Of a stretch of 64,000 nt of DNA, positions 1-64,000 are shown one piece after another (the stretch's first letter is position 1; each line of letters begins with the position of its first letter). Below the pieces are notes generated by a model. That model made no database searches, was not told the DNA's origin, and saw only the letters and a list, made by a program, of their open reading frames with translations. Location: contig OY365815.1 of assembly GCA_959347315.1 (NCBI GenBank), positions 14,861,459-14,925,458 of the forward strand, in the 5' to 3' direction. Source of the DNA: Bimastos eiseni. Taxonomy: Eukaryota; Annelida; Clitellata; Crassiclitellata; Lumbricidae. A program made the position numbers and the translations under genes.

Positions 1-3000
1 AGATAAGTAAGGAAGGCAAAAAATTACTATTTCAATTACTTTTTATAGTGCTGCCTGTCTTAATTAGGCAGGTGGCTAATTCTCCATCGGCGAAACAGTC
101 ACTATAGCTGGAGAGGTAGGCCTTCAGTATGGATGGAAAGGCCACTTTTTCTGTAAATTTGGGAATCGGCAGTAGAAGTCGGCCAATACGTTCACAATGA
201 GAATTCTGGAATTCCGTAAAAATTCCGGATTTTTTTACCGAGAAATCTCGAAATCTTGGAGATAATATTCTGGTTCGGAATTGCAATCTCTATGCGTTAT
301 CAATCCTGCAATTGACTCAACTAGAAATAGGATCTGTATGCTCATGTTTATACGCATTGTATGCTATAATTATGTAAGATGATCTGCATGAATATCATGA
401 TTGGCTGCGGAGCTCGATTTAGGGCCTACACGGCGGTGCTCTCGAACTTTGGAATGTAAGTGTCCATGTTATTGCCGCTAGTAGCACAGAATGTACACAG
501 TAACTGTTCCAAAGTTCGACAGCATCGCCGTGTTATCGTGCATGCATCTAGTCCTGGGTGTGGTAGGGATAGTTACGAACTTACATGCAGATTCTACTGC
601 GGTTGAACGAGAAGTTCAGGTTAAACGCTTTGTGTCAGAAGTAGAGTATACATGCTGCGCCAGTATTCTGTGAGGCGTTTCCATTTACTTCCTTGATGAA
701 AGATACCCTCTTTTGTTTGCGTTGAGCTGATCGGCGTACAATGTACATAGGCCCTACACTGGGCGCAATATTTAAATGCGCTAGATCATTGCCTCCTATA
801 TACTGTATATAGAAGGCAATGGCTAGACACTCCTTGATATAACTATGTCCGTTATTATGGGTAGTCCTACCGCAGATGTCAACGGGCAAAATAGATTGAA
901 TTGCGATTATTTCTGTTGACAGAGGATGTTAACAATGGGGCAATATTAAGTATACCTAATCAGAACAAAGCCAATGCCGGATTGTTACATTCTAGCTAAC
1001 ACACTTACTCATATCAGCACATATTAGCAATGTGATTATGCTGACCATGTAGCTGTGTATTAATCATCTCTCACCGATGTACATTGTTAGATTTTCACTA
1101 CGCGTCTTCCCTCTTCTCCCTTACTTTCGACTTATAGCCCTCGTTGTACGTTATTCGGATGTCATTATTTTAAGTGAAAAATCCCATTCTTCGCTGTCGA
1201 TCTTCTTCTTTCTCGACAACCGGACGTTAGTCGATCCTTCTTCTGTTTACTGGTGTATTTTTGATGTATATATTGGATATGGCCTACTTCTAGTCTAGTA
1301 GGCTAGCAGCGTAGCCTAAATCTGTGTTAGTATGTAGGGCCCTAGCCAAAGCCTGGATAGGCCTACCGCTACTACCGTATAACCCAATTCGCTTGTTCAA
1401 TTTCTTCTATAAGTGTATGCGCTATCCTTTTGTTTACTTTGCATTAGATTTTATTTTTTTCTTGTTTTTAACATTGTCTCGTGGCAGAAAGTCACTATTA
1501 TCATAGTCTGTGTTTGTGAAGAAATAAGTGACGCTGTTTTCCGATTCACGTAAATATTACACGCGTTATTGTACACAATTAGCTGACTGACGCTGTTGAT
1601 GTCGTAAAATGCTCGCTTTGAAGTAATCAATACCACTCCTAGCCAGTGATGTAGTCTCGAGACCGCGGTCTTGGTCTCGAGACGGTCTCGAGACCGGAAA
1701 ACTGCGGTCTTGGGATTGGTCTCCGTCTTAACTTAGCGTTCTTGCTCTTTTTTCGATATGTGTCGGTTATTTTCGATTATTAGAGACACAGGGTGTTTAG
1801 GTCCTACGCAACTTATATCGATTTATGGTGTGCTGACCAAAGTACTAGATCTCTATATACTAATTACTGAAAAAATGCATTTGCAACAGAGCAAGCCAAT
1901 TCAAAATTTACTTTCACAAATTTTAAGGTTTTGGAACAATCTAATAATTTTTTGGTCGGGATTTCGTGGTACAATTACACCATTTAAACGGAACGTTAAT
2001 CTACTTGTTCAGATGTCTTCCAGTATTTACCTGTCGTATACTCTTTGAAGCCTTAATATTATTTATAGAAATAGAATTAAAAATCAACCAGTTTAATTTT
2101 ATTTATAGAAATATTAATAGAAATGGATTCAATAATTTGCCACATTACTTTTAGAAATAGACTCACAAAATGTGTAATGGCCGTAAGCCTACAATTATCG
2201 CATTGGGCCTATACACATTGTAGGCCCTATCAACGTCAGCGAAACACCGAGAAAACGATTGGAAAATTGAAACCATCGGGAATAACATTGGAGGATTGGA
2301 TAAACAATTTATCTTTCCATTGTCAAAATATAGAGGACCATGGCGCAACAGATAAGCTATTTAGGTAGTCTCTCTCAATTTATACAGATCTTAATCGGTA
2401 GCCTGATCCACCAGTTGTCTTACTCTTTCAACCATGAGGCACGTATAGGCTGTTATTCCATGCCTCTAACAATATAGCCAGAAAGAGAAAACGGACACAA
2501 AATTGGTTCAGTGTGCATAACGAAGGCGTGCCGTATTAATTTGACTAGTTAGTCAGTCTGTAGATCTTTTACAAGGGACGGACAGAAATTTGAAATTGAT
2601 TTTTCTGTAAAAACATTCTTAGACTACGTGTAACTGTAATTACTAGGCCTACAAGACGTTTGTCTAAGATGCAGAAATTTGGATTCTGCCTCTACTGACT
2701 CCTTCACTCACGTTTAAATTATATTTTAAATAGGCGTATTTTAAGCATTATCTTAGAATGTAGGGACAATACAGTTCAAAACTTCAACTAATGGGTAATC
2801 AAGTGGGCGTATACAGTAGCCTAATTGTGATCATATATGTAGTTGGGGAAGTCAGAGAAATTAAAAACAAAGTATTGCTGGACAATTCATCCTTAGTTCT
2901 TTAGTTTTCTGCCTTTTGACAGGTTCATAAGTTCAATGTCGCCACTTTTCTTTGTTCTGGGCCTCCTTCTTCAACCTCTTGTAGCCGCCCCTTCTTTCAT

Positions 3001-3395
3001 CCAGTCAAAGATCAGAGTTCTCGGTTTTCCTCCTGTTTTTTTCTCCCTATTTTACCTTCAGTGACGTTTCATAGTAGGGGTCCCCCCTTAGTATGTGTCC
3101 AATTCATCTCCTTAGTCGTTCCCTTATATATTGTCTTCATCAGTGATCTGGACGATGTAGAAATTAATTCATGTTGCTTTCTTTTGATCTGATGTTATAG
3201 AGCCGATTAGTATAAGATGAGGAAAAAGGAGTGCATTACCATCTAAGATACAATTTGAACCTCGCTCGGCTTGACATTTCTGGAGCCTGTTCTGGCATTG
3301 AAACGGATAAAGCTGTAGGGTCGGCGTATAAGCTGGTCAACCTGACGTGGCTTTTCTGTGAGTTAGAAACATTTCTTTCCAGGCTTAATACTTAC
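1..3395. other. No gene seen
   Basis: ORFs here are short, lack splice context and resemble no family. It holds the hAT-like end at 1644 and several TAGGCCTA motifs. A distal promoter or 5' exon of the 3396 gene could lie near its right end. Confidence 0.6.
1644..1730 (+). mobile_element. One end of a hAT-like element related to family 1
   Basis: CAGTGATGTAGTCTCGAGACC followed by more GTCTCGAGAC palindromes looks like a hAT terminus with the same subterminal motif as family 1. No matching right end or target duplication was found, so it is a truncated copy. Confidence 0.5.
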
Positions 3396-5194
3396 ATGGA
3401 TGTTGGAAGAAGGATGGAAGAAACGGACAGAGACGAGCGGAGAGAAACAGCTGGAACACGTAAGCCAGGTACGTCTAAGAATAGCAACGAGACGAAGAAT
3501 CTGAGGACAAGCGAAGAATTAATTCGAATCTCAAGAGACATAGCAAAGGCAAACAAAAACATCCGTCGACTGGAACACCATCTCGCTGAAGCTATGGGTG
3601 AGATAGATCAACTGAATTACAAACTGAGGGCTGCAAATGAGTCTAGGATAAAAATTGGTGATGAGATTAGGCAATATCAAGATGAGATAGAACGCCTAAC
3701 GGCAGCACTAATTAAAGCACGAGGAATCTGTTATGAGGCGACACTTTCTAAGAATCTGCAATTGGTGGATACGTCAGGAGTGGCAATGACAAAAGAAACT
3801 ACAGTTTTTGATGGTAAGATGTTTAGGCACGCTTTCTAATGGATAAGCTGGAAATAGCTTTATCATGTCTAAGGCAGTAATAGATGTTCATTTGTAAATT
3901 ACGCATTCGGAAACACCATTTAAGCTAAGCTCCTAGATTGAGCAGTGGCCACGTGCAAAGCAGTGGCAACCAGAAGGCCCTTGGAGACCGAGCGGAAATT
4001 GCAACTTAATTAGAATTTACTCGGATATTTACCAAAAGTCTGTATCATCACAAGAACTTTACAATCTATATGTAATTGATGAATTCTATATATTTGTGTA
4101 GTCGCTGTACCAAAAACATATGTACACTGTGTCCATCCATAAAAATGCATAAATCCCATTTAATATCTGTCCCCCAAGGTAACAAACAGATTTTTCACCT
4201 CTGACAACCACAAACTACAATCTATTATTACGAACCTATCCATTAACGACATTCAATACATTTGGCAGTTGGAACAATTTTTTTAACTATCGTCATATTA
4301 ATAGAGGCGCTTTTTGATTTAGATTTAGATGACTGTAAGACCACTTATATCGAAGGATTCCGGACTACAGATGTTGAGGTCAAGGGAGTTGCATTGCTTG
4401 GAAACGTCATCTACGTTCTCTGTCAATCATTATTCGAAGGCTGCCACATCCGTGTCTTCGATAACAAAACTTTCAATTTTAATCTGATAAAAGTTATAAA
4501 ACTGCCAAATTGTGTGGATCCTTATGACTTGTCCGCCGACCCTGAAGCTCAATGTCTGTACGTATCGGATTGTTGGGAGACCTTTTTCCATCACGTCTGG
4601 AAGGTAACAACAGAAGACGACCAGGTTACCGAATGGGCAATGTTTGAAAACAACTTTACTCTCTCCGTTTCACTCTCCGGGCATGTATTGATACTCTACC
4701 AATTCGGAAACAATCAATCTCACCTCCACGTTAGGCTATCAACTGGAACGACATTGCACACATATAAACTACTGCATGAAAAATCCGAGACTCCGCTTGC
4801 GATAGTCGAGACTTCGAACAGAAACTTCATAATAAGCTATACAGTTTATTTAAGTTATAATTGTTGGACTTGGTGTATATATAAAATGAATGCAGACTGT
4901 CAGATCACTCGTCGTTTTACCCCTGGAGACGACCCCTCACAATGTCTGTACCATCCACGATACCTTTTCGTCGATTCCTGGGATCGGGTGATAGTTGCCG
5001 ACTCTGGAAGTAATCGAGTGATTCTCTTGAATCCCAATCTCAACTGGAATGGAGTATTACTGAAGAGAGGGTCATTCGTGATTGGAGAATCTCCAAGACC
5101 ATTCCTCTACGACAATCGCACAAACCAGATTTTCATCGGACCAAGCCATGATGAAGTTCAACGAATTGACGTGTTTACTTTGAAACTTAGGTAG
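3396..5194 (+). CDS. Coiled-coil plus NHL-like beta-propeller protein (two-exon model)
   Basis: Exons 3396-3813 and 4305-5194 join in phase 1 (GATG|GTAAGA donor; acceptor after ATTAATAG) to give about 435 residues. Residues about 39-110 are charged with heptad-like spacing (EELIRISRDIAKANKNIRRL onward), so a coiled coil. Residues about 145-435 look like the NHL-type propeller that invertebrates carry on many TRIM-like proteins: blade motifs include CLYVSDC and VIVADSGSNRVILLNPNL. No RING or B-box is visible. The neighbouring gene at 6111-11211 ends in the same kind of propeller, so the pair are probably tandem paralogues. Function unknown; such propellers bind protein or RNA. The ATG is the first good one after a possible acceptor (TTTCCAG) at 3382, so a further 5' exon is possible. 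Confidence 0.72.
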
Positions 5195-5569
5195 GACTGT
5201 TGAATGTTGATTAATATTTTCCATGTGGGTCTACATGATCACAATTGTTAACTTCTTTAATATGGCATAGTTATAAAGATGAATCGTAAACAAAAAGAAA
5301 CATAAGATGGTCTTGCAATTCAGGGAATTATCGTGACATCAAACACTGAGATATCACACCTGGCATTGGCTACGACACAATGTCAGATCAACTGACTTAG
5401 AGAGTGACATGAGGACAGTTTTCTCCGTCTTCGTCCCATTTTTGTGGGTCTGTCTCCATCTCCACCGATAACGTTACATAATGTGTGCAAACTTTGTTTA
5501 GCTCCATGGACAGTTCATTGCAAGTGTGGACAAAGTCATAAACGTTACCAACTTACCGTGGTAATTAAT

Positions 5570-5770
5570 TATGTGGGTCCCTCCAGTTGAAGCAGTCTCC
5601 CTCTCCCCTATATATGTATACTGGTGGAGCTGCTACTCCTTTTCCCCACAGTTTCGGAGGCGCTTGAAGACCTTCCTATTAACCACTTATCCGCCTTTTT
5701 TGGTCGGCATAGCTCCTGATTTTGAGCGGCGCTGTAAAATATTGTTACAATTACACATTAAAATTACAGT
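5570..5770 (+). mobile_element. LINE 3' end remnant
   Basis: The frame reading FRRRLKTFLL followed by GAGCGGCGCTGTAAAATATTG matches the LINE C-terminus plus tail motif. No complete element. Confidence 0.5.
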
Positions 5771-6110
5771 TAGGGGTTGCTTTTAAAATCAGTTAGCAGG
5801 TATATGTAAATGCATAAGGATGAAGTTGCCACGATCCTGTCCTGTCCATATTTAGATGAATTGATGGGGCGTTCTCTGCCGCTGCCCAGCGAATAATTGC
5901 CACACCAATCAGGATCTCTGCGTGGGAATTGTGCGAGCAGCTCCTCTATTATCCTGGCAGGATTTGGATTAAGGAGAAGAGAAACGCTCATCCTAATACA
6001 TAAAATTATGGTGAAATTTCTCTTGATCCATGTTATTTGGCGTGAGCATGCAGTCCTACAGTAAAATGATGAGAAACGTTTGTGTTCCATGTTTCAGACC
6101 TCCTGATGAG

Positions 6111-9100
6111 ATGGAGTCGAAAGGCGACCCAAGCTTCCAGTTACCACCTTTGGTGAGTTTAAACATAGTGTATACACCAATCATCCTAAGACTGTTGCAT
6201 TGTATTTAAATATTTCTATAACACCTCTCCCAGTTGCACATCAAATGTGGAAATAGACAAGTAAGAAATTGTGTTAAATGTGGTGAGCAAGTAAAGATTA
6301 TTCTCGACTTTGTCATTAGTGATATCTCATCCTAATTTCCGGCAGAAAGTTTGCAATCCGACATTTGGCGAAGCTGCTGTGGTGAATTTAAACTTGGATT
6401 GAACATCAAATTCTTATTTAAGTTTATGTTATACAGCATTTTCAATTAGACAAGTGAACTGCGAACTGAAGTGAGGTGAACCGGTTACATTTGTTATCTA
6501 CAGTAGTGCTTGTTGGATCTCTTCCTTCATCGTGACCCGAAATCATACAATCCTGCTTTCGACGGGATTTTGAAACCATCGTTCTAGAATAAAGTATTCT
6601 GTAACTACAACGTCGCTCCCTTAAACTGCATTTTAAGTTTCACCAGACACCTTCTGCGTCATTACTGTGCATGTGAAAGACACACTACGGTTTTACTAAT
6701 GCGTCATGGTGATTTAGTTAGGTTTGTTTTGGGCTAAAAATCGTGACCGTGTCATAGAGAGTTGAATATCGGGCTACCATTATTCGTTCACGGGACCTCT
6801 AATGCATCGATTCAAACGTTGAGAATGTAACCTAAATACCTAATAACTGCTTTAAATTGTCAGATTTTAACTGGGGCGGGTAAAACATTCCTGCATATCC
6901 GGATGTCCCGACTAAAATTTCTTGCCTACCTAAACCTGGTAGCCTCTATAGGCCTACGTGCTAAGTTGTAGTGGATGTAAATGCGCGGTAACCTACTCGA
7001 TTCTTAGTAACTAAACAAGTAATCTGTTTTATATTGAGCGCCTGTGTTTAAGCGGTACCTTAGAGGCGCTATAGAAATATGTCAATACAATAATAATACT
7101 AATAAACGGGAAACAAACGCCTAACTGTACAACAATACGGAAGCACCGATGGCTTTGTTTTTCTGTGGATGTTCAGGCCTGTGTGTTTCTCAGCCAGCTA
7201 CCAGATGTGATATTAGAACGGGTTCTTCTTAAAGCCTGTCTTCTCCAGAGTAATTCACTGACTACTGAGGATCTTCTTGCACTGGCTGCGGTTCACTATG
7301 ACTGGTATCACCAACTGAAGAACAAAAGGCTGCACCAGCAGATAAAGCGCCACATGGCAGGTGAATAAATTGTGACTGGTTCTATTTTGCAAATCTGTGA
7401 GAATGTTTAGAGCAATTTCCTTTCAAATAGATTGATCTAATAACATAATGTAGTCTAGCTTAACTATTTTATTCGTTTGTTTCACTTGAGAATAATGTAT
7501 ACATGTATTTAAACAACTATTTTGAGATTTAAAAGACACACACACACTTACATATATATACCTGCACCTCTCTCAATTGAGAAAGGTGTAGGTAAGAAAC
7601 AGTGATGTAGGCCTAGAAGTTGGTGATCGTAAGACAGAGCCTTGAGCAATAGGCCTACTATAACATTGATTCGGAGGAAGGGCACAGGGAGAACTTTATA
7701 TAAAATAATTGCCTCAACGACTCCTGATACGACTCTTGATATGCTCTGAACCAAAATGAAGAAAAAAATAATCGATGTTCCTTTAGATACAACCACACAA
7801 CGTTTTTGGTCTTTATCTCAGTGGCGATGACACTTGCTACTAGACGTACAGAAGAGCAATAGTCGACTACCCTAGAAGAAGATGCATATTCTTACATACA
7901 AACATGAGGCCCGCTAGAACCAAAAGTAAGCCTGGAGGTTTGTGCTGTAGGCATTGCGTATGAGTGCATCAACTCTCTGATCGAGTCAATCTGTAAATAC
8001 AATTCTAAGTAAAACTTCCGAAATCATACGCCTTAGGTATCCTACATGTGCAGCTCATTGTGCGCTAAAATAAAGTGGTAGATCACTCGTGAAGTGCTTT
8101 AGTTTGAATGAAGAAACTTCAGCTACCTCAAAGCATCACTACACTAGCTTTGCTTCAGCTTATCAGATGATTACCATGGTTGATCTTTCAATAAAACCTA
8201 CTTGGGTATGACATTCTTTGCAGCCCAGGAACGCGTATTTCATTGCCGAAAACATACGATCAGAAACAATCAGAAGTACTTAATTGAAAGCATTCGACCA
8301 GTGGCGAAGGTTGATCTTCTACTAGAAGGCGCCGCTCCTGCAAGAGAAAGAGACCTCATCGATCGCTTGCATGATGCCAAATGTCTCTCCGATAAACAGG
8401 TCAGAATCGTCAGAGGGCGAAATCAGAGATCGAGAGACGTGAACAAAGAACTCCTGAAAATCGCACGATTATTCAACGGGACGCAATACGCTATGTTTGT
8501 TGAGTGTCTACGTCAGACCTACCAAATGACGTCAGCCGATGTATTGGAACGAGGGGGAGGTGGGTTGCAGCCACTGGTTTATATGTATATGGTTACAGCT
8601 TATTATATGGGTTGCGCTTTGTGAGATCCTGCTCGGCTGGGACAGAGGCTGCAGTGTTTTTTGGAGAATCAGCCGTGGGCGTTGCTGGGCTCTTGGGGCC
8701 TTCCCAAAGTTTCAGTCAATCAATCCAATATTTTTTAGTGATTTTTAGTTATCGTAAGTGGTTTACATAGTTAAAGCTTGTTTGAAATAGGCCTATTTTT
8801 GATAGAAACTGACTGTTTTCATACCTGCACTCTATAAACTATACTCTCGTTGTAAGCTCTTTCGACAAAGCGAGCAAGAACCGAATTCTTTCTCATCCGC
8901 ATGCCTGTTATATCCCTTTGCTTGAATAAGGTAGAGATTCTTACCGCTGAAGTAAATACAATGTATTGCCTGTGTGATATGTACAACAGCTAGAAACTGT
9001 GATGCAAAGTTAAGTTTCGTGTATCTTTTACTTTGCAGTTGCGGTTGAGATGAGATTGATCCTCACAAAAGAATCCAAACGGTTCACTGAAGAAATTATC

Positions 9101-11211
9101 TTATCCATAAATAAAATCCGAGATAAGATGCTTCCCCAAAAGAAGGAATTTGAGGAGCTGATTATCCAGATAATGGTTCACGAAATCGAAATTCTCGGTG
9201 CACAGAAGACGAACAGGGACATGGTTGTTGTATGGCTGTGGTGTCATTCGCCAGAAAGTCTCTCCAGACTCAGGGAATGGAGTGTTCCGATCGGCCATCA
9301 ACCTAGCCATCTCTTTGGTATTACAGAAAGACTTGTCAAAGTGATTTCACAAACCATTGTTCTGAAGAAGTTACTCATTGAAGAGAAACAGTTGCTGCAA
9401 GATGTTTGTGAGTATGATTCTTTACATTTGCGTCTATTACTTGCACTTGTAAGCTTACATTTATATAGCGCCTTTTGGTATAACCTACGAGAGGCGATAT
9501 TCGAATTGAAAATACATAGACATGATAAAAGTTAGTAATAATAGACTACAGTATTTAATTATCAATATGACGTTTTAAATTATTTGTAGTATTTCTTTTG
9601 ATACAATATAAAACTAGTTAGTTGATTACGAGGTACAACTACTACCAAATTACAAATCATAATTTTACTTGGAGCAAGTTATTTCAATTCCAATTTAGTA
9701 TCTTTCGTAAATTTGGTTCTATACCTCCATCGCGTATACAGTATGACTGTATGCGTATATTATCAAGATGCAAAACCTTTTGAGTTTTTATTGATTGCGT
9801 CGTTTGAGATTTGCTTTTTGGTCCTCTGTGCCTGTTTCATTTATCTTCTTCAACAGTTTATTCGATGACAACAGACACCAGCTTCTGTTCGGAACTTCAG
9901 TCACAAATTTTAGCCTCATAACCATTTTCTTGTCACAATAATCTAGCCATGGTTTAGTCGAGAGCGCAGCTTTGCAGATGTCTAAAGAGACACTATATGA
10001 ATCCTCCTAATGAATAAATACAAATGAATAAGCATGTCTCGCCTTATGCAATAATCTTGGTTAATTCTACATTTTTCATCCGTAACGGACGAATAATGTA
10101 GAATTAACCGAGATTATCACAGTTTTAAAGGCACATTTTTCTAACCAAACTGAGGTTGAAAATAAAGCTAAGGGCAGTTTAGTCTTTAATATAGAATTTA
10201 ATTTCGTTGCCTTGTTTAAAATTCGCTTCTTATTTGTTTATTCTGAATATTGGTTATAATAAGTATGCCGGCTGTTAACATCTTGTTTCAGCTATTTGTC
10301 CGATTCCCATTGAAATCAAAAAAATTTGGAACATTCGTGGAAAAGAGTTTTATGGAGTGGTTAAGGTAAAGAACATGATTTTTATCCTCAGCCAAAAGCC
10401 AAAATTAATACAAATCTGTAGCGAACGACCTCCGTTTGATCTCGTGAAAAGCGTTGAGATTAAGAAAATCCAAAATCCTCGCGACATGACGGCTGGTCCA
10501 GACTGTCTCTATATCGTGGATAAGTCGAGCAACAAAGAAGTCAAAAGTGTTTCGAAAATCATATTTGAGTCTGAAGATTTTGCTCAACACAGAGTCTTGC
10601 GTTGGTTGCCAAATATTAAAGAGAATTTCGTGCTCTCGTCGTGCAAGGATGGCAGATTGTTGCTGATGAAGCACAGTCAGCCACCGACCTTGGAAATTTA
10701 TGGGTCAAGGACGCCAGACAACGATCAGGCCAGTCTGGAACGTACGATTAACTTGGATAAAGATTTCTGTCCCTTGCACCACGCCATTGAGACGGGGAAC
10801 GGACATTTTGTCGTCAGCCACTATTCAGCCAACAGTTCCCAGTGTTTTATCAGTGAGATAAATCAGTCAGGACAAATTGTTCGTCGTTTCTACGCCAGAG
10901 ATGACGCACAGCAAATGTTTGCAGATGCAGTTGCTGTGGACTCTCATGGCCGGGTGTTTGTGGCTGACAGGAACAACAGTCGGGTAGTTATGTTAGATTC
11001 TCAGCTGAAGTGGATTCAGGTCGTACTCACAGCGACTACGGATGGTCTCACGGATCCGTGTTCACTATGGTACGATGACAATATGAAGCAGCTGATTGCA
11101 GCACAATCTTACACATGGAAGGTACGTTCTTCTTCCTCTACCAGTCCAGTTACAATGGAACCAGCAATCTACGTGGTTAGCAATCCTAATCTTTCCAAGG
11201 AAACGTTGTGA
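6111..11211 (+). CDS. F-box-like / CARD-like / TRADD-N-like / NHL-propeller modular protein
   Basis: Five exons fit in phase: 6111-6152, 7177-7360, 8224-8559, 9039-9407, 10292-11211 (617 codons with stop). Exon 2 (residues about 15-75) looks like an F-box: LSQLPDVILERVLLKACLL, then LLALAAVHYDWYHQLKNKRL. Exon 3 (about 76-187) looks like a CARD/death fold: ESIRPVAKVDLLLEGA, then RLHDAKCLSDKQV and YAMFVECLRQT. Exon 4 (about 188-310) starts with charged helices and then VVVWLWCHSPESLSRLREW, resembling TRADD-N-type domains. Exon 5 is an NHL-like propeller (FADAVAVDSHGRVFVADRNN). Introns 2-4 are all phase 1 and lie between domains. The last exon could instead end at a donor after 11121 (GAAG|GTACGT). 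The 6111 exon is preceded by CAG, so the true start may be further upstream. The domain calls are pattern recognition; a ubiquitin-ligase or immune adaptor role is inferred. Confidence 0.75.
10050..10118. repeat. Short inverted repeat / hairpin
   Basis: The arm ending TTGGTTAATTCTACATT and its complement beginning AATGTAGAATTAACC pair over about 34 bases with about four mismatches and almost no loop. It lies in the last intron of the F-box/CARD gene and may be a palindromic micro-transposon. Confidence 0.75.
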
Positions 11212-11730
11212 TGAATAATGACGAAAAAGAAATCGTTTGACAAATATGTCTCTGTCAACATGGCTACAATAAAGTATGTAAATGCATGCATGTGCACGCG
11301 CAGGGTGTAAATTTATGTGCGATGGGGTCTATGAGTGTGTACAATGTACATGCATAATTACATTATATTGTAAACAGTTACTATTGTCACTACGTTGTTC
11401 CCTTATTGGACTAATATTTAAATGAACTGAATTTAATCTCTGAACAGTTATTTGCTTTGCCTTAATTGATTCTGTAGAGCGTATGAAGCGTGAAGACTTT
11501 TAACATATTAAGCCTAAATAGAGACTTTTAATGCATTAATAACAGTTTAATCAGACATAATGATTACGCCTTATTTGTAACTGAACCTTGAATGTCTTGC
11601 GGAAGGAAACTCGCCACGCATAAACAATTACAATAAGCATCGGAAAAGCGTTTAAATAAGTCTGCATAATGAATGAAACTTTCGCCTATTGCATGGACAA
11701 TTTTTGTCGCTGGAGTAGCTTGTTAAACCT

Positions 11731-12474
11731 ATTTATCTCAGAGTTGTCTGCGGGTCGGGTCACGAATATCTGTAGATTGGTCGGGTCGGGTCAAGATCCT
11801 GACGGGTCGGGTTGGGTCGTATTCCAAACCCAAATCCATTTCACCCACCATTTTTTTTCAGAGCTTAATTTTCAACTCAATGCTATTTACAATGTTAATC
11901 AGGCACAATCAAATAAATTGAAAAGGGTGAAGAAATTAGCTCAAAAACGTAGGACAACACCGGGTTTGTTCCTTTTTACACCAAACTCGGCTCAAGCTGT
12001 CGTATGGAACAAGCTCTCACGAATTTATTTTAAAAAAACAAAGGGTCAACAGATTTATTACAAGCATGTGAATTAGCCGAGGAGGCAACGCTGGAGCGTG
12101 TGGACCGGACTCTCGCGTATCCAATAATATCCGAACTTCTTTTGCATATACTCATGGAGGAAGTAAGTTTAGGCCAAAATAAATGGAATAAACGAAGGGT
12201 ATCTTCCCTGTTACGTCCTCACAAATCAATATTATGATCTTGTATGACGGTCTGACTGTTCTGCGTTTTTACCACATTAGAATTTGACGATAAATAATAT
12301 TTATAAATGTATCACTAAAGGCTCGTCGGGTCGGGTCGGATTGGATCTAGTCATGTACGTCATGGGTTTGGTCGGGTCAGATTTTGCCTTTGAAGTCGGG
12401 TCGGGTCCATTTTTCAATGGGTCGGGTTGGGTCGGGTCGTGGAAATTGGACCCATGGACAACTCTGATTAATCT
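11731..12474. mobile_element. hAT-type MITE, family 3, with GGGTC subterminal repeats
   Basis: Element 11739-12466 (728 bases), ends CAGAGTTGTC and GACAACTCTG, a perfect 10-base inverted repeat. Flanks ATTTATCT (11731-11738) and ATTAATCT (12467-12474) match at 7 of 8. Tandem GGGTCGGGTC units lie just inside the left end (11754-11830) and the right end (12327-12442). The interior is A+T-rich and has no recognisable protein. Confidence 0.88.
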
Positions 12475-14490
12475 TCTACATGCCTGAGAATTCATTATGT
12501 TTATGAATTCTCCCAAAGTCATTGTAATTTTTATCTACCAATATTCTAACTATATCGTTACCGCCCAATTGATCTTTACAGTAAGTCCTTGTATTCGTTA
12601 TCTTCGTTGTAAGTGCATTATAATCGTCGTTGGGTTGTATCTTCCATCTTGCTCTTGTCCTTCTGATCTCTGCTTTTTTTCTCGTGGCGGACCTTCTAGG
12701 AATCTTTCAGAGGATGATCAAGCCACATCAGTGCTGGTGTGACTTCGGACGTTTACCTTGAATTGATTGACCCACTCACTGGTTGTTATGTTGAAGCTAC
12801 CCGAGGCTGAAGGTGTCATCGTGGGTTTGGAGGCAGGGCTTAGGATGTGTCATTCGTATTAGTAATGCTTGTATCTCTTGTGATAGATTAGCATGGTAGA
12901 AATCTCTTCGTTACACCGGTCCAGAAGATGCGGTAGCTCTGGACAAATGTTGCCCTGAAATCCATTCATCGTCGATTGACGAAAACTGACATGGAACATG
13001 CAGAGCTACATGGTCTTTTAGTCGAACAATTTTTACGGTCTGTTTAGTCGCTACATATATATTGAATTTCTATGGCGATAGGTCAGAATATATTTTAGTT
13101 GTCATTGCTCTCCGAGACTCTGACAGTTATGAAGCCATTGCTTTCTTCTAATGAGAGCTTTGACTACTTACATGTACATGTAAGTGTTTACTGGATGAGA
13201 TTGAGATATGATGGACCAAATTTCCTCTTATACTTGAGGAGGATAACGAGTAGGTGGAAGTGCCAACAGATCTCAGAAGTGCGAAGCCAAACTCGAACTC
13301 AGGTATGATAAAACTTTCTGATAAAATTAAGGGCCGAAAGTTTGATCATGGCCTCTTTGGCCCCGTGCTCGACGCGCGTAATGGATTCAAACCGAGCTGA
13401 TTGCAGTTCAGAAGAAATTGTGCAATCAAATACCGTCATTGTAATTAATTTTGTAAATCATTTTAACTTACACGAAATCAATGTCACCGACTGAGGTCGA
13501 GGGAGCTGCCCATAGGAAACTCTTATTCGTCCAGTTGACGGAGTTTTTATGACCAACTGCATTCTATATAGAGAATTGAAACAAACAAAGCCCTTTGTCC
13601 TCATCGTGTTTTATCTTTCTATAATTTTGTTTATATTTGACATTGCGTGATATTTGATTCTGGCAAGTTACTCTGTCTTATTTTCTTCATTTATTGCATT
13701 TCCTGAAACAATAATGGCAAAATTTAAAACAGATTGAACGTGGTTAAGTTTTTGTTAACTATGAGGCTTGTTATAGCTTGAACTATAAAACTCAGAATAT
13801 TTAAGCAACGAGTTTTGGCTAAGATTAACCATAATTGAAAGCAAATCTAAAATCAAGGTGATGGAGATCTATATAAACAATGACTCCAGCTAAACCTGAG
13901 TGAATTACCACAACTTCGCAATCTAAATGCGTCTGATCAAGTGTAGCCTATTTCCTTTAGGCCTACCGTTAGATTTCTAAGGAGTTCTAAAGAGGCGTGT
14001 AAACCAGTGCGTTGCCTCTACCTTTGTACCTTTAAGGCAAATAGGATGGGTTACCCACAGCTGTGCCTTGAAAGCAGTTGATCGCTTGTGCATATTCATC
14101 TCCTTTTGTGTCGAATGTCCCGTAGGAGAAGCTGCTGTCGTTGGGTTTCCTCGCCTCTACCAGAAATCCGTTGAACGTTGCACCCGACGACGCCAGGGAA
14201 ACTGTGTTCAGCGCATAGCAATACTAATCATTACAATCTCCATTGCTGCTGCTCCTACAACTAACACTGATGCCATTGGCAAGAGTATCAGAGCCGATTC
14301 ATATTCTTAATGTAATAGCAGCAGTAGTGGTAACGGTGGTGTGCTAGCCTAGTAGTAATAGTATTTGTCGTTGCGGAAGTAATAGTGGTAGTGGTGGTAG
14401 GTGAACTGGTGATAGTGGTAAGGGAAGTAGTTGCAGTTGTAGTTTTAGGTTTTATATTGTTATGTAGTACCTCGATAGTGTGACAATTCA
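12475..14490. other. No gene seen; possible reeler intron
   Basis: Short ORFs only. If the reeler exon belongs to a live gene, its second exon should lie here on the minus strand; I did not find it. Confidence 0.5.
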
Positions 14491-14532
14491 TTGAATGAAT
14501 GAATGAATGAATGAATGAATGAATGAATGAGT
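14491..14532 (+). repeat. (GAAT)n microsatellite
   Basis: About ten perfect GAAT units, next to imperfect GTAGTGGTA repeats at 14320-14420, between gene 2 and the reeler exon. Confidence 0.95.
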
Positions 14533-14625
14533 CAATGAAACTTGATACAGCGCCTCTTCAAGAAATCTACTCAGTGACGCTCACTATTTATCATTAAGAC
14601 ACCGTTGAGCAAAAGAGGCACTTAC

Positions 14626-14815
14626 CGTGATAGGTGACTCCTGGTTGGTAGCAGGTGGAGTTGATGCTTATGGCGTAGGGAGTGGGAGTCGCTTGTGGCC
14701 TGACTGACTCATGAGACGGCGTCATAGAGTCACAGGCTGCCAGCGGTGGTCCACTTGGGTAACCACAACACTTCTCGACCACAAGCAGCAAGAAAAAACC
14801 CAGAAGGGTGATCAT
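14626..14815 (-). CDS. Reeler-domain protein, first coding exon only (partial)
   Basis: On the minus strand an ATG at 14815 opens a signal peptide (MITLLGFFLLLVVEKCCG) followed by YPSGPPLAACDSMTPSH and TPYAISINSTCYQPGVTY. This matches the start of the reeler domain: small residues and Pro after the signal, the C-x2-M-x-P-x-H motif, then PY.I......Y.PG. The exon closes at a good donor (CACG|GTAAGT) at 14626. Reeler domains occur in secreted insect-type defence proteins, ferric-chelate reductase 1-like proteins and reelin; one exon cannot tell these apart. The rest of the domain was not found in 11.2-14.6 kb on this strand, so the gene may be a broken or orphan exon, or its next exons are short and were missed. 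Confidence 0.6.
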
Positions 14816-15589
14816 AATTGCATCATCAGGCAACAGGTCCGTCTCTTCTTGGCCTCACTGTAGTCAATCAGTTAACGTAAATGTTGCCGTGAATTGGTGA
14901 TGTTTATATCCTATGGAATACCTGTATTTTACCCATTAGCGTCTACACGGGAGTTGGGCAAAAGGGGTAGCTGATTATTCAAGGGCACTGTGCCAGTATG
15001 CCTGCCATGTCTGTACAGATATGTCAAGTGGAGGTCCAATTCTGAATTGCTAGTAAGCCAAACAGTGAAGGAGGCAGAAGGATTGCTAATAGGGTTCCGC
15101 CTGGAACGAAACGGTTAGTGTGTCCTGTTCCTGTCTCATTGCTGGCATTCTAAACTTAATTCGCTGTTACTGAGCATAGGCCCCATCATCCCTAAGATGC
15201 AGGCCTAGTCATGCATCTTCTGTAGCTCTACATTTGTTGCAAATGACCTAAGTATGTGACATTCGGTTTAAAACTGTTAGTGATCGAGTAAGGATTGTTT
15301 TATTGTTTACCAAATCAGTTTATATTCGGAAGCATGAAATCTCCCTAGTGATTATATAAACTATAGTTAACACATTTTGCATAACAGCAAATAAAAGGTA
15401 TGCCCCAAAGGAAAGAAACGTTCCGATAGAAGGGGCTGTCTCATATCACCAGATAAATCTCAAAGGAAATTTGAAACGTAGCATCGTACCTATGCTCAAC
15501 TGCCTACTTGGGGTGGCCCCAACATAGGTCTACCTAAGATCTTTCTGCACCTCGGTGTTCTCTTTTCCTGCAAGGGCTTCCTTTCGATC

Positions 15590-15835
15590 TTCCACTCGCG
15601 GCCTTCTTGTTATTCCGCGCATGCGCTCTGACACGTCCCAGTCGCAGACCTTTGCCTATGTTGACCCTTCAGCTTGAAACTGCCTTCCACAGCCTGGAGT
15701 TACTGACCCTCTCACCTTGCCAGTTTGGGAGACGCTTTTCTGTTCCCACCCACAGACGCCCGTTGAGAGCGCTGCCGATTTGAGCGGCGCTACATAATGC
15801 TTGATTAGATTACATTACATTACATACTGTACTGC
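15590..15835 (+). mobile_element. LINE/SINE 3' tail remnant
   Basis: A degraded frame ends in GAGCGGCGCTACATAATGC followed by TTACATTACATTACA, the same tail arrangement as the element at 5570. Confidence 0.45.
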
Positions 15836-16517
15836 TAGATAGATATTGCAGAATCAGCTGCAGACATAGATAAGAATAATTTAATTTTGCTTTTGCGTTA
15901 ACCACTCGTCTAATATTTTAGTTCAAATGTATTCTGCAGATGCCGACACTATACTCTGCTCGATCAATGCGCAAATTGGTCGCCAGAGGTCGAAGTGCTT
16001 GGAAATAAAGATTATAATATCAGGAAAAAATATATTAAAAACTATTAACTCTAATTTGGTGTCAAATGCTTTGTTTAGATTAATTTTAATATTTTATGTG
16101 CAAAAGCAATCAGCTTTCGTAAAATTAAAGCTGTTTTAGCGAGATTGATCGAATAGGCTATCGACCAATTCCAACACCTTTTTTAGCAAGGCGTTGCCGC
16201 TTTAAATTTCTGTTGGACCAAACGTAAGATAGGCGCTATAGAAGTTTTAAATTCAATTTTTCTGGCGGAGCGAGTGAAATCGTTCCGCAATGATAAATCA
16301 AAAACAAAGGAAATTTTGTGTCGTGTTGTTTAGTGACAGCGCAGAGTTGAGACAACGCTGATAATAATCTTTCCAATGATAACATAACAATCGAATCAAG
16401 TTGATGTTTAAAATGCAGTGTTGGTGGATTCTTAGTGTGGAAGAGTTTGTCGTCGTAAGCTCGCGGTGCTGCAAGCATGTGCTATAAGTTCTGTTTGAAA
16501 GTGAAAGCAAGTAAGTA

Positions 16518-17009
16518 AGGTGCCGTCCATATATTTATGAAACTCTAATTTTCGGACTCCCTTTCCCCTGTTGCACCGCGTACATTTCACAGACTCCTCT
16601 CCCATACGTACGTACAGTCGTAAATCTGAGCTTTCCTCCCTCCCCCCATTGCAACCAAACAAAGGATACATACAATACAATAGTTAAAGATACATGTAAG
16701 ACATTGATTTTACCATAGGTATCCGGATATTTATTTTTGTAAAGCTCAAATTTTTTAACTGCTATGAAGAAATAAAACACTAACAACACTTGCATTTTAT
16801 AAAGTTACTACATAGATCAATTTGGTCTGTGATTGGGTTTGCAATTCTGATTTTAATATTCCGTATAGTGGGCGTCATAAATATATGGTTATATTTGCGT
16901 ACGTGCATATTTTCGAGACCCCTCCTCCCGCCATACGCACCCGTGCGTAAAATCGCCGAAATTTGAAACCCCCTTCCCTATCTGCTTGCGTAATTTGTGG
17001 ATGGTCCCT
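16518..17009. mobile_element. Putative DNA transposon with AGG..CCRTCCA ends
   Basis: The left end AGGTGCCGTCCATATATTTA and the right end TAATTTGTGGATGGTCCCT form an imperfect inverted repeat. The interior has C-rich tracts (CTCCCTCCCCCC, CCCCTCCTCCCG) beside the ends. This layout is common in widespread animal MITEs whose ends read like GGCCGTCCATAAATTACG. No convincing target duplication and no transposase. Confidence 0.5.
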
Positions 17010-17759
17010 AAGTGAATAGCCCGTATTTGATTCCGAGACGCGCTTAATGTATTAGGCCTACAGTATAATTTTAATTTCTACCCCACGTCTGAATTCCTTA
17101 TCTTATACGCCTACAACCTAATATGATGTGATCGAGTCTAATCTGAAGACTTATATAGCGCCATCGTAATATTCCAGCGCCTTATTAAGCGCATATTTGA
17201 TTCGCAGAACTATTTGTTGATTTAGTTTCAATTTTAAGAAAAGAAAAGGTTTCTCTCATAAAAGTTCGCATTTCTGACTATAATTAGATTTTAAAGTTAT
17301 CAACTCTTTAAAATATTCTGTGACACTTTATTAATCATGACCTACTGTAAAAAGAGAAGCTGATCGTCGTTCCTCTCTTCACCGTCGAGCAAGTCTCCAG
17401 GTTCTGGCTCCCTCTCTGACTGCGTTTGGAAGATGAAGAAGTTCTTCTCATTTACTGAACTGTCGTCATTCAGTGGCCGTTGTGTTCGTGTGTTGTCATT
17501 TCCGTTGTGAACTGTTTATAATTCAGACTTTTACGACCGATTCATGACCTAGAGCACAACGTTGCAGTTCGTGACTATTTGTAGTGTGAAAATTACACGT
17601 CTCTAAGTTCGTAGACCAATTAATCTCTGCGTCAATCTAGCCGTCTGTGATTAGGCCTACGTCGTTGTATACATACGTATCATTATAGTTAATGACATAA
17701 TGTAATAGGCCTAATTAGGTAACTTCTCAGAAAGTGACCATCTAGCGCATTTTTAACGT

Positions 17760-17825
17760 AAGGTCCGTCGTCTCTCTGTCTGTGTCTGTCTGTATTTATC
17801 TATGTCTGTCTCTCTGTCTGTCGGG
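17760..17825 (+). repeat. (TCTG)n microsatellite
   Basis: Imperfect CTGTCTGT/CTCTGTCT run. Confidence 0.85.
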
Positions 17826-19609
17826 GACACTCTTATAACCGTATTTTATTTTAATCAGCAAAATGTTTATTAATCATTATGAACTTAGTCTGTTAGCAGA
17901 ACACACGATTCAAAAGAGCTACGCCTTTGAATTGGCATATTTCAAATAACTGACTATATCTATATATTTTTGTATAGGCCTACATATAATATCTGTGTAA
18001 TTGTGCGTATATATATATATATGCATATATTAAATGTATATGGGTTAATTTCCTATATAGTTATCTAATCGCCTTAAACTACTCGTAGGTCTAGTAGCCT
18101 GATACACCGTACATATCTCATCCTTGTAAGTATACGTACAGGCCTTTAGCATATTAATCAGGTGAGAAATAGTCTGACCTACGCAAGACTTCGCCGCCGA
18201 CAAACAGCTACAGAAACGTTCAATGAATGAAAAGTCAGACCAATGAAGGATGATATATTGATAATATTTTCTGCCGTTTTTATTCACCTCGGATAAAACA
18301 ATATGCTACGCTTCGCCATTTTGAAGAACGCAACTGTCTACATCGCTCTGCACATCGTATGGTAGCCTAATACAAAGAGTGTACGTAGATATTGTAACCA
18401 TTATCTTTAACAGAAGAATTATACGATATTATATAATAGGCCGGTCTAGGATATTGTAACGATTGTCTTCAAACATGGGAGCATACGTAGCTGTAATATA
18501 ACGACTGTGATGCTGATTTTTGCCGACTAAGTTGACATCCGGCAAAAGACGCTTTTCATATTTGTTGGTCAAAGATTCCTGATAATATGTTTGCACTTCT
18601 GATACAAACCAACTCAAAACTATTACTATGTTGTTTACTAAGGTCAACTAAATCAGAAGAGGAAATACCCCGCCCTTCGTCGCCTGGTTTAAGCACTGAA
18701 TGCCGGGGTTGAATGGGCCTATTATTCATGTAGTTCAATACGGGTTTGACTGTATACTGTATACATACAGCCTAGTTATCACAGGAAGTTCGACGAGTAG
18801 GCCTAATGTACCCACGAAGGTTTCAATGATTTAGGAGCCTGACAGTTCATTCATAATTGACATCAAACATTTTAAATGTTTGGTTGACATTGACGTCCTC
18901 AACGAGCCCCGATCCTTAATCTACGCCAGTGAGTATGCATGACAGGTCCTCTCTATAGCAGCCTGTTGAATATGCATGAATTGCACCTGCACTTGACCGA
19001 AATTGAAGCTGATGATTCAGAAACTTTGGGTAGTGGCTTAGGTACAGGTGCGCTTTGGAAGTGTCAGCATCTAATAATTATTTACGAGTGCCGTAGGCCT
19101 AGAATGCTGCTTCAGAAACAACGCCAGAGGATAATTGTTGGTACGAATGATCAATCGTTGAATCGGATCTGCTAGGTAAGTTTATTTGATGCAAAGATTA
19201 TGTTCACCATTACAAAGCTGTTTACAAATACTCCATGTTGAAAGCAATATTTGTGATGATCACATTCTTTGTATGAAAACCTTCGTTGTTTCAAAGGATT
19301 ATTTGAGTTTTGATTTAAATCCAGAACTTGATGTTAACATAGCTGTGATTAGGCCGATGGAAGAGATGACAATCTGCCATTTTGATTGACAGTATTCCTT
19401 GGCCTCGTTTTGAAGTGTTCGCTATTAGCGTTTCCATTGCCCATTGGAATGACCTATATTTATAATAATATTATAGGAGTGTGGGTGCCCTATTTTGTTT
19501 CCAGACTGTGTCAGTCATGTGGTGGGGTTTGGTGAAGCTGTTGGATTCCACGAATGGAGCTTATTTTGGACGTCCGATTTCAAAATCACACTTAATAACC
19601 CGTGACTTT

Positions 19610-20058
19610 TACGGACTTTTGCGGACAAAAAACCCTCTGACATTAACCCCTCTGATAACCCCCCTAAGTAGGACAAACCCCCTATAAGAATAAATATGTG
19701 TGTTATCTGTGACACGATTTCTTATATAAGTTAGACCAGAGGCGTCAATCCCCCTCTAACTGATGGAGGCAAACACCCTGGTTCCAAGTGTCAGGTAGTC
19801 AAGATATTACTAAGACTCAAAAAATACCCCCCACCCCTATCTGGACGCCTCTGAGTTAGACTAATAGTCGTACTGAGTGTCACTTGTAATGTTGTGCAGA
19901 CTTTGTTAGTAGTGTCAGTTATTACAGTATGGCTTCTAATTGCAGAACCTAGTTAGAGCAAGAAGGGGGGTTTTGTCTGGGGGTTAATGTCCTGCCTAAA
20001 ACAGAGGGGTTTATGTCAGGGGCGGTTTATGTCAGAGGGGGTTGTCCTACACCTGACT
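19610..20058. repeat. Imperfect inverted C-rich/G-rich segments
   Basis: The left block, 19625-19685 (CCCTCTGACATTAACCCC, GGACAAACCCCC), is complementary in style to the right block, 19960-20058 (GGGGGTTAATGTC, TATGTCAGAGGGGGTTGTCC). This could be another MITE, but its ends are not resolved. Confidence 0.45.
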
Positions 20059-20196
20059 TTTACACAATTGATAGTGTATGACAGCATCATTCCATGACCA
20101 TGACTTTACAATTGCCAGATCAATGTTAAGTCCGAGGTGACATACATTCCAATTTCCAAACGTTAGTGGAAATAGGCCTAGTGGCTTGCTGAAATG

Positions 20197-20433
20197 CAGG
20201 GGTGGCGACTTAGGAGGGCAGAAGGAGATGGTCCCAGGTGTAGGGGACAGAGCTGCTTATACCCCCAATATTTAACTATTATATCATTAATATTCTAAAT
20301 TTATGCATTGCTTTCACTGCTCATCATTTTTGTGGCCTCCATGTTTGGGAATTGAAATTTTCTCCTGACCTGTCCCCCTACCCAATTTTTGTCTATCTGC
20401 CCCCACCAATCCAAACCCAAGACTCCACCTTTG
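20197..20433. mobile_element. Probable small hAT-like MITE
   Basis: Ends CAGGGGTGGCGACTT and AAGACTCCACCTTTG form an inverted repeat matching at 12 of 15 positions, with a CAGNG start. Flanks CTGAAATG and CTAAATGC are alike if one base is deleted. The interior is G-rich on the left and C-rich on the right, like family 2. Confidence 0.5.
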
Positions 20434-20856
20434 CTAAATGCACTACTTGTATATTCTAACTTTACTTTTGATGAGTTTTTGACAATTAACAGCTATCACA
20501 CTTACTTTTCCTGATTACAAAACTAGTTTGTTAAAGTTAATATCATGTGTGTACTATGTATGCATAATGGATGCTTGTGAAGAGCCTTTTAGGAACTTCA
20601 CAAGGGCGATAAAAATTGGCACTTTTATAGTTCTGAAAGTGGACCCATTTATAGATAGCTTGAAAATGTTTCCTGAGCTGTCTTTGATGAAATAAAAGAA
20701 GAAGGGTAACCCAATGCATGAGAAAATGGAGGTAGCAGCTTCAAGTCTTGTATGACAGCATCCCGCATTGTTTTCTAACTAGGTCGACAAGCTTTGTTTT
20801 GAAGCAGGCAATACAAATGACTGATTACAGTTGCAGTGCTGTTGACACTCTCCTAA

Positions 20857-21336
20857 TCTATATATATATAAAGAACAAAAGTATGTATGTATGTATGTAT
20901 GAATGTATGTATGTAACTATCTAACTAACTAACTATATTCCTATCCTCCACAAGAACTTTCGATTCAGTTGACGAATTGTTCCCAAATTTTCCATGAAGA
21001 CTATTTACCAGCCCATAATGAACATAGGTGGTTTCGCGATCACAAAACCTTACCCATTATCCTAAAATTTCACCCCTAAAGTGGCGAATCAAGCCAAATT
21101 AAACTCACATCGTTTACACAGATTAATTAGTATGCATGATGTTGCAATATTTTTAATAGCTGAGATCTAGTTGGCTAAGGTAATAATGCAGACAATTCTA
21201 TGAGTCACGGACGGTGTGATAAATTGTCCGTTTTCTCTTATAATGTTGTACAACTACCATGGGGAAGCAATGTTCAACACATTACATAATTGTAAGAGTA
21301 CCTCAAATTTTTTCGACCCGGGCAGGATTCAGCTAG
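20857..21336 (+). mobile_element. Non-autonomous Helitron-like element
   Basis: Starts TCTATATATATATAAAG after an A and ends CAGCTAG before a T, as Helitrons do (A|TC...CTAG|T). A short palindrome, CCCGGG, lies about 15 bases before the 3' end where the Helitron hairpin is expected. A (TATG)n/(ACTA)n tract fills the left end. No Rep/helicase code. Confidence 0.6.
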
Positions 21337-21529
21337 TCTTGTCTTCAAATAGAGGTCAACTCTGTTCTTTTTAATTGAATCATTTTCTGATTTGCACAGA
21401 CGGAGATGCAGACAGCCTGTTCGTTGTCATCATACAAGCACGAGTTCCATCTTCATTTCTGCCATCGGAGTTATTTAAGAGGTAAAGTCCATTAAGTGTC
21501 TATATATACATCATCTGCAGTATTTGAAA

Positions 21530-24500
21530 ATGGCAGCCACGGCAGTCATTGGAAGTAAAACCGGACAACATCAGGAGAAGCGTCTGAAGGATCGACAGTT
21601 GCAACAGATCCAGGATGCTGAGGATTCGACGGATTCACTGGACCAAGACCGGTCTTCCAGCCCGGTCCGCATGACGCGAGATGAAGTCCTGTCCGTTCTG
21701 GGATATCGTTCTGAGCGCACTCCGAAACTTCCCACGACTGTCTGGTCCAGTCAGCGATCTGACCTATGTCACCGCTGTGGCAAGAAGGTCTACCAGCTCG
21801 AAAGGCTGGACATCGGAGAGCTGTACCACCGTGGTTGCCTCAAGTGTTACACCTGTGGAGGACAGCTGAGCCTGAAGACATTCCATCGAGTAGTCACAGA
21901 TGCCGGAAAAGAGGTCTACTGTAAGACACACATTCCCAAGCTTGAGAAGAGCGCCGGAAAAGATTCGATGGGCATTCGTTCGGCCGTCGAAGCTCAAAAG
22001 AATGCCAGCGATAAGGTTGGATACTGATTGTTGATTTCCATTTGCACATTCACTTGGCCAACAGTAAATGAATTAATTTACATGATTACTGAACAAGTAG
22101 GGCTCCTCCTCAGTGTTCAGAGCAAGTGTTGTAGTCATTTTGGCTTTTTCATAATGAATGAATGAACTCTCCTGATTCTTACCATGAAGTACTTTTGAAT
22201 AACATTTAACTGATACCGAATATGAAACAAATGTTTTACCTTGTACACATTGTGATAACTGGTAAATGCTGCTTTGCTCTGAGGGTTGAAATGAGTTTTG
22301 CTGGTACTGTTTGGCAGTTGGAAACATGATTTCATAAATCTGTTACTCTTGCATATTGGCTACTGCTATGCTGGTGTCTAATGCTAGTGTCTTTAACCCT
22401 TAGACAGCCATGCTCATAACACCTTTGATGGTTTCCTAAATTGCACAGTTGTATAAAAATCCACACAATACGCAATGGAGCATACAATGGCCCACCATAA
22501 CCAAGACATCTAAGATAAACTGGATTCGGTTGGTCTCATTGCATGATGTTTATGTCATTGAACCCAATGGGGCGTTGGGCAACTATGGGCGCCCAATAGT
22601 TTGGGGCCCTATTGTGCAGCGGATTTGTGCCTTGTCTGATGCATTGTCTCTGACAAAGAAAGCCCCCATACCTAAAAGTTATGATTATAATTTATTGAGT
22701 ACAGTGGTTATTCAGAACCCTATCTCTAAAATCTAGTGACTAGTCACTCTTAAAATCTCTTCCCTACTCAGTCGACACATTCAGTAAAGGGAGACCAAAT
22801 TGTCTAGGGTCCTTAAGTTGGACCCCAGGGCTGGCGCCCATGTAGCCCAGGCTTACATTCGTCTCTGATTGAACTTCAAATTTCCTTATGAACAGTTCCC
22901 ATGTAACCCTATGCAATCCAAAAGCTTAATGGTTTCTTACTAAGTTTATTAATATTCAAATAGCTTTATTTTTTATGTGTTGTTTTGTGAAAGGTTTTCA
23001 AACCATATGAGCAGAGTGCATTCAAGTACGATCCAGGGGCGCTAGAGTTTCAGCACGCAAGAAATATCAAACAGCGACAGAAAGTTAAAAGACGATCTTC
23101 ACTCAAGACTAATGCAGTAAGTCACGTTTCTTGATGGATTGAACATCAAAAATATTCTTAGCTGCTTCTTTGCTACATCAGATAATTCTCCTGACAGTTT
23201 TAATGTAACTTTTTCCCTGTCACAAGTCTTCATATGCTCCAAGGTAAGATGAGGTAAGATGTGCTTTTCCATTAAAAGAGGAAAGGTATGATGAGGCTTA
23301 GAGTTCATGTAGTTCATCAATAACTGGGTACCTGTCTCTATGGGTTAAAATGCTTGACAATATCAGAAGGACCAGGATTCAATCTACACACAAACAGGAA
23401 TGAACATTAGACGCATATACCATCTGCCTCCATGTCAAGTCCGGTGGGTAGGCCCTCGTGAAAATGCGACATCATTATAATAAGGCTTCATCATGACATA
23501 AACTATTTGTAAATTATATGGACTAATAACATGACCATATAACCAAACCTATTATAATATGATCTGGTTATTGCAAGATATGACTCTTTATGGTCACTTT
23601 AAAATGAAAGTCTGGTCAAATTATGCTCTCTAGATTTGTTTGTGTACAGTTTGCTAAATCTGTTGTGGAATTCTTTTATTCTGCAATAAATATTGTTGTT
23701 TTCAGGACTTTGAGAAGTTTGGAGTGTTTGAGGCTCAAGAGGCCTTGGAGAAACGACATCGTCAGGAGGAGGAAGAGTTGTATCGCCAGATCGTCGAGGA
23801 ACGTCAACGACTGATGAGGAATCTTGAGGAGCTTCTGACGAAGGAGAAGGAACACACGGTCAAGGAACTGGTGTCCTGGTTTGAAAAGCAGGGCTCATCA
23901 AAACAGGAGAGGGAAGATGGCATTGAGAAGGTGAAATTAACATTGATTTCCTCTTTCATAGAACTGGTAAGAATGACTTTGATAACATGACTTCATTATA
24001 AAATGACCTCGTCATGACATAGACAAGTTGTGATATGACCTCATAACATGACCTTATAACCAAACGTTATTATAAGATGACCTTGTAATATCATCTCATT
24101 ATTGCAAGATACCTGACGTGGCCAACATGGTTTCTGAAAGACTTCATTATTATCATTATAATAATAACAATGATAATTATTGTTTATTATTGTTTTTACC
24201 ATAAGGTACTAAAATTCCCAGGGATTTAAATATTAATTATGTAGCCCTTCTGGAATGGCTACTTCCCTCCTGGAATGGCTACTTCCCTCCTGGAATGGCT
24301 ACTTCCCTCCTGGAATGGCTACTTCTCCTCATCAGCTACCCTTCCTCTGACTCGGTCATGGGGCTAACAATGGAAGAGCAAAGGTCACTGCATTTGACTT
24401 AAATCAATTGTCTGTTTATTATAACCATCTCAGTGCCTGTGTGGTGTTGAGCCTGGATATTATGCGGTAGACTACTTTCCATCATTGGCTTATTGAAAGG

Positions 24501-27500
24501 ATTGGATTGTATGAGAAAATTGCAATATAGTTCATGAAGGTGGTCATCTCAAAAACAATACGATTAACAGTCCATTATGTCTATGCATTTCTCAATTTAC
24601 TGAACAAAAGGTGTGATCATTTATTTTTTCTGGATTCCAGCTGGAACAGTTCTACCATCAGCAGAGAGAAGATCGCGTTAAGAAGCTGTTGGAGGGAATG
24701 GCAATTGAAGAACGAGCGGCTGTGGATCGCTTGATCGACAAGCATGCTCAGGAAATGCTGTTCTTGATTGAAGATAAGGTATGGCTATGTGACAGGGTCT
24801 AACAAACGGTAACGTTATGGCTGGTTGAGGATATTTATGCACTACTGACGGGTCCAATGAAGTTAACCAAAATCAGGCTGTATGAATAGGCCTGCTTGTG
24901 TGGGTGATTCTCAATGGTAGAAATCTCATAAGTTAACCCATAGGTTATTCCATCTTGCCAACAATGCTTTCTGGCCCATGCAGCCTTGCCAATTTGATAA
25001 TAAAAGTTAGCGATGTTTGTGTCCGATAATGAAGATTAAAATATTTTTTAGCCTAATTTGACTGTTTGTTTGGTAAAAATGCACTATTTAAGATTTAGTT
25101 TTACAAGAAATTTTCTTGACAATCTCCCGGAGCTCTCCCAAGGAGCTCTCCCAAACCTAACTCTCTTTTGCAGAGGCACTGATGGCACATTGACACTGCA
25201 ATTGCTAGAAAATATTGCCACTGGCCCACCATTAAAATGTGACAAATAGGATAACAATGATATGGGAATAATGTCTAAAAAATGAGCATGAAGCATTTGA
25301 AATGCACAAAGCTTAGAGTTTGAAACTCAAGGCCTAGGGTTTGAAGCACAAAGCAGAGTTTGAATCAAAAAGCCCAGAGGTTGAAGCACAAAGCAAAGTT
25401 TGAGCAAAAAGCCTAGAGTTTGGAGCACAAAGATTAGAATTTGAAGCACAAAGATTAGAATTTAAAGCACAAAGTCTAGAGTCTGATGCACAAAGTGAAG
25501 AGTGTTAGGAAGTTGGTTCCTTTCAGAACTACAGAGTATTGTAACTGTTTAACTGCATACATAGAGCTGACTGACTGATAAAAGTTTATTTAACACACAT
25601 CCACAACAAGGTTGAACTAGACTAAACCGGTTCTTAGAGGGGTTGGGCTAATGATCCAGGGGTAAGGAATGTGCACCGGCCGGCTAAGAAAAATAGCCAG
25701 TGGCTTACTGACTGATCAGCTGACTGACCAGTGGGACTGTGACAGGTGAGTGGGCACTGGGATAGGTAGAAAAACAGGTGTGAGGCAGGTGACTGGAAGA
25801 GAGAACTGACAAGAGAGAGACTAGGCATTCGGTTGCTGGCTGGGAAGACAGGTGGTTATCTAGGATCTGGATAGTAAAAAGCAGCAACGGACTATAACTA
25901 AATATTATACTAAATGTAACTAAATATTATGTAACTAAATATTATACTAAAAACTATACTAATTATGACTGTAACTGTCACTAAAATAGAATTTGACAGG
26001 AGGATCTCACTGAGAGTCAGTGCCTCTTCTAAGACAAGGGTAAGATATACATACAGTGGCAGGGTTATTTATAGTGCTAAATATTTGAAAGAGCCAATGG
26101 GAGCCAAGATTGATCAACGGTTCACTCTGTTTGACATGAGGTAGACGATCAGTCTCAGAGTCGTTTGAAGTGACTGGAGTGGTTCTTGCCCTCTAGCTAG
26201 AATATAATTGAAATTCTTTGTGGCATTTTGTGTGTGTGTTTTTTATATTTATTAGTACTAACCAATAGTTTGAGTTTGCAGTTATTTATATAATACTAAA
26301 AAAAAATACAGTTCTATCAAATGTGGCACTACTCCAGCTGGGGTGCTTCCCCTGTTGGGCCACCTGATCAGTCTGCAGGACAGGTGCACAAACTCTCTCC
26401 GCTTGAACCCAGACTCACTAGCCATATGGACCCCTGCTTGCATTTGACCCACAATGGGTTGACCCTGGTGATCCTGGTCTGGATGGGAGTTTGTCACAAG
26501 AGTATGAAGCACAAAGCATGGAGTTTGAATCTAAGGCATAGAGTTTGAAGCATAGAGTTCGAAGAAGCTCAGAAGCATTCTCGTTGTAAGTTAGCAATTG
26601 GTCTGTGATGACTGTTTGTTGTCTTCTGTAGGAGATAGAAGCTGAACAAAGCCTGGCATCTCCGTCACGAGACAAAATTGGACGAGATGCCTACAAGTAC
26701 CTTTCGCTTCCTCCATCCTACAATACAAAGAAAGATGAGGATATAGAAGAAGAAGAGGAGGAGGAAGAGGCGGAGAATGATGAAGAAGATGAGGAAGAGG
26801 AAGAAGAGGAAGAAGAAGAAGAGATTGATGAGGAAGCAAAGGATAATGGAAGAGACACTGGAGAGGAGGAAGCAATTGGCAAAGGACGATTAAAAGCAGA
26901 TGGAGAAGAGGAGGAGGAAGAGGAGGTGGATGAGGATGAGGATGCAAATACATTGGCCCAAGGTCAAACAAGAGATCCTAACATTGAGGAAGAAGAGGAA
27001 GATGAAATGGAGGATGGAGAACCAGGGGATGAAACTATGCAAAGAAGCAGCATGCCAGGAGATCAAGAACAATTACAGGATGATGAAGAAATTGAGGACG
27101 AGGCATATGGGACACCAGAGAGCACTGACACAGACAAGAGCAACAAAACAAATGTTGCTGTAGTCTTTGAAAAGCCACAGGAGATTGAAATTCAGAAACT
27201 GAAGACATTTCCTAAGAAGCAGACGCCGACAATGGAGAGCAAAACGACTCAACATGTACCACAAACAATGACAGGTTGGTCACTTTATTGTCAGCCCGAT
27301 CATCATCATCGTTGTCATCATCATCGCTCATCGTTGTCGTCATTGTAATGACATGATCAACTCATCATCATATTTATCACATCATCGTCATCACTGTTAT
27401 CTTTTGATTGATCCAAATTCAGAATGAAAGAAGAGCAGTCCTTTAAGTTAGCTCTGAGGCAGCCATGGTATGAAGTGTCAGCTACTTCATTTTCTTAGCC

Positions 27501-30500
27501 TTGGCACAGGAGGATGATGGTCACTCCTCTCCCTCACCATACGGTCTTCCCACCGACAGTATGATGATTATAGCTGAGTTGACTTGGGGCTCAGTTCAAG
27601 TGTAAATCTCAAATCATATATATGCCCTGACAGGAATTTGAACCCTCAACCTCTCTGTTTACCATCCAGCATGCTAACCATTATGCTGTTAAGTATTCAC
27701 ATTTAAACAGGAAAAAGAGCTTATTTAGTTAATTAATACGAGTTGTTAATTGTTCTGAATATGAAGTGTGTCTGTTTTAGATGAGGAAACACAGACACGC
27801 TCTCCAGCTCCAAAGCATCGATCACCAGGTCAAAGGTCATCAGGTACACTGTCATCTTCCTTGTCAAAAGTATCTTTCAGGAAATATGTTAAGAAGGGTA
27901 AATGGGATGATGACTATTAGTCATGGCAAGTATGTTCCAAAATTGCTGTGTGCATGGCTTTTTAAAATAAAGATCTAAAGAATTGTTTCTGAGACAGTTT
28001 GTAGCTGAATGCTGAAGTGAGTGAAATGTAGTATTACATTGAGTATAGCAGAAAACTTTTCCAGCAAATGGGAAGGCTGGATGGGTTGAGTTGAACAGTG
28101 GAAAGAGATGAGCAGTAGTTCCAAGTATATAATATTAAGTATTGTGTTACTACAGGGTCTGGCCATTCTCGAGAGAAAACAAGACACAGTTTGGAACAAC
28201 CGTTGACTACCAGTAGTCCACAGAGGAAGAAGAAGAAAGGTGGTCTACCAGGATCTCAGTTTCAGATCATCATCAGCACAGAAAAGTACGAAACAGACGC
28301 TGGATATAGACCTACATAAGAACTTAAAATTACAGGCTTTGTCTTTTATTGTTTTATTCATTTATTCTTCCAATGACTGTTGATTAATCGACTTAGAAAG
28401 ATGTGAGGTGGCTCCTGGGTCGACGAACTTATAAAAGTGTTCATCATTAGATGTGTCAAAAGTTGAGAAGGCTACTGCCTCAGGTGCCCAAGTCCATTCT
28501 GGACAAGTGTCTGTTTTCCTTGCACTATCACATTGGAAAAGAAATCTATTATCCAATGGACAACATGTGAGTCATTATAAACCATTCTAGCATAATTCAT
28601 AGTTGGTTGTCAAGGCCAGGATATCTTCTTAGTTCATCCTTATGCATTTTGAGAGCACGCTAGTGTCTGTCCATGCCTGGAGATTAAGACATTTGATTTT
28701 CTGTATTCTCTAATGAACTGCAGACTCCAACACAATATTTCCCACCTTAAGGTTTTACAGGAAACACTGAATAAACTGGGAATACTGAAGTCGTGATGCC
28801 TTGGCTAGTGCAGCAAGCTGCCGAAATTGCTCTTGTTCTTCTTTGACTTGATGTATATGCTTTGCTGCTTTGGTCACAACCTTTGGGTGAGTACACAGGC
28901 CTCAGGGTGATTGCTAATGAGGCCCATCATTACATGTGCACAAGCATACATTTGCATAATTATTGGAAATGATCCACGATACAGACCTACTGACTCTGCA
29001 TAGCTATAAGTAATGTAAATAGTTAATAGCATCTTATGTAGCAGACTTGTTTGTTGAAATAATTATGACCTGCAGAATATCTGATGAGGAGTATGCGAGA
29101 AGCAGACGAGGTCAATCGCCAGCATCCAAGTTGAAAGAAACGACTCCCACCAACAGGGCATCACCACGAGAGAAGAGGAAGATTCCAAAGGATGAGGAGA
29201 CGGATGAAGAGGAGGATGATGAACCGGTGAGGATCTCTGCTCAGCCAGAGGCTCAGCCACCAGTCTGTCGCAAATCAAAGCTCTACAAGAATCCAGAGAT
29301 TTTCAAAGAGTTTGACCAGCGTGCATTTGAGGTGAATTATTTACTTGAATTTATCTGTCATGTCGTATAAAGATTTCTGGTCTTAGTTTTGATTTAAGGG
29401 ATAAAATGTTTTTGGATTATATGAAATTTCAATCAACTTTCAATGGAGTAAATCTCAGACCTGAATGAATTCAAATATTTAAATATCTATGCAAATTCTT
29501 TGGATAATGTGTTGCATAAATTTAAAAGTTTTGTCATTGCTCCCACCAAACTACATCATGAAAACTACTTTGTGTATCAGCATTATATAAAATCAACTCT
29601 GATACTATGCTCACACCAATTTCTTTCATGAAATGGGGCTTGGTTGGTTGTAGGAAGCGAAGAGAGATCCCGTGTCCTTTACTGACCTAGTTCGACGTCT
29701 CAGCCAGAAGTGTAAGACTGATCTACAGAAAGTCAGGTTTGTGTTCAAGTCATAACATTTTTATTTCTTGAGGTATTTCTGTAATTGACTAAGAATTCAA
29801 CTGACTTCTGTAAAAAGTTTAATTTGGGCCTTGTTTGGATTCTCAATTGGGGTACTCAATAGTGCCCAATTGGTGTGCTGGGCTGACATTTAGAGAAGTT
29901 GGGGTTCAAATCCTCGCCAGAGTAGAAATTTCATCTTCACCTGTTCCCCTAGACAACTAATGAGCACACTGGCCGTACAATGTTGGTGGGAAGATGAGAT
30001 GACAAGGGACAGGACTGGCCACCCACCCTCTTACGCTGAAGCTAAGAAAATGAAGTTGCAAACACTTCATGCACATGGCTGCTTCAGGGCATTGCTCTTC
30101 AACTTAAGTTTTAATTTACTAATAGAAAACTGAAGTCTTAAATCACTAAATCACCCAAAATTGGTAATGTAATATTTCTCAAGTGCATGTAATCTCTCAT
30201 GATTTAGAAAACATCTGGACATTAAGAATTACATTTGGAAAATTGATTAATTGTTAAGTTCTAGCATAAAGTCTTTGTCAGGGCTCTTAAAGTCTCTATA
30301 TAAGTTTGCCACATACTTTGTCCACGTTATGTATGTACAGTGTACATATCATAGAGAAAGTACTGTGGAAATCATCGTGCATTTCACGAGTAAATAGCTA
30401 CAGAGTGGATAAGTGATGGCAAAATGTGAGTGCTCGTAGTGAGCACCTGCCGAAAGGGTGGGAGCTAGGCTATTAATCATGTACGTGAAACCCAGTCATA

Positions 30501-32568
30501 TAAGCATTGCAGAGCTGAGAAGTTTTGCAGTCAAGTTAAAAAGTGCTATATAAATTGCCAAACATATATAGCAGATGCATACATGGCGAAAGTGCTACAG
30601 AATGCGTCTGAGGTTAAGCAATGAATAGCTAGTGCAAAGTGTTTACTTATTATTTGCTGGTCATCTAGTGATTGAATTAGTTATCTATCTTGTCTGTCAT
30701 CTTATGATTGAATTTCTCATCTTATGATTCAGAGCCATCTTTCGGTGGATCACTGCCAAAGATCTGAACAAGATGAAGTTCACTGAGAGCGAGAAAAGTG
30801 ACTCACCAATGGGACTTCTCAAGGGTATCAAGTACGGCACCGAGTCGTATCACAACCTCTTTAAACGTCTTTGCAGGTAAATTGACAGCCATTCCTCAAC
30901 GACTTTAAGAGATTTATAATGTACTGGTTGTATAGACATGAAATTTATGCAGTGCTTATTTGTGGATTGTTTCTGTGCTTCATCGACTCCGGCTTTATGT
31001 GTCATCTTGTCGGGTCAAAAGATCTGAAATGGTGCCAATTGTTGCAGCTGTACAGAAAGATATAATAGGGCTGACGGTATTCTTTATTAGAATTATTCCA
31101 AAAAAATAAATTACTAATTCCAGATTGATTTCGTATAGCAGTGCGTAGTAAACACGTTATAGTATTTGCAGAACCATTAATTATGCAAATTTATGAATGT
31201 TTTAGCTATGCTGGACTGCACTGCAAAGTCATCGATGGCTTTTCGAAGGGAGCTGGATATCGTCCTGGGTCAAAGTTCAAGGGAGACAGATTCAGAAACC
31301 AGTGGACTGCGGTGTGGGTCGACGACTCGTGGCGTTTCATCAACTGCAACTGGGGCGCACGGCATGTGAAGAGGGTTGGAGCTGATCAGATGACGTACAA
31401 GATTGATGAGTTCTACTTTCTGACGGACCCAGAAGAACACATCTACCAGCACTTTCCAGATGACCCTAGATGGCAGCTCTTGAAGAAGCCAATGTCGCTC
31501 GAAGACTTCGTCCAACTGCCTGTCGTAAAATCACCGTTTTTCAACAACCACCTGGAATTCATCGTGAAGACATACTCCGTTCTGAAGGCGACTGATGGCC
31601 GAGTGGAGGTGCGATTCCGCATTCCACAGCTGATGAGTTTTGCGGTCAAGCTGAGGCCGAAGGACAAAACAGTTCGTGATGAAAGTCTCAAGGAATGCTG
31701 CATCATGCGGATGGTCAATGACCACGTGGTTTTTCTAGCTGATCTCCCATCGGCTGGTCAGTTCTACTGGGAGATCTTTGTCAATTCGACTTGGTCGAGC
31801 GAGTCGATGGACAATGCCTGTTCATTTCTTTTGTATGCTTCCAAGGTACCTTCAGCCCATCAGTCCTACCCTCAGATTGGATGCTTTGGTCGAACGCCAT
31901 TGTGTGAGAAGTTTGATATATCAGAGGGATCGGATTGTGATCCGTTGATAGCCGCAACCGGGCAGTTGGCAGTAGCTGTTAAGGTCCCAAAGAAGAGTCT
32001 GCGGCTGTCGCACAATCTTCGTTACTGGAGCCCGCGAGAGAAGACGCTCATAGACTTTGACCGATTTGCATTTCTCCAGAGTCGCTTGGATTCGAGTGCC
32101 ACCTTCGCCATTAACTGTCCAAACAAAGGAATCTACGTTCTCAGTTTCTTGGTTGTCGACCCAAGTGAAGCCAAATCCAAACCTGTCGTATTTTACCGAT
32201 ACCTGATCGATTGCCGGGCGGCGGCTAAGAATGTTCACCTTCTGCCACATTCGTCGAGCAAGTGGTTTGGGTGTCGTCTACTAGAGCCAACCCAGGGCGA
32301 GCTACGGAGTAACGCCAAGGTTCAGTTTCAGGTGGAGTCCAAGTTGGCAACCGAGGTGGTGGCATCGGTCGGTGGAGCATGGATAGCCCTACAGAGGAAT
32401 CCTCAGAACGTCTGGCAGGCTCTCATCCCAACAGGGGAAAAGTTGGGAAAGCTGTGCCTGTATGGTCGATTCGAGTCATCGAAAGAGAAATACATTCCTC
32501 TTTGGGAGTTTGTCATCAAGGATGCGACGGCCGTGGACGAAGTTCGGACTCTTTTCAAGTATCTCTGA
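21530..32568 (+). CDS. hil: Hillarin / kyphoscoliosis-peptidase-like protein (LIM domain + transglutaminase-like core)
   Basis: Eleven exons: 21530-22015, 22994-23116, 23706-23930, 24641-24778, 26632-27274, 27781-27843, 28156-28285, 29076-29331, 29654-29736, 30733-30876, 31206-32568. Phases agree throughout, giving 1217 residues. The LIM zinc site is C80, C83, H100, C103, C106, C109, C131, H134. Residues about 204-324 are coiled coil and about 325-540 an extremely acidic Glu/Asp tract. From about 690 comes the KY/hillarin core (AIFRWITAKDLN, MGLLKGIKYGTESYHNLF, SYAGLHC, NCNWGARH), then C-terminal beta-rich repeats typical of KY proteins. The family includes Drosophila hillarin and nematode ltd-1 (LIM + TGc), cytoskeletal scaffolds; vertebrate KY is a muscle Z-disc protein. 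The catalytic Cys-His-Asp positions here read T752, N795 and N810, so it is probably not an active enzyme. The exon 7 donor (GAAAA|GTACGA) is the weakest junction. Confidence 0.92.
23480..24115 (+). repeat. Direct repeats flanking exon 3 of the LIM/KY gene
   Basis: About 120 bases at 23480-23600 (CATCATGACATAAAC, AACATGACCATATAACCAAAC, TTATTGCAAGATA) recur in the same order at 23990-24115. They bracket the coiled-coil exon 23706-23930. Confidence 0.7.
24250..24330 (+). repeat. 20-base tandem repeat, four units
   Basis: Unit TGGAATGGCTACTTCCCTCC, almost identical copies, in an intron of the LIM/KY gene. Confidence 0.9.
25290..25500 (+). repeat. Degenerate tandem repeat, unit about 20-24 bases
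   Basis: Units like GAAGCACAAAGATTAGAATTT repeat about nine times. Related units reappear at 26498-26565 about 1 kb on. Both are in intron 4 of the LIM/KY gene. Confidence 0.8.
27440..27700 (-). mobile_element. tRNA-derived SINE, family A, copy 1
   Basis: Read on the minus strand it has a tRNA-like head with an A-box (TGGTTAGCATGCTGG) and a B-box (GGTTCAAATTC), followed by GGTGGGAAGAC and GCTAAGAAAATGAAGT. The second half is shared with 29855-30110. It lies in an intron of the LIM/KY gene. Confidence 0.65.
29855..30110 (+). mobile_element. tRNA-derived SINE, family A, copy 2
   Basis: B-box GGGTTCAAATCC at about 29892, then GGTGGGAAGATGAGATGACA and GCTAAGAAAATGAAGTTGCA, matching family A copy 1 in order. 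It lies in another intron of the LIM/KY gene, in the opposite orientation. Confidence 0.6.
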
Positions 32569-33584
32569 ATCCCCTTGTTGATCTGAATTATTTATTATTG
32601 AGTAACGTCGAGGGTTGTTCTGTTATCGTCTGGGTTTTGTAGCATTCAATTCGCCAAAGGAATATATGTTTCTGTTAGCTGTTGTTGCTACCTTGTTTTG
32701 TCTCAGGTTGATGTAATTAGACGACTTGGTCGGAGTTTGCTCTGGAGCATTATCTGAAGTGGATCAATTGTTCATATAATACCAAATATTTTAAATACCA
32801 TATATTTTAAATGTTCATATAGATCAGGTAATCACGTCCTAAATTATCATCGTTATCAGAAAGTATCAACGATTCCTAGCTTTTACATTTTTTTACCATT
32901 ACTCAAGATATCTGAGTGCCAATTAATACTTTGCGTATATGTGTTTGTAACGGCTAACTGGAACTTCTATGAGTTCTATTGGTGTGCCTGCTTTGTGATG
33001 TCTAACTTTAACCAACCAAAGCCAACTTTTATTGCCTTTTTTAATCATCAAGTAATGAGTGATGAACAAGGTCGTGGTTTGCATCCACCAAATGCAGTCA
33101 TGGCTGGATATGTCCATGGATTCTATTTCATAAAGCAAATGGGGCTGTACCAGTTTGATCGTCGGATTAGATAGGTTGGTTTGATTATACTGGTGTCTTT
33201 TGTATTGTTGAGAATGTTTGATACTGTTGGAAGGTGTTGGCAAAATCCATGGTTTTTAAATTGTGCTGCCAAGGTTATTGATTTATTCTAGGCATTGTTT
33301 AATTCTTAATCATCGATATTTGGTGCAAATGGGTGCTAAATACTGATTGTTGTTGTTTATTGTGTGATATTGGTCTCTGTTGTCTTAGCATTGTATTTCT
33401 ATTGTGTGTTACAGTAAACTTTGTTAAACAATAACTACGTGTAGTTGAAACCAATATAACAGTTTCATTATTAAAACGAAGTTGAAGAAATCCTGGAATA
33501 CATCAGCCATGTACATTTATATTTAACCTATTTTACGATTGTATCGGTTGCAGCATGGCTCCTGAACACTGCCAGCTCTGTAGA
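32569..33584. other. 3' region of LIM/KY gene and intergenic
   Basis: A+T-rich sequence after the TGA, probably 3' UTR. No canonical AATAAA was noted close to the stop. Confidence 0.4.
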
Positions 33585-33658
33585 AGTTGTCCAAAGGGTA
33601 GTCCGAGGGAGGTCAGACAGCCAAATCTGACCTCCCTCGGAGTACCCTTTGGACAACT
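33585..33658. repeat. Near-perfect 33-base inverted repeat with 8-base loop
   Basis: Arms 33585-33617 and 33626-33658 match with a single mismatch; the loop is CAGCCAAA. The arm core CCAAAGGGTAGTCCGAGGGA is also found, slightly altered, near 52090, so this is a dispersed foldback repeat. Confidence 0.85.
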
Positions 33659-33762
33659 GCTCACGTATGAAAACCCAGCTCTTTAAGCTCTTCCTGTGGC
33701 ACCACACAAGCACCGTCATTACCGACTACAACCATAGCATCGTGCTGTCTTCACACCAGGCA

Positions 33763-34275
33763 GTGGTGTGTGTATATGGTGTTAAAAGATTACGCATGTA
33801 GGCTGCCTAAAACCTTTAGTTTTGCTGTCGAAGTGAGGAAATATTGCAATGTATTCTTAAGCAATGTTTGATTGCTAACCACGTAAAGACAGGGTAATGC
33901 AATGAAGAGCGGTTTAGTGAGTGGTGGTAGTGGTGTTAAAAGCTTGGGCCAGTATACACCGTCTAAGACTTAGTTTTGCTGTCGGCGTCAGAACATACTG
34001 CAAAGAAATGGCAAATAGAGTACATTAAGCAATTATGTTTGATGGCTAACCACGTAAAGACCGGGTTATGTAATGAAATGCGGTTGGATGGGTTAGAAAG
34101 TGGTGGTAGTGGTGTCTGTAGGCCGCCCAAGACCTTTGGTGTTGCTGTCGAAGTGAGGACATATTGCAAAATAAAGGCACTAGAGAGTATTCATAAGCAA
34201 TGTTTGATTGGTAACCACGCGAAGTTGGGGTAATGTGATGAAAAGCAGTTTAGTGGCTTATGGAGTGGTAGGAGG
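33763..34275 (+). repeat. Three-copy tandem repeat, unit about 160-180 bases
   Basis: Three diverged units share GTTTTGCTGTCGAAGTGAGG, then CATATTGCAA, AAGCAATGTTTGAT, CTAACCACGTAAAGAC and GTGGTGGTAGTGGTGT. The units begin near 33763, 33921 and 34098. It lies between the LIM/KY gene and RSPH3. Confidence 0.8.
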
Positions 34276-34346
34276 TGCGTTTACAGAAAACGGGGCCCTA
34301 AGCGCAAACATTTTGGGGCCCTCTGAATTTATACACTGAGTCGAAG

Positions 34347-34450
34347 GTGCCGTCTATAAATAACGTCACGTACCCAGTGAAGGGTCATACATCTGTGACA
34401 ATTTGTAACGAAGGGGAGGAAGTCTGAGATATGTGATTCACGTCATCACA
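34347..34450 (+). mobile_element. Fragment of the same AGG..CCGTC element type
   Basis: AGGTGCCGTCTATAAATAAC followed by GTCACGTACCC and, further on, GAAGGGGAGGAAGTC resembles the left end of the element at 16518. The right end is not evident. Confidence 0.4.
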
Positions 34451-34802
34451 TCAAATATCGAAATACGCAACTTCATTTATTTTAAAATTTCACTTACTTA
34501 ATCAGTGAGCCAGCATCTGGTGGCGAAGAGGCTCAAAATGCGCAGCCTTCGCTAGAGCCGATTGATATTCACATTAACAAAGCAATTATGAATTACCACA
34601 CTATACTTTTCGTATGAATACTTAGCTGCAAAAAGAGAATATATAATATAAATTATTGAATTGAAAATATTTCAGGCGTGAGACATGTTATTTTGTATGA
34701 AAGTTTTTCGGGATCCCTCACCGCCCCGATTTTTTATGAAATGTTTCCATTCATGTGAGGCCTTCGAACAACCAACAAAGTCTCGATTCGACGAGAACAG
34801 CA

Positions 34803-34815
34803 GTTGCTTAGCAAC
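34803..34815. promoter_or_regulatory. X-box (RFX-factor site) upstream of RSPH3
   Basis: GTTGCTTAGCAAC is a perfect inverted repeat (GTTGCT-T-AGCAAC) fitting the X-box bound by RFX factors, which drive ciliary genes. It ends 133 bases before the RSPH3 ATG. Seen directly; the regulatory role is inferred from the site and the ciliary gene next to it. Confidence 0.72.
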
Positions 34816-34947
34816 GAGAGAGACGTCGACAGGTGTTTACTTTATACACGGGAAACAAAATTCTCAGCAAACGATAACATTAGAGCGGAACACTTCAACA
34901 TCATTCCTATTAAGTCGTAGACTATTCTATCTACGATCAAAAAGACC

Positions 34948-37900
34948 ATGGCTACATCTGTTTTGGGACAGACGAAGACCGAAGGAACGTATACATTTGC
35001 CAGTCAGCCAAGAGCTTTAACCCAACGGAAGAAATATCGACAAGAAATTAACAGTGGAGCCGGCGAGTAAGGATGCGTTAGACTTTAAATTATTGCAGTC
35101 TTATTATTATTAACTCATTCTATGGTTTGGATGTTTCAGATCTTCTTGGATTTCTCTAGTGGTTGTGTTCATGTTGTACCGAGGTGTTTAAATTTAGAGC
35201 GTACTTTAAGAATTCTCGTGGCATATATTGATTCCCGCAATATATACACGAAATATAATTATATGCGGAATATAATTATATACATAGAGGTCATAATTTG
35301 ATATAGCATGTTATATTTTGCCATCTTCCAGTAACTTTCAGCGTTATTTGTATGCATGTATGTATTAGGCTATTTATATAGCGCCTTATAAGAACCTCTC
35401 GAAGGTGCGGCGGACTTTGGTTACCAGATTCACGAAATTCAGGTGGTTTACTGACAGAGGTCTGTGTACTTCTTTGGAATATTTGTGATATCCAAATAAT
35501 TAAGATGCCTACTCATCATAAATTATCACCAAACCAGGCACCGCAATGCACCAATAGTACTTGACCATGACAGGTAGCGACTTGTCTATCAGAACCTCTT
35601 TGATACTGCTGCCAAGCTGAACAGGACTCTGAAGCAATTTACATATCTCGTAAATGAGAGTTACATTGCCTGGTAAAATATGAAATTAGAAGCTGTGCTG
35701 GCACAATGTGCACTAGTTTTTTCCTACCACATGGCCTACTTGGAGCCAATATCCCATTTTGAAGCCTATAGAATTCATATGGGCCTCATCTAATATCCAC
35801 GGAAGTGCTGGCAGAGTTAGCAGCAATCTTTCCATGATCTTTGAGCATTATTAAAGGAATTTGTTAGTCTGAAGTTATCATGGGTGTAACCAGAACAATT
35901 TCGTAGGAGGTTTTCAGTTTTCAGAGGTTATCCATTGGACTAGGTCGATTTTTCTGTGCTTTTAGTTTTTAATAATAGTAATGCATTGATTCTGGGGTTA
36001 GAACCCGTAAAGCCATACGCTGGGTATGTCCATGTTTATTATTAACTGTCAGGATTTAAATTTCTAACAGTTCTACAAAGAAGAGCTTAGTACTTAGTAC
36101 TGAAAAGTACTGAATAAAACCAATCCTCAGGAGCAATGTTGTTGGTTTAACAAACATCATGATTATGGTTGCAGTAATGAGAAAGAACAGAATACTGTTA
36201 AGTTGAATTTAATTAACCAGGGTGCTGTTGTTTTTTTAAACAGGACAGAAAATCCAGTCTTTTATGGAAACATCATGTATGACAAGCGTGTCGTAAGAGG
36301 CAACACATATGCTCAGCATCTGTTGCCAACTGTAAGTATTATGTATGGTGACTTCAGTTCACATGAAATGCATCATTATTATCATCATCAACAGTGTGAA
36401 CATCTTCATCTTCATCATCAGCATTGATCTTCCTTTTCAGCATGTACATCTGGTTCTGGTGTAACTAGCCATTAATGTGGTACAATGTTACACAGTGGCC
36501 TATATGGTGGCATATGTGGTCTGTAATGCAATGATTATGAGTTTGAACCTGCTGAGCTAACTCTGAGTAGCGTTTGTGGACAAATTATTCTGGAACACTT
36601 ATCACAGTCACCAAGCAATAGAATTTGGAATTGGTGTGATCTGGAAAGTAAAATTGACAAGTTCTGCAGCATGCTGGCTATATCAATCAGTCCATGGCAT
36701 TTGTCCATTATTGGCATGCTATAAGGACTTTAATCTCTGCTAGTCAGTTCAGCTTTATATATCTCCAGTATAAAAAATCTTTCCTCAATGAAATGCTTGA
36801 TACTGCTTCAAAACATTGTGGTATAAAGAGATATCATAGCATATAAGTGTATATTTAGGTGCTTTTTCATCATCAATGCTTTTCATCAATAGTTCAAAAT
36901 TGCTATCCTTGCGGTAGCTGTGCTAACAGCTCATCTGATTTGATATCTCAGACTATACAACTTCACTTAACCAAAATGCATGCTTTGTGGGGCATTTAAA
37001 GTTGGTGCCTTGTTAAGCAGTACTCTGGTTTCATTCACGCATTAACTCAGCAATTGCTTGCACTCTAGCAGTGCCAGTCCAAAACCATGGATGAATGAGG
37101 AGGTCTTTGTCATCACACAGTGTCATTATAATGCAACAACTACTATTCAATCATTCATTTGCATTCCCAATAGGACATGCAAACGTACATATGTACATTA
37201 CATGTGGACATGCTTGCAGCCTTGCCATATGTTTAGTGCATTGTTAAGATCATACATGTTGTGTGTGCGTTTGTTTATCCTGCTAAGACTGGTTATGTGG
37301 ATCCGGTGGAAGTTCAGAGACAGAAGGAGTTGAGAAGACGGGAAATATCACGGAAGCGAGCCAAGCAGTTGGCTCGCGTTAAGTCGCCAGAGCCGGTCGA
37401 GGGTCGGAAGCATGCAGACATGCAGACGGAGCTGTACCTGGAGGAACTGAGTGACCGCATCGAGGAGACGGAGGTGGAGTGCCAGACGGATGCTTTCCTT
37501 GACCGACCTCCATCTCCACTTTTCGTTCCAGCAAAATCCGGTATCGACAAAGAAACACAGATTCTTGATGGAGAGGTATTTAATAATAATAATAATAATA
37601 AAAATAATAATTTGGTAATCAATTATTAATTCATGCTGAGAAATATGCAGTAAGATTACTTGATATTGCAGTGAGACGTGATTACAAGTTTAACAGGAGT
37701 TTAATTTACCTGTGTGGTATCCTGCAAGATGCTTGTATGTCCTACAGCTCATTTTACATTCACCCCTCAGGAGTGGAGGCTGAGTCATCCTTATTGGGGA
37801 AGTTGTTATCGAACTTGCATAGGGCTGATCCTCATGCCAGCATGCTACCATTCAACCTTCTACATACACAGTTAAAACGTACTGCTGCTGCGAGAGTGAT

Positions 37901-40900
37901 TGCCCATCTTCCTCGATTCTCGCATGATTCCACTTTCATGGTTGAACAACTACGCTGACTTCCTCTCTCTGCCCATATAGAGTTCAAAGTTCTCATTTTG
38001 GTGCTCAGGTCTCAATTGGGTTTATCGCCGAAGTATAATTCTTCCACCCTTATGTGCCTCTGCTCCATCCTATTCGATCATCTGACCGTCTTGACCTCTT
38101 TGTTCCTCTGTCAGAACCGCCATGGCTCAATCCAGATCCTTTGCCTGCATAGTTCCTTCTCCATGAGGCACTAAGGAAATATTTACCAGCATGAAATCTT
38201 GATATTTGTGTTTTTTTTCCAGCTGTTTGATTTTAACGTGGAAGTCCTCCCTGTTCTGGAGGTTCTTGTTGGCAAGACGATGGAACAAGCATTGCTCGAA
38301 GTGATGGAGGAGGAAGAACTTTCCAATCTTCGCGAACAGCAGCGTGCTCATGAGGAACTGCGTAATGGTGAACTTATGGAACAGCAGAGACTGGAGGAAC
38401 AGGAGAGGCGACATCGTGTGGAGAAGGTAAACTGTGCATTTCTCCAGTACCAAAAAGGCTTAGTCATAACGTTTATTTATGAATCAGATTCAAATATCAG
38501 GATCAGTTGTAGATTATAGTAAAAGGACACGAAATAAGACTGGCTCTGCTGAACGTTGTTCAACAGAGAGACGGTCAAAGAGATGGACAGAAATTTATAT
38601 AACGACAGAATTGGAGCAGCAAAGAAGTAAAGGACATCAGGAAGCTTTTGCAGTGGCCCAGTCCGCAACAAAGATTGAAGCATAGGCTGCATCTCATTGT
38701 TGGAGAGCGTGCAGATCACAGTTTGCTTCTCGATACTGGCTTATTTCAGACCTTAATTGGTGTAGCACCCATTCATAATAGCAAGCCGTTGGTGAAGGAT
38801 CTCACACGATCAATTCATTGAAGAAATTAGCAGGGTCGATATAGAAAAATGTGTACATTAACGCTGTGGGTAATTCAATTGTGTTTCGATTCCATTGCAG
38901 GAACAAAGAATGAAGCAACAGGATGAAATGGTCCGGAAGGAGAAGGAAACAGCCGCAAAGATCGCAGCTCGTGCGTTTGCACAGAGCTACCTGGCTGATC
39001 TGGTGCCATCGGTATTTGGCACACTCACCGAAAATGGATACTTCTATGACCCAGTGGAAAGGGGTAATGACCTTTTATATGCTATTAGTCACAGGATAAT
39101 GACCTTTTATATGCTATTAGTAACAGGATAATGACCTATTACATACTATTAGTCACAGGATAATGACCTATTACATACTATTAGTCATAATAGTACATGT
39201 TGTTTACATGTTGTTAGTTCATGTTTGCATTTATCCACATAAGTTTTTTTTACATTTGCATACTGTTTGTCCAAATCACATTAGGCTAGACCCGTGGTTT
39301 CGGAATGGGGTTTCATAGAACCTTTAAGGGTTTCAACGTTCAATCATTACTGAATTTTTATAAATTCCAGTTGAATTCACAAAAGGATGAGTAATGAGCT
39401 GAAATCTTCACAGCTTTCAGTATTTCTTGCTAGACACAATTCTGTTAAAATAATTAACATTATTGTCAACATACATACTCTATGAATGGCTTCATGAGTT
39501 ATCCTACATTTATTTCTTGAAAAATTGGTACGGTGAGACATGCAGGGTTCTGTGAGCAATTGAAGGAACTGCAAAAAAGGTTGAAAACCACTAAGCTAGA
39601 CATTTTCTTTCTTTGTCTCTTGCACTCATTTTTTTAACTCAGTGAATGAATTGTCAGAGGGATTTGGGAGGGTTCAACTTCCAGTTCATTTTGCAACCCT
39701 GCCAGTTCTAAAAAATTACCTTGGGGTCAAGCAAGCCCCAGATCAGCTTTCAGTGGCACCAACACCCACAGTTACCCTCTGCAATGTGGTCCATATACTG
39801 GTTTCAGGTTTGTAAAAATTCTAGTCAGAACATGTGAAAAACGTTCAAACCTCTGTTCAAATTTGACAATTCAAACCCTATTTTAACTTGAAGGTAGCCA
39901 TGGCTTCTATTAATCTTATGTACAGTAATACAATTATTTTGATGTTGCAGAGGTTGAGAAGTTGTTCCTGCCATGGTTGATGGATAGTGTGGATGACCAG
40001 CTGACAAACAACGTCAACAGCCGTCAGCTGCTGGATGAACTGCTGCAGCAGATCATTGCACAGCGACAAGAACAGTTTGTAGAACTCGAAACAAAGGCAG
40101 AGGAGGAACCAGAAGTGTCAGAGCCCGAAGCAATTGTAACGGTGGTTATTGAAGAGCCAACAGTTGTGGTCGATGGGGAAGATGCAGTCGCTGTCGAGGT
40201 CAGAAAATAATAAATTGGGAAATAGGTGAAATATGTATTGTATATGTAATGTCATTTGTTGTACTTCTCATCGAGTCTGTTATCTTCGCTCTGTAGGTTT
40301 AAGCAGCCCGCAAATGGTGATTTCTATGCACTATAATCTCAGTGGCTAGTCCTGTGACATGGAATGGGCTCCTACCACGCTTTGACAAATACCTATTGTT
40401 CAGTCTACCTCGTTTTTTGCCGTTCCTTAAGACTTTTCTTTTCGACCGGGGTTAAGCTGGGAGCGTTCCTGAGTATGCAAACTTGAAGGGGCGCTTTATA
40501 AAATTGCTGTAACAAATAATAATCTGAGCGTCAACATTATTCGTTCACCTATCAATTATGGTTCTCACAGCTGAGAGGGCTGTATAAACTGAAACTACTG
40601 AGTTTCGTAATTGAGAATTGATATTACTTGCAGCTATGGTGACTGTTGATATCTGTAAGTCAGTCTTGATAGAGGAAGGATAACTGGCTTGTCACTTCAC
40701 TGGTGATGATGCTTGCAATTTGCTGGGCACAAACCCCATTCACTAGAACAGAATTTCATTAACCTCACGTTATCTATTTATGTTTTCTGTCAGGTTGAGG
40801 CTGGCGATGATGATGATAATCAAAATGGAGGACAGGAACCAGTTCAAGAAAGTGAAGCCACTGTAGACACAGACCGCATCTCAGAGGAAGATGAAAAAGA

Positions 40901-40910
40901 TGAAGACTAG
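34948..40910 (+). CDS. RSPH3: Radial spoke head protein 3 homologue
   Basis: Seven exons: 34948-35066, 36244-36331, 37288-37575, 38223-38426, 38901-39063, 39951-40198, 40794-40910; phases agree, 408 residues. RSPH3 anchors radial spokes to the axonemal doublets of motile cilia and flagella and acts as an A-kinase anchor. Diagnostic stretches are YTFASQPRALTQRKKYRQE, FYGNIMYDKRVVRGNTYA, SPEPVEGRKHADMQTELYLE, ECQTDAFLDRPPSPLFVPAK, LEVLVGKTMEQALLEVMEEE, KIAARAFAQSYLADLVPSVF and FLPWLMDSVDD, all in the order known for the family. The C-terminus is acidic and divergent, as usual. Length is close to the shorter vertebrate isoforms; the long human N-terminal extension is absent. An RFX-type X-box lies 133 bases before the ATG. 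Introns carry a LINE reverse-transcriptase remnant (37.8-38.2 kb), a 32-base tandem repeat just after exon 5, and another LINE tail. Confidence 0.97.
36460..36720 (+). mobile_element. Possible decayed tRNA-derived SINE
   Basis: GAGTTTGAACCTGCTGAGC is B-box-like and is followed by TAACTCTGAGTAGCG. A similar order (GAGCCAACTCTGTGTAGC) appears at 44060-44090. It lies in RSPH3 intron 2. Confidence 0.35.
37780..38175 (+). mobile_element. LINE reverse-transcriptase C-terminal remnant (in RSPH3 intron 3)
   Basis: Conceptual translation gives LLGKLLSN, then LLHTQLKRTAAARVIAHLPR, then after a stop LPLSAHIEFKVLILVLRSQL and GLSPKYNSS. This is the order of the reverse-transcriptase tail in CR1/L2-type LINEs (CNSLLYGLP, LQRVQNAAAR, HWLPV..RI.FK). 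Stops and a likely frame change show it is dead. Confidence 0.75.
39060..39195 (+). repeat. 32-base tandem repeat, four units
   Basis: Units of GGATAATGACCTTTTATATG plus CTATTAGTCACA. It begins at the exon 5 donor of RSPH3 itself, so the first unit overlaps the splice site region. Confidence 0.85.
40340..40520 (+). mobile_element. LINE 3' end remnant (RSPH3 intron 6)
   Basis: Reads WNGLLPRFDKYLLFSLPRF then FLKTFLF, matching the W-N-x-L-P ... F-K-x-x-L-K-T-x-L-F end of CR1/L2-type LINE proteins. It finishes in the GGCGCTTTATAAAATTG tail motif that recurs in this window. Confidence 0.65.
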
Positions 40911-41752
40911 ACTGTGCTCGAGCAACTGATAAACAGGACTTGCATTCGGCTGTTGATGCATCGACCTGCATGCTTTTATTATGGCAATGCTCTTAGTGCT
41001 CAACTATCCCTGTAAACTTATATGAAACTAATTATATGGTCTCCAGTAAACAAAGAAACTATAAGCAAATCATGTAAAGTACTTAACATTTTGGTAGTGT
41101 GTCAAGGAAGACTCTTATTTATTCTTCTTGCTATATGTGGAATTACTATTGGTCTCTCTGGTAAATGTATTTTCTGGAGAAAATGGCAGGCATCACAACA
41201 TTCAACGTGTGAGTTGTAAGCCAGCATAGGGAAGCAAACCGCAATCCACATGCTCTGTAACACGTAGGTGCAAAAAACCCAGTCTACGCTCTGACCATTG
41301 AAGCTAACTGGGCTATATAATGCGATCATTCAACCTAAAAGGCCTAATGGCCCAGTGGGTAGTGCATCATCCTTTTGTAGCTGCAACCTTGGCTGAATCA
41401 CAAGAAATGAACATTTTGTTTTGCTTTATCTGCATAAAAGTATAAAGACTTTTATCTCTGATTGATTGACTTAAGTGAATAAATACCATATCGCAATCCA
41501 ATCCAAATGAATAGCCAGTGCATAACTTTTAGTTGCTATAGTTGCTAAGAATAGAATTTAACAGACAAATTTGAAGACAGTGATGACAAATACTCCTTCG
41601 AGACTTCTGAAATATTTCCTCAGAGACCACAAAAGCCACGTTCTGTTTGATGCATGTTTCCATTTCCGACTCACATTTTTGCGTTATTTACAATAAAGAT
41701 TCAGTTAGCAGTCACAGATGCAGAGTTGTATAAATTGAACTGTCATCGTTTC
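40911..41752. other. Convergent 3' UTR interval between RSPH3 and DERL2
   Basis: AATAAA on the plus strand at 41478-41483 could serve RSPH3. AATAAA on the minus strand at 41123-41118 could serve DERL2. If both are used, the two transcripts overlap at their 3' ends. Confidence 0.4.
41335..41410 (+). mobile_element. tRNA-like fragment, possible SINE head
   Basis: GGCCCAGTGGGTAGTGCATC is A-box-like and is followed about 20 bases on by CCTTGGCTGAATCAC. It has no full cloverleaf and lies between the RSPH3 and DERL2 stop codons. Confidence 0.3.
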
Positions 41753-44700
41753 TCATTCGTCTCGTCTCTCGTCCTCGTTGTTGGCGTCTGCCTCAGCTGG
41801 AGCAGCTCCTCTGCCAGCTCCCCAGGCAAAACCACCTGGTTGTTCATCCGGAAAGACTCTGTAGTTAGGATCCTCGGGTGCAGAATCAAACAGCCATTTC
41901 CTAACAAACAGAACATCAAGTCTCAATTAAAAGTTTACAACAAATACAGTACTTGTTCAAAGCCATATATGCATTATAATGACATTAAACAAAATGCACT
42001 AAGAACTTTATAATGAGGCTGTGGTCATTAATTCTGTTTCCACATCCTCAACTGACGGATATCAGAATTCATTTTGTAATGAAACTGTGCATAAGAGGGC
42101 TTAGTTATTGTGACATTAACACAGGAACATCTTAGTTTTCAAAGTTAAATAAAGCAACTGAATGATATCATGAAATCATTTGAGTGGATTCTCACTCCTA
42201 TAGAGCCATTCACAACTTACAGCAGCCTTGGCGTCTTCAGTAACTTGTAGTTGGCTTGCTGAGCAGGAAGAACATCTTCCAGAAAGAAATAGATGTGACC
42301 AACAGCAATGCCTTCAAACAACAAACACAACTAATGCTCTTACACACTGGTTGGTTCATATACATAAGCAAATACGAAACATTGTAGTATATCCCCTTCA
42401 ATCCAAAAAAGCTGTTCAGTGCCCTCTTTCTATGGTTTTTACATCTTCCTTACAAGTTAAAGGCAATGCAAGGTCTTCAATTACTCTTCATGAACTTTGT
42501 TGGTTTCCTGTTGAATGGTCCATTACGCTTGTCTTACTTTTGACGCCCAGGACACCACCAGTCTGTCGTGTCTTAATACGCTGCTAACTTTACTTCTCTA
42601 CTCTAAAATGTTTGTTTCCTTATGAAACTGGCATGATGTTAAAATTTAAGTAGGAACACGTGGATCAAGTAGGACCACGATCGAGAAGCCATTTTCCACA
42701 GGAACTACGGATTGAACTCCTCAGCTTTAACTTCCTCGTTTCGGAAAAGCAGGTTAGCACTGACTTGGGTTGGAAACACCTTGAATCTTTCAGTGGTGCT
42801 GCATAAATAATCATATATAATTACATGCTTTCAGCTGCTGTGCTCCTCATAGTGGAATAGGCCATCACAAAAAGCCTGACTTGTCAGCTCATTGCCATCA
42901 TTAAAATGCCAAGTCAGTACTCACTATTTTACTCTGGTGTTTCAATTACCCTTTCATAACTCATAGAAACATACACCAGATTCCGATGACCTACTCATTG
43001 GAAGTCTATTAAGCACCATAAAAAACATAAATAAATATATGAGCAAAAATTGTACCAACCCATTAGGTCAACAATGACCGAGTTGCCTAGTAACAGAGAG
43101 AATCCTAGCAGCACCCATGGCAGATACGGTGCCTGGAAGTTCAACAGTCCAAAGAAGTTCATCCTGATGTAGGGATTTCGTCGGCTCCAGACGTAGACGA
43201 GCATGATTGTAAATGCGTGACCAAGAAACACCATATTGACAAACATAGCCACAATCTAAATCTATGTCAAGGTCTATAAAGCGGTAGTCAAAACAATGAT
43301 TCAGCTAAGTCAAATACAAGAACAACAACTCTAACAAGACGACACCTGTCATTAACCACCTAGCTTTGCTTTGTTCATATATCAGCCAATTAATTAGCAT
43401 AATACCTTTTACAAACTTTTTAAAGACACTCAAGGAGCTTGCTAGGAACAACATTCAAATTCAGCTATAAAAATAACCACAAGTAGAACTTCTGCAAATC
43501 TTAATCTGATCTCCTCAAAATGTATCTAACTTTCTACCATGATCTCTCACAGGTAATTTGTGATGAGGATAATGAAAACACGAATTTGTAGGACAAAACA
43601 TATTTGAATAAGCCAGACTATGAAAATTAAACTGAAAGACAGCTGCCTGCGATAATATCAGTGGTTAACATGCCCCAGAGGGCTTAACTGAGTAATCTCC
43701 TGCATGAAACAAAGTTAAAAAATGCCAATGCTTTGGCATTTGTAGGTAAACAATTGCTATGAATGCCAAAGTGAGCAAAACTAAAATATTACCCTCCAAG
43801 TGCAACATTACTTGTCTCAGTACAGTTAAAGAAAACTTCTGTTTTAAAATCATAAATAGAATAAATATGAATTTATATTTCAAGACTATCACAGAGCTAA
43901 TCTTTTCATGCATCAGGCAACTTCTTTAAAAAAAATTAATATTGTAGGTAGGCCCAAGCTGTGCAAACTGAATAAGTATTTCAATACCCATTTGCATCAC
44001 ATAGTGAAACACAAGGCTCCATCAGCAAAGTGCTCATCTGTGATCTAGTGGTCACGGGTTGAGGCTGCAGAGCCAACTCTGTGTAGCAACCATTGGAAAA
44101 TGTTCACACGCTCCTGCCTCCGTCACAATTCACAAAGCAGCAGAAAATTTAGGTAACAGCATACCTTGGGAAGTAATTTGAAAGGCCCCGACACACCAGC
44201 CCCGTACCCAAGACCTTGTGATATATGTGTCAGCTCAAGGCTGAGGGTGGCCAATGAACATCTCCCCAAAACATGGGACTTTTATTTGAATTTTTACATG
44301 ATATGTATCATAATACAAGTTAGAAAACTGACAGAGCATTAAAATTTCATATGGTTTCATACCAGGAATGAGTTAATGTTGCTGGAAATAAAACAAACAT
44401 CGAGAAGATAAATATTTCAAAAAGTGCTCAAATAAATTAAGTATCACATTAATGCATTGTATTATATTGCATGACATCATATTGCATTATACTACACACA
44501 TCCTTCATTGAGCTGAGATAATCCTGCGGCCAGTAAGTAAGGATACGGTCATCAGCATGCCTCCGAACAAAAACATGAAGACAAAGTCTGCTGTACGACT
44601 TCGAAAGGAGCCCTCTTCGAGCATACGACAATAGCGATACGTGAAAATCATGTTGAAAAGAAAATTGAAACCCACTGTCCCAAAAAACATGAAATTGGTG

Positions 44701-47538
44701 ATCAGTCGCCAAAGCTGAAACAGAAACCAGCATAAATGTCTTCGTTTAATTTCTGGACTGAAATTAATCTATTAGTATTAATTAGTATGTCACTATTAGC
44801 AATTATCTAGCAACTAGACTTCTTAGTGTGCACCCAAAATGCATATCTGCCTGAAAGGAGCCAAATGAGGAGTGAATGATCAATCATACCAGAATCGAAT
44901 GATAAATCATACCAGAATCTGAGTTAAAGAAGATCAATATGAATGAATGCAGATTGTCTGGGTCTGCAAATGAGTTATCTAGTTTGCAACACCCAAACAG
45001 CTGTCAAATCAGTGAAGGCAAAGAAAAGCAATTTTTTTAATGCACCATTGTGCACTTGAGTTTAAAGGTAATGTGGTTTCTTGGGTAAGGTGAACATTAA
45101 TACAGGTAGGACCATCCCCAACATCTAGCAATTGACACCCATCATCCAAAAAGGGAGTGATGGGTAATTGGCTACCTTCTTAGAATGTACTCAACTCAGA
45201 TAGCTGAGAAACATTTTACTATATTTTTTGACACCTCTACTAATAATATTATTTTATTGAACTTATCACTGTAATTGCAACAACCTTTTCTACAATGCCT
45301 ACGTTACATCATTGCAAACATTGTGCCTTGTAGCATACTACATTGGTAATGCAAGAACTTAACTATTCAAAACTATGAACTGCAAATAACAGACAAACAT
45401 TCAAAGCAATGATGATACAATGCTCTGGAAACAATCTACCATTAATTAGGTTTTAGAATAAAACTAAACAAAACGGGCAGAAAACAGTAGTCACCTGATA
45501 TTGATATAAAATAAGATCTGGATTGAAATACAGCTGGAAAGGAGAAATGATTTCCAATTGCTAAAAAACAAATACAAACAAAGACTGAAAATAATGAAAT
45601 GAGTTAATGACATGTTCTTTATCAGTGCATGTCAATATCCCATTGGCTTTCAAGGATTTTGAAAGCAAAATGCATTTCACTTGGTGGCAGACGATCCATG
45701 CATCAGATTCACATTTCGGTACATGAATTACAAATTTAATAAATAAATAATAATAATAACATATGAAAGAAAGGTCTTCCAAATTAATACCTTCAATTCA
45801 ATAACCACATAATTTAGTCTGGAAAATGGTCTATAACACTGTGATAAAATTGATAGTTGCTCCTAAGGAAAATTATATTTAGAAACATAAACCAGTGCTA
45901 CAGGTCTTCTCATTCAAATCTTCAGCACTCAGCAGAGTCTTGCCCTGAAATATCTGGTTGATGTAATACTTCAGCCTGATTCAGTTTCCTCCCATCATCC
46001 CCTTTGTTGGTCCAATAGACTTGACCTTCTGGCTACACACACTAGAACTGCCATGGTTCAGCTTGATTCCTTGTTTCAATTGGTTCCTCTCACTAGAACG
46101 TGCTTATTCCTTCTGGTTTCCTCTAAAATTCAACCTGGCAGTTTCATCCTCATTCGATTTTCTCAAAATCTTTTTCTTCTTGCAGATCTAGCACACTGGC
46201 AGCACTTCTGAACAGTTCACCCTACTAGAGGTGCTTTACAAATGCATGAATACAATACATAACAAAATGTTAAATTCAGTTAATTTTGTGAGCCAAACAC
46301 AAATTGAAGTCACAATTTGGCACCATATGCAATTTTTTCCCCACAAATCTGTAGGAGCTTGTCTGGTGAAATGTATTCGTAATAGCCTTTCTCAAACACT
46401 CTACTGCATAATACAAACTCAGGTAGGCGATTTCCTCATTTATAAAAACAATACAAGTAATTTGAGAAGAAAAATGGTAAAATTGAAGACTAGAAGTCTG
46501 TGTATGTAAACGATATGGCCTCCCCAAGTTGGCTGAAAATAGAGTGCACCTAACGACACAACCAAACGCATCCACACACAGTAAATAAGTAAGTAATCAC
46601 ACCGAAAGGTTCTATAACGAAGAGAACATATTTTATTAAAAGAAACGAAGCGAACGTTGAAATGTCTGATAAGCTGCGTTTGAATGTTCGTGAATGTGGG
46701 TGAAATACGGAACAAACCATAACAAAGTTAATTAAAGCATGAGCTGAACTCACACTAGTCAACAAACTCGGAAATGACCATGTACGCTGTTTTCGCGCCA
46801 TTGGAATTGTGTTCTGGCGCCTATTGTAATGCTGCGATATGGTGATTTTTTTCTTTAAATTATGTAATGTTGCACTCTGATGACTGTTCATTTTAATTGT
46901 TATTTGAATGTCAGTCGTCTTGGTTACTTACTTGTTTACTGTGCATGGATGTGCTTGGTTGTGTCGTTAGGTGCGCTCTATTTTCAGCCAATTCGGGGGC
47001 GGCCATATTGTTTACTTACACAGGCTTCTAGCCTTCAATTTTACCAGAAAAATTGTCACTTGGTGCTTCTTAATTATTTGTCACACACAGCTTACTTACA
47101 TAATTACAACGTTTCCATCGCTAGCGCAGCAATCTTGACATCTGGGATAGACACTGATCATCTAAGTTAAGAATGCATCGTTAAATAAGCATACGAGGGG
47201 TCGCTTTCTAAAGACTCACTCTTATTTCATTGTCAAATTCTTCACTTTACAAACTCTTGTAACGTGTATATCCGTAAACGGAATTAAGATTTAGAATGAA
47301 CATAGAGATAATTATATCTGGTTAAAACAACCATTTCTGATAACAATTACAACTTCAGTATCACATTACATTATATGAAGTGAATTACGAAGCTCGCAAA
47401 TAACTGTCTGTGCAAGATAATCAGGGAATACATAATATCGCTCACCACGGCTATCGTTGTCACGACGCAAGCTGTCGTGTACGCTCTTGTCACAGGTGGG
47501 ATTTGCATATATTCCTGTTGAAACGTCTGATACGCCAT
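41753..47538 (-). CDS. DERL2: Derlin-2-type ERAD membrane protein
   Basis: Six exons on the minus strand, 5' to 3': 47538-47446, 45560-45495, 44714-44547, 43255-43060, 42311-42221, 41900-41753; 253 residues, all phases agreeing. Derlins are rhomboid-related pseudoproteases of the ER membrane that help retrotranslocate misfolded proteins to p97/VCP. The N-terminus [20 protein letters not shown] and the segments [39 protein letters not shown] and [19 protein letters not shown] are nearly those of vertebrate derlin-2. The W-R pair at the start of exon 3 and GFSLLLG are the conserved derlin/rhomboid signatures. The cytosolic tail keeps [19 protein letters not shown], where the p97-binding SHP-like segment sits, then extends in a lineage-specific acidic end ([13 protein letters not shown]). 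The gene converges on RSPH3 with 842 bases between stop codons. Derlin-3 orthology is not excluded, since the split is vertebrate-specific. Confidence 0.97.
44030..44290 (+). mobile_element. Possible decayed tRNA-derived SINE
   Basis: TAGTGGTCACGGGTTGAGGC resembles a tRNA-like head, and GAGCCAACTCTGTGTAGC matches the copy at 36460. It lies in DERL2 intron 3. Confidence 0.35.
45915..46245 (+). mobile_element. LINE 3' end remnant (DERL2 intron 1)
   Basis: A C/T-rich degraded segment in the style of the other LINE tails, finishing in AGGTGCTTTACAAATGCATG. It lies in antisense orientation within the derlin intron. Confidence 0.45.
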
Positions 47539-48472
47539 GATTAAAGATATTTCACAGCAATTTATAATAAACTAGTTTGAGATTTAAATAACACTTCGTT
47601 CATTTGTATTACTGCTAAAGCCACGTCAGTCCCAACCATGCATCTCATTACGCATGCGCTGGCAGCGAAAAATAACAATCCTAGAGTGAAGTCATCATCA
47701 CTCTTATCGTCATCACTCGTTAGTAACTATCTGTCATCTGACGCCAGCCATTTGGTGGCGATGGGTTGTAAATAATATCCATTGTTATCAAATTACTTGT
47801 CACCAGTTGTCATTTGTCAGACCAAAATAATTTTGCAACCTAAGTCGTAACCTAAAACCGGTTCTTAGGTCCAAACAGTTTCGTGTATGGTTAATACATA
47901 ATAGTTGAAGGCTTCTCAGTAGGCCCCCTATTGCTGGTGATCATATTCATATCGTTGTTGGTGGACAACGCGATGTGTACAAGTAGGCCCTGCAACCAGT
48001 GCAGAAAATCTGGGACTAATATTAGTCCCATATTATTATATTATTAATTACATAGTATTGGCCCCACATTGGTCCCAGAGAAAATGCATACGCTGTCTGA
48101 ATCTGTCTCGAAAGCAATCTTCTTGTCAAGACCGGAAAGCTCTAAACCATGCTCAAGAATGATAGGTCTACATATTATGTAACTTCAAAACCAAGACCAA
48201 TTTTTTGTCTAAAACATGCTTGAATAAACTCGAGACCAAAATCGATGAAAAACCATATTAACGATGACAACATAACTGCCTGAAATATGCTAATCCTCCT
48301 ATCTCGCCTATTCAACCGCGTCTACGATATGCGCTTGCAATCTCATACACTGTACCTTCCTCTTGCGATTGAAAACAGAACTATTGAAACTGTCCTACCC
48401 AGATTCTACTCCTGCGCCACCACACGACTATCATTATCACCGATTGCCACCGTACGCGTAGAACCACACTGT

Positions 48473-49387
48473 ATGTAGGCCAGAGTTGTATGGTCTCGAA
48501 ACAGTGTTCGGTCTCGAGACGTCTTGAGACAGCTTTTTAGTGTCTTGGTCACGGTCTCGGAAGCCTGCTGCCTCGAGGTAGTGTCTCGAATTTTTAGAAA
48601 CTGTCTTGCAGTGAAAGTCTTGTTCTGTCTGGAACAAGACTTTGAAATGAAATGTTCTGTCTCGATAATTTTTGCATTAGGCCTAACTGTCTTAAAAACT
48701 TGCGCTAGAAACTGAAACCGGAATCTACGAGAAACGGTAATTCTGGTTAACGCGTGGGTTACATGCTAGGCCTATAGGCCTACTGAAATCAATTCAATTA
48801 TCTTAAAGTGGAAAACTGTCTGAGAGATAACCTGAAAATGTGAACTTTTCGTTTACACAATTTGAAGTTGTTGAGAAAACAAAAGCTATGGCGTGCCGTT
48901 GGTCATTGACGTAAAACCATCACAACCGAAACGATCGGAACAACTTCGATCGAGTTTCTCAGGGCGAGTAAAGATATATGCGCAACTTCTTAATTTAGTT
49001 TGGTGTCGAATTTGCTTGTTTAAAATCGTATAGAAAATTTCAGACGTAGGCTTTCTTTATACTAGCAGAAGATAGGCCGACGAAGAGATATCGAAAAAGA
49101 AAAAACGCGGCAAAGTAAAAACTGTTCTCAGGAATTGGTACTACACTGTATATGTATACAGTCATTATGAGTCTCTAATTGAAATTACAAATGAACCTTA
49201 TTCCCGAAAATTGACACATTAGTATTTTACAGCATTTTATATAGGATCATTTGCCTTTTACTGTCTCGTACTGTCTTGAACCTAGTGTCTCGGTCTCGGT
49301 CTTGGTACCTCACTGTCTCGGTCTCGGCACTTCACTGTCTCGGTCTCGTCTTGAACTTTCAAGTGTGCATACAACACTGCTGTAGAC
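48473..49387. mobile_element. hAT-type MITE, family 1, copy 1
   Basis: The element is 48481-49379 (899 bases). Its ends are CAGAGTTGTATG and CATACAACACTG, inverted repeats of the CAGNG class used by hAT transposons. The 8-base flanks ATGTAGGC (48473-48480) and CTGTAGAC (49380-49387) match at 6 of 8 positions, a decayed target duplication. Both ends carry GTCTCG/CGAGAC repeats. No transposase frame is present, so it is non-autonomous. It is aligned in the same direction as copy 2 at 49679-50537, including a long shared core around 48890-49010. Confidence 0.85.
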
Positions 49388-49670
49388 CCATCCTCAGCTT
49401 GGCCTCTGGCAACGGGACGAGCAGAGTAGTTTGAGGATCTCTTGGATGTCCATAGAGCTAGTGCACCAACGACTTCGTGTGCATGGCACTGCACAGCACA
49501 GCTTGAGGACGAGTATATCAAGGGACTAGTCTTAGTCTAATCCTAAACGATTGTGATGGTTGATTGCTATTAACCCTATAACGACCAGTGTGTACTAAAG
49601 TGTAAGGCATAACGCTGGTCGCTAAAGCGTTAAACCTATGGAATCTGCTTGGTTGATTGAAGCGCATCAC

Positions 49671-50545
49671 GATTTAACCAGAGTTGTATGGTCTCGAGAC
49701 AGTGTCTCGGTCTCGAGACAGTGTCTCGGACTCGAGACAGTGTCTCGGACTCGAGACAGTGTCTCGGTCTCGAGACAGTGTCTCGAATTTTTAGAAACTG
49801 TCTTGAAATGAAATGTTCTGTCTCGAACAAGCGGTCTCGATAAGTTTCGCGTTAATTGTCTGAAAGTCTTGCGCTAGAAACTGAAACCGGAATCTGCGAG
49901 GAACGGTGATTCTGGTTAACGCGCGAGTCACATGATACTTAATCAATTCAATTGTCTTAAAGTAGAGAAATATCTTAGAGAGAACCTGAAATTGCGAAGT
50001 TTGCGTTTACGCAATTGAAGTAAGGCCCATCGACAACCAATAGCTATGGCGTGCCGTTTGTCATTGATGTAAAACCACCATAACCGAAACGATCGGAACA
50101 ACTTTGAGTTTCTCGGGGTGAGTAAGGATATGCGCAAATTTATAATTTCGTTTGGCATTTGATATCGACTTTGCTTGTTTAAAATCGTCTAGATGATTTC
50201 AGACGCGCTTTCTTTACTATTCAGAAGATAGGCCGAAGAAGAAATATAGAAAAAGATAAAACTCGGCAATATGAAAACTGTTCTTGGGAATTGGCACAAT
50301 ATTCATTATAATTAAGTTTCTAATTGAAATTATAAAATAACATTATTCCCGAAAACTGATACAATGGTATTTTACAGCCTTTTATATAGGATCACTTGTC
50401 TTTTACTGTCTCGAACTGTCTTGAACCTAGTGTCTTGGTCTTGTTCTTGGTCTCGGTACATCACTGTCTCGGTCTCGGCATCTCACTGTCTCGGTCTCGT
50501 CTTGGTCTTAAAGTTTAAATTCTTGCATACAACACTGGATTTAAC
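49671..50545. mobile_element. hAT-type MITE, family 1, copy 2 (perfect 8-base target duplication)
   Basis: The element is 49679-50537 (859 bases) with ends CAGAGTTGTATG and CATACAACACTG. It is flanked on both sides by GATTTAAC (49671-49678 and 50538-50545), a perfect 8-base duplication as hAT transposases make. The left subterminal zone is a tandem array of about five 20-base units (GTCTCGAGACAGTGTCTCGG); the right zone has several CACTGTCTCGGTCTCGG-like units. No coding capacity. The perfect duplication suggests a younger insertion than copy 1. Confidence 0.92.
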
Positions 50546-51113
50546 CAATTTAAATTATACTTGTAAACAGAGACAATAGACTCATTCGAAACAACGCCGT
50601 AGGCCTATTGTCTGTAGGCCTATAACCGTCGCCACTGCCCATCCGTCAAGGGTTGTGTTAAGGAACTGTTTGCATAGACTTTGGTAAACACTAATTATAA
50701 AGAGCGTGTGATTGATTGAGATGTACTGGTTTGTTGAACGGATGAAGTTGAACTTTGGAACATTACGCTCATGGATCCTATGATGTGTCAATGAAACTTC
50801 AGTCCTCGACCACATCCGAACAGCCTCCGACAAATAATAGTCTATCTCTTAATTTGATTCTCAATGACATATCGGTTAACGTGACCTAAATTTAGCTCTT
50901 CATCTTACATATGATTCTAAGCCAGCGAGTCAATTTATGAGCATATATATGAACGCCACCGACAGTTTTCCAAAAAGCTTAGCTTCACGTAGGCTACGAC
51001 TTAAGAGTTTGGTATTAGCAGTGCAGATCAATCGCCTCGAGCTTCTGAATACTCAGGTAGGCCCTATTGTATCAAATGTAAAGGTCTAGTGTGAAAGCCT
51101 GAAACGGCATGCT

Positions 51114-51114
51114 T

Positions 51115-51155
<41 letters not shown>

Positions 51156-51156
51156 G
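51114..51156 (+). repeat. (AC)n(AT)n microsatellite
   Basis: A run of AC pairs passing directly into AT pairs, then TAGGCCTAGTAGGCCTA. Confidence 0.95.
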
Positions 51157-51669
51157 GCCTAGTAGGCCTATCCGGCAGTTGTGTGTAGAGGACTACGTAC
51201 GGTCATCAAGCCAACCGTGTAGCCATAGAGCTAGGTCACACAACTGACTGGAGGCTACGTTTTTCAATGAGACAATTGAATCTTGATCGTTCTGCTGCCA
51301 TTATTATTATTGTCACAACAGACAACTGTTCAAAGTCTGAGTAAACGGCTCCCATGACTTATCTTTTTTCGGTGCGGAGAAATGCGGTGCATGATTGTCA
51401 TTACTTCTGCGACATTATAAGGCTAGGCTATCATTGTTTTCATGCGTTCACTCGAGATCCAAGCCCTTTCATCCATTCCGTCCGTCAGTCTATCCGATTC
51501 ATTCGTTGTTCTTGACAGTCGAAGAAGATAAGCAGGCTTTCTCAGAACGGCAAAGGAGAACGGGTATAATGACAATTAAGAGAGGGTGATGAAAGATGCT
51601 GAGGAAGATATAACGCACACAGGATCGAAGGATGTTGTGGGGTGGCCATCATCATCATGCATCTGTGTA

Positions 51670-51958
51670 ATCGTAATCAGAGGTGTAACAAGCGAGGGGC
51701 AGGGGGCACCGGGCCCCAGTTTGAAAATGGGAGGGGGAGGGTCCAAGCCCCCCAGCTTTAGTGCTCAGTGCCCCCATGTGCCCCAAATCGGTTCTTTTTT
51801 ATGTTTCTCCAATGGCTTTTTAAGATGACTTTTGTTAAGATAATCTGTGCCCCCCATTTTTCAAATTTCTGGGGCGGGGAATTCAAAAAGTGTGTGGGCA
51901 ATATCTTAGAAATTGTGCCCCCCACTTTTCAAAACTTTGTTACACCTCTGATCGTAAT
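51670..51958. mobile_element. hAT-type MITE, family 2, copy 1
   Basis: Element 51678-51950 (273 bases), ends CAGAGGTGTAACAA and TTTGTTACACCTCTG. Perfect 8-base target duplication ATCGTAAT at 51670-51677 and 51951-51958. The interior is rich in G-runs on the left and C-runs on the right (GGGGCACCGGGCCCC, TGCCCCCCACTTTTCAAAA). No ORF of its own. Confidence 0.92.
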
Positions 51959-52019
51959 CTCCAATCTTATGAAGCGCCACTTGAAAGTCAAGCGGAGAGC
52001 ACAAGCTTATTCACGAGCG

Positions 52020-52140
52020 CCGCATCGAATCAGAGGGGTTGTCCGAAGGGTAGTGCATGCATGGGCGATCGGAGTCCGGGGTTATCCAAAGGGTGGTCCG
52101 TGGGAGGTCAGCTGTCCAAAGTCTTGCCTTTGGACAGCAT
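52020..52140 (+). repeat. Relative of the 33.6-kb foldback repeat
   Basis: Contains CCAAAGGGTGGTCCGTGGGA then GGTCAGC, and a hairpin CTGTCCAAAG-TCTTG-CCTTTGGACAG at about 52110-52138. Confidence 0.6.
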
Positions 52141-52440
52141 AGGTTACCTCTGTAACACATATGCCGTGGCTTACTAGGTAACGTGCATATATGGGTGTTT
52201 GGCATACCTTCATAAGTGACCTTTTAGATTACTGAAGTTTACCCAAAGACATCAAAGGCGTCTTCCTTGTTTCCAGTCACAAACCCTTGATTTGTCTTTC
52301 GGTGGGGTTCAATGCGTATCTCTTAATTAATGATAGTAGCAGTTTCAGTTAAACGACGCTGTGTGTTAACAAACATCATTAGCGCCGCCCTCCTTCTTTA
52401 TCGATCCAGGATTTCAATGTATCGCTTTGCATCCGTTAGT

Positions 52441-52617
52441 CCCGCCCTCCATTCCCTTCCGTCATTGTGATTGGCCTATCTGAAAACTTATGAGCCAATA
52501 GCAGTCAGGATATTCAACTCGAGAATTTCCTTCTGAACTGAAAAACGCCTTGTGTGGTTCGTTTCATGGCCATTGATGGCTGATTCGTTTGAGGCATCGA
52601 TGATATCAGTTATCCAG
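52441..52617 (+). promoter_or_regulatory. Candidate promoter and first exon (unassigned gene)
   Basis: A GC-box-like CCCGCCC (52441), an inverted CCAAT box (ATTGG, 52470-52474) and a direct CCAAT box (52495-52499) precede a segment ending in an ideal donor, CCAG|GTAAGT, at 52617. An ATG at 52576 would give 14 open codons (MADSFEASMISVIQ) in phase 0. No in-frame partner exon was found, so it may be a 5' untranslated exon, perhaps of the Ig gene at 55.2 kb. No TATA box is visible. Confidence 0.35.
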
Positions 52618-53163
52618 GTAAGTCAATTGCTTCTAATCCCTTTAACTGTTTTCGCAGAATAGAGGACTCTATGGCAGCCTGTATCTGGACAATATGATTG
52701 GTTGTACGGTAGGCTATAGCTCTATGGAGTCTAAGAACGAGATGCCGATCGAACACCGCCACTGTTTGGACGTTGGCAGTGCCAGTCCCAAACCTGGAGA
52801 AAGGAGGATGGCCACCAAATCATCTTCGATATGGAACGGTGTCGTTATAAAATCAGCACACAAAAGATCCGATCATGGGGGGATGGGAGCCAGCGTAGAG
52901 CAATGGACAACACACTAGAGCGCAGAGCTGAGGAACCAGGTTCGATAGACCTACTCAGCTGCGCCGTTGGTCAATTATATTTATATACATGTAGGCCTAT
53001 ACATAGCGTAATGACGCCTTGCATGGCTGCCGACATAGTTTGTTCATACTATGTCTATAATCACACTGTGCTTTTGTCAGTTTGAAAAATAAGCGAGCAA
53101 TTATTATTGTCTATGTGGTCTTTAGTAGACTATTTCTGGTCAGGGCCTTTTGTGCATGTATAC

Positions 53164-53478
53164 GAACCGATCATGGGTGTAACAAGCGGGGGGAGGGAAG
53201 GGGCATCGGCCCCCCAGTTTCAAAACTGGGGGGCAAAGCCCCCCCCCCAGTTTTAGTGCTCAGTGCCCCCATGTGCCCCCAAATCGGTTCTTTTTATGTT
53301 TATCCAATGGATTTTTAAGATTACTTTTGTTAAGATAATTTGTGCCCCCCTATTTTTCACATTTCTGGGGGAAATTCAAAAAGTTGGAGGGCAAAAATTT
53401 TTTTGGCGCTTCGCGCAATGTTTCTTTTAATTATGCTCCCCCCACTTTTCAAAACCTTCTTACACCTCTGGAGCCGAT
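53164..53478. mobile_element. hAT-type MITE, family 2, copy 2
   Basis: Element 53172-53470 (299 bases), ends CATGGGTGTAACAAG and CTTACACCTCTG. Flanks GAACCGAT (53164-53171) and GAGCCGAT (53471-53478) match at 7 of 8. The interior aligns with copy 1 over its whole length, for example TTTTAGTGCTCAGTGCCCCC and CAAATCGGTTCTTTTTATG. Copy 2 has an extra GGCGCTTCGCGC segment near 53405. Confidence 0.88.
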
Positions 53479-55188
53479 GATCAAAGGACTATGAGGTCGG
53501 TTATTTATAGGCCTATCGTTAGACAGAGGACATTCTTGATGTTATCAGAACTTAGGCCTATCACTATGGACTTTAGATAATTATGGTCTTAATTCAATTA
53601 TCATCGCATTATAAGCTATAGGACCTACGCCCAAAGTGTGAACGATTTTAAAATTAAAAAAATTTCCTGCACACTTTACAAAAAATTAGAGGGGACCAAA
53701 AGTGACACCCTTACACGCGGCTCTCCGACTTTAGATGACGATTCAGTTATATATAGGCTATATATAGAGCCTGTATAAAAGCCTATAGGTGGCGGGTCTC
53801 ATGCACGGTTCAAGTGGCAAGTCTCAAACCGAGGTGTCTGGTGTCACGGGTCTAAGTAAGACAGTGCCAGGCAAAAGCCGTAAAGAAGGGAGGGAGAGAC
53901 GGAGATTTCAGGCCTACTTCCCTGTGATGTCAAAGCTGTTTTGGTTGGATCATAAGCGCTAAATAATGGACCCAATTAAAACGCGTAACATAAACGATAT
54001 TCCGTCTCGCCCCTTCCTGGCTCTCCCCCTCGCTTGCAGAGACCCAAGGTCCCAAGCTATAGCTCTCTGGTCCCGTACGGTGTATAAGCTTACTAGATAG
54101 ACCCAAACCAGATCTCTGTATATCTATCCAGTTATCAGCTCTATCTATAGAGCTCGGAATACATGCATGGGTTCTGTCAATTTATCCAAAGGCGTTTATT
54201 CTGTCTGAGCTCAGATTGCTGAGAAACGTAATCGAATATTGCGGTCGTGGCTGACGTTTTAATGCTTTTATTTAACGAAGCCAGTTACGACTTTCTTTTG
54301 TGCGAATCCGTAGCCGCAGAAACCTTATCAAAGCGGTTTCGCTAGGCGTAGAAAGTTTGATTAGCTTCTGCTAAGACAATCAAACATACAATATAGCCGT
54401 CCTGAACAGTCTTATTTAGAAGATTATCTTAAACCAACGTGCCAGGAACATGCCGAGTTTACGGTAACGGCATGTAGGCTACATGTAGGTTTATACACAC
54501 GGACTGCATGTACATGCCTTGTTCAAAATGACAGTCCCAGATTTACTTGTTGTAAGGAAAATAATACTTGCGTTTCGTGTCAATGTTTACAGCAATTATA
54601 GCTGCTGAGTGCAGTCTGTCATTAGAAGCAAGCAGTGTTGGAAGGCAGCCGGGCTATTAGGCCTACGGTCTCATTGCTGGTGAAAATGCCAAGAGCATCA
54701 CAGTCGAGAGAGTGCATGCTCCCGTTACACGAAGACCTCACTCGATCTTTGGCAATCAGTTGTGCCGGTCCCCTGATTTGCTCTAGCTGGATTCTGACAA
54801 GCATATATTTTATGCTAAACCTACATATTTTTGTGGTAAAGTTAGTCTTTAGGTGCAGGTGACCTTGTTTTCGTTTACAGATTGTACCGATATGGATGCA
54901 AAGCGAGAGCTGGACAAAAGGTGAAGAATAATTTCAGACAATTGAGATGTCAGCGGAACGTACAACAAGAGAGGCAAGTAAATAAATTAAGACGCCTCTG
55001 GATGCAGCTAAGTTCGATGGAGGTCTTCTCAGTGGATGTAGAAGCTACAACGTACATTGTGCAGACATCGAACAATTGTTACAACGACAATTGGACTACT
55101 TTCACAGAATTAATAAGAAGAAGTGACCAGTTTTTCACATCATTGTTCTTCATTGCCAATGTTGCCGGTGCGTGTTAAGACAAGCAAT
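53479..55188. other. No confident gene; possible 5' UTR exon of the Ig gene
   Basis: An acceptor-like TTTCGTTTACAG ends at about 54880 and could open the exon that holds the Ig ATG at 55189. Coding potential between is not convincing. Confidence 0.35.
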
Positions 55189-58100
55189 ATGACGTCAAGC
55201 CAGTACTTTCTTTTATATCGGAATCTATTGTTCAGCAGCTTACTACTTCCTGTGATAGCAGGATCTGCCTTATTTCCGACTTGGGACTCAGAACCGTTGA
55301 ATCAGTCTCAGTATCGGGGCCTCAGGGCTACCATAGACTGTCGGGTTCGTGACCTCGGAGGTCGAATGATCACATGGTTTAAGATTATCGACCTGGAAAC
55401 GAAACTCCTCTTCATAAACGACAACCGCTTCGATGCACCCGATCGCTATCAGTCGGTGCCTGTTCAGCCTGGGACCGGGGCTGGTTACCAGTTGGTCCTA
55501 ACTAATCTCCAGGAAGACGACGATGCCCAATACGTCTGTCAAGTTCAGCAGTCCATCAAGAAAGCAGCTTACCTTACTGTCCTAGGCAAGTCGAATATCA
55601 GTTTATATATGCCTAACAAACGGCTATACTCGCATTTGTTTACGCATGGAGCTTCGGTGGCCGAAAGCTAGGCCTAAAAATGCACAGAAAAATTACTTCT
55701 GCGGCCGAAAGCTCTTCGTAGGCCAATATATGTGTCTAAAAACGACACTAACCCTAACCTTGACCTTAAGCGACTCTCACTACGCCTAACCTGACTCTAA
55801 ACGACCCTCACGACGTATAGGCCTATTACAAATTTTAGATGTTTTTAACGGTGCGCATGCGTCAATGGTTGCGCGCATGCAAAGTTATTGACGCGCTACA
55901 TTTTTCATGGGTTCGACAGTAGAAGTAGAATTATCGTTTATTTTTGGGCCGAAGGTTCGGCCGCAGAAGATTTTTTTTCTACTAGCCGTGTTAATGTCAT
56001 TATTCTATATAACTTATTTACGGCCAACGTTGTTGTTTGTAATGAATGACACTCACCGGACCAACATTTATTATGCTCATTTGACACATTTCGCCCGATG
56101 GGGGTTTACATGCCAATTGCTATAGAGTCCAGCTGTAGCCTTTGCTCAGTCAGTAAACTTAGACTGCAATAATTATTATTATCTGGTGCTAGCTATAGAC
56201 TATTATAGATAACGGAGTTGTTAACAGTTTTATTATTGTAATTATTGACAAACAGTGCCTCCGAGTCCTCCGCGAATAAAATCGAATGCCACACAAAGTG
56301 GTCTAATGGAAGACGACAATGTCCAGTTGAATTGCACGTCGTCGGGGGGCAATCCGCCTCCACTGATCACGTGGTTCCGGAATGACGTACCCATCTCTCC
56401 GTCATCCTTCACCAGTTCCGGTCCTCTGGTGAAATTCGGAACAGAGGTCAGTGTGCTTGTCTGGAGGGCGATTCCATCAGATCATCTGGCTAATTTCACC
56501 TGCTCCGTTCGGAGCAACGCAAGCACCAGTGACTTTCGGACCACGGAGCAACTCAACGTCAAGTGTAAGTACGAGGACCATCCAAGAAACTTAGCCATGC
56601 TATCTTCAAAAGTATACATGTTCTGGCGCTTTACTAACTATAGGCCTAGCTTAGGCCTACAGGCTGTTGCATAGGTCTATACATGTGTCGAATCATATCT
56701 CTGACAATCGTATCTCTGGAAGACGCTACATAAATGTTCAGACACATTTTCATCTACATGTATTTATGTAATTGTGTCTGATCCATTTTTATAGCGCTAG
56801 TGTTTTACATGTTTAAACATTTTAAAAAGTTAAATTTCTAACTGGTGAGTCAAGTTTATTTTCACAACCCTGTGCCATAAGTGCCATAAGAAAGATGATT
56901 AGCGTCGCCCTCCTCTTTTTTTCATTCTGGGGCTGGGGTTACAACAGACAGCGGAGCGACCGAATTCCCCCCGTGAGGTATACCTGCCGTCGTTTAATAG
57001 ACACACGCTCAGTCGCTCACTTTCCCCTCGGGTCAACTACACCCACGAACCCTTTGTCGCTAATTACGAACCTTGCCGCTGTATTGTTGGTCTGCATCTT
57101 TCCAGCTGTTTATTTAGTTCATTTTCGTTTATTCAACTGCTGTGCCTCAGACAGTGTTCGTAACCAGCATAGGCCTACCACAATAATTAAGCGTCGCGCG
57201 ATTTCCAGGCGGTGGCTTTGATGTTTTGAAGTGATACAATTAGAATAAAAATTATAAGCATTTGTTGAATGCAAAAGGACGCGTGTTAAGCGGACTTCAT
57301 CGTGTTAATCGCGGTTTATTTTTGGACCTCGGTTCGTAAAGAAATGAAGAGAAAAGATATATGTTTTGCTTTGGACAAGACATGTCATGTTTGTGAGATC
57401 CCTGAGCTGCACATACCAATACAACACATATGTATTCGGAGCTAATTACGGAGGCTTGGATAGTGTTTCTATCCAAGACTTAATTTAATTTATGCATGAG
57501 CACAGCTGTTGATTGGTCATTGAAATATTAGTTGCATGTTTAAAAGACTGCCCTGCTGTTTGCTAAAAGGTCAATTTAATCCGTACAGCTCTACATTAGC
57601 TTAATGTTAGACATGTTAAAAAATGATAGCTGATCAAATGCATTAATTTTACATGGTTTCTCCAAAGATTGGTGACAGACAAGGCATGTGATAGTCTAGT
57701 CAACACTATAGGATAATTATATGGCATATATCTTCAATAGAATGATAAATTTACATAACAGTACATTATGTATATGTAGTGGTGTTATAACATATATATA
57801 CATATGTAAATATATGTATATATATACATATAGAGAGAGTACAGTACATTACATATATTTAAATGGTGCTTTATTGGTGTATAATCGTATAATCTTGCTG
57901 TTCACTTATGATGTTAAATAGCAATCAACTGTATGACTCTGTGTTTGCTTGTACTTGATTGTCAGCTGAGTTGGTTGTTTGTCATGTGAAGGGTTCGGAT
58001 GTTCTAACCCCATTGAAATTGCTGGGTCTGCTATAGGGCATCAAGTATAGGGTCCTGTTGGCACCCTTTCACATCCAGTCCTACTCTCTAAATGAGTAGG

Positions 58101-59679
58101 ATCAATTGATGGACTATCATTTGATCTGTTTCGAATGGAGTATCATCTTTGTTGAACTCCACAATGCTAAATATTGACCAGCCTTTAGAAGTCCTTGAGA
58201 ACCAGGCAGGCTTACCTGCAAGCCCAATCATGTAAACATCAGTGACTGGAATCATTATAGTCAATAGAAAAGACATATTGCTGGTACATAGGGCTGGCTG
58301 TCATGAGGTAAACTCTTTGTAGGCTACATTGCATGAAATTTATAGTTGTCACGGATGGAAATGTTGTCAAGAGGTTCCATTTCTGTTGTCACGTTTTGTG
58401 TATGTGCGACATTGTATGTACTGGTACTTACGTATGCACGCAACTATGCATGCATTTGAATACACATATGCATGCATATGTACATAAGTCTGCATGTGTA
58501 TATGGTTGTGTTTGATTATGTTTGTATGAGATGTTTGTAGATATTAAAAAGCACCTTTCAAACAAGTGTATTATTGATGATGATGATGAGTGCTCTGCCC
58601 CATGACAGGTCCATTGGCTTTACACCACCCGGGGATGAGGTGAGTGAAGTGGTTTCCCCTTGCCTTCCTCACAGGCAATTATGGGTGAGCAAGTTGTCTA
58701 AAGTCGTTATGCAGTGACTTGGGGTGGGTTTGAACCTACGATCCTCTGAACATCCCACTACGGCATCGCACCCCATTTAATATAACACTTTTCAAACAAG
58801 TGTATTATTATTACTGAAAAAACTCACTTGGACTCAACTGTTGTTGATTGAGGCATTAATTTCTGACAAACCGGAGCCATGAACTTTGATGCCACTGAAC
58901 TATTACTGCTGCAAAGCTTGTAGTCATTAGTCAGAGATACTATGCTATGGATCAAGGTCAACTAGGAATTGCTACAGTTGTCTTTGCTGATTAAATATTT
59001 ATCCAAATGTCTTGAGACACAAAGGACACTCTTAAACAAACACACAGGCCATTCACAGAGTATGAACCTGGATCAATCTGTGGGACTGTTAAGCTTTGGG
59101 ACTATTAAGCTGTGGGACTATTAAGCTGCAGCAAATGATATCCACTCATAATTCAGTGTTCTATGCATGCTACTGAGTTGTAGTGGATTCAATGTCCTCC
59201 CCTAAAGTACACCCCAACAATACTTCACTAATCACAACATGCCCTATGTGTTCCTTGGGTGTCAGTCCTTCAGAGTGTACACATTGATTAATTAAATAAT
59301 AAATTAATGCATTAATTTGTTTCTTCAGTCATTATAATTGATGACATTTGTGAAATATCGATTAATAGTCTGCCTCCTCATTTTAGAGTGATGGTGAGAT
59401 TGAGAATGACTGTTTTTAGTTGTCAGATTTGAGTGTTGATCAAAGAATTATTCATTGTAATGATGATGAAGGATGATGATGATGTGATAATCATGGTTAA
59501 CGTGAACCATAATTATTGTGATGATTGTTTTGTTACAGTTGCTCCTGTTTTGTCGCTTGGATCGTTCGATCCTCTGATCGTCAGAGAAGGATCTTCTGTT
59601 GTCCTCAACTGCACTGTTTATGCAAATCCGCCTGTAGATGACGCCACAATCACCTGGCTGAGAAACGGATCCTTGATCA
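55189..59679 (+). CDS. Kirrel/nephrin-like immunoglobulin-superfamily cell-adhesion protein (5' part)
   Basis: Exons 55189-55585, 56256-56564 and 59539-59679 join in phase 1. A signal peptide (SSLLLPVIAGSA as hydrophobic core) precedes Ig1: Cys in TIDCRV, Trp in ITWFKI, and DDAQYVCQV. Ig1 runs directly into Ig2 via TVLVPPSPPRI, the spacing seen in Kirrel proteins. Ig2 has LNCTSSGG, ITWFRND and NFTCSV. Exon 3 starts Ig3 (REGSSVVLNC, ATITWLRNGS) and stops after its first half. N-glycosylation motifs are NAT, NCT, NFT, NAS, NCT and NGS. The gene must continue, since half of Ig3, any further Ig domains and a membrane anchor are missing; the continuation was not recognised before 64000. Intron 1 has a GC donor (CCTAG|GCAAGT). 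Other multi-Ig adhesion families remain possible. An upstream 5' exon near 52.6 kb is conceivable. Confidence 0.78.
57780..57835 (+). repeat. (TA)n/(CATA)n microsatellite
   Basis: Interrupted TATATACATATG units in Ig-gene intron 2. Confidence 0.85.
58590..58775 (-). mobile_element. tRNA-derived SINE (different family)
   Basis: On the minus strand: GGTGCGATGCCGTAGTGGG (A-box region), then GTAGGTTCAAACCCACCCC (B-box), then a unique tail. It lies in intron 2 of the Ig gene. Confidence 0.6.
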
Positions 59680-60119
59680 GTGAGTGTTTGAGATCGACTT
59701 TCTATGTTAATTTCCTAAGGTATCGATCTTGCTCACCTACGATACCCGTTCATTCATGTATGTGTTGTATATATTATACATATACCATATCATATCAAAT
59801 ACTTTCATACATACATATACAGTATATGCATGTATGAAAGTATGCAATATATGTGCACATGTATATTCATTAGCTAAGATTAACTAGCTTTGTTCCTCAA
59901 CCTCAATTTCGCCCATTCTACTCTCCTTTTGGCCCCTATGCTCAGCTACTCTATACTTATTTAATATTTGGCCCTAACTTGCATGACCCTTCCGGCCTTA
60001 ATTGGGTCTCAGTGCAATTGTAAATTATCCTTGCTAGAAAGTTTTGTATAAATTGTACTTTGTTTACCAAATAAACTTATATTGAATTGAATGCAGACAT
60101 GTGTATATATGTGAAATGT

Positions 60120-60121
60120 GA

Positions 60122-60178
<57 letters not shown>

Positions 60179-60335
60179 CATATATATATATAGTTGTATG
60201 TAGGCGTGTTTATATGCACAATGTATGTGTTCATACATTGGCAGAATTCTCTACCACCATGACTGTTCTGTGTGTCTGTCTGTCTGTGTGTTCGTCAGTC
60301 CGTCCGTCTGTCTGTATGTCTGTCTGTCCTCACTC
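60120..60335 (+). repeat. (TA)n and (TCTG)n microsatellites
   Basis: (TA)n from 60122 to about 60192, then TCTG/TCCG runs at 60270-60335. Apparent ORFs of Ile/Tyr repeats here are artefacts. Confidence 0.95.
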
Positions 60336-61554
60336 ATTTTTGCAATTATTTCGAAGACTCCATCCGTCTGATATATGGACGAATCCGCAAAAGAAGTCCG
60401 ATGTAAAGGGTTTTCTGATAATTAATTACAATTATAATTAACATAGGACATTGCCATTCCTCATGTCTTCAAAGGTAATTGTCTCTGAAGGGTTTCACCA
60501 CTCCATAGATTTCAATTTCTATTGGGAATTAATTGCAACACTGATACCCTGACAAAATTTGCCGCAGGGCTTACATTTTCGATGGTATAGTTTGCCTCCA
60601 TTCCATTCTTTCCCTGTCTCTGCAGTTGCTCCAAGGCATTCCTTCCACCCTGGCTGGCCTCCCTCGCTCTCTCTTCCCCATGGAACAGCTGCTGACAAAG
60701 TGCAAAGCAGTTTTTCGTGGCATTTTCTTGGCTTCGTTGGATTCTTTTGGACAGAGACGGATCCGTTGCCCCTTTAATGAGTGCGACTTCGGAATTGCGT
60801 TACCCCCTCGGGGCATTTTGGCGGCTGAGGCTGTTTTTAACCAGGCAGCAATTTGCTTTATCTGGAAGAGCGGAAACATTCAACCGTTGGAATAATTCAC
60901 AGATGGCCTTTGATGAGGAATGGTCAGAGACGGACAAACTGGAAGAGGGAAGCCAGAGTTTCCTCTGACCTCATAGGGTCAAACAGGCGTTTCCCTGACC
61001 AACTGCGCGTCATTTCGAATTATGGGTTTTGGCGACCCCGGTTTCATTTAAGGTCAATAGATTTCCACCATCGCATTTGGGTACTTGTGCAAGCAGAGGC
61101 CGGTAACCAACCAAGGAGAATGAGTGAGCGAGTGAGGGAGTGAGTGATGGAGTAAACTGATTGACTGAATGAATGAATGATGGTTTGTGCCAAGTCAGGA
61201 AGTTAAAATCGTGATAAAATGCTGCATAGCATATGGCTTCAGCAGGGTGGCTTGAGGGTCTGTTAACTGCCTTTGTTGATGTTGTTGTGATGAGCTACAT
61301 GTATTGTTTCTTTCTATGTGACAACATAAAACAAATCAAGCGCAGCCTGACCTTATAATGATTGTTGACCGATGGCCCATTGGACAGCATGCAGCTGCTG
61401 CAGCTAGAGGATGTCTTGTGGTGGATGGGGTACTGAGGGGGTCTTTAAAAGATGGGCCAAGAGTCATTTTGCCCCAGGGATTCAGCAGACAGTCTATCAT
61501 CAACTATTGACCTACAACATTTGCATGCAGCCATTCCAAAGGCCAATTCGTCCT

Positions 61555-61557
61555 GTA

Positions 61558-61593
<36 letters not shown>

Positions 61594-61712
61594 GGCATGC
61601 ATGTGTGTATGTATGTATGTATGTATGTATATGTACGTATGTGTGTATGTGTATATATATATGTATTTATATATATATAATATATATATATATAATATAT
61701 ATATATACACAC
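61555..61712 (+). repeat. (TA)n / (TATG)n compound microsatellite
   Basis: Alternating TATATA, TATG and TGTG blocks. Long Ile/Tyr ORFs on both strands are artefacts. Confidence 0.95.
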
Positions 61713-62327
61713 ACGTAGTGGTAATATAAAAATTGTGGCTCCATTAACTAAGTTCTGCCTTCAATTAAACAGATTGTCTAAGTTAATTTATGTCTTAAGT
61801 AACAGTCTCATACTTTGAGAGGTTAATTTATATCTGCAGCCACAGAGCCACATAATTGCTCCCATAGACAGAAAACTTTCTCTGTTTCTCCATTCGTCAG
61901 TGCATGTCTTGAGTTAATTCTGTCTCTTGCTTATTTTTTGCTGCCGGAAAACCCAAACAAACCCTGTAATCTGAATTAGATTGATGGAGGTATGCAAAGG
62001 ACCTTGAACTGTTTTGGTTCCTTTGACAGTTTGTCTTCTTTGGACCTGGCTTTGGATGTTTGGGTATTTTTAAAGTCTGGGGTCATGACTATCTGTTGGG
62101 CCCAGTTCATGTGGAAATCAATTTCTTTTCTTGAAGGAGATTGAGCCATTCGTACTCACTGTATAATTTATAACTGTTGGCATTTTACTCTTGCACTTGG
62201 ATGTGACGAAAGGCTATGATGAAGAACTTGAACCATCCACCCTATAAAATGTTTGCTTCATTAGCAGACGATTTGTGTCTTTGGTCATTCAAACAACATT
62301 AGTGTCTCCTTTCTTTGTTTATCATAC

Positions 62328-62435
62328 CAATATATGTATATATACGTTTATACATATGTATATATATATGTATTATACATATAAATGTTTATATATATAT
62401 TATATATATATTATATATATATTACTGGCAATATA
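62328..62435 (+). repeat. (TA)n-rich microsatellite
   Basis: Interrupted TATATA blocks with ATTATATAT units. Confidence 0.9.
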
Positions 62436-63589
62436 TATTTAACAATTATTATCCCTGTTCTCTATTCTGCCTACAAATCAATGGTAACCACTACAGCCTA
62501 TTTTATTCACTTTGATGATTTCAAAACACTTCTTGCCCATCTTCATACCGTGCATGCAGGGTGGGTGAAAGCAAATCAAATTCCTGTGTTTCTGGCGTTG
62601 ACAGCATGAATTAACTATGAAGTGTTTTGACTGAATTAGAAATGAATTGTTGGTGATGGAGTTTAATTGAAATGAGTGGTAGACGTGATAGATGACCAAG
62701 ACACAGGTTTTGACGGTAGAGGGGTAAACAAAAGAAGACACCATGGGAAGCAAGAAGAGACAAATTTACCCCACACTGTAAAGTGAAACTGTGGGGTTCA
62801 TCCATCATCCACATAGACTCTGGAATCTGACAGTAGCTGTTGGAGTATGCATGTAGATTTGGGGTAAGGTCAGATTCTAAGAGGTTGAATGTTAAAGGTG
62901 ATACATTTGAATTTTTTGGTTGACATAGGTTCTGAAATCTTGAAACAGGCTCAATACCTGGAGCATGCAGGTCCAAATACGAATGTCTTAAACGTTGAAG
63001 TTGGCATAGTTCTAGTACAGTGGAGCAGGTCTTTTGTACAGTGGAGCAGATCCAACCTGGAGCAGGACACTATGATTACGGACAGACCCAAAATCTGGAG
63101 TTGTCCCTAAAGGTCATACTTTAAAACTTTGAAGTAGCCCGATAACACTGGAGCATGGAGTTAGACCCAGTATCGCCCTCCTCCTTTATCCAGGCTTAGG
63201 ACTGATACTGCCATATCGTGCGAGCAGTACCAGGGTTCATTATTTGAGCATTATTTGTCTGGAGAATAGCCTTCTCTTTTCATTTCGAACCTTACGCTTG
63301 GGCCAGCATAAGCAGTGTGAGGCACCAGTAACTTGCAGTAAGTCACTAGAGTAAGTGTCTGGGTATTTATGGATACATTATTACCCGTATTCACCCCTCT
63401 GTCTTTGTCCTCCTTCTGTGGTCACATGTCACTGGTTTCCCATTGTTATTCTCTGCTTCAATGCTTTCGTGCTTTCAACCCATTGTTTCATTTTCCGTCT
63501 CTGTTTAATCTTTTAGATCAATGTCTGAGTCTCTTTGTCTATATCTGTGTATCTTTGTCTATCGGTCTGTGTGCATGCGTATCTCCTGC

Positions 63590-63660
63590 ATGGAGACGTA
63601 TTTGCTGTTGTCTTGTATGTGTATGTGTGTGTGTGTCTGTCTGTTTGTCTGTTGAGATAT
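63590..63660 (+). repeat. (TG)n/(TCTG)n microsatellite
   Basis: Run of TGTGTGTG followed by CTGTCTGTTTGTCTG. Confidence 0.85.
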
Positions 63661-64000
63661 GTCTGATTGTATCTGTCTAATCCAGTGTGTATCTGTTCTT
63701 TCTCATTGACAGTCCTTGATCTGTCCACTGTGATATGTTGTCCATTTCCTACGGTGATCTCCTTCTTTCCAGTGCTCTTTGTGGCTATATTAACATCCCA
63801 TCTGCCACATACTGTGTCAAAACATTGACCACTAAATGGCCTCAAATTCCAACTAATGACGATAAGGTCTGCTTTTATTCCGAATCTTATCTCCGGCGAA
63901 TGGACGAACAAGCAGACAGCTGACGAAGAAAGTAGAGGACGAAGAAGAAGAATATGAACCGGACGAAGAAGAAAAGGAAGTCGAGCAATATTATTATTCG

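Follow-up and report, generated by a model that had tools for sequence, protein, structure and literature searches.

A five-exon gene and its tandem copies

A 64,000-nucleotide stretch of DNA, here called the window, raises the question of whether an F-box-like start, a CARD, a TRADD-N-like segment and an NHL propeller are joined in a single protein. The original prediction had five exons splicing in phase into 616 residues, and coordinates, frame and GT-AG sites all agree with it. On the forward strand, exon 1 (6111..6152, 42 bases) supplies the start codon and 14 residues and ends in phase 0 at a GTGAGT donor, and exon 2 (7177..7360, 184 bases) contains the F-box-like domain, LPDVILERVL...EDLLALAAVHYDWYHQL, and ends in phase 1. 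Exon 3 (8224..8559, 336 bases), with the CARD, and exon 4 (9039..9407, 369 bases), with a divergent domain that is putatively TRADD-N-like by sequence pattern, both have phases 1-1 and are therefore symmetric modules; exon 5 (10292..11211) encodes the NHL-type beta-propeller and the stop codon. All four introns have a GT donor and an AG acceptor, the exon lengths give them phases 0, 1, 1 and 1, and the in-frame join yields 616 residues and a stop with no internal stop codon. An AG site just before exon 1 suggests that a further 5' exon may lie upstream.

A search of the same genome (660 Mb, 118 contigs) detected five further copies, designated A, B, B2, C and D, within about 90 kb on the contig of the window. 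The COX1 gene on contig C118 of this genome, presumed mitochondrial, makes good sense with the invertebrate code 5 (AAA read as Lys, AGA as Ser, ATA as Met), so an echinoderm or tunicate source is unlikely. Four paralogues of the array repeat the lengths of exons 1-4 (42, 184, 336 and 369 bases) and the GT-AG sites; copies A, C and D are among them, and the length and donor of exon 1 are identical in four array copies. The open frame is 623 residues in each of copies A, C and D. Copies C and D are 99.6% identical across 8.9 kb, which indicates a recent duplication. The exon lengths, phases and colinearity conserved across the copies and the wider family led us to reject both a chance gene model and a reading of the exons as separate genes, and the predicted five-exon gene looks real. 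Two neighbouring forward-strand open frames lie outside this gene: 3216..3836 is coiled-coil-like, with all its matches weak and under cut-offs, and 4247..5191 encodes a second, distantly related propeller with its own stop ahead of exon 1. Close relatives of the latter frame precede array copies B, C and D.

Selection was compared between copies through point estimates of dN/dS. Comparing the window with copy A gave 0.38 for exon 2, 0.87 for exon 3, 0.21 for exon 4 and 0.34 for exon 5, and by this comparison exon 3 appears little constrained; in two array-copy pairs, each with few changes, exon 3 exceeded 1. For the propeller, the point estimates were about 0.35 in four of the five informative array pairs, and the window against B2 gave 0.86, with the last third reaching 1.46; since these are point estimates, no diversifying selection is claimed. 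The same data bear on whether the window carries a duplicate that is decaying or silent. In favour of this, copy B has every exon but its exon 5 contains a frame change, only exons 3-5 of B2 were detected in the 14 kb of DNA examined, and some exons of the wider family contain stop codons. The window copy, however, has an uninterrupted frame and intact splice sites, and the low dN/dS of its exons 2, 4 and 5 in comparison with copy A argues against decay, so we regard a dead window copy as improbable.

The C-terminal propeller and the CARD

Exon 5 is solidly identified as an NHL propeller, as had been claimed. It scored 22.8 bits against the Pfam NHL model (cut-off 20), with one repeat over the cut-off, and its matches among solved structures in the PDB were designed Pizza propellers and the NHL propellers of PknD, TRIM2, Thin, TRIM3, TRIM71 and Brat, with a best E of 7.6e-13.

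The assignment of exon 3 as a CARD is well supported, although the window copy itself falls just under the threshold. Window exon 3 alone reached 22.8 bits (9.2e-5) against a Pfam CARD cut-off of 23.9, and in the Pfam scan of the full 616 residues CARD was not listed and only NHL was over its cut-off. Copies C and B2 passed the threshold, as did the relatives on contigs C14 and C15 (24.9-37.4 bits), including 32 bits (1.3e-7) for copy C and 37.4 bits (2.6e-9) for the C15 relative; the relative on contig C7 stayed under it with 21.5 bits. In the alignment, a stretch of about 16 residues inserted behind the first CARD helix is specific to the subfamily of the window and probably reduces the score of this subfamily. 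A single-sequence AF2 model of window exon 3 has six helices with a mean pLDDT of 62, and the best Foldseek matches of this model were the CARDs of caspase-1, Apaf-1 and NLRC4 (probability up to 0.99, E of 0.2 or above), with the TNFR1 death domain also among the first ten. When searched against the PDB, a profile of the CARD family matched the CARDs of BCL10, cIAP1, caspase-9 and NOD1 (E 0.04-0.1) after one designed protein, and a profile from exon 3 of the array copies alone gave no meaningful match. The CARD claimed for this exon was thus upheld by the Pfam scores of other copies and relatives, by the match of the model to PDB structures and by the family profile.

Exon 2 resembles an F-box in the subfamily of the window

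Exon 2 of the window scored 17.9 bits against the Pfam F-box-like model (cut-off 24.3) when scanned alone and 12.2 bits in the scan of all 616 residues. Copy A reached 21.1 bits, below the F-box cut-off, and copy B reached 20.8 bits against PF00646, whose cut-off is 20.5. In profile comparison with hhalign, the subfamily plus two relatives, set against eight F-boxes from this genome, scored 27.4 against 18.4 for the best shuffle (0 of 200 as good), and the subfamily alone scored 25.4 against 17.1 (0 of 100). Exon 2 of the wider family is homologous to that of the subfamily (0 of 100 shuffles as good); compared with the F-boxes directly, it matched locally over the first helix only (probability 12%, 1 of 100 shuffles as good) and globally with a probability of 2% (0 of 100 shuffles as good). 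A family profile in which the window copies were out of register gave a probability of 5%, with 1 of 150 shuffles as good.

These comparisons leave room for a rival reading, in which exon 2 is an N-terminal helical module descended from or resembling an F-box and the protein acts as a CARD-propeller sensor unconnected to ubiquitin. We consider this a possible reading that should be taken seriously while remaining a minority one. It would fit the confinement of the wider family's local match to the LPxExL helix, the extra loop inserted between helices 1 and 2, the loss of the F-box core Trp in 10 of the 24 exon-2 sequences compared, the lack of a Pfam match for exon 2 of the C7 and C15 members, and the lack of any PDB match for the exon-2 profile of either the array copies or the wider family. 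Against it, the subfamily match spans 43-46 columns and outscores every shuffle, and copy B is 0.3 bits over a Pfam F-box cut-off. The case for a candidate F-box in exon 2 is therefore fair in the subfamily of the window and weak in the wider family. The F-box-like start originally proposed is supported in the window's subfamily, through copy B and a profile that beats all shuffles, and is marginal in the wider family.

Exon 4 and the TRADD-N question

No TRADD-N match in Pfam was found for exon 4 of the window, the array copies or the C7 and C15 members. These sequences had no meaningful Pfam match of any other kind in exon 4, neither the array-copy profile nor the family profile of exon 4 gave a meaningful PDB match, and TRADD was not among the PDB matches of the family profile. 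The AF2 model of exon 4 (pLDDT 43) has no strands and was unusable. The order of strands and helices judged by eye in the alignment would fit the RRM-like beta-alpha-beta-beta-alpha-beta fold of TRADD-N.

TRADD-N carries, between its second and third strands, a Gly-Ser (uS) turn that PMC8195603 describes as strongly conserved, with Cys as a tolerated substitute. This turn was not found in eight aligned exon-4 members, none of which has the preceding Gly. The Ser position, which was located by aligning a GHS-bearing sequence, is occupied by Thr in five members, Cys in one, Met in one (the window copy) and Gly in one, and most exon-4 relatives have Gln-Thr at the turn. Among the genome matches listed, one matched PF20694 (TRADD-like_N); it lies in another open frame, which we take to be NCOA6-like. 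In comparison with this sequence, 58 of 150 shuffles of exon 4 scored as well. A possible TRADD-N exon adjoining the C7 member matched exon 4 above all 150 of 150 shuffles, with a probability of 14%. Overall, the TRADD-N identity of exon 4 is unproven by these sequence comparisons: Pfam and PDB gave nothing meaningful, the PF20694-matching sequence is not like it and the Gly-Ser turn is missing, so the TRADD-N-like claim could not be confirmed.

The array is a branch of a genome-wide family

Upstream of distant propeller exons on contigs C7, C15 and C14 we found relatives of both the CARD and exon 4. Exon-2 relatives were also present upstream of the propeller on C7 and C15, where the array profile detected the C15 one weakly (E 0.035); on C14, exon 2 was absent from the upstream stretch examined. 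In the first genome search, 23 of 49 propeller matches had a CARD upstream.

The exons of the C15 member were then used to search the whole genome, giving at least 157 CARD, at least 152 exon-2, at least 150 exon-4 and at least 178 propeller matches. These family counts are lower bounds, and some of the matches are pieces of one exon. Linkage was counted over the matches listed, namely 150 of 157 for the CARD (two of which are pieces of a single place), 150 of 152 for exon 2, all 150 for exon 4 and 137 of 178 for the propeller, those left out including second pieces of split matches. A complete quartet of exon 2, CARD, exon 4 and propeller, on the same strand and in the same order, surrounds 74 of the 150 listed exon-4 relatives. 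The quartets have a median span of 7 kb, share no exons with one another, contain no second listed exon-4 relative within their spans, and all lie outside the window's contig, C10. The remaining exon-4 relatives are accompanied by exon 2 and a CARD (16), a CARD and a propeller (10), a CARD only (11), a propeller only (21) or none of these (18). Partial match lists, long introns or real loss may account for the incomplete quartets. The reverse exon order was seen in none of the 150 listed exon-4 relatives, and on the opposite strand a CARD lay upstream in 0 of 150 and a propeller downstream in 3 of 150. Judged by this colinear similarity, the array makes up a minor branch of a far larger family, which clusters on several large contigs. 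The gene model of the window thus recurs, and what had been described as a single protein has many relatives of the same order.

The same linkage addresses the alternative that the F-box-like exon is part of a separate upstream gene. The linkage between exons is spatial, which leaves some room for this alternative. However, 116 of the 150 listed CARD matches have an F-box-like exon within 10 kb upstream on the same strand (controls: an exon-2 relative downstream in 2 of 150 and on the opposite strand in 5 of 150), and a phase-1 GT closes exon 2 both here and in two distant relatives. A separate gene is consequently very hard to credit.

At the protein level, a search with the 616 residues gave no match at E of 0.001 or below among 7997 candidates. 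The C15 relative matched 39 proteins, and the 10 of these 39 that were examined were all propeller-only, and hence uninformative on architecture.

A proposed sensor and adaptor family

These proteins are most likely intracellular sensors or adaptors of an innate-immune type. The analogous F-box/propeller substrate receptors, the CARD sensors and the death-fold/TRADD-N/propeller expansions already in print suggest that the propeller would likely be the recognition part and the CARD the signalling part. Clustered expansion on several contigs is often seen in immune receptor families. In the mechanism that we propose, the propeller would bind a variable ligand, either protein or RNA and of microbial or self origin; once it is bound, or once the receptors cluster, the CARD would recruit a CARD partner such as a caspase, a BCL10-like protein or similar; the exon-4 domain would act as an additional adaptor or switch surface; and the F-box-like N-terminus may link the complex to Skp1-Cullin1, which would lead to ubiquitination of the bound target or of the receptor itself. 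The full mechanism, with the window gene as one member of a large lineage-expanded sensor/adaptor family combining an F-box-like domain, a CARD, the exon-4 domain and an NHL propeller, is in our judgement evenly balanced between right and wrong. The part of the proposal comprising sensor and CARD leans slightly to the probable side, while a working SCF link is doubtful, although possible in the subfamily of the window.

A different function could be imagined from exon 5, since the natural NHL propellers that it matched, PknD aside, are those of TRIM2, Thin, TRIM3, TRIM71 and Brat, proteins with RNA and developmental roles. The gene would then encode a TRIM-NHL-like regulator, for instance in developmental RNA or protein binding, with N-terminal modules serving oligomerisation only and no role in immunity. 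A scan of the 616 residues, however, listed neither a RING nor a B-box up to an E of 10, the CARD is a signalling death fold, and the family size and tandem arrays are like those of immune expansions, which makes such a regulator unlikely. We thus continue to favour an immune-type sensor or adaptor.

If the F-box-like end binds Skp1, the family would be an expanded invertebrate receptor set in which a single chain recognises its target, signals through a death fold and ubiquitinates by way of SCF. Should Skp1 not be bound, the death-fold expansions known from invertebrates still gain a large CARD-NHL family, along with defined genes that allow a test of whether expansions of this kind act as immune receptors. 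It is a tentative suggestion on our part that the family, with at least 74 colinear copies besides the array, represents an undescribed class of intracellular animal receptors whose single polypeptide couples a variable propeller directly to CARD assembly as well as to SCF-type ubiquitination.

Comparison with known systems

FBXW proteins are F-box/WD40 substrate receptors of SCF and share with the window protein an F-box-like start and a C-terminal propeller; the window protein differs in its intervening CARD and exon-4 domain, in having NHL in place of WD40 and in its divergent F-box. Apaf-1, with a CARD-NB-ARC-WD40 architecture, likewise combines a CARD with a propeller, and its CARD was among the top fold matches of exon 3, whereas the window protein has no match to a nucleotide-binding domain. 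With the TRIM-NHL ligases (TRIM2, TRIM3, TRIM71, Brat and Thin) the window protein shares a C-terminal NHL propeller as the likely recognition part, but it has an F-box-like domain and a CARD where RING and B-box matches are lacking.

A close parallel is with large expansions of death-fold, TRADD-N and propeller proteins in marine invertebrates, which PMC8195603 reads as immune systems, with DED-TRADD-N-WD40 of Branchiostoma as an example. As described there, these share with our family an N-terminal death fold, a small domain, a C-terminal propeller and a large lineage-specific expansion (PMC8195603). By comparison, the window gene has a CARD instead of a DED, NHL instead of WD40 and an extra F-box-like exon, and its exon 4 is without the Gly-Ser motif of the TRADD-N described (PMC8195603). 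Fusions of TRADD-N to a TRIM ubiquitin ligase and to polyubiquitin are in print in the same source, which provides a precedent for a ubiquitin link (PMC8195603). The words F-box and NHL are absent from its main text (PMC8195603). Among the matches listed from the open-licence PMC literature, titles and abstract openings indicated no F-box-CARD-NHL protein, in keeping with the original remark that a described protein of this order was not known. We therefore class the ingredients and the general plan as known, and as new the combination of a CARD and an NHL propeller with an F-box-like start, within the invertebrate death-fold/propeller expansions.

Directly upstream of the five-exon gene, positions 3216-5191 of the window hold a coiled-coil-like open frame and, after it, an open frame for a second propeller. 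Relatives of this propeller, at 80-94% identity, precede the tandem paralogues B, C and D of the array, and therefore the repeat unit of the array seems to consist of two genes. Across 8.9 kb, copies C and D share 99.6% identity, showing that their tandem duplication is very recent. Further along the window, positions 21479-56671 contain pieces of ordinary genes, namely LIM (21479), KY-type Ig-like (31129), radial spoke 3 (37237) and C2-set Ig (56249) genes, and an Rfam search of the rest of the window returned zero matches at the gathering score.

Elsewhere in the same genome, six full-length copies of mitochondrial COX1 were found across the large contigs C4, C5, C6, C15 and C16, which are presumably nuclear, in addition to that of C118, the contig taken to be mitochondrial.

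One relative of the exon-4 domain, at C13:24809675-24810004, lies within an open frame that runs to 1817 residues and greatly exceeds in length those of the other exon-4 relatives among the matches listed. Upstream of the distant family member on contig C7, a Pfam scan of the open frame at L046:1650-2138 gave no TRADD-N match; this frame possesses a GHS turn and seems closer to a canonical TRADD-N domain.
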